From a virus: a stretch of 34,922 nucleotides of DNA. The DNA lies in the IMG/VR virus record IMGVR_UViG_3300024288_000005, positions 1 to 34,922 of that record. One strand, given 5' to 3'. Numbering within the stretch: the stretch's first letter is position 1; the number at the start of each line of letters is the position of its first letter. The translations under genes were made by a program, and so were the position numbers. The notes beneath the pieces are model-generated. The model was given only the letters and a program-made list of their open reading frames with translations, did not search any database and was not told the DNA's origin. Shown in pieces: positions 1 through 34,922 of this stretch.

Positions 1-110
1 GGCATTGGAAACTGAATTGCGGCAGTTGTTTTTCCAACCCCAGCACCACCGTAAAATAATGCTTTCAATCTCTTTTCAATTGCCTCTGGTTTTTTTGCTC
101 TTAACGCCAT
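1..110 (-). CDS. 5' fragment of the AAA ATPase gene (duplicate of 34045-34890)
   Basis: The start codon is the complement of 108-110, and the frame runs off the left edge after 36 codons. It includes the Walker A loop and is identical to the beginning of the full gene at 34045-34890. It is a product of the circular overlap, not a second gene. Confidence 0.85.
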   Translation of the reverse strand, partial: MALRAKKPEAIEKRLKALFYGGAGVGKTTAAIQFPM

Positions 111-142
111 TTTTATTACTCCAGTAAAATATTTATATTATC
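1..142. repeat. Terminal overlap of a circular sequence, left copy
   Basis: These 142 bases recur at 34781-34922 with one difference (A at 127, G at 34907). The repeat lies inside the coding start of the ATPase gene and its leader, so joining the ends restores one intact gene. This is what a circular or terminally redundant genome looks like after assembly. The mismatch, 16 bases from the end of the overlap, suggests two closely related molecules in the sample or a read error. A true fixed terminal repeat cannot be excluded, but cutting a gene this way makes it less likely. Confidence 0.9.
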
Positions 143-668
143 GGATCCAAACAACGTCGCCGTGTTCTAAATCAAATTCCGCTCTATATCCTGCTTCGTT
201 CATCTCTGCATTAAGAAAGAATTCACACCCAATTACCAACAATTCATTGATAGTATTTTTGTAATATTCTGTTAGGTTTTTACGGATTGTTTCTGCGAAT
301 TTAAGACGCGATTCTTTGTTATTATTCTTAAGCATCGCAAGCATTTCACAAAGAAAGTTGCTGTTGATTGACTCGTCTTTACCGTAGCAAGCCCACTCTA
401 TTTCACGGTCTATAGACTCTATATATAGTCCAAGCAGCTCGCTTTGCTCTTCCTCGGCAAGCATATCGAGAGTCAACTCGTAATGGTCTGCAACATATAC
501 AGCATATCCGTTTACTAGCTCATGAATATGACGATCAAGATTACTTTTATGGTGTGACACCCGATTTTCTCCTATAACTACACCCTTCATATCGAAGGGA
601 TCATCAATCCATGATGAATCTTGGTGTTGCTTTTGTTCTTTTAATTGATGTAAACTAATAACGTTCAT
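138..668 (-). CDS. Hypothetical acidic protein, 176 aa
   Basis: I do not recognise this protein. It is acidic and largely helical in appearance, with no transmembrane segment and no obvious metal motif. The C-terminus (about residues 150-176) is shorter and beta-like, ending in VVWIR. Once the circle is closed it lies between the ribbon-helix-helix gene upstream and the Sak4-like ATPase downstream, with only about 28 bases to the latter. It is therefore an early gene in the leftward operon, probably co-expressed with recombination functions. A ribosome site AGGAGATAAAAAA precedes the start, supporting the ATG at 668. Confidence 0.75.
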   Translation of the reverse strand: MNVISLHQLKEQKQHQDSSWIDDPFDMKGVVIGENRVSHHKSNLDRHIHELVNGYAVYVADHYELTLDMLAEEEQSELLGLYIESIDREIEWACYGKDESINSNFLCEMLAMLKNNNKESRLKFAETIRKNLTEYYKNTINELLVIGCEFFLNAEMNEAGYRAEFDLEHGDVVWIR

Positions 669-742
669 TTTTTTATCTCCTAAAGATTTTTATTGAACAC
701 CTGAGGATATTGGGCGCAACCTTTATCCTCAAATCTTTTATT

Positions 743-952
743 TCAATTAACTGCTTCTACAATTTCTTCAATTTCTTCGAACTTTTTAAGTAATTTTACT
801 CTTGATTTTTCAACCAAATCTATTATTACATCTCCTAATGAACAATCATTAGTGAATGATGCTTTTTTTAATAAAACCCACGTTTCCTTAGGTACTCTAA
901 CTTGGAAAAACTTATCGCCTGTTTTATCTTCTTGTTTTTCTTTTTTAGCCAT
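743..952 (-). CDS. Ribbon-helix-helix (Arc/CopG-like) DNA-binding protein, 69 aa
   Basis: After a charged, lysine-rich N-terminus (1-14) comes a short beta strand (about FFQVRVPKETW, 15-25). It is followed by two helices separated by a turn (KASFTNDCSLGDVIIDLVEKS, about 30-50), the pattern of ribbon-helix-helix dimers that insert a beta ribbon into the DNA major groove. The length is typical of Arc or CopG. It is the first gene of the leftward operon, and its promoter (993-1021) contains a near-palindrome, so autoregulation and control of the divergent leader are likely roles. A plasmid-partition role (ParG-like) is possible, but no ParA gene is present. RBS AAAGGAAATGAA precedes the ATG. Confidence 0.6.
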   Translation of the reverse strand: MAKKEKQEDKTGDKFFQVRVPKETWVLLKKASFTNDCSLGDVIIDLVEKSRVKLLKKFEEIEEIVEAVN

Positions 953-992
953 TTCATTTCCTTTTTTTAATTGTTTAATTTATTTATTAGAA

Positions 993-1021
993 ATAGTAAC
1001 ACGCATTAAAAATTAACGCAA
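993..1021 (-). promoter_or_regulatory. Sigma70-type promoter for the leftward operon
   Basis: On the minus strand TTGCGT (complement of 1016-1021) and TACTAT (complement of 993-998) are separated by exactly 17 bases. The spacer holds a near-palindrome, CGCATTAA-AAA-TTAACGC on the plus strand, a plausible operator for the ribbon-helix-helix protein encoded just downstream. The promoter is inferred from consensus matching. Confidence 0.6.
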
Positions 1022-1058
1022 CATTTTTTTATAAAATAATTAATATTTAAATAGGACT

Positions 1059-1089
1059 TTGCTATTTGTTGTTTATGAGATATTATAAT
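1059..1089 (+). promoter_or_regulatory. Probable rightward promoter of the leader RNA and replication operon
   Basis: A perfect TATAAT lies at 1084-1089. The best -35 is TTGCTA at 1059-1064 with a 19-base spacer, longer than ideal. Transcription would begin near 1096, giving a leader of about 280 nt before the replication gene at 1377. That leader contains the three-hairpin structure described at 1111-1253. Confidence 0.45.
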
Positions 1090-1110
1090 GAGAGAAGTTT
1101 CGCAAATTTA

Positions 1111-1253
1111 GGATGGGATAGCAGCTAGACACTTCATGTTTCTGAGCTGCTTGAACATTTTAGAATACGCGCATGATTGTAATTCCGCCAAGAGTACCAA
1201 TCGTGCTTTAGTTACACCGGACGCCTAGTTTGGCAATTACGGCTAGTGCGTCC
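1111..1253 (+). ncRNA. Structured leader RNA, c4/P4-CI antisense-like candidate
   Basis: Three hairpins can be drawn. Hairpin A: AGCAGCT 1120-1126 with AGCTGCT 1145-1151. Hairpin B: GCATGATTG 1171-1179 with CAATCGTGC 1198-1206, nine pairs including one G-U. Hairpin C: GGACGCCTAG 1219-1228 with CTAGTGCGTCC 1243-1253, ten pairs and one bulge. Loop B (1179-1191, GTAATTCCGCCAA) is complementary to loop C (1230-1240, TTGGCAATTAC) over 11 pairs with a two-base bulge. Phages P1, P7 and N15 and satellite P4 use small RNAs of this kind, made from an operon leader, which pair with the same leader to stop antirepressor or replication genes. Here the downstream operon is replication, as in P4. No long open frame spans the region. 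The fold is seen; the immunity role is inferred. Confidence 0.5.
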
Positions 1254-1376
1254 ATACACATTAGGCGATTATACCATGTATCATTCTATACGCAACATTT
1301 CTTTGCTCTATTATATTCCAAATTATACACTTCCCTTATGCACAAGATGTGCTTTATCTTTTAAAGGGAATTAAAC
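1254..1376 (+). other. Remainder of the replication operon leader
   Basis: AT-rich leader between the hairpins and the replisome organiser start. It holds weak promoter-like elements (TATTAT 1309-1314; TTGCTC 1303-1308 with TATACA 1324-1329, only 15 bases apart) and the ribosome site AAAGGGAATTAAAC before ATG 1377. No open frame or terminator is apparent. Confidence 0.4.
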
Positions 1377-2216
1377 ATGACAGTACAAAAATACGTTGTA
1401 ACTCAAGACGAGACAGGTTTTACACTCTTAAAGAACCATGTCTTGCAAAACTTTTGTGACGTTGAAGCCCTTGGATTGTGGGTATATCTTGCGAGTCTCC
1501 CTCCTAACTGGACTTTCTACAAGCAACAAATAGCCTCCCACTTTAAGATTGGCAGAGAGCGCTTAAATAGGCTCTTAAACGTCCTCTGTCAACACAATCT
1601 AATAGCCATAGAAAAAAGTAGAGATGCACAAGGCAGGTTTGTGCATATGTCTCTGCATGTGTGCAATATGCACGGATTTCAAATAAATGCACAGCCTCTA
1701 CAACCCGCACAAACACTAGATTCTGAAGAAATCTGTGCACCAGTGACTGGAAACCCGTCGACGGCTAACCAGTCACTGGATACCGACACCTATAAAGATA
1801 TAAGTAAAAAGAAACAACTTAAAAAAGAAATATTAAATAATATAAGTGCATCTGACGATGCACAGAATATCTCAGAACAGTCGTTTGATATTTTTTGGAA
1901 TATTTATCCAATCAAGAAAAATAAGATTCGTTCTAAAAAAATATGGGAGCGTAAAAATCTTAATAGAATTGCCGAACTTATATGTCTAGACATAGCCAAT
2001 AGAAAATCCACTGATGATTCATGGAAAGACGAAAGATTCATCCCCCATCCCTCTACTTACTTACTTAACGAACGATGGAATGACAGCATAAGTAAATTTG
2101 AGCAACCTAATAAGCCCACAAAAACATCCGGCGGCGATTCACTGTCTAAAATTTTCAAAAAGCACACAAATCAAGGAGGAACGTATGACCAGTTCGGTAA
2201 CTCAGTTAACCCATAA
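1377..2216 (+). CDS. Phage replisome organiser / origin-binding protein, 279 aa
   Basis: The N-terminal part (about 1-100) reads as a winged helix-turn-helix: an alpha-rich segment including LGLWVYLASLPPNW, then a recognition region IASHFKIGRERLNRLLNVLC and a beta wing. The C-terminal part (about 168-240) has the familiar phage replication signature FDIFWNIYPIKK...W...FIPHPSTYLLNERWND, found in lambda O/DnaD/DnaT-type proteins. The linker between them is Ser/Gln/Thr-rich and its DNA carries the candidate origin (1620-1850). The next gene is a lambda P-like helicase loader, overlapping by 32 bases, which matches the O-P pairing of lambda. RBS AAAGGGAATTAAAC supports ATG 1377. The role (binding the origin and recruiting the loader and DnaB) is inferred from architecture and neighbours. 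Confidence 0.75.
   Translation: MTVQKYVVTQDETGFTLLKNHVLQNFCDVEALGLWVYLASLPPNWTFYKQQIASHFKIGRERLNRLLNVLCQHNLIAIEKSRDAQGRFVHMSLHVCNMHGFQINAQPLQPAQTLDSEEICAPVTGNPSTANQSLDTDTYKDISKKKQLKKEILNNISASDDAQNISEQSFDIFWNIYPIKKNKIRSKKIWERKNLNRIAELICLDIANRKSTDDSWKDERFIPHPSTYLLNERWNDSISKFEQPNKPTKTSGGDSLSKIFKKHTNQGGTYDQFGNSVNP
1620..1850 (+). other. Candidate origin of replication inside the replisome organiser gene
   Basis: Between 1625 and 1740 the motif TGCAC/GTGCA recurs in both orientations (1625, 1640, 1660, 1669, 1688 and 1734, with a CGCACA variant at 1706), including the palindrome GTGCA-ATA-TGCAC at 1661-1673. Then come two copies of an 11-base palindrome, CCAGTGACTGG at 1740-1750 and CCAGTCACTGG at 1769-1779, flanking CCGTCGACGG. 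Directly after lies a strongly AT-rich stretch, about 1791-1850. Clustered initiator sites followed by an AT-rich unwinding region within the initiator gene is the layout of lambda ori in gene O. The motifs are visible; the function is inferred. Confidence 0.5.
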
Positions 2217-3084
2217 GGTTGATAATGCTTATATAGCTAGGTTGTTTATGAAATTCAAAGGACGTTACAACACGCTTTGGACATCCAGAGCTAACAGCGA
2301 GGAAGAATGGGAATTTATTATTCAAGATTGGCATCAAGAACTCAGCAAGTTTTCTCTTGAAAACACTAGAACCGCCATTGAGAAAGCTTTGTCTATATAC
2401 ACAGACTTCCCACCAACATTGGGTCAAATTGTACAACTGTGCATGAAAGCTTCCGGCGTCCCGGATTCACGCGAAATTGTTAGATTAATGACGGCGCGTG
2501 ATTTTAATCACCCGCTTGTTAAAATGCTATTTGATAAACTTGGAAGTTGGACAGTAAATAATTGCACAACAGATGATTTAGCAAGAAAAATAAAAGAACA
2601 ATATAACGAATTGCGCGCAGAATTTCTTCTAGATACACGCGGGGCCTGGGAAGCTCTTAATGCTTTCAATGCCAAACCAAAAGAACTACCTGCGCCATCT
2701 AAAATACCCAGCACATCCGAGTCAAAAGCCTTTAAAGAGTGCATGTCTAAGTGCCAAGAAATTTTAAAAGGCAAAGGTGTGCGCAGCGCAAAAACCTATA
2801 AGCATTTTGATGAGGAGCAAATAAAACCATCATCAAAAAACTTTAATCCAGAAGTATATGAAGAATACAGGCAATATCTCCTATCAGTACCAGAAACAGA
2901 AACAATGACGCTGCCGCCTACATACGCTTACGTGCGCGCACGCTTTTTAAACGCAATTGAACAGCCCGCATTCCTCAAAAAGGCTGGATATAACCCTAAC
3001 CCACAGGGTCAAGAACAAAATTCAACCAAGGGCTTTAATGGAGCTTTTAAAGCTGGTCATGCAAACTGGTCTGATAGAGAATGA
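2185..3084 (+). CDS. Lambda P-like replication protein (DnaB helicase loader), 299 aa
   Basis: The N-terminus (LFMKFKGRYNTLWTSR ... W...F...LTR-like helices ... DFPPTLGQIVQLC, about residues 15-95) matches the lambda P/replication protein P family, which load the host DnaB helicase at the phage origin. The C-terminal half (about 150-299) is charged and low in complexity, ending in GHANWSDRE. The start at 2185 was chosen because AAGGAGG lies just before it; an in-frame start at 2098 exists but has no ribosome site and would overlap the upstream gene more. It overlaps the replisome organiser by 32 bases and the next gene by ATGA, so translation is coupled. Confidence 0.7.
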   Translation: MTSSVTQLTHKVDNAYIARLFMKFKGRYNTLWTSRANSEEEWEFIIQDWHQELSKFSLENTRTAIEKALSIYTDFPPTLGQIVQLCMKASGVPDSREIVRLMTARDFNHPLVKMLFDKLGSWTVNNCTTDDLARKIKEQYNELRAEFLLDTRGAWEALNAFNAKPKELPAPSKIPSTSESKAFKECMSKCQEILKGKGVRSAKTYKHFDEEQIKPSSKNFNPEVYEEYRQYLLSVPETETMTLPPTYAYVRARFLNAIEQPAFLKKAGYNPNPQGQEQNSTKGFNGAFKAGHANWSDRE

Positions 3085-3287
3085 ATCGCGGGCTATGGAT
3101 AGCTAGAAAGAATTATCTTTGTAACTTGATAAAAAAGGTTTCGGATGGATGCGGTGGCGATGATGTTGAGTCTTTAAGGCAGCATTGCCGCGAGGTTTTA
3201 GACACGCATCTTGACGAGAAAATAGAAGAGGCTATTTTTTGTTATGAAGAAGTAGCTAGTCAACTTAAATTTTTTAAAAGGAATTAA
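3081..3287 (+). CDS. Hypothetical protein, 68 aa
   Basis: This small gene starts inside the stop of the helicase loader gene (ATGA overlap), which supports its reality. The product is mixed-charge and mostly helical, with three cysteines scattered at about positions 14, 24 and 36 and no clear zinc motif. I do not recognise it. Its place suggests an early replication or host-takeover function. Confidence 0.6.
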   Translation: MNRGLWIARKNYLCNLIKKVSDGCGGDDVESLRQHCREVLDTHLDEKIEEAIFCYEEVASQLKFFKRN

Positions 3288-3290
3288 ATT

Positions 3291-3461
3291 ATGTTAAATA
3301 GAGCTCTGAGTGGTGTTGAAGCACAAAAGTTTGTAGCATGGTTAACGATGATAAAGGGATTTTTGCCAAAGAGTATGACAATTTCTGAAGCGCAAGAGAT
3401 TTTTATGAGAAAGAGAAGTGAAGAGAAAAATGAAAAAAAAGACGAACGAAAAGCAGGTTAA
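3291..3461 (+). CDS. Hypothetical small basic protein, 56 aa
   Basis: The frame begins MLNRALSGVEAQKFVAWLTM with AAAAGGAATTAAATT as ribosome site, three bases after the preceding stop, and ends in a Lys/Glu-rich tail. The first 40 residues look like a short helical domain. It fills the space between the 68-aa gene and the nuclease gene. Function unknown. Confidence 0.55.
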   Translation: MLNRALSGVEAQKFVAWLTMIKGFLPKSMTISEAQEIFMRKRSEEKNEKKDERKAG

Positions 3462-3505
3462 TATCAGAGATAAAGCTGGGATGCTAGAAATCTTAAAAGG
3501 ATTAC

Positions 3506-3913
3506 ATGATGGGGCCAAGGATGGTCAAGCGATTAGCGATACCGAGCGAGAGCCAGGAACAAAGATGGCTGGTAAAGTGGCTAACTGTCCATCCAAAGCT
3601 TAAGGATTTCTTTTGTAAGAATACTAATGAGGGAAAACGAACGCCCGCGCAAACCTGGAATCTTAAGTTACTAGGTTTGCGTCCTGGTGTTAGTGACTTA
3701 CTAATAGCTTTCCCTAGTAAAAGCGGTTGTTATGCAGGCCTGTGGCTGGAGGTTAAGCGTGCAATGCGATATCCTCCATCAGCCATGAAATCAGATACTT
3801 GGTTAGCGCAGGTAGAATGGGTAGAGCGCATGAAAACTGTGGGTTTCGATGCGCAATTTTGCTATGGATGGGTGCATGGTAAGGAAATTATTGAACGCTA
3901 TTTACTTTCTTAA
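3506..3913 (+). CDS. VRR-NUC domain nuclease, 135 aa
   Basis: The sequence carries the PD-(D/E)XK-type VRR-NUC pattern: GLRPGVSDLLIAF (about 56-68, catalytic Asp), GLWLEVKRA (about 77-85, Glu-x-Lys), then Q..WVERMKTVGFDAQFCYGW and a C-terminal IIERYLL helix. Stand-alone VRR-NUC proteins are small structure-specific nucleases, related to Holliday-junction resolvases, and often sit next to phage replication genes as here. The likely role is resolving branched DNA before packaging. ATG 3506 is preceded by AAAAGG. A competing frame at 3418-3603 overlaps its start and is probably not translated. Confidence 0.75.
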   Translation: MMGPRMVKRLAIPSESQEQRWLVKWLTVHPKLKDFFCKNTNEGKRTPAQTWNLKLLGLRPGVSDLLIAFPSKSGCYAGLWLEVKRAMRYPPSAMKSDTWLAQVEWVERMKTVGFDAQFCYGWVHGKEIIERYLLS

Positions 3914-3958
3914 ACATAGTATATTTATTGAAAATATTAAAATAAATAATTGCATTAT

Positions 3959-3987
3959 TTGCGCAATATATTATTATATGTTATAAA
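3959..3987 (+). promoter_or_regulatory. Sigma70-type promoter ahead of the lysis/packaging genes
   Basis: TTGCGC (3959-3964) and TATAAA (3982-3987) are separated by 17 bases in the AT-rich gap between the nuclease and endolysin genes. The -35 lies in a perfect 8-base palindrome, TTGCGCAA (3959-3966), which could be a regulator site. This is probably the start of the late transcript that begins with the endolysin at 4018. Confidence 0.6.
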
Positions 3988-4017
3988 TTGATTATAAACT
4001 TTTCGTAAAGGATTACG

Positions 4018-4428
4018 ATGCCGAATTTTAGCATTCTATCGCAACAAAAATTATTTACATGTCACTTAGATTTGCAGACATTATTCTTTGAGGTTATAAA
4101 TCATTTTGATTGCACTATAATCGAGGGATTTCGTGATGAAGCAGACCAGAACAAGGCCTATGCATCTGGTAAATCAAGGCTTAAGTGGCCCTATGGCAAA
4201 CACAATCAAAGCCCCTCAATGGCTGTAGATGTAGCTCCTTTCCCTGTGGATTGGGACAATGAGCAACGTTTCCTTGTGTTCGCAGGATTCGTCCTAGGCA
4301 CCGCTAACTCTTTAAAAGCACAATGCAAGATGTCGCATTATGTGCGTTGGGGTGGTGCTTGGAATGGCTTAGATAAGCTAAATACTCCTGGAATGCTTAA
4401 TGATTTTGTACATTTTGAATTGATGTAG
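4018..4428 (+). CDS. Endolysin, M15-family peptidoglycan peptidase, 136 aa
   Basis: The protein matches single-domain M15 (VanY/L-alanyl-D-glutamate or D-Ala-D-Ala peptidase) endolysins. It has GFRDEADQNKAYASGKS (37-53), then KHNQSPSMAVDVAPFPVDW (61-79) with zinc ligands His62 and Asp71, and the C-terminal VHFEL with the third ligand His132. These enzymes cut peptide cross-links of the cell wall at the end of infection. There is no signal peptide, so a holin or another export route should exist; the 28-aa membrane protein at 9082 is the only candidate seen nearby. AAGGATTACG precedes ATG 4018. Confidence 0.85.
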   Translation: MPNFSILSQQKLFTCHLDLQTLFFEVINHFDCTIIEGFRDEADQNKAYASGKSRLKWPYGKHNQSPSMAVDVAPFPVDWDNEQRFLVFAGFVLGTANSLKAQCKMSHYVRWGGAWNGLDKLNTPGMLNDFVHFELM

Positions 4429-4464
4429 TATTATACGATTATAAACACTAAAGGATTAGTGACT

Positions 4465-4887
4465 ATGACAAAAGAAGCGCTTCTAAAAGGCGATCCCAAT
4501 AACAACACGGGCAGGCCATCAAAATTCACACTTGAACGCTGTAACGATATTATATCCGCTATATCTCGACGCGTACCCTACGAAATTGCAGCCCTTGCAA
4601 ACGGCATATCTGAAAGAACTTTATACTATTGGATGGAGCTCGGAGCCCAGCATATAGATGATGAAAAATCTTCAGATTATGCAACCTTTTTGCAGTCCAT
4701 AAAGCGCGCAGAGATGCAAAAGGTCATGGAACACACAGATATGATTGCGGCTAAACCTGAGCGCTGGCAAGCAGATGCTTGGCTTCTAGAGAGGCGTTGG
4801 CAAAAATATTTTGGCTCTAATGCACTTCTCAATGAGGTCAATGAAAGACTAGACCGTCTTGAGAAAGGAATTGCTCTAAGTGAATAA
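4465..4887 (+). CDS. Terminase small subunit, 140 aa
   Basis: The N-terminal half has a helix-turn-helix-like segment, GRPSKFTLERCNDII...VPYEIAALANGISERTLYYWMELG (about 15-60), typical of small terminases that recognise the packaging site. The C-terminal half (RAEMQKVMEHTDMI...WQADAWLLERRWQKYFG...LNEVNERLDRLEKG) is helical and coiled-coil-like, suiting ring assembly. It precedes the large terminase by about 1.3 kb. ATG 4465 was preferred to GTG 4459 because AAGGA at 4451-4455 is nine bases away, whereas the GTG would leave only three. Some transposase-like HTH proteins look similar, but the context favours terminase. Confidence 0.75.
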   Translation: MTKEALLKGDPNNNTGRPSKFTLERCNDIISAISRRVPYEIAALANGISERTLYYWMELGAQHIDDEKSSDYATFLQSIKRAEMQKVMEHTDMIAAKPERWQADAWLLERRWQKYFGSNALLNEVNERLDRLEKGIALSE

Positions 4888-4987
4888 GAAGCCATCAAAG
4901 AGTGCTGAACGTGACATATATGGAAAGCATGAGAAGCATTTGCATGAGCCAATTAAAAAGAAATTGAAGGTACCAAAACCAAAATGA
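4880..4987 (+). CDS. Hypothetical small basic protein, 35 aa (GTG start)
   Basis: This short lysine-rich frame begins at GTG 4880 within the end of the small terminase gene, about ten bases after AAGGA. It ends in an ATGA overlap with the gene at 4984. It fills an otherwise unexplained gap, and the coupling on both sides supports translation. Composition (Lys, His, Pro) suggests nucleic-acid or protein binding. Function unknown. Confidence 0.4.
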   Translation: MNKKPSKSAERDIYGKHEKHLHEPIKKKLKVPKPK

Positions 4988-5178
4988 GTGGCAATCCATT
5001 GGTGGTAGAAAAAAATGCGTCTCTATCCTCATATATTGACTTGTTGTGCGGATTTACTTCTGTTGAGCAGGAGAGGGATATGCTGATAGATAGATTAATA
5101 ATTACAGTTACACCAAGAAAGTTTAGGGAAGACAAAGTTACCTTAGAAGACATAGCAACATTAGAATTTAACAAATAG
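4984..5178 (+). CDS. Hypothetical protein, 64 aa
   Basis: The frame starts in an ATGA overlap with the preceding 35-aa frame. The product has no membrane segment or metal motif; the C-terminal half (RLIITVTPRKFREDKVTLED) alternates like a beta strand followed by a helix. I do not recognise it. It belongs to the string of small genes between the two terminase genes. Confidence 0.5.
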   Translation: MSGNPLVVEKNASLSSYIDLLCGFTSVEQERDMLIDRLIITVTPRKFREDKVTLEDIATLEFNK

Positions 5179-5189
5179 GAGATAACAGC

Positions 5190-5357
5190 ATGGGCGCTAA
5201 ATACAACTCACAGAAACCTGACGGTTACGAATCCACACGCAACAATATCTATCTTGAGCGTGAAAGACTTCAGCAAATACGCACTTACAAAGAGGCTGGC
5301 GCATCCCGTAATCTTCCAGCACAAAGCAAAGAAAACTACGGCAAGAAAACTTATTAA
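5190..5357 (+). CDS. Hypothetical small hydrophilic protein, 55 aa
   Basis: The frame begins MGAKYNSQKPDGYESTRNN after the ribosome site TAGGAGATAACAGC and ends GKKTY. It is rich in Tyr, Arg, Gln and Asn with no hydrophobic segment. Small tyrosine/lysine-rich proteins of this type are often minor virion or DNA-associated proteins, but I cannot assign it. Confidence 0.55.
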   Translation: MGAKYNSQKPDGYESTRNNIYLERERLQQIRTYKEAGASRNLPAQSKENYGKKTY

Positions 5358-5378
5358 TAATCATTATAAGGATTAGTC

Positions 5379-5603
5379 ATGAGTCTATTTAGCACGTTTA
5401 TTCTTCCACTTCTTAAGAAAGAAGCCATTTCACTAGAGCCTAAAGTAGCTGAGTTCATCATTATACAACTACATAAAATAGCTATTGAAGTCATTGAATG
5501 GATTGAGACAAAGACGCATATTGATTTGGACTGTGACGGTGTCATTGGACATATAGATGACAATGAAGCCGTGCAAGATGACAAAGAACCCACAGAAGAG
5601 TAA
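5379..5603 (+). CDS. Small protein with one canonical EF-hand-type calcium loop, 74 aa
   Basis: Residues 49-60 read DLDCDGVIGHID, a complete 12-residue EF-hand loop with Asp at 1, 3, 5 and 12, Gly at 6 and Ile at 8. It is preceded by amphipathic helices (residues 14-45) and followed by an acidic tail. A lone loop of this kind also occurs in dockerin- and Excalibur-type modules. Calcium binding is therefore plausible, though no role is known. AAGGATTAGTC precedes the ATG. It lies among the small genes between the terminase subunits. Confidence 0.65.
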   Translation: MSLFSTFILPLLKKEAISLEPKVAEFIIIQLHKIAIEVIEWIETKTHIDLDCDGVIGHIDDNEAVQDDKEPTEE

Positions 5604-5612
5604 GGAAATATA

Positions 5613-5816
5613 ATGGCTACATTAACTACTGCAAAGCGTAAAAAGATACCTAAGTCCGAATTCGGTATGCCTGGAGAAAAAAAATATCCTATGCCTGACC
5701 GTTCTCATGCCGCAAATGCTAAATCTAGAGCAACGCAGATGGAGAAAAAGGGTAAGTTGTCAGCGTCTTCTAAAGCTAAGATTGATGCAAAGGCCAACAA
5801 AATACTTTCGAAGTAA
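5613..5816 (+). CDS. Small basic protein resembling the DUF6582 family, 67 aa
   Basis: The sequence reads KKIPKSEFGMPGEKKYPMPD (9-29), then HAANAKSRATQMEKKGKLS and a Lys-rich end with AKIDAKANKI. This pattern recurs in many phage and bacterial genomes, and I recall it as DUF6582; the family name is from memory. It is strongly basic, with no hydrophobic core. A virion-associated or DNA-associated role has not been shown. RBS AAGGAAATATA supports the start. Confidence 0.6.
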   Translation: MATLTTAKRKKIPKSEFGMPGEKKYPMPDRSHAANAKSRATQMEKKGKLSASSKAKIDAKANKILSK

Positions 5817-5824
5817 GGGTAGTT

Positions 5825-6010
5825 ATGACTGTCATACTTAATACGTGGATTGAGAAAGTAAAGAAGAAGAAAGCGGCTGAGACTGCGCCTTCTTATGAAT
5901 CTTACTCAAAGAAAGATGACTTTGCACATCAGACACGTAAGCCTAAAGACCGCCATACTCCGTCGCTTAAAGTAACTATGACAAAAACTCTACGCGGCGT
6001 GAGAAAATAA
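5825..6010 (+). CDS. Hypothetical small basic protein, 61 aa
   Basis: Lys/Arg-rich, hydrophilic product with an N-terminal amphipathic start (MTVILNTWIEKVKKKKAAE) and a disordered middle. It follows the DUF6582-like gene by eight bases (AAGGGTAGTT as ribosome site) and abuts the zinc-ribbon gene, ending at 6010 where the next begins at 6011. Function unknown. Confidence 0.5.
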   Translation: MTVILNTWIEKVKKKKAAETAPSYESYSKKDDFAHQTRKPKDRHTPSLKVTMTKTLRGVRK

Positions 6011-6205
6011 ATGCAATGCAGACAATGCAATTATCCTGATTCTCGTGTTGTTGATACCACCAAGGACGAGCGCACTAATCAGGTGTTTCGCAGGCGTGAA
6101 TGCATTAAATGTGGTGGACGCTTTACTACTCAAGAGCATCTTAGAGAGACCTATACACGCTCTCCCTATAAGACCGTACCTCCTAAGAGGGTTCTTGAGA
6201 AATGA
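6011..6205 (+). CDS. NrdR-like zinc ribbon protein without ATP cone, 64 aa
   Basis: Residues 1-47 (CRQCNYPDSRVVDTTKDER, then RRRECIKCGGRFTTQEHL) match the N-terminal zinc ribbon of NrdR, the repressor of ribonucleotide reductase genes. Cys3/Cys6 and Cys35/Cys38 are the expected zinc ligands. The nucleotide-sensing ATP-cone domain (about 90 residues) is absent, and the protein ends at residue 64 with a basic tail. It could bind NrdR boxes or the host NrdR as a dominant-negative partner, or just be a zinc-ribbon DNA binder. Its stop overlaps the start of the large terminase gene (ATGA). Confidence 0.7.
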   Translation: MQCRQCNYPDSRVVDTTKDERTNQVFRRRECIKCGGRFTTQEHLRETYTRSPYKTVPPKRVLEK

Positions 6206-7764
6206 CAATGAATGCTGCGTCAATCATGAAGCGTATAGATGCAATAGAAGAGTCTCGGCGTAAAAGTATTGAGAAGCAAATTACTGTTAACGACACAAGG
6301 ATGACTATTCATGCAAGAAACCAAGAAAAGATTTATGTCCCGACTCGGACGGGTGATATTGCTCATCGCAGCGATAAGTTTGTGCGTGTCATTATGGGAC
6401 CTTATGGCAGCGGCAAATCGACGTGGGCAGCTACAGAAATCGTTAGACGAGCATGTGGTATGCCCCGTTGGCATAATGGACGACGAAGATCTCGGTGGGG
6501 AATCGTACGGAACACAAGCGGAGAATTAAGCACAACAACCCTAGCAACTTGGTTGGCTTGGTTTGATGAACTCGGTGACATAAGGAAGAGGCAGAAGCCC
6601 ATATTAACCTATGAACATACTTTTAATGATGGCTTTGGTGTTGTTGAGCTTGAGTTGCTATTCATCGCTTTAGATAGACCAGAGGATGTACGAAAGATTA
6701 AATCATTGGAGCTTACGGGCTGTTACATCAATGAGCTATCAGAAGTCCCCAATGCGGCCTTAGCACACATGAAGGGACGTGTTAATCGCTATCCATCTAA
6801 AGCATTTTGTCCGGAACCATATTGGTCAGGAATAATAGCTGATACCAATCCTCCCGAAGATGACCACTGGATTTTTAAAGACTTCGAAGAGAATACATAC
6901 GAAGGCCACATACTTTTCAAACAACCACCAGGATTAATTAAAGATGATGATGATAAGTGGGTACGCAATCCTGGATGCGATAATTATTCTCATCTTCCCA
7001 ATGACTATTATGAGAAGCTGGCGCAGGGTCAAAGCCAGGAGTTCATTAAGGTCTTTTGCCTTGGTGAATATGGAGCTGTGGGGTTTGGTAAGAGGGTTTA
7101 CCCAGAGTTTAATCCAGACCTACATGCAGTTGAAACACTCACAGCTATCCAAGGCGATTTCCTTATTCTCGGTTGGGATTTTGGTCTTACTCCTGCCTGT
7201 GTTGTTATGCAGTTGTCACCTCGTGGACAGTTGTTAATACTAAAAGAATATATAGGTGATGGTATGGGCATTAGGACATTTGCAGACTCTATTGTAATCC
7301 CAGGCCTTCTTAAAGACTTTCCCTACTGTAAAGTAGGAGATCTGTCTATAGGTGACCCAGCAGGCAATGCTAGAAACGAAATTGTAGAAGAAATGTCGTG
7401 CATAGGTGAGTTAAACTCATTAGGTATACCAACGAGAGGAGCAAAAACAAATGACATCGATCCACGCCTTGGGAGCGTTAGGTATTTTCTTAATAAAATG
7501 GTTGATGGAAAGCCTGGTCTTATTCTCGATCGTAGGAATTGTCCATTTTTGTTTAAAGGCTTTGTTAAAGAATATGTATATGCCAGGGTGGCTGTCTCAG
7601 GTGAAGAACGCTATAAAGACAAACCTAACAAGAATATGGCAAGCCATCCAATGGACGCGCTAGGCTATGCCTGCCTTGAAATAGCAAGCGATAGAATTGC
7701 TAGTGACAAGATTGGCAATCAAAAGCATGTCGATATGTACAACCCAGTGATGAGGATATTTTAA
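6202..7764 (+). CDS. Terminase large subunit, 520 aa
   Basis: The ATPase half has a Walker A loop GPYGSGKST (66-74) and a likely Walker B/catalytic Glu in GCYINELSEV (about 175-184). The nuclease half starts with LGWDFGLTPACVV (323-335, first acidic ligand Asp326), has SIGDPAGN further on, and ends with HPMDALGYACLE, the RNase H-like metal site. The enzyme packages DNA into the prohead through the portal and cuts the concatemer. Length is typical. It overlaps the zinc-ribbon gene upstream and the gene at 7764 downstream, and the portal gene follows after a run of small genes. Confidence 0.93.
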   Translation: MTMNAASIMKRIDAIEESRRKSIEKQITVNDTRMTIHARNQEKIYVPTRTGDIAHRSDKFVRVIMGPYGSGKSTWAATEIVRRACGMPRWHNGRRRSRWGIVRNTSGELSTTTLATWLAWFDELGDIRKRQKPILTYEHTFNDGFGVVELELLFIALDRPEDVRKIKSLELTGCYINELSEVPNAALAHMKGRVNRYPSKAFCPEPYWSGIIADTNPPEDDHWIFKDFEENTYEGHILFKQPPGLIKDDDDKWVRNPGCDNYSHLPNDYYEKLAQGQSQEFIKVFCLGEYGAVGFGKRVYPEFNPDLHAVETLTAIQGDFLILGWDFGLTPACVVMQLSPRGQLLILKEYIGDGMGIRTFADSIVIPGLLKDFPYCKVGDLSIGDPAGNARNEIVEEMSCIGELNSLGIPTRGAKTNDIDPRLGSVRYFLNKMVDGKPGLILDRRNCPFLFKGFVKEYVYARVAVSGEERYKDKPNKNMASHPMDALGYACLEIASDRIASDKIGNQKHVDMYNPVMRIF

Positions 7765-8039
7765 TGAAGAATGAGACTATTGAAGACGAATTAAGATTAT
7801 TAAAAGTTGACTTCTCAACATTGCAAAGAACTACTAAAGAAAATATTGGTTATATGAATAAAGTCATTCAGGATATGGGAGCACAATTAGAGCATTTATA
7901 TGCTAAGTTAGAATATAAAATACCATATCGTAAGAATTGTATAGAGTGTGATGGTAACGGGAAAGTCTTTACTCTACCTGGCGATGGAAATTCTGGCGAG
8001 TGCCATTATTGTCATGGTTTAGGTTTTAGGTATTTATGA
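7764..8039 (+). CDS. Coiled-coil protein with DnaJ-like zinc motifs, 91 aa
   Basis: Residues 1-50 form a predicted coiled coil (heptad Leu/Ile). Residues about 58-87 carry CIECDGNGKVF and CHYCHGLGF, the paired CxxCxGxG motif of the DnaJ zinc centre, enough for one zinc ion. The layout is shared with the protein at 8489-8788, so they are paralogues. It overlaps the large terminase stop by one base. Such proteins often lie near phage terminase genes, but no function is established. Confidence 0.65.
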   Translation: MKNETIEDELRLLKVDFSTLQRTTKENIGYMNKVIQDMGAQLEHLYAKLEYKIPYRKNCIECDGNGKVFTLPGDGNSGECHYCHGLGFRYL

Positions 8040-8057
8040 TAAAGGAGGATATTTTAA

Positions 8058-8309
8058 ATGAAATATGTAGGTCATCCGAAGTTAATTACGAATTGCGATA
8101 TTTTTTCACGGATTCCTCTGGAATTGGTTCCACCTGAGAGGATAGAGTTGCATGAATTCCAAAGATTATTTATTAGTCCCGCTTTAAAAGCTTTAATTGA
8201 TGAAGCAGAAAAGAAATTATTAGAAGCAAAACTAGTAGGCGATCACTTTGTTAGATTTGAACTTATTGTTCATGCTCAAGAGATAGATAAAGAAGAGGCG
8301 TGTGAATGA
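8058..8309 (+). CDS. Hypothetical protein, 83 aa
   Basis: A soluble product with a Pro-rich N-terminal part (IFSRIPLELVPPERIEL) and a helical C-terminal half (LIDEAEKKLLEAK...RFELIVHAQEID). I do not recognise it. A good ribosome site (AAAGGAGGATATTTTAA) precedes ATG 8058, and its end overlaps the start of the 50-aa zinc protein at 8306. Confidence 0.6.
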   Translation: MKYVGHPKLITNCDIFSRIPLELVPPERIELHEFQRLFISPALKALIDEAEKKLLEAKLVGDHFVRFELIVHAQEIDKEEACE

Positions 8310-8458
8310 TGCCCGTGCGTTGCTGTTACTGTAGTAGATTTCATAAAGCCATCAATTCAAATCGCCGCTGTTTGGATTGTGAGGCAGAGTTTAAGATTGT
8401 TATTGAGAAAGTAATTAGTAAGTATGCTGTAGCTTTAAAGGGGCTTACAGATAGATAA
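8306..8458 (+). CDS. Small zinc-ribbon-like protein, 50 aa
   Basis: The frame begins MMPVRCCYCSRFHKAINSNR and continues RCLDCEAEF: CxxC (6-9) and CxxC (22-25) make a short zinc knuckle, followed by a helix. It starts in an ATGA overlap with the preceding gene. Together with the proteins at 7764 and 8489 it gives three zinc-binding small proteins in under 1.1 kb. Function unknown. Confidence 0.55.
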   Translation: MMPVRCCYCSRFHKAINSNRRCLDCEAEFKIVIEKVISKYAVALKGLTDR

Positions 8459-8488
8459 GCATAGTATAAGTGATTGACAGGTAGCATC

Positions 8489-8788
8489 ATGGATGATGAT
8501 ATAGAAATCGAAGAGCAGCAAATTATAACACATAGTCTATTGCATGATTTAAAAGACATCGTAATTGACTTGGAGAATATAAAAGACGACGGTGAATTGC
8601 TTAAACAACAATTTAAGAGTCTTATTAATCAACACGAGCATATTTGCAACATGTTAGATGATATAATTAATTCTCAAATAGAAAATTTTAGAATTCCGTA
8701 TCGTTGCCCAGTTTGCAATGGGACAACTTTTCACGATGAGGGCGGGATATGCAGTGCATGCGATGGTCGCGGCATTGTGTGGTGTTAA
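8489..8788 (+). CDS. Coiled-coil protein with DnaJ-like zinc motifs, 99 aa (paralogue of 7764-8039)
   Basis: An acidic helical N-terminal two-thirds (MDDDIEIEEQQ...LKQQFKSLINQ) leads to CPVCNGTTF and CSACDGRGIVWC, a DnaJ-like pair of Cys motifs near the C-terminus. Both this protein and the one at 7764 have IPYR just before the first Cys motif, supporting common descent. ATG 8489 was chosen; an upstream TTG at 8474 has no ribosome site. Function unknown. Confidence 0.6.
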   Translation: MDDDIEIEEQQIITHSLLHDLKDIVIDLENIKDDGELLKQQFKSLINQHEHICNMLDDIINSQIENFRIPYRCPVCNGTTFHDEGGICSACDGRGIVWC

Positions 8789-8818
8789 TGGAATAAATTT
8801 AATAAAAGGGAGATTATC

Positions 8819-9079
8819 ATGTCAGAACAAAAACAAGTAACACTACTATTAAACTTTGCGGGAGAAGCTAATGCAGTCATTCCTAGAATGGGTAGATTGT
8901 ATGCTCCAAATAACACATTAGCTGAAGTATCAGCAGCCGGATATCTGGATAATCTTTTAAAGACCCAGTCTATAAGCCTTCTATCTACAGACTTCGTGGC
9001 TGCAGTGGCATCAGATGGGCATCAATGGTACAAGCCAGTATTTACAAATGGCTCATGCCAATTAACAGTTTTACCTTAG
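8819..9079 (+). CDS. Hypothetical protein, 86 aa
   Basis: Begins MSEQKQVTLLLNFAGEANAV; alternating hydrophobic residues suggest a small beta-rich fold, ending in a short strand (CQLTVLP). A clear ribosome site AAAAGGGAGATTATC precedes it. Its position just before the portal block suggests a virion or assembly role, but there is no direct evidence. Confidence 0.6.
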   Translation: MSEQKQVTLLLNFAGEANAVIPRMGRLYAPNNTLAEVSAAGYLDNLLKTQSISLLSTDFVAAVASDGHQWYKPVFTNGSCQLTVLP

Positions 9080-9081
9080 GG

Positions 9082-9168
9082 ATGCAAAAAGGTGAAGTGG
9101 ATATTTTCTTCGTAGCATTATCAATTATTTTATTTATATTGGTAATTGTTCCTATGATTTTTAAATAA
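9082..9168 (+). CDS. Single-span membrane mini-protein, 28 aa
   Basis: The sequence is MQKGEVDIFF followed by VALSIILFILVIVPMIFK, one hydrophobic segment of about 19 residues with a Lys at the C-terminal edge. It starts two bases after the preceding stop, with TTAGG as a weak ribosome site. It is too short to be called a holin, but it is the only small membrane protein in the rightward arm, so a lysis role is worth considering. Confidence 0.45.
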   Translation: MQKGEVDIFFVALSIILFILVIVPMIFK

Positions 9169-9199
9169 TAGTTTTATAAACAAAAGAGGGGAAATAAAC

Positions 9200-9445
9200 A
9201 TGAAATTGCAAGATGCGCTAGAACTTTTACAGAAAGGCGACGCTATGTGTCGTGAGTCATGGTCAATTGAAGATGGCTACATAGTAATGATGTTAGGTAT
9301 GAAACACGTGTGGAAGATTGTTTTGCAACCAGCACCTAATGCAGGAAACTATATTTTTTCACTAGAAGATATGCTATCCAGTGATTGGAGAAAATTTGCA
9401 TTGCCGAAAGAAGAGATTGACGCAGGCAACGCAAAAGAAGCTTAA
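9200..9445 (+). CDS. Tad2-like (DUF2829) protein, possible anti-Thoeris, 81 aa
   Basis: The frame opens with MKLQDALELLQKGDAMCRES followed by W and ends its domain with FSLEDMLSSDWRKF. This is the DUF2829 pattern: an N-terminal helix 'F..Al..l..G..v.R..W', central beta strands and a C-terminal 'dW'. DUF2829 includes Tad2, a phage protein that sequesters the cyclic ADP-ribose signal of Thoeris defence. The length suits the family. It sits between terminase and portal genes rather than in an anti-defence cluster, so a structural or other role for this branch is possible. A second, longer member lies at 31991-32377. RBS AGAGGGGAAATAAAC precedes the ATG. Confidence 0.55.
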   Translation: MKLQDALELLQKGDAMCRESWSIEDGYIVMMLGMKHVWKIVLQPAPNAGNYIFSLEDMLSSDWRKFALPKEEIDAGNAKEA

Positions 9446-9472
9446 AATACTATTATAATACAGTATCAAAAC

Positions 9473-9508
9473 GCGACTTTGACATGGAATTGTTGAAGTC
9501 GCTATTTA
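9473..9508 (+). promoter_or_regulatory. Inverted repeat with TTGACA element upstream of portal
   Basis: GCGACTT (9473-9479) and AAGTCGC (9496-9502) form seven-base arms. A perfect TTGACA lies at 9479-9484; the best -10 18 bases on is TATTTA (9503-9508), a poor match. The element could be a weak promoter for the portal block, an operator, or a terminator without a good T-run. The rest of the 100-base gap shows nothing else. Confidence 0.3.
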
Positions 9509-9545
9509 AAGAATAAGTAGTTAACCCACTGGACGGGGAAATATC

Positions 9546-11741
9546 ATGGAAATGATTGCTAACGAATTGCCGATCGAAGACATTGACGAAATCAATGAGC
9601 GATTACAATATCAACTCGAAGATGCTGGTATTGATGAAGCTGAAGTACTCAAAAGTGCACGTGAAGATGTCGTACTATGGGATGGATACTTTGATGAGAA
9701 CGTAGTGCGTGGCCGCGATGATATGAACTTCTTATTACGTGATCAGTGGTCAGCAGTAGAAAGATCGGAGTTCTCAAGACTTTTCAAACCCGCTATGACA
9801 TATAACAAACTCTACGATCCGGTAAAGAAAATTGCAGGAGAGCAACGCAAGAATAAACCAGACTTAATGGTTCGCTCACTTACAGGTAAAGCAAGTCAAA
9901 AGCAGATTGATTTACGGGCAGACTTGGTACGCTCAATTTCTTATAAGAGTCAGAACGATTTAGTCTATCAAACTGCATTCAGATCATCATTAATGATGGG
10001 GTATGGGGCGTTTGAAATATGTCTTGATTACGAAAACCCTCTTTCATTTAATCAAACAATTAGATACGAATTAATACCAGACGCAAGCAGAACATCATTC
10101 GATCCCACGGCAATGAAGCCACATAAGGGGGATGGTAACTTTTGCTCAAGACAATATTTATATACAAAAGAAGAGTTTTATGCAACATATCCGCATGTAA
10201 TGAATCCGGTAAGTTATTCAGACCCACGCTCTCTTTTAGATTTCCAATGGGAAACAAGAGACACTATTGTCGTATGTAAGTATACGCGCAAGGAATGGTA
10301 CCCTATCAAGTTGTTGCTACTGTCTAATGGTGAGGCTCTAACTCAAGAAGAATGGGATGAACGACAAAAAGAATACAAGATAAAAGAGGAAATTGCTAAA
10401 TCATCACAAGTAGTGGGAGATATTATTCGTAGGGACATCCCGAAAATTGTTGGGCAGCGAAATTCCAAGGATTATGTTATTAGACAATATATTCTTACAC
10501 AAAACCAGATTATACAATTTACTGACTGGCCGTCTAAATATCTTCCTATAATTTTCGTTGACGGTGATTCTAACTACATTAATGGAAAACAATATACACG
10601 CTCCTTTATTCATGAAGCAAAAGATGCACAGAAGTTTATAAATTATGTAGGTTCAGAAATAGCAGCAGAGATAAAAAATCGTAGACGAGAACAATGGCTT
10701 GGAACACCGGACAACATACTAGGAAATGAACAAGTGTGGAGAAATCCAGAGCTACAAGCAGGCATCCTAACTGCAAAACCCGACCCAAAAACAGGTCAAA
10801 TGCCACAAAAAATGCCTCCTTGGGAGTTGTCACAAACACTTTTACAACAATTTCAGCGTGGCTCTCAAGATATGCGTGAAATACTCGGTTTCTCTGAAAA
10901 CGAAGCACTACAAGGTCATGATATGTCCGGTAAAGCTAGACGTGAGCGTAAACTTGAAGGCTCTATGTCTGCATATGTCTGGTTTGACAATCTCAATCAA
11001 GCAATTGAACAGGGCGGCAGAGTTGTAAATGATTTACTGCCAATTATTGCTGGTGATAATGAAAGAACTATGATTATATCCAAAGCGGATGGACGTTCAG
11101 AGCCTATTACATTAAACAAAATTGTAAGTCAAAATGAAGGCGCTGAACCAGTACGCGAGAATGTCTTAGATACTGATGACTATGATGTTGAAATTGACAC
11201 AGGGCCAAGTTTTGCAGTGCAAAAAGATATAGCATTAGAATTCTTTCAGGAAACTATTCAAACAAATCCACAAACATTCCCACTCATAGCTGACCTTTGG
11301 GCTAAGAACCTTGACGTACAATATATGCCACAAATTGCTGCACGATTTAAAACTCTCGTTCCTCCGCAAATTATTGCAGAAGAGGAAGGAAAACCTATGC
11401 CTCCGCAACCACCAAACCCACAAGAACAGATGATGCAAGCTCAAATGCAACAACAACAACAAACAATGAAAATGAATGAGCAGAAAATGCAGATAGAAGA
11501 GCAGCAAATAATGGAGCGTGCAGAGGAACTTAAGATACGCAAACAAAAACATCTACTTGAACAAGCTGAAATGATAATGAAGTCACAAGAAATGGCTGAT
11601 AAAAGAAATCTAGAAAGACAAAAGATGGGTCTTGAGAATCGCAGGATTGAGTTAGATTATGACAGAGCAGACCAAGACTTTTCAGCAAAACTAGCCCAAG
11701 TTTTATCTAGTGTACACAAAAATAATAAACAAGAAAAATAA
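9546..11741 (+). CDS. Portal protein, P22 gp1-like, 731 aa
   Basis: Length matches P22 gp1 (725 aa), and it lies between large terminase and scaffold. The body includes EQRKNKPDLMVRS (about 99-111), typical of P22-type portals, and the long clip/wing region. The C-terminal 130 residues are Gln/Met-rich and strongly helical (from about 610, PPQPPNPQEQMMQAQMQ onward), the predicted helical barrel that reaches into the capsid and senses DNA filling. It forms the dodecameric ring at one capsid vertex through which DNA is packaged and ejected. ATG 9546 follows GGGGAAATATC. Confidence 0.88.
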   Translation: MEMIANELPIEDIDEINERLQYQLEDAGIDEAEVLKSAREDVVLWDGYFDENVVRGRDDMNFLLRDQWSAVERSEFSRLFKPAMTYNKLYDPVKKIAGEQRKNKPDLMVRSLTGKASQKQIDLRADLVRSISYKSQNDLVYQTAFRSSLMMGYGAFEICLDYENPLSFNQTIRYELIPDASRTSFDPTAMKPHKGDGNFCSRQYLYTKEEFYATYPHVMNPVSYSDPRSLLDFQWETRDTIVVCKYTRKEWYPIKLLLLSNGEALTQEEWDERQKEYKIKEEIAKSSQVVGDIIRRDIPKIVGQRNSKDYVIRQYILTQNQIIQFTDWPSKYLPIIFVDGDSNYINGKQYTRSFIHEAKDAQKFINYVGSEIAAEIKNRRREQWLGTPDNILGNEQVWRNPELQAGILTAKPDPKTGQMPQKMPPWELSQTLLQQFQRGSQDMREILGFSENEALQGHDMSGKARRERKLEGSMSAYVWFDNLNQAIEQGGRVVNDLLPIIAGDNERTMIISKADGRSEPITLNKIVSQNEGAEPVRENVLDTDDYDVEIDTGPSFAVQKDIALEFFQETIQTNPQTFPLIADLWAKNLDVQYMPQIAARFKTLVPPQIIAEEEGKPMPPQPPNPQEQMMQAQMQQQQQTMKMNEQKMQIEEQQIMERAEELKIRKQKHLLEQAEMIMKSQEMADKRNLERQKMGLENRRIELDYDRADQDFSAKLAQVLSSVHKNNKQEK

Positions 11742-11750
11742 ACTTCTAAA

Positions 11751-11775
11751 ATAGTGGGCCTAATAAGCCCGCTAT
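11751..11775 (+). terminator. Hairpin after the portal gene
   Basis: ATAGTGGGC (11751-11759) pairs with GCCCGCTAT (11767-11775) around a seven-base loop, nine pairs including a G-T. The downstream bases (CGAATTATTCTT) are AT-rich but lack a solid T-run, so it may be an attenuator or mRNA-stability hairpin rather than a full terminator. Confidence 0.45.
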
Positions 11776-11952
11776 CGAATTATTCTTATAAACCCTTATT
11801 AAACTATCAATTATTTTCTTAACCCCTATATATGGCGTTATATGGTGTTTGAATAACATTTACAATTAAGTATCGGGGAAAGGATTTCCCTAGGGTCTCA
11901 GGCCTACCGGATGGTCTAGGGCACGTAAGTGTCGGAATGGAGATATAAGATC
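11776..11952 (+). other. Portal-scaffold intergenic leader
   Basis: AT-rich at first (to about 11870), then GC-richer and rich in short palindromes, including TAGGGTCTCAG at 11891-11901, which recurs inverted at 12790-12800 beyond the scaffold gene. No open frame or clear promoter is seen. The ribosome site GGAGATATAAGATC ends it. Confidence 0.4.
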
Positions 11953-12765
11953 ATGGATGAAGATCAAAATGCTTTAGCTGAATCGGAAAGCGGTGATAAT
12001 GAAGATGTTGAAAATGGCGGTGTAGGGCCAGGTGATGCCGAAGAACAAGGAGTTCAGGAAGGATCACAAGGACTTGCAAGCGAGGATGACCCCATTAGCG
12101 TAAAGAAGCGATTGGGTATGCAGGCCAAGAAACACGCCAGGGAAATGCGACAACTCCATGACCGCATTGCGCAAATGGAAATGTCACGAGGCGACAGCGC
12201 CAATCCTCAAACATCAACTTATCAAACCGATCCTTATAATTCCTCCACGGGGCAACCGCCTCCAACAGGAATGAATGAGGAACATCGCATACAACATGCA
12301 GTACGCATGGCTCTTGGAATGAGGGAAAATGAAGAGAGACAAGCTAGAGAGGCACAAAGCCACGCTCACGTTCAAAAGCAATATCAGCGATTAAACGATG
12401 AGTTTGACAGAGCATCTGACAAGTACGAGGATTTTGACGATGTCGTGAGAGAAGGCGATGCCCCTTTCACTGACGCTGTGCGGGATGCACTATTACTCGT
12501 TGAAAACCCTGCAGAAGTTGCGTACCGTTTAGGCAAAAATCGTTCTGAACTTCAAAGAATATCTAAACTCCATCCACTAGACCAGGCAAGAGAAGTGAAT
12601 AAACTGTCTTTTTCACTACTTGGCAATAGTAATGGCAAATCCGCTTCCACTCGGACACAGCCACTAGGGTCAGTACGTGCAAATCCAGTCGCCTCTCAAG
12701 CAATCACAGGTAATACGCCAACTTCTGTTATCAGAGAGCGTATGAAGGCAGGTACATGGAAGTAA
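11953..12765 (+). CDS. Scaffolding protein, P22 gp8-like, 270 aa
   Basis: Acidic, Glu/Asp/Gly/Gln-rich and almost free of cysteine and of hydrophobic core, as expected for scaffolds. An acidic N-terminal tail (about 1-45) is followed by helical and coiled-coil regions (RLGMQAKKHAREMRQLHDRI; RIQHAVRMALGMRENEERQA) and a basic C-terminal end with SVIRERMKAGTWK, suited to binding coat protein. It lies between portal and coat, and the size is near P22 gp8 (303 aa). It guides procapsid assembly and then exits. ATG 11953 has GGAGA upstream; the GTG at 11929 has none. Confidence 0.8.
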   Translation: MDEDQNALAESESGDNEDVENGGVGPGDAEEQGVQEGSQGLASEDDPISVKKRLGMQAKKHAREMRQLHDRIAQMEMSRGDSANPQTSTYQTDPYNSSTGQPPPTGMNEEHRIQHAVRMALGMRENEERQAREAQSHAHVQKQYQRLNDEFDRASDKYEDFDDVVREGDAPFTDAVRDALLLVENPAEVAYRLGKNRSELQRISKLHPLDQAREVNKLSFSLLGNSNGKSASTRTQPLGSVRANPVASQAITGNTPTSVIRERMKAGTWK

Positions 12766-12802
12766 TAGGGTTTTAACGATTAAAACCCACTGAGACCCTA
12801 TT
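12764..12802 (+). terminator. Alternative hairpins between scaffold and coat genes
   Basis: GGGTTTTAA (12768-12776) and TTAAAACCC (12780-12788) form a perfect nine-pair stem with a three-base loop. A second pairing, AATAGGGT (12764-12771) with ACCCTATT (12795-12802), competes for the same left arm. There is no T-run. Such mutually exclusive stems could tune the relative amounts of scaffold and coat by partial termination or RNA processing. Confidence 0.5.
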
Positions 12803-12841
12803 CTCCTATGTACCCATTTAACGGATTAAATGGAGACCAGG

Positions 12842-14053
12842 ATGGCTAACCAATTTATTACTACTGACCTAGTCAGTAACACCGCATTAGCAATGTTTGC
12901 TAACAATGCACCTTTTGTAATGACAGCATCACGTATTTATCAAGATGACTTCGTATCCTCTGGATATAAAATCGGTGATACTTTGCAAGTTCGTAGACAA
13001 AATCACTTCATAGTTGGTGATGGTAGTGTTGCGACACCCCAAAACATTATAGAAACTGTTGAAACAATCGTAATCGAACATCAATATCATGCTTTGATTG
13101 CCTATACCATTCAAGATTTGTCTTTGCGTATTGAAGACTTTTCAAGACTGTTTATTGCTCCCGCAATTCAAGAAGTAATAACGCAGATGGAAAAGGATAT
13201 TGCACAAGCCGCTGAACTAGAGCTTAACTTCTTCACAGGTACTGCAGGCGTAGCAATTAACTCTTTCACAACTGTAGATACCGCAGGTGCTAAGTTACTT
13301 GAGCAAGGTGTCAATATTGCTTCTGATGCTTACATGGCAATGACAGTGCGTGATGGTTCAAGTTTAAAAGGTGCGCTGCTTAATAACTTCACTCCTGTAT
13401 TTAACGAGGACATCGTCAGAAGTTCTGCAATTGGCCATTTATCATATTTTGATATTTTCCAATCTCAGAATATTAAAAATCATATTGCTGGTGCAGGTCC
13501 AAGACTTCATTCATCAGACCCGCTCCTGGTTAATGGCGCTGTTTCTTCTGGAAACACCATTATTATGGATGGCGCTACAATCAGTATCACTGATTACTTT
13601 GTTGCAGGGGATGTTATCTCTATAGCTGGTGTTCAGTCTGTGAATCCTGTGGGACGCGCATCTACTGGGCAAGACATGCAGTTTGTTATTACTGCAAATG
13701 CTAGTTCTGATGGGTCAGGTAATATTACAGTCCTTGTGAGTCCAATTATCATTTCTGATACATTGAATCCTAATAGGAACGTGAGCAACGCTATACCTAA
13801 TAACGCTCCAGTGACAATGGTTGGCACATACAACTGTAACGTTGCATACCCAAGTCGCGGACTAGATATAGTTTGTCCTCCACTTTACAAACTTCAAGTA
13901 CCTTACTCTTCTGTAGCTGTTGACCCAGAGACTGGTCTATCACTTGCTGTAACGCAAACTGGTGACATTCTTGGGTACCAAAACTATATGCGTATTGACC
14001 TGTTGTGTGGATTTAAGTGGCATCCACAATATGCAGTTAAAGTATTGTCATAA
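12842..14053 (+). CDS. Major coat protein, P22 gp5-like, 403 aa
   Basis: The start MANQFITTDLVSNTALAMFA matches the N-terminus of P22-type coat proteins, and gene order (scaffold-coat-gp4) agrees. Length is near that of P22 coat (430 aa). The body includes the beta-rich segment at about 225-330 (GNTIIMDGATISITDYFVAG and following), in the region where P22 carries its surface I-domain. The end, LLCGFKWHPQYAVKVLS, is the usual family C-terminus. ATG 12842 follows GGAGACCAGG; an in-frame ATG at 12830 lacks spacing. Confidence 0.9.
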   Translation: MANQFITTDLVSNTALAMFANNAPFVMTASRIYQDDFVSSGYKIGDTLQVRRQNHFIVGDGSVATPQNIIETVETIVIEHQYHALIAYTIQDLSLRIEDFSRLFIAPAIQEVITQMEKDIAQAAELELNFFTGTAGVAINSFTTVDTAGAKLLEQGVNIASDAYMAMTVRDGSSLKGALLNNFTPVFNEDIVRSSAIGHLSYFDIFQSQNIKNHIAGAGPRLHSSDPLLVNGAVSSGNTIIMDGATISITDYFVAGDVISIAGVQSVNPVGRASTGQDMQFVITANASSDGSGNITVLVSPIIISDTLNPNRNVSNAIPNNAPVTMVGTYNCNVAYPSRGLDIVCPPLYKLQVPYSSVAVDPETGLSLAVTQTGDILGYQNYMRIDLLCGFKWHPQYAVKVLS

Positions 14054-14066
14054 GGAGGAGCGTCTA

Positions 14067-14264
14067 ATGCTAACTTGTGTTTTTCATCCTATAGACGCGA
14101 TGCGTGTTGTAGAAGAAGATGACGCCGCACGCTTGATAGCATCAGGCGTTTGGTTTGATTCTCCAGCTTTGGCGCAGAATTATCGCGTCAAGGTTGAGAC
14201 TGATATCAAAAAGGAAAAGGCTTCTAAAAAGGCCAAAGACGAACTTAAGGAGAAATCCAAATGA
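14067..14264 (+). CDS. Hypothetical protein downstream of coat, 65 aa
   Basis: After the coat stop a strong TAAGGAGGAGCG precedes ATG 14067. The product begins MLTCVFHPIDAMRVVEEDDA, has a short domain including LIASGVWFDSPALA, and ends in a Lys-rich tail. Small proteins of this type often follow P22-like coat genes. They may be minor capsid components, but that is not shown. Longer in-frame starts from 13962 would lie within coat and are rejected. Confidence 0.6.
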   Translation: MLTCVFHPIDAMRVVEEDDAARLIASGVWFDSPALAQNYRVKVETDIKKEKASKKAKDELKEKSK

Positions 14265-14464
14265 AAGATAATAAAATGGTGCAATCAAACAATGCATTTG
14301 TAAAAAAAGAACAAGCAAAAATGAAAACTAGAATGGGTAATCGTCCTGGAGCGCCTAAGGCTATGCTGGAATTCAATGCTTTCATGAGCAATGACGGCGA
14401 AAAAGCCGAAGCTGCTGGTAGAAAACTTTGCATGGGCTTAGATGATGCATTCCCGTTGAAGTAA
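14261..14464 (+). CDS. Hypothetical small basic protein, 67 aa
   Basis: ATGA overlap with the preceding gene. The sequence is basic at the N-terminus (QAKMKTRMGNRPGAPKAML) and ends LCMGLDDAFPLK. No membrane segment or metal motif. Being between coat and the gp4-like gene and followed by a terminator, it is likely a minor structural or assembly factor; I do not recognise it. Confidence 0.55.
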   Translation: MKDNKMVQSNNAFVKKEQAKMKTRMGNRPGAPKAMLEFNAFMSNDGEKAEAAGRKLCMGLDDAFPLK

Positions 14465-14471
14465 TTGATTT

Positions 14472-14506
14472 AATCGGCATGCTGCAATAGTGTGCCGATT
14501 TTATTG
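14472..14506 (+). terminator. Rho-independent-type terminator
   Basis: AATCGGCA (14472-14479) pairs perfectly with TGCCGATT (14493-14500), followed by TTATTG. Being just after the coat block, it could limit read-through and keep coat more abundant than the tail genes. Confidence 0.6.
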
Positions 14507-14531
14507 TAATATTTCAAATTAAGGGGTAACC

Positions 14532-15266
14532 ATGTCTCAAGTCGTTAAGACAGTAAATGAATTAATAACTAGCTCCCTTTACCTACTCGGTGAACTGGGG
14601 ACTAATGAGACGCCCGATGCTTTTATGTTGTCAACTGGTTTAGAATTGACTAATGAAATTCTAGCCATGTTCGATTCAGATAGTATCTATATCCCGTATC
14701 TAACAACACTAGACTTTAATATGGTCGCAGGTCAGCGCACATACTCGCTTTCAGACATGGTCCCTGCTGACGTTGTATCTAGTCGTGTTGTTGATTTAAG
14801 CATGGCAAATTACACAGTCCCTAGTGCTGGACAAGGTATTATTTATCCACTCCAAATTATAAACAAAGCACAATATTACGGGGTAACACGACTTGACCCT
14901 TTGAATACTCGACCTGGATTTATATTTTTAGACAAGCAGGCGCAAGAATCGTTTATTACATTTTATCCCTCTCCAGACCAGCCATACCCTTGTACATTGC
15001 AAATAAAAGTAATGATTAATAGTGTGGTAGCTAATGGTAACTTAGGGCAAATGCCACCGTTCTATTACGGGATGCTTAAATTTACACTTAGCAGACGATT
15101 TTTAGCATATTACCCTTCTGGTAACTGGCCTCAACAAAATGAAGACACTTATCAAGATTACATGAGCATTATAAAGAATTCTAATGAGACCGACTTAACA
15201 ATTAGGCCGTCTGCAATTATAGAAAGACCTCAGCCATTCTACTGGCAAAATATTTTGGCGTACTAA
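14532..15266 (+). CDS. Head completion/tail accessory factor, P22 gp4-like, 244 aa
   Basis: The N-terminus TVNELITSSLYLLGELGTNE and then ELTNEILAMFDSDSIYIPY (about 40-58) match P22 gp4 family proteins, which bind below the portal to form the first adaptor ring. TLDFNMVAGQRTYSLSDM (60-77) continues the family pattern. It is longer than P22 gp4 (166 aa) by a C-terminal extension. Followed after two bases by the gp10-like gene, as in P22. RBS AAGGGGTAACC. Confidence 0.8.
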   Translation: MSQVVKTVNELITSSLYLLGELGTNETPDAFMLSTGLELTNEILAMFDSDSIYIPYLTTLDFNMVAGQRTYSLSDMVPADVVSSRVVDLSMANYTVPSAGQGIIYPLQIINKAQYYGVTRLDPLNTRPGFIFLDKQAQESFITFYPSPDQPYPCTLQIKVMINSVVANGNLGQMPPFYYGMLKFTLSRRFLAYYPSGNWPQQNEDTYQDYMSIIKNSNETDLTIRPSAIIERPQPFYWQNILAY

Positions 15267-15268
15267 TT

Positions 15269-17326
15269 ATGGCAAATATTAATGCAAAAGATTATGACAT
15301 AGTAGGAAGTTATGATAACCAACGTTTTAGTACTATTAGTGCTGAACGTACGGTTAATATGTTTGAATATCTTGATGCGAATGGTAAAAGACCAAAGTCT
15401 ATGCTTCCCACAGCAGGTCTTGTAGATACTAATTTAGCATTTGGTTCTGAAACAGGCGGGGCTAGACAGACATTTGTTTATAGAGATGCTATTTATCAGG
15501 TTTTTGGGGCAACAGTATACAAAACTTCTGGAACAACGGGAAATCTTGTAAACAGTGTTGTTGAAAGAATAGGTACAAGTGCTGGATATGTTGGGATTGA
15601 CGCAAATACATTTCAAGTTATTTTTGTAGATGGTGTCTCAGGATGGATTTATGACACAAATGCAAATACATTTGTGCAAATAACTGACACTGGTTTCCCA
15701 GGAATGCCATTAGATGTGTGTTATTTAGACGGTTTCTTTGTAGTAATACATGGTGGTACAAACCAATTTCAATTAAGTTCTTTAGAGCAGGGAATGGTTT
15801 GGAGTGGAGCAACAGCAACTTTCACAGCTTCTTCAACAACCGATATACTTACTTTAAGTGTTAGTAATGCTAATTTTGCAACAGGAGTGCCGATTGTTTT
15901 TAGTGGTGCTGGTACTCTTCCAGCCCCCTTGTTAGCTGGACCTCCTAAAACATATTATGCAATTCGAGTTGGAGGTCCTACAGATAATCCTGGAATGATT
16001 AAGGTCGCAGCCAGTTATGCAGATGCTATTGCTGGAATCGCTATAGATCTAACTACAAATGGAGCGCCTACAATTTCGGTTAGTGTTGTGGGACAAGTAC
16101 AACAAGGTCAAGTTAACTCACATCCCGGAACAATCGTAGCATGTAGAACATTACACAGACGATTATTCTTTTTTTGTGAAAATTTTACAGAAGTCTGGGA
16201 AAATGCAGGGATAGGTACAAACTTACCGTTTAGGCGCAATAATTCACTCCTAATGGAGGTTGGAACGCCTGCAATTGGAAGTGTAGTTGTGGGATTGGAT
16301 CGCATGTTTTTCCTGGCCCAGGATAGAGAAGGACTAGCAAGTGTTATGGAAGTTAGCGGAACACAAGCTATTCCAGTAAGTAATAGAGCATTAGACTATC
16401 AACTAGCACAATATGCATCAGATCCAGCAATCGGTGTAAGTGATGCCCGCGGGGTTTTAATTAAAGAAAACGGTCTAATATTTTATCGACTTAATTTTAC
16501 AATTGCTAACCACACTTTTGTTTTAAATGTGTCTATGAGTACTCAAGAAGCGCCGAAATGGCATGAAGAAGAAATATTGAATGGTAATAGACATCCTGCA
16601 CAGACACATGCATATTACAAAGGTGTTAATTACTATGGTGCATACAATGCAGCGAAGTTTTATAGCGTGGATGACCAGATTTCTACAAATGCAGGAGAGG
16701 CAATTAGACGCATGCGAATTGGTCATCAAATGTCCCCAGAAGGATATAATAGACTTAGGATTGATCGTTTTCAACTAGATGTGCTCCAAGGACAAGAGAA
16801 TTTTTTAGATATTCAGTCTACATTTACAGCGGTAGCGGCTACAGACATAATTACATTAGCATCAAATGCAAATTTTTGGCAGACTGGAGAGCCTATAACA
16901 GTGGTTAGTAATGGCACACTCCCAGCCCCACTTGTAAAGAATACTACATATTACGTTATAAGATTAAATTCTTCTATTCCAGCAAAGATACAACTTGCAA
17001 CTACAAAGCAGCGTGCTCTTGATGGAATGCCAATTGATATAACTACTGCAGGATCTGGTGTAAACACTATGTATTTACTAACCCGACTTACTGATCCTCA
17101 AATACCTGTAATATTTTTATCTATATCAAAAGACGGAGGCCAATCCTATGGATATAGAGCAAAGACACCAATGGGAGCGATTGGAGAGAGAACATTTAGA
17201 AGTGTTTGGCGTAAATTAGGAACAACACCTAGAGGCCAAGGCTACACACCAAAAATTGAGTTTTTTAATAAAACACCATTTGTAGTTCTAGGTGCTGCAT
17301 GGGTTTTTGAAACATTACCGGAATAA
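15269..17326 (+). CDS. Packaged-DNA stabilisation/tail protein, P22 gp10-like, 685 aa
   Basis: The start (FSTISAERTVNMFEYLDANGK, about 16-36) and end (FRSVWRKLGTTPRGQGYTPK and later) fit the gp10 family, which caps the gp4 ring and holds DNA inside the head. It is about 200 residues longer than P22 gp10 (472 aa). The excess is largely two copies of a beta module: about 183-268 (TTDILTLSVSNANFATGVPI ... GTLPAPL ... YYAIR) and about 517-600 (ATDIITLASNANFWQTGEPI ... GTLPAPL ... YYVIR). The module is common in phage tail proteins. Its repeated insertion may add exposed domains. Confidence 0.75.
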   Translation: MANINAKDYDIVGSYDNQRFSTISAERTVNMFEYLDANGKRPKSMLPTAGLVDTNLAFGSETGGARQTFVYRDAIYQVFGATVYKTSGTTGNLVNSVVERIGTSAGYVGIDANTFQVIFVDGVSGWIYDTNANTFVQITDTGFPGMPLDVCYLDGFFVVIHGGTNQFQLSSLEQGMVWSGATATFTASSTTDILTLSVSNANFATGVPIVFSGAGTLPAPLLAGPPKTYYAIRVGGPTDNPGMIKVAASYADAIAGIAIDLTTNGAPTISVSVVGQVQQGQVNSHPGTIVACRTLHRRLFFFCENFTEVWENAGIGTNLPFRRNNSLLMEVGTPAIGSVVVGLDRMFFLAQDREGLASVMEVSGTQAIPVSNRALDYQLAQYASDPAIGVSDARGVLIKENGLIFYRLNFTIANHTFVLNVSMSTQEAPKWHEEEILNGNRHPAQTHAYYKGVNYYGAYNAAKFYSVDDQISTNAGEAIRRMRIGHQMSPEGYNRLRIDRFQLDVLQGQENFLDIQSTFTAVAATDIITLASNANFWQTGEPITVVSNGTLPAPLVKNTTYYVIRLNSSIPAKIQLATTKQRALDGMPIDITTAGSGVNTMYLLTRLTDPQIPVIFLSISKDGGQSYGYRAKTPMGAIGERTFRSVWRKLGTTPRGQGYTPKIEFFNKTPFVVLGAAWVFETLPE

Positions 17327-17329
17327 TAT

Positions 17330-17593
17330 ATGGCTAGGAACTTTGACAATTTTCCAACTTATGACCCGATAATAAAGGATGAAATATATTTAAGTGGCAT
17401 TTGGTCTGATTTTATGGCCACTTTTGTTGAAACGTTGCAAGGTTATTTGACTCAAAATGGTATGAAAGCACCGCGTATTACCACTACACAAAGAGATGCG
17501 TTACAGAATTTAGAAAATGGATTTTTTATTTATAACACAACTTTAGAAAAGTTCCAGGGATATGAGAATGGGGCATGGGTTAATTTTGTATGA
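17330..17593 (+). CDS. Small tail-associated protein, 87 aa
   Basis: The C-terminal part, TTTQRDALQNLENGFFIYNT with KFQGYENGAWVNFV after it, is a motif widespread at the ends of phage fibre and tail proteins. It occupies the gene position of P22 gp26 (tail needle) but is far too short (87 versus 233 aa) and lacks the needle's long coiled coil. The gene starts three bases after the gp10-like stop. Confidence 0.6.
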   Translation: MARNFDNFPTYDPIIKDEIYLSGIWSDFMATFVETLQGYLTQNGMKAPRITTTQRDALQNLENGFFIYNTTLEKFQGYENGAWVNFV

Positions 17594-17610
17594 TGCAAGG
17601 ATGAATAATA

Positions 17611-18222
17611 ATGGCTTATGATTCAAGTATGTTTACTAGTGGCCTTGGAGGCCTCTTAGGTGGACTGTTTGGTGATTCTGGTGGCGGATATGATGATGCA
17701 ATGCAACAGTATCAAAAATATTTGCATATGGGACAGAATGCTCAACAACCCTATGCTAATGCAGGACAAGGGGCAATAGGAAACTACCAGAAATGGTTAC
17801 AAGGGCAACAAGACCCAAGTAAATTTATGAATAATTTAATAGGTCAGTACAAACAAAGTCCTTATACATCCTACTTGCAACAACAAGCCCAAAATGCAGG
17901 AATAAATTCTGGTTCTGCTAGTGGATTAACTGGAAGTTCGGCTCTTGCACAGCAAATGCAGCAAAATGCTGGGAATATAGCACAGCAAGGTATGGATTCT
18001 TGGTTACAAAATGTCTTAGGAATCAATTCGCAATATGGACAGGGTCAGCAGAATTTAATATCAGGCGGTCAAAATGCAGCAAATTCTCTCTCCAATATGT
18101 ATAGTCAAATGGGCGATAGAATGGGGGATGCTGCTTATGGAAGAAGAGCAGGGAAGCAAAATGATCTCTGGAATACGATAGGCGGCGGATTGTCTTCTCT
18201 AGCTGGCCTAGGTTTCTTATAA
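17611..18222 (+). CDS. DNA ejection protein, P22 gp7-like, 203 aa
   Basis: Gly/Gln/Asn/Ser-rich with many Gln pairs. It opens with a glycine-rich hydrophobic segment (SGLGGLLGGLFGDSGGG, 10-26) and closes with GGGLSSLAGLGFL. This composition and the position after the gp10-like genes correspond to P22 gp7 (229 aa), one of three proteins ejected with DNA to build a conduit through the envelope. The hydrophobic ends could insert in membranes. The call rests on composition and synteny. Confidence 0.6.
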   Translation: MAYDSSMFTSGLGGLLGGLFGDSGGGYDDAMQQYQKYLHMGQNAQQPYANAGQGAIGNYQKWLQGQQDPSKFMNNLIGQYKQSPYTSYLQQQAQNAGINSGSASGLTGSSALAQQMQQNAGNIAQQGMDSWLQNVLGINSQYGQGQQNLISGGQNAANSLSNMYSQMGDRMGDAAYGRRAGKQNDLWNTIGGGLSSLAGLGFL

Positions 18223-18231
18223 GGATATAAA

Positions 18232-19662
18232 ATGGCTCTTCCACTACCACGTGTGATCCCAGATGTAGGCCCAGGAGGCGGTTTAGTGACTGCTATGAGA
18301 GGCATTAATGCATTAAGAGAAGATATATTAAAAAATAAATATTATGGGCCAAATATACAATCAGAAATTGACAACAGAAATGCAAGCACGCAAGGTATAA
18401 ATATTAACAATGAATATTTGCCAGAAAAACTACGTCTTGCGAATGCTTTAGCTAATCTTCATAATAAATATTATGGGCCAAATATACAATCAGAAATTGA
18501 CAACAGAAATGCAAGCACGCAAGGTATAAATATTAACAATGAATATTTGCCAGAAAAATTAAAACAATTAAATCAAATTCGCCAATTCGGTATAAACAAT
18601 CCCCTTTTGCATATGCCGGGGGCAGCAGGACAAGTAGGCGCATTATCTTACATGCGTAATAATCCAAATCTCTTTGGTAATTCTATGAATTCACAGTCAG
18701 GAGAACAATATTTGCCAGGTAATGGAAATCCTCCTACCTCTTCTGGACAATCATCGAATAATTTATCTGATTTATTACAATCATCTATTGAAAACGAATT
18801 ACGACCTAAAGGAAATTCTCCTACAAAAGAATTTAAAAATGCTCAGGCATTCCAAGATGCAAGTGATGGATTTGTACCGTTTACAAATAGAACTCAAACT
18901 ATAAATAATGATGCTCAGAAGCAAAACTATATTACAGCTTTAAGATCAAGTGATTCTCATAAAGCAATAGAGGAACATCAAAGACAGTCTTTAGGAAGAA
19001 AACATTGGGATGGGCTAACACCGGATACTAAAGCACACTTAGTTGCAATTGGACAAGGAGCGGGTATACGAGGAGATCAGGTTGAGAAAGCAATAAGTTC
19101 AGGACAAGATTTTGATACTTTACTATATGATCATGGTTATAGTCCTGATAGTCCACCGGATCCAATCTATGAACTAACGAATGCAAATAGGAAAGCATTA
19201 AGCGAGCGCGAATATGCTAGCCGCGAAATAAAATATCTATCTAATTTTATAAATAAATCAACAGGGGATTATGCATATAAAGTAAAATCTTTTAGTCCAG
19301 AGCAGGTAAAAGATGCTTTATTAGGAAAAAATGATGAACAACAAGCTTCTTATTTAGCGGCGCGTGCACTTTCTCCTGAACTAATAAATTTAAGATTAGT
19401 ATTGGGTGCTGCAAAACCAACAGTTCACGCAATAAAGGCAATGGGTGATAAATCAATGCTAAATAGTAAGATTTTTGAATCGCTCGTGAGTGGTAAAGTA
19501 TGGCATAGGGCACAAGAAATTCAAGACGAGCAGTTGCAAAAAGCATTTTCTGCATCTAAAAAAGGTTATGGACAACCAAATAATAAAAGTATTGATAAAT
19601 CAAAAAAACCTGATTTTAAGAAAATGACTGACGCTGAGCTTAGGAAATATATAGGTGAATAA
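18232..19662 (+). CDS. DNA ejection protein, P22 gp20-like by position, 476 aa
   Basis: Long Asn/Gln-rich soluble protein with a predicted helical C-terminus. Near the N-terminus the segment starting NKYYGPNIQSEIDNRNAST is duplicated (units of 43 residues, encoded by a perfect 96-base repeat; see 18334-18558). Length equals P22 gp20 (471 aa), and it lies between the gp7-like and gp16-like genes. The final 25 residues are Lys-rich. Its stop overlaps the next start (TAATG). Function is by synteny rather than sequence recognition. Confidence 0.55.
   Translation: MALPLPRVIPDVGPGGGLVTAMRGINALREDILKNKYYGPNIQSEIDNRNASTQGININNEYLPEKLRLANALANLHNKYYGPNIQSEIDNRNASTQGININNEYLPEKLKQLNQIRQFGINNPLLHMPGAAGQVGALSYMRNNPNLFGNSMNSQSGEQYLPGNGNPPTSSGQSSNNLSDLLQSSIENELRPKGNSPTKEFKNAQAFQDASDGFVPFTNRTQTINNDAQKQNYITALRSSDSHKAIEEHQRQSLGRKHWDGLTPDTKAHLVAIGQGAGIRGDQVEKAISSGQDFDTLLYDHGYSPDSPPDPIYELTNANRKALSEREYASREIKYLSNFINKSTGDYAYKVKSFSPEQVKDALLGKNDEQQASYLAARALSPELINLRLVLGAAKPTVHAIKAMGDKSMLNSKIFESLVSGKVWHRAQEIQDEQLQKAFSASKKGYGQPNNKSIDKSKKPDFKKMTDAELRKYIGE
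18334..18558 (+). repeat. Perfect 96-bp direct repeat within an ejection-protein gene
   Basis: 18334-18429 and 18463-18558 are identical over 96 bases, offset by 129 bases (43 codons), so the frame is kept. The absence of even silent differences suggests recent duplication, or continuing exchange by slippage or recombination. The number of units may vary among relatives. Confidence 0.95.
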
Positions 19663-21275
19663 TGGATAATTATAAACAAGATGCCTATAAAGAACTTGCG
19701 AGACGAGAGCTCAGTAGAAGAAATGAAGAAAAAAAATCTTCTTTATTACAGAATGCAGCTGAAGATGTGAATCAATATATAAAAAAACCTGTGGAATCAT
19801 TGGGTAGATCTGCAAGAGATTTTATTGGTGGAGGAATTCAGGGTTTAGCAAATATACCACCTAATTTATATAATTTAGGTGCTTGGGTCGCGAATAAATT
19901 AGGCGCAAACCTACCTAAAAGTCCTACATTGGATTTCGTGCCACATTCACCAAGCGCAGAAGTTGGTGATATAGCATCTTTCTTTGCTGGGCCAGGATTG
20001 ATAAAATCTGGGGTTCAAATCCCAAGAGTAATTAGCGCAATAAACAGGCTTGAACAAATACCTCATGTTGCAAAAGCGCTAAAAAGTGCTTCTGATATAT
20101 TTAGTAAATCTCCAACCTTAACAAATATAGGAACTAATTCAATATTAGGTGGGGCTTACTCACCTGATAATCCATTGGCAGGAATTGCTTTAGGAGGAGT
20201 TGGTGGAGTGGCTGGCGAAGGCGCTGGAAAACTTTATAAATATATTAAAGAATCTCCTAACATTTCAAAAGTACCAGCTAATATTTATAATGACACTAAG
20301 AATTCTTTGAAAAATAATGAATTATTACAAAATATATATAATAAATTTGATCCAAAAATGCATCAAAATCATATAGAAAACTTATTAAGTTCAGGTTCAA
20401 ATAATTTTGCAGAAAATGGCAGGAACTTAGCTAGTGATTTAAGAAATGCTTATAATATGAGAAAAGAGGAGTCCTCCGTATTTTTTAATCATGTCATGAA
20501 AAACGCAGGTAATGAGCATATTTATGAACCAAGTAGAATGATTACTAGCACTCCTTTTGGTGGTGACAAAACTATTGGTAAACTAAAAAATTTAGATTTA
20601 GATGAGCCATATAAAATATTCCAAGAAAACCCTACATTATCCAATGCGCATCAATTACGACAACAAATTGGGTCTATGCAATCTAAATTAGAAAAAAACC
20701 CATTCAAAGATAAACAGCAAGATTTGGAGTTAGGAAAATTAAAATCTGGCTATTCACAATTAACAAATGACATGTACAAGTTTTTAGAAAAAAGAGATGC
20801 TTTAGGGAATCAACCATTATTACCTATGTTCCAACGTGGAATAGATTTACATCGCGAGAATGTGGCTCCTTTCTTAAAAAATGATTTAATAAGAGAAGCT
20901 ACCCAAGAAGGCCATACAGATGTTAAAAACTTGCATTCGGCATTTGAATATCCATCCAACAAAATTAATAAAGAAGGGATAGAGAAGGTTGGGGATATTA
21001 ATAAAATAATCCAAGATTTACCCACCGAATCAAAAAACAGGATTTTGTTTGGAGCAATAGGCGGTTCAAAACAAAATCCTGAAAAATTATTGAATAAATT
21101 GCTTACCATCAAAAGCAAAGGATACGAAAGTTATTTTACTCCAGAACTAAAGCATCATATATCTGAAATGCAGTCTAAATTGGGAAATAGAGCAAAAGTA
21201 AAAAAATATTCATCTGCGTTAGGGGCAGCAGGTATTGGATATGAGGGAATAAATCTTTTAAAGCATTTATTTTAA
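19662..21275 (+). CDS. DNA ejection protein, P22 gp16-like by position, 537 aa
   Basis: Starts in a TAATG overlap with the preceding gene. The first third has amphipathic and hydrophobic stretches (FIGGGIQGLANIPPNLYNLG, about 54-73; IGTNSILGGAYSP; LAGIALGGVGGVAGEGAG, about 172-189) consistent with membrane insertion. The rest is Asn/Lys-rich helical. The last ejection gene in the P22 order is gp16 (609 aa), needed for DNA entry. Similarity here is architectural, so the call is by order and composition. Confidence 0.55.
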   Translation: MDNYKQDAYKELARRELSRRNEEKKSSLLQNAAEDVNQYIKKPVESLGRSARDFIGGGIQGLANIPPNLYNLGAWVANKLGANLPKSPTLDFVPHSPSAEVGDIASFFAGPGLIKSGVQIPRVISAINRLEQIPHVAKALKSASDIFSKSPTLTNIGTNSILGGAYSPDNPLAGIALGGVGGVAGEGAGKLYKYIKESPNISKVPANIYNDTKNSLKNNELLQNIYNKFDPKMHQNHIENLLSSGSNNFAENGRNLASDLRNAYNMRKEESSVFFNHVMKNAGNEHIYEPSRMITSTPFGGDKTIGKLKNLDLDEPYKIFQENPTLSNAHQLRQQIGSMQSKLEKNPFKDKQQDLELGKLKSGYSQLTNDMYKFLEKRDALGNQPLLPMFQRGIDLHRENVAPFLKNDLIREATQEGHTDVKNLHSAFEYPSNKINKEGIEKVGDINKIIQDLPTESKNRILFGAIGGSKQNPEKLLNKLLTIKSKGYESYFTPELKHHISEMQSKLGNRAKVKKYSSALGAAGIGYEGINLLKHLF

Positions 21276-21454
21276 TTGCTAATACCCCATACTAATAAAA
21301 AAAGACTTAATATAAATATAAATATATGAATCATGAAGATCTCTAGTGGTTTATAAAAGAACATTATAAGAGATTGGTTAAGTAAATAACAAGTATTATT
21401 TATATTTACAGAAATATATTAAAATGAATATATAATTTCACAAGGAATGTGATT
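21276..21454 (+). promoter_or_regulatory. AT-rich gap before the fibre genes, weak promoter candidate
   Basis: The gap is very AT-rich and has no gene. TTTACA followed 18 bases later by TATATA (just before ATTTCACAAGG) is a possible promoter for the fibre operon. No hairpin terminator for the ejection genes is evident. The ribosome site AAGGA precedes the fibre start at 21455. Confidence 0.3.
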
Positions 21455-23053
21455 ATGACAACAGCCTATTTATTAGCGCCCATCCCAAAATGGGTTCTTA
21501 TTGATAATGAAGGAGGAGTAGCGGGCGGCGCAAAACTCTATACTTATCGTTCTTTAAATAAGACAGAGCTAAAAACAGTTTTTCAGGATGCGGGAGGAAC
21601 AATACCTTGGACAAATCCAATTGTTTTCGATTTGAATGGGACACAAGGCCCATTCTATTGGTCTGTAGATAGCGATAATCTGGATGATACTTATTACCTA
21701 GAAGCTTATGATTCGTCAGGAAATCCGCTATGGACAATAGACGACTATTTCCCTCCGGGGGAAGGTGGAGGGGGAGATACCATAACATTTATTCAGGGAC
21801 TAAACTATATTACAAACAATCAATTTATTAATCATATTGATGATATGACAGGAAATATTGCCCCAAATAATTCATTGCCGACTAATTTGGTTATTGCGCC
21901 ATCAAATCATAAAGGCTTCACACCTGCAACTATTGCGCCAGTGGTTGGGACTTATGGTGTTTTAGGGCCAGATATTAGGTTTGTTAAAAACAATACTAAT
22001 GCTTCTGATAATGTATCTTTTCCAGTATTTCCATTGGCTAGTTATCCATTCACAGGGGGTATAACTCCTGTTGATTATGTAAGGTACCAATGCACAAATA
22101 GTCCTGCAAGCGAGATATATAAATCATTTCAATTTCCAATAACTCAAAAAGTTAAAAATCTTTCAAATACAACCATGAATTTTGGAATATGGGGAGCAGT
22201 TGCTTCAGTACCCACAGATATCAATATATATATATTGCAATATTTTGGATCAGGAGCCTCAGCTAGCGCAGAAGTTAGGACGCTTATAGGAACCATAAGT
22301 CTTACTACCACCTGGGATTGGAACGCTTTTAATTTCTCAGTGCCTTCAGTAGCAGGAAAATCTTTAGGAACTCCGGGACAAACAACAAATGATGATGCGG
22401 TCTATATACAGATTGACATGCCACTAGGAATTCCTTGCGATGTGTATTTCACAAAACCTGCATTATATTTAGGTTTAGTAGACCTCGAATTAGAATTTTC
22501 ATCATATGACCAAATTGACTCTATTAACTCCACCCCAAGAACTGGAGAAATTAAATCTGGGTACTCTCCAGTAGCTCCTCTTGGTTGGTTGCTGATGAAT
22601 GATACTTCAATTGGAAATGCGAGCTCTGGTGCTACTGGAAGGGCTAATCAAGATACTTTTCAGTTATATAAAACAATCTATGACAATGTTCCAGATAGCA
22701 GTGCACCAGTCTCGGGAGGAAGGACGGGAAGCGCTATAAATGACTTCATTGCACTTAAAACACTTACAATGCCGAGAGCTTTGGGCCGTGCTTTGGCTCA
22801 AGCAGGGGCAGGTTTAGGCTTGACGGCAGCTTTTAATGGGGAATGGACGGGATCTGATACTCACACTATAACGGCAAATGAGCTTCCGCCTCATACCCAT
22901 CCCGTTGCAACAGGAGCGGCATCAGGTGCTGGAGCTGCAACAAGACTTGCATCAGGAACAGGGGCCGGAGTTACAGGAAGTAACTCAACAGCTAATACAG
23001 CAATCTCTCTTATACAGCCAACAACTTACATGTACTTTTACATAAAACTTTAA
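21455..23053 (+). CDS. Tail fibre protein with head-binding N-terminus and collar-type C-terminus, 532 aa
   Basis: The N-terminal region (IPKWVLIDNEGGVAGGAKLY onward, about 9-100) is a common attachment module of fibres and baseplate proteins, ending in a Gly-rich hinge (PPGEGGGG). A middle beta region follows (about 110-350). The C-terminal part has SGYSPVAPLGWLLMNDTSIG, then RANQDTFQLYKTIYDNV, and ELPPHTHP (about 480-487), the phage tail-collar domain pattern. Probably the primary host-binding fibre, replacing the P22 tailspike. ATG 21455 follows AAGGA; the GTG at 21449 is less likely. Confidence 0.75.
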   Translation: MTTAYLLAPIPKWVLIDNEGGVAGGAKLYTYRSLNKTELKTVFQDAGGTIPWTNPIVFDLNGTQGPFYWSVDSDNLDDTYYLEAYDSSGNPLWTIDDYFPPGEGGGGDTITFIQGLNYITNNQFINHIDDMTGNIAPNNSLPTNLVIAPSNHKGFTPATIAPVVGTYGVLGPDIRFVKNNTNASDNVSFPVFPLASYPFTGGITPVDYVRYQCTNSPASEIYKSFQFPITQKVKNLSNTTMNFGIWGAVASVPTDINIYILQYFGSGASASAEVRTLIGTISLTTTWDWNAFNFSVPSVAGKSLGTPGQTTNDDAVYIQIDMPLGIPCDVYFTKPALYLGLVDLELEFSSYDQIDSINSTPRTGEIKSGYSPVAPLGWLLMNDTSIGNASSGATGRANQDTFQLYKTIYDNVPDSSAPVSGGRTGSAINDFIALKTLTMPRALGRALAQAGAGLGLTAAFNGEWTGSDTHTITANELPPHTHPVATGAASGAGAATRLASGTGAGVTGSNSTANTAISLIQPTTYMYFYIKL

Positions 23054-23066
23054 CTAAGGAGCAATC

Positions 23067-23369
23067 ATGGCAGTGCAATTATCAGTAATACCACCATTAG
23101 ATCCAAATGCTTATACGGGGCCTACACGCGTTATGTCAGGTGTTGCGCGTACTGGAAATGTAACCCTAGATACATATTACGGCCCAAATGGGTCAGTTGA
23201 ATTCGCTCGCTGGCTTTATATCGGTGTAGCTGGAGATGTCTCATATACAAAATGGGATGGCTCCGAACAGACTCTTGTCGGATTGGCTGCTGGTGTATGG
23301 CACCCAATGTTTTCTATGCGTATAAATAGTGCGGGTACATCAGCATCCGATTTGGTGTGGGGAAGTTAG
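23067..23369 (+). CDS. Fibre-associated protein, 100 aa
   Basis: Beta-rich sequence with SVIPPLDPNAYTGPTRVMSG and DVSYTKWDGSEQTLVGLAAG ... WHPMF. Proteins of this size and composition often sit between fibre genes as small structural components. It starts 13 bases after the fibre stop with TAAGGAGCAATC. No finer assignment. Confidence 0.55.
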   Translation: MAVQLSVIPPLDPNAYTGPTRVMSGVARTGNVTLDTYYGPNGSVEFARWLYIGVAGDVSYTKWDGSEQTLVGLAAGVWHPMFSMRINSAGTSASDLVWGS

Positions 23370-23410
23370 CTAACTTAATAATATTAATAAACTTTTAAAA
23401 GGACTTGAAA

Positions 23411-24628
23411 ATGACACTTAATATTTCACAAACTGTGTTCTCTCCCTGGTTAACACCTGTGCGTTTGGTATCTACATCAAATATCGCGGGTACTTATGCT
23501 AATGGGCCACAAAATAACGGAGTTGGAGCTACATTAACCATAGCCGCATCTTCATTAACTATTGATAGCGTATTATGTGAGATTGGGGATAGAGTATTGC
23601 TTCTTACCCAAACAACTACCTATCAACAAGGTATCTATGTTGTTAAAAGCATTGGATCTACTGTAATACTTGAGAGATCTGACGATCAACAAAGCATAGA
23701 GCAAATGAAGCCGGGCGAATATGTTTCAGTAGGCGCAGGCTCTGTTAATGCTGGGAACTTCTATACACTAATTGAGCCTATCCCCCAAGTAATCGGAGTA
23801 GATGCAATTACTTTTAGTGCAGATCCCTCAGCAGGTGGCGTTAGTTTTTCTGGCGGCGCTTCAACTGCTAATAGCCTAGCTGTATTCTCTGATACATCAG
23901 GAAATCTTAAGGCACCCACAACTACATCAACTTTTGGCCAAGCATTAAATGTTACCGGAGCCTTTAGCGCGACTGGTGCAATTACATCGTCTGCCGGGGA
24001 TATAACAGCTGGCGCATCTGGTGCTGCACATAAGTTTATTTCTTTCCCTGCAACTGCTGGTAATGGTACTTTGATTCTTCAAGCTGTTAATGCTGGTGGG
24101 GCGTTCAACACTACTATTGCTAGTGGCACGATTGGGCAATCATCAGTAATTACAATTCCAGATCCTGGAACTGCTACAAGCAAATTCGTACTTCAAGATG
24201 GTAGCAATACTGCCCTTTCAGTATTGAATTTGAAATATGGTGCAACTCCTGTTGCTCAGGTAGATCCACAATCTTGTACTATTACTGCTGCTGCGGGCGC
24301 TGCAAATACAGCAACCGTAACAATTCAGTTAAAAGATGGCTCTGGAACAAACATGGCTAGAATTCTTCCATTCCGCGTTTATGCATCTTCTGCTGCTGAT
24401 GGATTAACTCTTGCATCTGCTGCTTCTACCGGATTCTCGGTTGCTAGTGGTGGATTAAGTATAAACAATGGCGCTGCTATTACCACCCAAATATCATGTA
24501 TGTCTAGTGCAACTGGTGGATGCGTTCTCAGCTTGTTAGATACTGGTAAGCAAACAAGTTATTTGGTGCTGGTTCTTTCTAACGGCGTCAAAATATCTGC
24601 TCAGTTATCTGCTGGCAGTTATGGTTAG
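23411..24628 (+). CDS. Tail fibre/adhesin-like protein, 405 aa
   Basis: Ala/Ser/Thr/Gly-rich with long beta-type repeats from about residue 150 onwards. The N-terminal region (VRLVSTSNIAGTYANGPQNN ... EIGDRVLLLTQTTTYQQGIY, about 16-80) is a common phage fibre N-terminal module that occurs in many fibres. ATG 23411 has AAAAGGACTTGAAA upstream; the TTG at 23405 would be inside the spacing. Probably part of the same fibre complex as the neighbouring genes. Confidence 0.65.
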   Translation: MTLNISQTVFSPWLTPVRLVSTSNIAGTYANGPQNNGVGATLTIAASSLTIDSVLCEIGDRVLLLTQTTTYQQGIYVVKSIGSTVILERSDDQQSIEQMKPGEYVSVGAGSVNAGNFYTLIEPIPQVIGVDAITFSADPSAGGVSFSGGASTANSLAVFSDTSGNLKAPTTTSTFGQALNVTGAFSATGAITSSAGDITAGASGAAHKFISFPATAGNGTLILQAVNAGGAFNTTIASGTIGQSSVITIPDPGTATSKFVLQDGSNTALSVLNLKYGATPVAQVDPQSCTITAAAGAANTATVTIQLKDGSGTNMARILPFRVYASSAADGLTLASAASTGFSVASGGLSINNGAAITTQISCMSSATGGCVLSLLDTGKQTSYLVLVLSNGVKISAQLSAGSYG

Positions 24629-24648
24629 TAGTTAATAGATAAAATAAT

Positions 24649-24675
24649 AAAGGGGAGTGTTTTTTGCTCTCCTTT
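24649..24675 (+). terminator. Terminator-like hairpin between fibre genes
   Basis: AAAGGGGAG (24649-24657) pairs with CTCTCCTTT (24667-24675) with one G-T pair, around a T-rich loop, followed by CTTT. It may be a partial terminator. Confidence 0.45.
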
Positions 24676-24693
24676 CTTTAAAAGGATTTAAAG

Positions 24694-24828
24694 ATGCAAG
24701 GCGCATACGGTGGATTAATTTTCATTATAGCTTATGGGGTTTCAAATCCATCAGTCCGAGACTTGTTTTTATGGTTAGATGGAACACCATTTACGCTATT
24801 AAGCGGTGACCGATTAACATTATTGTAA
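24694..24828 (+). CDS. Hypothetical small protein, 44 aa
   Basis: MQGAYGGLIFIIAYGVSNPS and onward: a hydrophobic first half that could be a short membrane or beta segment, then SVRDLFLWLDGTPFTLLSGD. RBS AAAAGGATTTAAAG precedes it. It lies between two fibre genes and may be a small fibre chaperone or tail component. Function unknown. Confidence 0.5.
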   Translation: MQGAYGGLIFIIAYGVSNPSVRDLFLWLDGTPFTLLSGDRLTLL

Positions 24829-24840
24829 AGGATTATAAGC

Positions 24841-26523
24841 ATGGCTAATAAAAATATATTTAATGTTTATCAAGATAACCCTATCACCACAAACCAATCA
24901 GCAGACTTGATGTATTTTGGTCGTAGCCCTTATGGGACTAATGACGATGCAGCAATGATTTTCTCAGATTTCGCAGCGCAATTTGGAGCACCATTCACTC
25001 CTGCTGCACTTACAAGAATTAATGATTCAAATGTCACGGTAACACTTGGCGGATCACCTTCAACAGCATTATTACAAGCAACTTCTTTGACATTAGGATG
25101 GACAGGACAATTAAGCGTTCCTCGAGGGGGAACAGGTAATTCTACTTTCACCGCATATTCTGTAATTTGTGCAGGAACAACAGCTACAGGCACATTTCAG
25201 AATGTCGCGGGAGTCGGTACAGCAAATCAGGTTCTTGTGTCAAACGGTGCCGCTGCACTTCCCACCTGGCAATCAGTTCCGGGATTAACTCCAGCAGCAC
25301 TTACAGAAACTGATGATACTAATGTAACTTTAACTCTCGGTGGAACACCAGCAACAGCACTTTTGCAAGCAACATCAATAACCGCTGGATGGACTGGAAC
25401 CTTGGCAGTGGGAAGAGGTGGTTTAGGAATAGCAACCATTCCGTCAAACGGACAAATACCGATTGGAAACGGAACAAACTATACGGCGAATACAATCACA
25501 GCAGGAACAGGAGTAAATGTTAGTAATGGGGCTGGAACCATAACATTATCGACCGCATCTGCGGTGGCTACAAGTTTTGCTACAGATTCTGGAACAGCGA
25601 CCCCATCAAGCGGAGTTTTAACAATCACAGGATCAACGACTGGTCTTACAACGACTGGCTCAGGCAGCACAGTTGGTATGACTGGAACATTAAATGCTGG
25701 TCACGGTGGCTCCGGATTATCTTCTCTAACAACCTATGCATTACTAACAGGCGGAACAACAGCAACCGGAAATTTCCAGCAAGTTGCAACGGGTACTTCC
25801 GGTCAAGTTTTGCAATCCGCTGGCGCAAGCGCTTTGCCAGCATACAGTACAGCAACATACCCATCGGCAGGCGGAACTACAGGAACAATCTTGCGTTCAA
25901 ACGGCACCAATTGGGTAAACTCTACAGCAACATTCGCTGATACGTATGGAGCAAGTACCCTGTTATATTCAAATGGCGCAAATACAGTTACGGGATTAGC
26001 AACGGCTAATAGCGCTATGATTTTTACAAGTTCCACGGGGGTTCCTGCCTGGACAGGAAGCGCTACAAATGGTCAAGTTTTAATAGGAAGTTCTGGGGCA
26101 AGTCCAGCATTAGGAACAATAACCGCAGGCACCGGGATATCTGTCACAAATGGCGCAGGAAGCATTACAATCGCTTCCACTGGAGGCGGCCTTACTGTCA
26201 CCACAATATCAGGGACAACACAGACTGCGGCAGTTAATAATTTATATATCGCATTAAACGCAGGCCAAACAACCGTTACCCTTCCTGCAACTTATGCGGT
26301 AGGAGACAGGATTTCATTAATAGGCGCTACTGCAAACACGGGAGGTTGGATTGTCACAGCTAATACGGGAGACACGGTGAGAGTCAACAATGGAACTACA
26401 ACAGCCGGTGGTTCTGTGACAAGTTCTGCTGTTGCAGGTCAAACAATAGAATTAATTTGTGATGTAGCAAATACATCCTGGGTAATGATTGGCACAGCTA
26501 GTGTGACTCTAACAACATCATAA
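24841..26523 (+). CDS. Repeat-rich tail fibre protein, 560 aa
   Basis: Thr/Gly/Ala-rich beta-structured protein built of imperfect repeats. A unit containing AALTxxxDxNVTxTLGGxPxTALLQATS recurs at about 57-85 and 151-179. Each copy is followed by a Gly-rich turn, RGGTG or RGGLG, and further copies of 'GGxGLSSL' and 'TAGTGxxVxNGAGxIT' follow (about 215-232, 420-438). The RGGTG turn is a hallmark of phage fibre shafts. The C-terminal part (AVGDRISLIGATANTGGWIV) resembles a beta-sandwich found at fibre tips. Probably a host-recognition fibre. Confidence 0.7.
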   Translation: MANKNIFNVYQDNPITTNQSADLMYFGRSPYGTNDDAAMIFSDFAAQFGAPFTPAALTRINDSNVTVTLGGSPSTALLQATSLTLGWTGQLSVPRGGTGNSTFTAYSVICAGTTATGTFQNVAGVGTANQVLVSNGAAALPTWQSVPGLTPAALTETDDTNVTLTLGGTPATALLQATSITAGWTGTLAVGRGGLGIATIPSNGQIPIGNGTNYTANTITAGTGVNVSNGAGTITLSTASAVATSFATDSGTATPSSGVLTITGSTTGLTTTGSGSTVGMTGTLNAGHGGSGLSSLTTYALLTGGTTATGNFQQVATGTSGQVLQSAGASALPAYSTATYPSAGGTTGTILRSNGTNWVNSTATFADTYGASTLLYSNGANTVTGLATANSAMIFTSSTGVPAWTGSATNGQVLIGSSGASPALGTITAGTGISVTNGAGSITIASTGGGLTVTTISGTTQTAAVNNLYIALNAGQTTVTLPATYAVGDRISLIGATANTGGWIVTANTGDTVRVNNGTTTAGGSVTSSAVAGQTIELICDVANTSWVMIGTASVTLTTS

Positions 26524-26533
26524 AGGGGATAAT

Positions 26534-27082
26534 ATGACTGTCATAAATTCTGTCGGAAATGCATTAACTGGTTCTACTGGAACCGGATTGTTTGTGGGAG
26601 CCACAAGTCCCACATTAGTTACACCAACGATTGGCGCCGCTACGGCAACAAACATTACTTTTAGTAACTATGCTACTGGAGGTATTATTGGAACAAGTAC
26701 TAACGATAGCGCAGCATCTACTTATGTCGGTGAAGTGATAACTGCTACGAATAGTGGTGGAACTGCCGTCTCTGCGGGCGCTGCTACAAACGTCACATCA
26801 ATTTCATTGACAGCAGGAGACTGGGACGTATTCGGGAATGTTGTTGGTACAGGTTCTGTAAACGTAACTTCTACATATTCCTGGATTAGCACAACCTCAA
26901 CAACGCTTCCAGCAATACCATCTTATAACGTTGTTTCTGCTGCTGGTGCTGGTTACGGCGTACAGGCCCCTACATCTAGATTATCACTTTCTGGCACAAC
27001 GACAGTTTATCTGGGAGGCCAAATTGGAGGTTCTGGTACCCTAACATTATATGGTAAAATATATGCGAGGCGTGCTAGATAA
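26534..27082 (+). CDS. Tail fibre C-terminal/tip protein, 182 aa
   Basis: Starts ten bases after the 560-aa fibre. N-terminal TPTIGAATATNITF motif (about 36-49) is typical of fibre shafts. The rest (LTAGDWDVFGNVVGTGSVNV to GKIYARRAR) is a jelly-roll-like tip module widespread in phage tail proteins. It may be a distal fibre part or an exchangeable tip. Confidence 0.65.
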   Translation: MTVINSVGNALTGSTGTGLFVGATSPTLVTPTIGAATATNITFSNYATGGIIGTSTNDSAASTYVGEVITATNSGGTAVSAGAATNVTSISLTAGDWDVFGNVVGTGSVNVTSTYSWISTTSTTLPAIPSYNVVSAAGAGYGVQAPTSRLSLSGTTTVYLGGQIGGSGTLTLYGKIYARRAR

Positions 27083-27105
27083 TATAACATTGAGGAGAAA
27101 AGAAA

Positions 27106-27303
27106 ATGAGTCTTTCATTAACCCCTACTGTACCTGCTTACTATCAAGATAGCGGAGCACCTGCTGCAAGTTATCTATCCATTTTAGTAGATATAGAGCT
27201 TGGTCAATTTTACTTAGATAATTCAAATGCTGATTTATATATTTGTACAGATAATAGTGATCAAAATGCATTGGTATGGAAATTGATTTTGGTTCAATCT
27301 TAA
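27106..27303 (+). CDS. Small tail-associated protein, 65 aa
   Basis: MSLSLTPTVPAYYQDSGAPA followed by a short beta-rich body ending VWKLILVQS. Begins 23 bases after the tip gene with GAGGAGAAAAGAAA. It is the last rightward gene, and its stop overlaps the stop of the leftward WGR-like gene by four bases, so the two arms meet here with no spacer. Confidence 0.55.
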   Translation: MSLSLTPTVPAYYQDSGAPAASYLSILVDIELGQFYLDNSNADLYICTDNSDQNALVWKLILVQS

Positions 27304-27542
27304 GTTATATGCATTATTGGCGTAATTAGTTCGTACCCTCGACTTTTACGCCTTTTCATAAGCTTTTCGATTGTCTTTTCCGCCTCTTCCTCTGAAATTC
27401 CGGATAAAGTTTTAAAACCACCACGGCTTGAAACGCAAGAACCCCAGCGGTAATCGATAATAATATTATAAGTTTCATTATGTTTGACTGTTATTTGATA
27501 AAATCTTTTTTTGATATGATTGAGCCACTGGTATGTTCGCAT
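27300..27542 (-). CDS. WGR-domain-like protein, 80 aa
   Basis: The body YQITVKHNETYNIIIDYRWG, then SGISEEEAEKTIEKLMKRRKSRGYELI (about 15-72), follows the WGR pattern: beta strands leading to Trp-Gly, more strands, then a helix rich in Glu/Lys ending in 'GY'. WGR domains occur in PARPs and bacterial MolR-like proteins and bind nucleic acid. Here Arg of WGR is Ser (WGS at about 33-35). Last gene of the leftward arm. The start overlaps the preceding frame by 65 bases and lacks a good ribosome site, so the true start may differ. Confidence 0.5.
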   Translation of the reverse strand: MRTYQWLNHIKKRFYQITVKHNETYNIIIDYRWGSCVSSRGGFKTLSGISEEEAEKTIEKLMKRRKSRGYELITPIMHIT

Positions 27543-27708
27543 AGGTATTCAACATCTCATCTAAAGTTAATATAATTTGTGTGCATTCCTTTTCATCCAT
27601 AAAGAAAGTTGGGTCTTGAACATCCAGTTCATAACCATCAACATAAAATCGCAAGTGATAATCCAGCCATAAAAAAGTGGCATAATACAAAATGATGATC
27701 TTAAGCAC
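27478..27708 (-). CDS. Hypothetical protein, 76 aa (GTG start, uncertain)
   Basis: A frame with hydrophobic N-terminus (LKIIILYYATFLWLDYHLRF) and a soluble end (ECTQIILTLDEMLNT). The start codon is GTG without a clear ribosome site, and its last 65 bases overlap the WGR-like gene, so confidence is limited. Unknown function. Confidence 0.35.
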   Translation of the reverse strand: MLKIIILYYATFLWLDYHLRFYVDGYELDVQDPTFFMDEKECTQIILTLDEMLNTYANIPVAQSYQKKILSNNSQT

Positions 27709-27780
27709 AAGAGATATTAATCAAATTTGAAGCGTTCTTTAATTCTATAAGATCGCCAATCCTAATTTTATTTATATCTT

Positions 27781-27969
27781 TTATCTTTTAAAGTCGGGTG
27801 CATCATCAAATATAATTGGCCCACATTCGCGGTTTGTGGAATACATTTCCTCAAACTCTTTTTTAGAGCAATTCTTCATATTAACTACATTAACTACCTT
27901 ATTACAATTACAGCAAATTCGCTGAAATGGGTTAATTGTTTGAAATTGATGGTTGCATTTATCGCTCAT
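27781..27969 (-). CDS. Small zinc-knuckle protein, 62 aa
   Basis: CNHQFQ (5-10) and CCNCNK (19-24) contribute Cys/His ligands for one zinc, with a further Cys at 34 and 49. It overlaps the recombinase stop by 11 bases. The small Cys/His-rich proteins of this arm (also 30907, 31114, 31455) resemble one another in layout but not clearly in sequence. Function unknown. Confidence 0.55.
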   Translation of the reverse strand: MSDKCNHQFQTINPFQRICCNCNKVVNVVNMKNCSKKEFEEMYSTNRECGPIIFDDAPDFKR

Positions 27970-28525
27970 TTATCTGCTCCATTGCTTTATATATGGTCGC
28001 CCTAGAAACGTTCATGTCCTTTGCAATGCTTCGTATGGATTGACAATTTTCTAGTTTGCCTTTGACAACCTCTCTAAATTTATTGTCAACTTTGTTAGGT
28101 CTACCTAAATGTTTTCCTGCCTTCTTTGCGGCATCTATTCCATCACGTTGACGACTTCTTATCATAGTTCGCTCAAACTCTGCGAAAGCACCCATCATCT
28201 GCAACATAAGAATGGACATCGCATCATTGTCACCTGTAAACACGAGGCCCTCTTTTAAAAACTTAACAATAACACCTTTGTCTTTAAGGATGACAAGTAT
28301 GTTTTGCAAATCTCGAAGGTTCCTAGCGAGCCTATCAATACTGTCAATAACAAGAGTATCTCCCTTACGAACATACGCTATGCACTCTTTCAGTTTCTCG
28401 CGCTCTAAGTTACTTCCAGTAACTTTGTCTGTGAATTCCATATCTACTTTAATCCCTTGTAATTGTCTGGCTGTATTCTGTCCTTGTGATGATACACGTA
28501 CATAGCCCACCGTCTGGTTGCTCAT
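27959..28525 (-). CDS. Small serine recombinase (resolvase/invertase family), 188 aa
   Basis: The N-terminal catalytic domain has VGYVRVSSQ (6-14) with nucleophile Ser12, DTLVIDSIDRLARNLRDL with the conserved Arg residues, and FAEFERTMIRSRQRDGI (about 113-129). The C-terminus carries the helix-turn-helix SIRSIAKDMNVSRATIYKAM. Length matches Hin/Gin/TnpR enzymes. Such enzymes invert or resolve DNA between short sites. Its place about 650 bases from the fibre genes suggests fibre inversion; resolving multimers of a plasmid prophage is the alternative. It is too small for a large serine integrase. Confidence 0.9.
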   Translation of the reverse strand: MSNQTVGYVRVSSQGQNTARQLQGIKVDMEFTDKVTGSNLEREKLKECIAYVRKGDTLVIDSIDRLARNLRDLQNILVILKDKGVIVKFLKEGLVFTGDNDAMSILMLQMMGAFAEFERTMIRSRQRDGIDAAKKAGKHLGRPNKVDNKFREVVKGKLENCQSIRSIAKDMNVSRATIYKAMEQINER

Positions 28526-28548
28526 GGGTATTATTATTATCCTATAAA

Positions 28549-28572
28549 AATTTATTTTTATTTTAATAAATT
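28549..28572. promoter_or_regulatory. Inverted repeat upstream of the recombinase
   Basis: AATTTATT (28549-28556) and AATAAATT (28565-28572) are perfect inverted arms eight bases apart in the 53-base gap before the recombinase gene. Resolvase genes often have their recombination or operator site here. The low base complexity means chance is a real alternative. Confidence 0.3.
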
Positions 28573-28578
28573 ACTAAA

Positions 28579-28845
28579 TTAACCTTCAAACTCGTCTTGT
28601 GCTAATGAATGAATTTTATACGGTCTACATTTATCATTATCTGTACCTATTAATTCTTTAAGTTCTAAAATAAGAGAGTCAATTGTCACATAAAGATTCC
28701 TTGCCCCATTAACCACTAAATAATATATAGGGTCTTTATGAGTACTTAAAAAATCGATTGATATAACAAAACTTTTACCTGTTAAAATGTAGTATTCTTC
28801 AATAAGACTATGTGCAATTTTTATCTTTTCTATATCTATTTCCAT
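28579..28845 (-). CDS. Hypothetical protein, 88 aa
   Basis: MEIDIEKIKIAHSLIEEYYI and onward: alternating helix and strand segments with an acidic C-terminal stretch (IGTDNDKCRPYKIHSLAQD). It follows the small membrane protein gene after nine bases. I do not recognise the family. Confidence 0.55.
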   Translation of the reverse strand: MEIDIEKIKIAHSLIEEYYILTGKSFVISIDFLSTHKDPIYYLVVNGARNLYVTIDSLILELKELIGTDNDKCRPYKIHSLAQDEFEG

Positions 28846-28854
28846 TATTATTCC

Positions 28855-29034
28855 TTACCAAAATTTTAATATAAAATGAATTATCATATATATGATCGCT
28901 ACTGGAGCAAATAAAATAAAAAGCACCACAATAGTTTCAAGCTTGTCGTATAAAAACGAATAAATACAATTATATATCTTATTATTTAGTCGTAATCTAA
29001 CGTGGATTTTTCGCGCTTTAGTAAAAGTATTCAT
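28855..29034 (-). CDS. Membrane protein sharing the SR-cluster N-terminal motif, 59 aa
   Basis: The product begins MNTFTKARKIHVRLRLNNKI, basic as in the SR genes upstream, with Lys at position 6. From about 33 to 58 it has one or two hydrophobic spans (TIVVLFILFAPVAIIYMIIH, then FILKFW). The ATG overlaps the stop of SR gene 7 (ATGA), so it is the eighth cistron of the same run. It has no SR repeat. A membrane anchor or lysis-related function for the cluster is possible; it is inference. Confidence 0.6.
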   Translation of the reverse strand: MNTFTKARKIHVRLRLNNKIYNCIYSFLYDKLETIVVLFILFAPVAIIYMIIHFILKFW

Positions 29035-29231
29035 TTTAATTCCCGAAAAATAGATTTAAACCTAGATATAGATTTATACTTATTCCCAGACCATGACTCT
29101 GCCATTGATGCAGAACCACACGCTGACCAAGACCAATATCTGTAAGTAGGACGAAATGCAGAGCAATATGCAGAGTTAGAATTAGATCCAAATACTGAAC
29201 CTATACTCCCTGTTTTAAGTGAGCTAATCAT
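29031..29231 (-). CDS. Ser-rich dipeptide-repeat protein SR7, 66 aa
   Basis: The start at 29231 (MISSLKTGSIGSVFGSN) forms an ATGA overlap with SR6; a start 15 bases upstream exists but breaks this pattern. The most degenerate member: Ser, Trp, Arg, Tyr and Gly alternate (YRYWSWSACGSASMAESWS, about 29-47), ending SISRFKSIFRELK. Its neighbours and motif mark it as part of the SR family. Function unknown. Confidence 0.6.
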   Translation of the reverse strand: MISSLKTGSIGSVFGSNSNSAYCSAFRPTYRYWSWSACGSASMAESWSGNKYKSISRFKSIFRELK

Positions 29232-29449
29232 TTTGATACTCTGCAATAATCAGATCTGGATATAGATAATGACCTGCGCATAAATCCAGATATACCCCTA
29301 GAAAACGACATAGTCCAATGGTCAGATTCAGACCTATACTTAGGTTCAGAAAAAGACACAGACCAAGATCTAGACCAATATCCAGATTCTGATCCAGACC
29401 AAGACGAAGATCTAGGTAACGCTGAACTAACTTTAAGTGAGCTATTCAT
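29228..29449 (-). CDS. Ser-Arg/Trp dipeptide-repeat protein SR6, 73 aa
   Basis: N-terminal motif MNSSLKVSSALPRSS, then alternating Ser-X (SWSGSESGYWSRSWSVSFSE, about 16-35), and an Arg/Ser tail (MRRSLSISRSDYC). The segment encoding GSESGYW is shared by 30 identical bases with SR4 (29375-29404 and 29811-29840), showing copying between genes. Starts two bases after the stop of SR5. Strongly basic, no fold predicted from sequence. Confidence 0.65.
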   Translation of the reverse strand: MNSSLKVSSALPRSSSWSGSESGYWSRSWSVSFSEPKYRSESDHWTMSFSRGISGFMRRSLSISRSDYCRVSK

Positions 29450-29451
29450 AT

Positions 29452-29655
29452 TTATTCTCTAACATAATTAGATCTATATCTAGACAAAGACCTAGACCTA
29501 GACTTAGATAAAGAACCAGATTCAGACAAAAACATAGGCGGAGAAAAAGACTTAGACCAAGATATAGACCAATAACCAGACCTTGATCCACATCCAGATC
29601 TTTGTGCAAAAAAATTACAAGGTAATTCTGCTCGTGATTTTATACAGATACTCAT
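29452..29655 (-). CDS. Ser-Arg dipeptide-repeat protein SR5, 67 aa
   Basis: N-terminal MSICIKSRAELPCNFFAQ, then RSGCGSRSGYWSISWSKSFS (about 19-38), SESGSLSKSRSRSLSRYRS and end NYVRE. It shares the order GYW...SWS...SFS...SES with SR6. ATGA overlap with SR4. Serine is nearly always TCT, giving hexanucleotide periodicity. Confidence 0.65.
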   Translation of the reverse strand: MSICIKSRAELPCNFFAQRSGCGSRSGYWSISWSKSFSPPMFLSESGSLSKSRSRSLSRYRSNYVRE

Positions 29656-29891
29656 ATTGACTCTCTATGATAATTAGATCTAGACCCAGATTTAGACCCA
29701 GAGCTAGACCTAGATCTAGATCTAGAATTAGAGCTAAACTTAGAGCTATACCTAGACCAAGACCTAGACACAGACCTAGACACAGAACTAGACCTAGACC
29801 TAGACCTATACCAATATCCAGATTCTGATCCAGACCAAGACCAATACAAAGATCCATAAAACATTGCTCGCGCTTTTATAGCGTTATTCAT
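29652..29891 (-). CDS. Ser-Arg dipeptide-repeat protein SR4, 79 aa
   Basis: N-terminal MNNAIKARAMFYGSLYWSWS, then SGSESGYWYRSRSRSSSVSR (about 20-39) and an almost pure Ser-Arg/Ser run (SNSRSRSRSSSGSKSGSRS) to NYHRESI. The clearest SR protein of the set, resembling eukaryotic RS domains and serine-rich protamines in composition. ATGA overlap with SR3. The frame is preferred over a competing Gly-Leu frame because all seven genes share this frame, motif and overlap. Confidence 0.65.
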   Translation of the reverse strand: MNNAIKARAMFYGSLYWSWSGSESGYWYRSRSRSSSVSRSVSRSWSRYSSKFSSNSRSRSRSSSGSKSGSRSNYHRESI

Positions 29892-30181
29892 TTTAATTTT
29901 CTCTCAAACATAGACCAAGGCCAAGACCTGGATCGGGACCAAGATCTATCCCTAGAAAAATTCCTGGAAAAATAACTAGTCCAAGAACCAGAAATAGACA
30001 TATCTTTCGAACTAGACTTAGACCAACAAACAGAGCTAGGCCTAGCACAAGTTCTGTATCTAGACCAACACTTAGATCTAGAAAAAGACCCTGATATAGA
30101 CTTAGACATAGACCACGATCTAGACTTAGACTTCCATGTAGTAATGCAAGCTGCATTCACAACTTTTGTAGAGTTATTCAT
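29888..30181 (-). CDS. Ser-Arg dipeptide-repeat protein SR3, 97 aa
   Basis: Longest member. N-terminal MNNSTKVVNAACITTWKSKS, then two SR tracts (about 17-41; about 70-92, NFSRDRSWSRSRSWPWSM) separated by CARPSSVCWSKSSSKDMSIS. Ends FERKLK. Starts two bases after the stop of SR2. Two Cys in the middle (about 46 and 53) could pair. Function unknown. Confidence 0.65.
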   Translation of the reverse strand: MNNSTKVVNAACITTWKSKSRSWSMSKSISGSFSRSKCWSRYRTCARPSSVCWSKSSSKDMSISGSWTSYFSRNFSRDRSWSRSRSWPWSMFERKLK

Positions 30182-30183
30182 CT

Positions 30184-30369
30184 TTATTTCCTATCATAAT
30201 AAGATCTAGGTCTAGACTTAGACCTAACCAAAGACCCAGACAAAGACCCAGACCAAGATCGAGACAAAGATCTAGACCAACACCTAGGTATAGACCTAGA
30301 CTTAGACAAAGATCTAGATATAGACCTAGGTGTGAATAACAGTATTAATATCTTTGAAGCAATAATCAT
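30184..30369 (-). CDS. Ser-Arg dipeptide-repeat protein SR2, 61 aa
   Basis: N-terminal MIIASKILILLFTPRS is more hydrophobic than in other members and may bury in a membrane or another protein. Then SISRSLSKSRSIPRCWSRSL (about 16-35), WSGSLSGSLVRSKSRPRS and end YYDRK. ATGA overlap with SR1. Confidence 0.6.
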   Translation of the reverse strand: MIIASKILILLFTPRSISRSLSKSRSIPRCWSRSLSRSWSGSLSGSLVRSKSRPRSYYDRK

Positions 30370-30533
30370 ATTGACCCTGTATCATAATCAGATATAGATC
30401 TAGATAAAGAACTAGACCTAGACCAAGCCCCAGAACCAGACCAAGACCCAGATCCACACCAAGAAATAGACCTAGACCTAGAAAAAGATCTATCCATAGA
30501 AACCATTCCTATTGCCCTTGAACAAACAATCAT
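30366..30533 (-). CDS. Ser-Arg/Gly dipeptide-repeat protein SR1, 55 aa
   Basis: First gene of the run, starting in an ATGA overlap with the beta protein gene at 30530-30859, so the beta protein and the SR genes are translationally coupled. Sequence: MIVCSRAIGMVSMDRSFSRS, then SWCGSGSWSGSGAWSRSSSL, end DYDTGSI. Arg replaces Lys at position 6. This frame is short, so it is easily missed by gene finders. Confidence 0.6.
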   Translation of the reverse strand: MIVCSRAIGMVSMDRSFSRSRSISWCGSGSWSGSGAWSRSSSLSRSISDYDTGSI

Positions 30534-30859
30534 TTTGATTTATCAGGCAATGAATGAGACCATACAGTTGCGTCAACAATAGAATCTCTATTTACAATTA
30601 CGTCATTAGGAAAAACTTCTACTTCGTCAAGTGTTCCTTTTTCAAGAGCTACATGAAATCTACCACTATCCGCAACCCAGGAAGCATTTGACAACAGCAG
30701 CTCTTTGTCAGTGATCTTTTCTAACCTACCGACGAGATGCATTGTGACTGTTCGTATGAAATATTTTTCATTCAAAACCCATAGCGAATTGTCGGAATTT
30801 CCTTTTGCAGAAAATACACTAGCTAACTTCATTAGTTCACTTACTTTTAAATCTTCCAA
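30530..30859 (-). CDS. Beta-type protein B of the repeat-protein module, 109 aa (TTG start)
   Basis: The core YFIRTVTMHLVGRLEKITDK (33-52), ELLLSNASWVADSGRFHVAL (53-72), VEVFPNDVIV (80-89) and IVDATVW (94-100) aligns with the protein at 33542-33892: both have Y-x-(V)-I-x-R-T, G-x-L, a hydrophobic 'A' position, a Gly/Ala segment, FP and a final A-x-W. They are probably homologues with a small beta-barrel-like fold. I recall similar proteins in many phages, function unknown. The start is TTG at 30859 with AAGGGG six bases upstream. Its stop overlaps SR1. Confidence 0.7.
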   Translation of the reverse strand: MEDLKVSELMKLASVFSAKGNSDNSLWVLNEKYFIRTVTMHLVGRLEKITDKELLLSNASWVADSGRFHVALEKGTLDEVEVFPNDVIVNRDSIVDATVWSHSLPDKSK

Positions 30860-30906
30860 TTTTTTCCCCTTTTTTAAGATAACTTGCTGTTAGTTCTTTC
30901 GAAATA

Positions 30907-31098
30907 TTAAGCATTATAAAAATTCGCGCACTTCTTGCAATATTGAATTAAAATAACTTTATACTTGTCACCGTTTTTTTTCACCATGGGCCAATCGAAA
31001 GCTTTCTCATGCTGGCATTTATTTTTTTTTTCAAAAGGCTCATACTCACTATCGCTTTTATAATCATGAAATTTATTAAACTTTAAGAAGATGCCCAT
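30907..31098 (-). CDS. Small zinc-binding protein, 63 aa
   Basis: KCQHEKAF (27-34) and YCKKCANFY (53-61) provide Cys/His ligands for one zinc, with a beta segment between (DKYKVILIQ). The N-terminal part is acidic. Similar in plan to the 73-aa protein upstream. I do not recognise a family. Confidence 0.55.
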   Translation of the reverse strand: MGIFLKFNKFHDYKSDSEYEPFEKKNKCQHEKAFDWPMVKKNGDKYKVILIQYCKKCANFYNA

Positions 31099-31113
31099 AT
31101 AATTAATCCTGTC

Positions 31114-31335
31114 TTAATCAATATAATATTCTCCGCAGTTTTTGCATTTATATTCTGCTTGAAGCTCTATATGGCGTCCATCTGGAACATGATTACAATA
31201 TACTTTAATCATAGTTTCAATTTTACCAATTAGATTATTGAGCTCATCCAAAGTTTGAATATTTTTGCAATCTACTGGACTATTCATTACACAAAATCTT
31301 AATTTATTAAGTTCATCTATATTTAAATAAGTCAT
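31114..31335 (-). CDS. Small zinc-binding protein, 73 aa
   Basis: An N-terminal helical part (LNIDELNKLRFCVMNSP, then ELNNLIGKIETMIKVY) leads to CNHVPDGRHIELQAEYKCKN, then CGEYY; CxH and CxxC are likely zinc ligands. It has its own promoter/operator-like region upstream (31364-31394) and a good RBS GGAGATTAAAAT. Confidence 0.55.
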   Translation of the reverse strand: MTYLNIDELNKLRFCVMNSPVDCKNIQTLDELNNLIGKIETMIKVYCNHVPDGRHIELQAEYKCKNCGEYYID

Positions 31336-31363
31336 ATTTTAATCTCCATATCTACTAATATAC

Positions 31364-31394
31364 ATACCTTATTATACATTGTCAATAAAGGTAT
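31364..31394 (-). promoter_or_regulatory. Promoter/operator candidate with TACCTT inverted repeat
   Basis: ATACCTT (31364-31370) and AAGGTAT (31388-31394) are perfect inverted arms. A TATAAT (complement of 31371-31376) lies between them in the direction of the downstream leftward genes. The half-site recurs as AAGGT-AC-ACCTT (31445-31456) and TACCTT (31652-31657), each within AATGTA-(N)-TAAGGTA. A regulator site shared by the three gaps is likely; which protein binds is unknown, the ribbon-helix-helix protein at 743 being one candidate. Confidence 0.4.
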
Positions 31395-31454
31395 CGAAAA
31401 TAATTTATTACATCCCTACTTTTGACTTTATAAAGAATGTAAGTAAGGTACACC

Positions 31455-31616
31455 TTAAAACCATCCCTCATGAGTAGGATTCAGCTTTTTACATCGGGTA
31501 CAAAAAAACTTGTCTGGCATACGTTGTTCATATAAAGGCTCATACCCGCCAAACTTGTGACCCAATAAAAAACAAAGGAATCGTTCAATCATGTTGCTGA
31601 ACTTTTTCATTATCAT
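31455..31616 (-). CDS. Small zinc-binding protein, DUF1660-like layout, 53 aa
   Basis: The start at 31616 (MIMKKFSNMIERFLCFLLGHK) was chosen because GGAGA lies six bases upstream; an ATG at 31640 lacks one. A hydrophobic helix with 'CFLLGHKFGG' (about 14-23) is followed by FFCTRCKKLNP (CxxC, about 38-41). The 'LLGHK...CxRC' layout resembles small phage proteins such as DUF1660, a tentative match. It would bind one zinc through Cys and His. Confidence 0.55.
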   Translation of the reverse strand: MIMKKFSNMIERFLCFLLGHKFGGYEPLYEQRMPDKFFCTRCKKLNPTHEGWF

Positions 31617-31719
31617 TCTGCGTCTCCGTTGGTTCACCATAAAAATATGCGTACCTTATTTACATTGTGGGCCAATCTTATTATATCCATATGAAATACC
31701 TTCCGGCCCCTTGTTATTA

Positions 31720-31980
31720 TTAATATTCGAGCAAGTCTAAATATTTCTTTCTTGCATCTATTAACCCTTTTAAGTATCCATCTTCCCAGTCAGTGTTATA
31801 CATATGAGATATTTGTCTGCTTACAGTTTCATTCATCCAATGCAGGAACACATCTCCTTTTGCCGGACAAAATTTAATAGCATGCCTATCTGTTGCAACT
31901 TTTGAAATTTCATCTCTTGTTATTTGTCCTCTTGCATACATTGATCTTGCATACTCTTCGCACTCTTTACATGCATTCAT
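31720..31980 (-). CDS. Hypothetical protein, 86 aa
   Basis: Helical, charged protein with an N-terminal CKECEEYARSMYARGQI (4-20) and a C-terminal WEDGYLKGLIDARKKYLDLL. A single CxxC near the start could bind metal with a further Cys. It follows the Tad2-like gene after ten bases. I do not recognise it. Confidence 0.6.
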   Translation of the reverse strand: MNACKECEEYARSMYARGQITRDEISKVATDRHAIKFCPAKGDVFLHWMNETVSRQISHMYNTDWEDGYLKGLIDARKKYLDLLEY

Positions 31981-31990
31981 GATGGAATCC

Positions 31991-32377
31991 TTATATTAGG
32001 TCGTCAATAATCCAGTCTGTGGCAGAAAATGCTTCGAATGACGGGATAAATGGGAATGCTTCCATCATATGTATAACAAGACGTCCTGTGTTTTTATCAA
32101 GAAATATAAAAGAGCGATCCCAATCCTTCATTGCTGCTTTTTTATCTTTTTGCAAGAACGGGATTATTTCACAAAAATTGTACTCAGTTGTATTATCCCC
32201 TTCGATGATCCAACCGTTTGAAACCATGATTCCTTCGTCATAAGTATATTCTCTTAGTCTCGGCTGGAATGATGTCACATTTCCATCTTGATAAAAAAAA
32301 TACAGGCTCCCTTTCCAAGAATCCCTCGTTACTGGTACTCCGGATTTCAGCAAATCCATTGCTTCGCAAAAGTTCAT
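31991..32377 (-). CDS. Tad2-like (DUF2829) protein, possible anti-Thoeris, 128 aa
   Basis: MNFCEAMDLLKSGVPVTRDS followed by WKG is a near-perfect DUF2829 start ('MxFxEAlxxLkxGxxVxRxxW'). The end FEAFSATDWIIDD (about 113-125) carries the closing 'DW'. The central part (about 40-110) is longer than in typical members. Tad2 proteins bind Thoeris signal molecules. This copy sits in the leftward, probably early, arm, a better setting for an anti-defence role than the copy at 9200. It follows the SSB-like gene by 13 bases. Confidence 0.6.
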   Translation of the reverse strand: MNFCEAMDLLKSGVPVTRDSWKGSLYFFYQDGNVTSFQPRLREYTYDEGIMVSNGWIIEGDNTTEYNFCEIIPFLQKDKKAAMKDWDRSFIFLDKNTGRLVIHMMEAFPFIPSFEAFSATDWIIDDLI

Positions 32378-32390
32378 TTATATATCCCTG

Positions 32391-32912
32391 TTAATAAGTA
32401 GGTAAGTCAAAGTCGGTATTAAACTTTGTAGACTCATTGTTATGTTGTGTGGTTTGTGTTGATTTGCTTAACTCAGCGAGTGGCGACGATCTTTTTACAT
32501 ACTCACTAATTTTATTCTTGTCCGGATATTTGCTACCTATTGGCTTTCCATTAAGCTTTCCTTCTGGAATTTCTTTCCCGTCTTCTACTTTAATTTCTAC
32601 TACTACGCGCTTGTCCACGGCAATTTTAGAGCACAGAGTTCCTTTCAAGTAATCTTCTGTTATTCCCGCAGAATCTGAGAAATGAACTACTTTCCACATC
32701 ATGTTTTTTGTGAATACTAGGAAGTCCCTTATTTCATGCGCTTTTCCGTTGTCATCATAGACAGTCACCAAGATGTCCATCATTGGGTTTCCGCTGGAAG
32801 ATTTAGTATCTAAGGATGATGTTACAACACCTTCGTAAATCCCCTCTTTCATTAGTTGAAAACGTTCTGCCATAGCCTCTTGCTCTGTCAATACTTCATA
32901 TGAAAATCCCAT
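32391..32912 (-). CDS. Single-stranded DNA-binding-like protein (DUF669 type), 173 aa
   Basis: The segment LMKEGIYEGVVTSSLDTKSS, then PMMDILVTVYDDNGKAHEI and VVVEIKVEDGKEI is the OB-like layout of phage DUF669/SSB-type proteins. A disordered linker (about 138-160) leads to the C-terminal tip NTDFDLPTY, acidic-hydrophobic as in bacterial SSB tails that recruit partners. It shares the operon with a Sak4-like ATPase, a combination expected for phage recombination or replication on ssDNA. RBS AAAGGAGAAATATAAA. Confidence 0.65.
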   Translation of the reverse strand: MGFSYEVLTEQEAMAERFQLMKEGIYEGVVTSSLDTKSSSGNPMMDILVTVYDDNGKAHEIRDFLVFTKNMMWKVVHFSDSAGITEDYLKGTLCSKIAVDKRVVVEIKVEDGKEIPEGKLNGKPIGSKYPDKNKISEYVKRSSPLAELSKSTQTTQHNNESTKFNTDFDLPTY

Positions 32913-32961
32913 TTTATATTTCTCCTTTAGTTAAAATTTTATTTATCATGATTAGATTATT

Positions 32962-33294
32962 TTATTCACAACAACCGCATCCGTATTCGGACCCCATTGC
33001 ACATGCATCTCCAGATCCCCATCCAAATCCTGAGTCGTATCCGAATCCAGAGCAGCTGCGATCAAGCCCATGCCCGTTTCCATGATATGTTCCGCTACAT
33101 GATCCAATTCCGGATCCATCTCCGAATCCATTTTCATAACCATCCATAATTCCATCTTCTATCCCATCTCCAGATCCATTTCCAGAGCCTGATGCATTAC
33201 CTGATCCGTTATGTTTTCGGTAATTGCTTTCATAAACATAATCAATACGGTAATTTTTTTCGTAATCTTCATCATCCTCTTCTACTATGTACAT
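32962..33294 (-). CDS. Acidic Gly-rich dipeptide-repeat protein, 110 aa
   Basis: N-terminal acidic part (MYIVEEDDEDYEKNYRIDYV) leads to a Gly-X run (NGSGNASGSGNGSGDGIEDG, about 29-48, and onward) and a Cys/Gly end (EYGCGCCE). Gly alternates with Ser, Asp, Asn and Tyr in a hexanucleotide rhythm, as the SR genes do with Ser and Arg. It overlaps the upstream Gly-rich gene by one base (TAATG). Acidic, so opposite in charge to the SR proteins. Function unknown. Confidence 0.65.
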   Translation of the reverse strand: MYIVEEDDEDYEKNYRIDYVYESNYRKHNGSGNASGSGNGSGDGIEDGIMDGYENGFGDGSGIGSCSGTYHGNGHGLDRSCSGFGYDSGFGWGSGDACAMGSEYGCGCCE

Positions 33295-33554
33295 TACATA
33301 ATCCTATATATATTGTCTTCACCGCATGCATATCCATATCCTTTGAAGCCTCCTTCTCCAGAATAGTTACTAATACCGCGACCCTCACCCGTACCATCAC
33401 CTGATCCGTGCCCTGACCCTTCATGGAATCCTAAAAATATTTCTCCTGAATAATCACCTAAACCTCTTCCATCTTCAGAACCACATCCCGAGACATTTCC
33501 GCCGCCAAATCCTGAAACATTTCCGCCTCCTAATCCAAAATCTACTGTTTCCAT
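33294..33554 (-). CDS. Acidic Gly-rich dipeptide-repeat protein, 86 aa
   Basis: METVDFGLGGGNVSGFGGGN followed by repeats of GNVSG and HGSGDGTGEGRG (about 49-60), ending CGEDNIYRIM. It starts within the last 13 bases of the beta protein gene at 33542, paralleling the way SR1 starts in the end of protein B. Gly-Ser-Asp-rich, acidic, presumably disordered. Confidence 0.65.
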   Translation of the reverse strand: METVDFGLGGGNVSGFGGGNVSGCGSEDGRGLGDYSGEIFLGFHEGSGHGSGDGTGEGRGISNYSGEGGFKGYGYACGEDNIYRIM

Positions 33555-33892
33555 ATAGCCACACTAGCGATAGATACTCGCGCTTCTTCTGTAGCATTTA
33601 TTATTTCAATGGCACCTAACAATTTGATTTTTTCTACTTCGCAAGGAAATTTGCAGTTTTCAGGTCTTTTTACACCCTCCATTGCCAGCTGGCTTAATGA
33701 TGATGCACCATCCCAGTACCACAATCTTCTGGCGTCAGTTAAGTTAACTTCTGTGCAGTCTTTTCCATAAGACTCTAGATATCCCGCAAAACAACCAGCA
33801 GAGTAAGTGCGCACTATTACGTATTGTTTTGAATCAGTGGATTCTTTTTTTATATATGTCTCGCCATTAACTACTATTTTATTTTTATTCAT
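33542..33892 (-). CDS. Beta-type protein A of the repeat-protein module, DUF6948-like, 116 aa
   Basis: YVIVRTYSAGCFAGYLES (24-41), NLTDARRLWYWDGASSLSQL (50-69), EGVKRPENCKFPCEVEKIKL (72-91) and ATEEARVSIASVAIW (100-114). I recall this pattern as DUF6948, common in phages, function unknown. It aligns with protein B (30530-30859): Y-x-I-x-R-T, G-x-L, 'A...W', FP and final A-x-W. Both head a run of dipeptide-repeat genes. It follows the 44-aa gene by 18 bases. Confidence 0.7.
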   Translation of the reverse strand: MNKNKIVVNGETYIKKESTDSKQYVIVRTYSAGCFAGYLESYGKDCTEVNLTDARRLWYWDGASSLSQLAMEGVKRPENCKFPCEVEKIKLLGAIEIINATEEARVSIASVAIWKQ

Positions 33893-33910
33893 TTTATATC
33901 CTTTGTTGAT

Positions 33911-34045
33911 TTATGATTTCAGGTCAATAATTTCCCGCATGGTTTTAATTAAATCTGCATCCATACGCATTAGCCTTAAAAGACCTTGGGTAAATTCCCG
34001 CAATTCTTCAACTTCAAGTTCTTCTATATTAATGTCTAAGTCCAT
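33911..34045 (-). CDS. Small acidic coiled-coil protein, 44 aa
   Basis: MDLDINIEELEVEELREFTQ then GLLRLMRMDADLIKTMREII: one long amphipathic, acidic helix. Its ATG overlaps the ATPase stop (TAATG). It could bind the ATPase or dimerise; function unknown. Confidence 0.55.
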   Translation of the reverse strand: MDLDINIEELEVEELREFTQGLLRLMRMDADLIKTMREIIDLKS

Positions 34046-34890
34046 TATTCCCCCTGAATTTTAGATTTAAGATGGTCGATACATTTTTCAATGGCATCTC
34101 TTGGCATTTCTTCCCATTTTTCAGATCCCGCCTTATCAAGCCATTTTTTATAGATTTCTTCCGGTACTTTAATTAAGTCAATCAATCTTATAACTTCCTT
34201 CACTTGCTCTTCACCTGCAAGCTCTTGCGCTATTGCGTCTCTTTCTAATACGTCCTTTCCATAGTATTTTGCTATAGCACCATAAGAAAATGGGAAGGGG
34301 TCAGAATTAGCAAATGATTCAATTCTTGATTTTTTAACTAATGCAATTCTATCCTTTCCTCTTCTTTGTATTTCAAGAACCAAATCAAAAACAAAATCCA
34401 GTTTTTTGTAACAGTCAAACGTGTCTCCTATTATTGCCATGTTTTGACCATAAAGAGCCTTAGAATGAGCAGTAATTATGACGTTCATATCCAAACGATA
34501 TAAAAGATTTATTAAATGCTCTATCTTTTTGTTTGCCGCAGAATAATGCCGACCGAAATCAGTACCATGTTTAATTGCTGATTTATCAATTAGGTCATTA
34601 TATAAAGTAGTTAATGGGTCAATGATGAGCGTTTTGTACCCATGTTTTTCAGTTAACAATGCAGTCACTTCTTTAACAAGTTCATCAAAGTCTGATGTTT
34701 GAAAGATGACACCTCCAGCCTTATTTAGTAGTTTAGTGTATTGGTCATTCTCAGCCCCACGCTCCGTATCAATAAGATAGGGCATTGGAAACTGAATTGC
34801 GGCAGTTGTTTTTCCAACCCCAGCACCACCGTAAAATAATGCTTTCAATCTCTTTTCAATTGCCTCTGGTTTTTTTGCTCTTAACGCCAT
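34045..34890 (-). CDS. RecA-like AAA ATPase, Sak4-type recombinase candidate (AAA_24), 281 aa
   Basis: Walker A GGAGVGKTT (21-29), Walker B TLIIDPLTTL (87-96, Asp91) and a sensor-like NVIITAHSK (136-144) define a RecA-fold ATPase of the AAA_24 type. Phage Sak4 proteins of this kind help single-strand annealing with an SSB partner, and an SSB-like gene lies about 1.1 kb downstream in the same operon. The C-terminal 70 residues are helical. The gene is cut by the window edge only in its duplicate copy (1-110); here it is complete. Confidence 0.75.
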   Translation of the reverse strand: MALRAKKPEAIEKRLKALFYGGAGVGKTTAAIQFPMPYLIDTERGAENDQYTKLLNKAGGVIFQTSDFDELVKEVTALLTEKHGYKTLIIDPLTTLYNDLIDKSAIKHGTDFGRHYSAANKKIEHLINLLYRLDMNVIITAHSKALYGQNMAIIGDTFDCYKKLDFVFDLVLEIQRRGKDRIALVKKSRIESFANSDPFPFSYGAIAKYYGKDVLERDAIAQELAGEEQVKEVIRLIDLIKVPEEIYKKWLDKAGSEKWEEMPRDAIEKCIDHLKSKIQGE

Positions 34891-34922
34891 TTTTATTACT
34901 CCAGTAGAATATTTATATTATC
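34781..34922. repeat. Terminal overlap of a circular sequence, right copy
   Basis: Right-hand copy of the 142-base overlap that also forms positions 1-142, identical except at 34907. It contains the first 36 codons of the ATPase gene at 34045-34890 and its leader. Collapsing both copies gives a circle of about 34,780 bp and places the genes at 138-952 directly upstream of the ATPase in one leftward operon. Confidence 0.9.

Follow-up and report, generated by a model that had tools for sequence, protein, structure and literature searches.

Sm and LSm proteins, among them SmAP1 (1i8f), SmG (4f7u) and Lsm1-7, share the Sm-type small beta barrel, and some eukaryotic Sm proteins bear Arg-Gly tails. 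Eukaryotic SR/RS-domain and RG-rich proteins provide a second point of comparison, through their Ser/Arg alternation and basic low complexity; an SR/RS protein is recognised by an RNA-recognition domain together with an RS domain. A survey of prokaryotes and phages found low-complexity proteins in half of the phage proteomes covered, and the low-complexity regions to be strongly depleted in Arg, Cys and aromatic residues (PMC6821194). In Iodobacter phage phiPLPE a DNA repeat, (KMGCCG)35 at 46,046-46,255, has been listed and was speculated to be an attachment site (PMC3391216). The open-access literature yielded no paper on Ser-X strings or on the family DUF6948 (PF22253), and nothing relevant on phage-encoded Sm-like proteins.

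Here we describe a cassette, in a 34,922-nucleotide stretch of viral DNA (the window), in which a gene for a predicted Sm-fold protein is followed by seven genes for proteins of alternating Ser and a variable residue, X. The first protein shares with Sm/LSm proteins the predicted small beta barrel, but its strands 3 and 4 are separated by a helical insert, it is acidic and phage-encoded, its sequence has no detectable similarity to the LSM or Hfq families, and its low-complexity chain is encoded by a separate gene. The Ser-X proteins resemble SR/RS and RG-rich proteins in their Ser/Arg alternation and basic low complexity, but no RNA-recognition domain was found in them, which sets them outside the SR/RS class, and Arg makes up about one third of X, with Trp equally common. 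In contrast to the low-complexity regions surveyed previously (PMC6821194), Arg and Trp dominate X. The layout of a predicted Sm-fold gene followed by a dipeptide-repeat gene is shared with DUF6948 phages such as phiPLPE (gp84), Pectobacterium phage Koroua (CDS0033/CDS0032) and Chlorobiaceae phage CV-1-33 (genes 26/25), although there the repeat is Gly-[Ser/Asp/Tyr] and acidic, and the genes are annotated as hypothetical.

Results

Seven Ser-X genes are coupled to a small globular gene

The phage is P22-like as judged by its portal (PF16510). On the minus strand, a run of nine genes from 30859 to 28855 encodes a 109 aa globular protein, seven Ser-X proteins and a 59 aa probable membrane protein, and its eight junctions consist of six ATGA overlaps and two 2-base gaps. 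The globular protein (30530-30859) is read from a TTG start, with an ATG at 30832, and its gene shares an ATGA overlap with SX1 (30366-30533; 55 aa, net charge +3). SX2 (30184-30369; 61 aa, +13) overlaps SX1 in the same manner, SX3 (29888-30181; 97 aa, +17) follows after 2 bases, and SX4 (29652-29891; 79 aa, +13) and SX5 (29452-29655; 67 aa, +8) are joined by ATGA overlaps to SX3 and SX4, respectively. SX6 (29228-29449; 73 aa, +6) lies behind the second 2-base gap, and SX7 (29031-29231; 66 aa from an ATG overlapping the SX6 stop, +7) is the most degenerate of the series. A final ATGA overlap ties SX7 to the gene at 28855-29034, whose product reads as a probable membrane protein from a hydrophobic stretch in its sequence.

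Each Ser-X protein consists of a leader of around 10-20 residues, the Ser-X run and a short tail (for example ...SNYHRESI or ...SDYCRVSK), within which lies the putative ribosome-binding region for the gene that follows. The leaders are similar to one another (MNNAIKAR.., MNNSTKVV.., MNSSLKVS.., MISSLKTG..), so that the seven genes look like tandem paralogues. The 59 aa protein begins MNTFTKAR, similar to these leaders (MNNAIKAR in SX4).

The initial annotation had called seven stop-start-coupled minus-strand frames of 55-97 aa at 30533-29031, and all are present. Its five ATGA overlaps and two gaps are obtained if one flank is counted, but the seven genes alone have four ATGA overlaps and two 2-base gaps. 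The strongly basic composition that it described was borne out in every protein (net charge +3 to +17), as was the almost exclusive use of TCT for Ser, found in 118 of 157 cases overall and in almost every unit of the regular runs. X had been given as mostly Arg, Trp, Gly or Tyr; these occur, but the range is wider and also takes in Lys, Phe, Ile and Leu.

No domain above cut-off was found in the SX proteins with Pfam or PHROGs (the Pfam RSRP match to SX4 scored 13.2 bits against a cut-off of 27, E 0.07), and Rfam gave no match over 28500-34000. A search with the single sequence of SX3 recovered no relative because the arrays do not align, and codon-spacing patterns were therefore needed.

The upstream gene encodes a predicted Sm-fold protein

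Comparison of flanks with the repeats masked revealed a block of 200-290 bases just 5' of the Ser-X genes in unrelated contigs. The block encodes a small protein of two related kinds, kind A with the motif VTLFCxxYIYTGKLVGVNDTCVKLEDAxIVYETG and kind B, to which the window gene at 30530-30859 belongs, with the motif FIRTVTxHxVGxV...ASWVADSGRF. The two kinds are homologous (hhalign E 5e-8 over 73 columns). Neither matched any Pfam family (none at E up to 1 for the window gene), and in PHROGs the only matches were weak ones to families without an assigned function, the strongest being E 0.005 for the window gene.

AlphaFold2, run on 58 aligned relatives, predicted the structure of the upstream product with a pLDDT of 91.7, and a Foldseek comparison of the model with the PDB placed Sm/LSm chains at 49 of the top 50 positions (best E 1.2e-3, prob 1.00, TMt up to 0.81). 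In a second look with VIA all 50 entries shown were Sm/LSm, with a Z of 10.0 and an rmsd of 1.5 over 64 residues to 1i8f_C. The predicted structure is thus that of an Sm-type small beta barrel. Profile matching to LSM and Hfq revealed no recognisable Sm1/Sm2 motif, an hhalign comparison with two Hfq sequences gave P 0.39 and no direct sequence link, and a search of the PDB by sequence returned no meaningful match. We therefore use the name Sm-fold rather than assigning the protein to the Sm family; that this acidic protein may bind RNA is an analogy drawn from the fold.

Sm-fold and Ser-X genes are linked in hundreds of phages

Codon-spacing scans of IMG/VR, in collections that are mostly metagenomic, identified at least 116 loci with at least 216 Ser-X genes, at least 39 of these loci having a tandem array of two or more. 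Ordinary Glu/Lys linkers, picked up in an incorrect frame, were filtered out of the first matches. The highest number among the matches listed was 15 tandem Ser-X genes behind one Sm-fold gene (L034, 5862-9337, minus strand). The leaders at that locus are close to MITKRSRWRR in nearly all of the Ser-X genes. HMM searches found 80 Sm-fold genes in Ser-X-pattern loci; for 79 of them a Ser-X gene had been called at the locus, and the remaining locus (L204) has a Ser-X gene too.

The linkage was also examined in reverse, with a profile of kind B alone and no use of the repeat, an alignment of all kinds being too diverse. This profile found 350 relatives in IMG/VR, the best 80 of which were kept, and five in GTDB genomes, all of them metagenome-assembled bins; 73 of the 85 loci were usable, with at least 200 bases downstream. 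A Ser-X gene (in one case Thr-X) lies directly downstream in 68 of these 73, a figure that carries a mild bias from a profile built on Ser-X-linked members; seven loci (L342, L344, L361, L399, L417, L420 and L423) were settled by closer inspection. Among the five exceptions, L354 still has the leader with a small number of units and L397 may have a remnant, but no trace is present at L392, L400 or L421. Of 71 junctions between the Sm-fold stop and the Ser-X start, 41 are ATGA overlaps and a further 11 overlap by one base, and the linkage spans phages of 30-68% GC with different Ser codons. Two annotated metagenomic phage records, MW202825 and MW202573, have the same gene order, and in MW202825 both the Sm-fold gene and the first Ser-X gene were left unannotated.

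No constant third neighbour was found, the 145 neighbouring proteins matching 55 assorted Pfam families. Ser-X-linked Sm-fold proteins have a median net charge of -3 (94% are negative), and Ser-X proteins one of +10.

Some loci depart from the usual arrangement. In L374 (2-466, plus strand) Thr/Pro-Gly repeats precede the Sm-fold part in the same open frame, perhaps as a fusion, and in L359 (2717-2968, plus strand) a single frame switches from Gly-X to Ser-X, a chimera of both repeat types. Four loci (L359, L361, L386 and L417) were flagged as having both types.

The Ser-X frame is under selection as protein

Within the runs of the window, TGG occurs 26 times at X and TGA never, alongside balanced AGG:AGA (27:25) and GGG:GGA (10:11). 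This absence of TGA, together with the recurrence of the gene type in IMG/VR, indicates that the frame is more than chance. A shuffle test on the two most regular arrays of the window was underpowered (0 stops against 2.5 expected, 217 of 5000 shuffles being stop-free). Over 198 distinct arrays from 113 loci, 12 stops were observed at X against approximately 127 expected (minimum 107) when the three codon columns were shuffled within each array. Copies within an array are not independent, so the avoidance of stops is strong but yields no clean probability.

In the pattern-scan set the hexamer is TCT-NGG, and X is Gly in 1459, Trp in 1413 and Arg in 1403 of 4962 units. The mostly silent positions 3 and 6 are near-invariant, and the amino-acid-changing position 4 varies freely. 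Near-fixed silent positions alone resembled a DNA element, and an independent test was therefore needed. In loci chosen without reference to the repeat DNA, Ser is encoded by TCT (1096), TCG (880), AGC (451), TCA (356), TCC (50) and AGT (12). The Ser codon is almost always single within a phage and differs between phages, with X mostly NGG (Arg, Trp or Gly), and the route from TCN to AGC passes through a non-Ser intermediate if the two bases are not substituted simultaneously. For Arg, most phages use AGG and others use CGG, and in L373 (about 3300-3526) Thr-[Arg/Trp/Gly] replaces Ser-X behind the same Sm-fold gene with the X set unchanged. The amino-acid pattern is kept while the DNA is re-made, which argues that selection acts on the protein. 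Conservation of a nucleotide repeat independently of the reading frame, as expected of a DNA repeat or attachment site, was not observed, and the switching of Ser between AGC and TCN with the peptide kept rules out the hexamer as a DNA element. The uniform codons within arrays reflect local repeat amplification, which also shapes the arrays.

The leaders are likewise under protein-level constraint (pS 0.70, pN 0.18 over 78 pairs selected at 60% identity or above), and the pattern M..(.)..[RK]xG is matched by 27 of 66, where shuffling predicts 1.1. The order of Arg, Trp and Gly along the chains is near-random (adjacency ratios 0.93-1.10), as expected of a sticker-spacer polymer and not of a folded protein.

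Two further candidates, both in other reading frames, were rejected. An overlapping Leu-Gly gene in the +1 frame turns into Ala-Gly when Ser is AGC and so is not conserved; that frame is open by default, since TCT-NNN reads there as CTN-NNT, in which no stop codon can arise. Of the five other frames, two are interrupted by considerably more than a thousand stops in the arrays, and none has a conserved start. A target of a diversity-generating retroelement would show changes directed at adenines, alongside a template repeat and a reverse transcriptase. Here most arrays use A, G or T at the variable base, others use C, G or T but not A, and entire blocks differ; judged from these features, an origin by such an element is not favoured.

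The arrays are hypervariable and the cassette is accessory

Phages with near-identical flanks differ throughout their arrays. Between L210 and L243 (flanks 99.8% identical), and between L260 and L290 (98.9%), the leaders are kept but the number, length and order of the units differ, with exchange of blocks. The close relatives of the window as judged by the neighbouring ATPase (44-87% identity) carry resolvase, Tad2-like and SSB genes where the locus extends, and none has a Ser-X array. The Ser-X cassette is accessory and fast evolving.

A second Sm-fold gene heads acidic Gly-X genes

The same leftward region encodes a second unit. The minus-strand gene at 33542-33892 belongs to DUF6948 (PF22253, E 4e-29; 101 bits against a gathering cut-off of 27) and is followed on that strand by two Gly-X genes, GX1 (33294-33554; 86 aa, net charge -8), which overlaps it, and GX2 (32962-33294; 110 aa, net charge -15). 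Relative to the relatives, these three genes form an insertion between the ATPase and SSB genes. AlphaFold2 on eight DUF6948 sequences gave a pLDDT of 90.7, and the best matches of the model were Sm/LSm or spliceosome chains. A Tad2-like (Thoeris anti-defence 2) Pfam match (E 6e-11) lies in the same leftward region, at 31991-32377 on the minus strand.

Gly-X genes follow DUF6948 in all eight of the first loci, which were found by the repeat pattern, and in all five annotated phage records inspected from a DUF6948-only search, among them phages phiPLPE, Koroua, IKEMa6-1 and CV-1-33. In phiPLPE (L427) the (KMGCCG)35 repeat is the Gly-X frame just after the DUF6948 gene gp84. Median net charges are 0 for DUF6948 and -8 for Gly-X. 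A sequence link between the two Sm-fold families is only suggestive: hhalign aligned the Ser-X partner with DUF6948 at P 2.7e-4 over 35 columns, and kind B alone at P 0.029.

In L132 (388-1143, minus strand), downstream of DUF6948, a Gly-X run is joined to a long globular C-terminal part. PHROG 18306 (242 positions) matches DUF6948 at 152-232 (E 2e-5) and, weakly, Gly-X at 59-131 (E 0.22), a profile suggesting possible fusions of the two.

The initial annotation had regarded tandem Ser-X genes as unusual in phages, but they proved to be very common in environmental phages. Its proposal of sequence diversification agrees with arrays that are wholly different between phages with ~99% identical flanks, and where it had held that a broken frame with the hexamer retained would count against coding, the opposite was seen, the frame being kept and the hexamer replaced. 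It overlooked both the Sm-fold gene directly upstream, the defining partner of the cassette, and the acidic Gly-X unit about 2.4 kb away.

Discussion

From the computed coupling, linkage, predicted fold, protein-level selection and variability we infer mutual binding, nucleic-acid binding, assembly and a benefit to the phage. We consider it possible, as a tentative reading, that the Ser-X genes are the variable part of an Sm-fold/Ser-X cassette whose acidic Sm-fold protein binds the basic chains, assembling nucleic acid. One Sm/LSm-fold protein would be made first, followed through stop-start coupling by between one and 15 leader-(Ser-X)n proteins, low-complexity chains in which X is mainly Arg, Trp or Gly. 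The Sm-fold protein would bind the chain through its leader, through charge or through both, charge complementarity being weak support for such binding. Arg and Trp may act as the sticky residues and Ser and Gly as spacers, so that, inside the infected host, the chain would bring RNA or some other nucleic acid together as a multivalent assembly. Additional, re-shuffled copies might tune dosage or composition, or evade a host counter-measure. The acidic Gly-[Ser/Asp/Tyr] chains beside DUF6948 could be the opposite-charge counterpart of the same design. A more specific form, in which the Sm fold recruits hypervariable Ser-[Arg/Trp/Gly] chains in trans into an RNA-protein condensate and the genome holds a second Sm-fold/Gly-X pair of opposite charge, is conceivable but rather doubtful.

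It is unlikely, in our estimation, that the Ser-X proteins are cationic, Arg/Trp-rich toxic or membrane-active peptides, comparable to synthetic RW antimicrobial peptides, and that the acidic Sm-fold protein serves as their chaperone or antidote. Such a role would be consistent with the presence of Arg and Trp in essentially every array, even where Gly is missing (L379, L411), with a strongly basic chain opposite an acidic partner (medians +10 and -3) that is translated first from the same message, and with the likely membrane protein encoded after SX7. However, up to 15 copies and lengths above 100 aa are more than a toxic peptide would need, Ser at nearly half of the residues should weaken membrane activity, and in the parallel unit the Gly-X chains, which are acidic, are not membrane-like.

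We are still more sceptical of the idea that the chains are anti-defence decoys, which would bind or clog a host immune protein and escape resistance by variation. The accessory cassette is missing from close relatives, near-identical phages carry wholesale different arrays, and the Tad2-like (anti-Thoeris) gene of the window is about 1.1 kb away. Against this, no consistent defence or anti-defence gene was found among the 145 neighbouring proteins and their 55 assorted Pfam families, and simple repeats change fast without any arms race.

Hypervariability and a near-random order of X would also be expected if the chains were neutral products of slippage, without function whether expressed or not, and only the Sm-fold gene mattered. 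This is improbable given a linkage that holds at 68 of 73 loci, in phages that range over 30-68% GC and differ in their Ser codons, the tenfold avoidance of stops, the conserved leader and the tandem duplication of the genes. Most improbable, and as a sole explanation already largely refuted, is a DNA-level repeat element (a recombination hotspot, attachment site or protein-binding array) with an incidental open frame, for although codons are near-uniform within arrays, four-fold degenerate sites included, and the phiPLPE Gly-X repeat has been described purely as DNA, with a suggested role as attachment site (PMC3391216), the Ser codon family (AGC or TCN) switches by phage under a constant peptide pattern, Thr stands in for Ser in L373, stops are avoided tenfold, and the leader and start overlap are conserved.

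Our work has shown that the Sm-fold/Ser-X cassette is widespread, the upstream gene having 350 relatives in IMG/VR, and that it has neither name nor family in the libraries and open-access papers searched. Hundreds of environmental phages thus carry a nameless unit that combines a predicted Sm fold with purpose-made low-complexity proteins, whose Ser-X composition is conserved although the DNA has been repeatedly re-made. The Gly-X version is present in cultured phages, so that experiments are possible now, and for work on low-complexity proteins in bacteria the arrays offer a natural library of minimal Arg/Trp/Ser/Gly polymers with a partner protein. If the condensate reading were true, the assembly would be a phage analogue of the Sm core and RG/RS tails of eukaryotic RNA granules.
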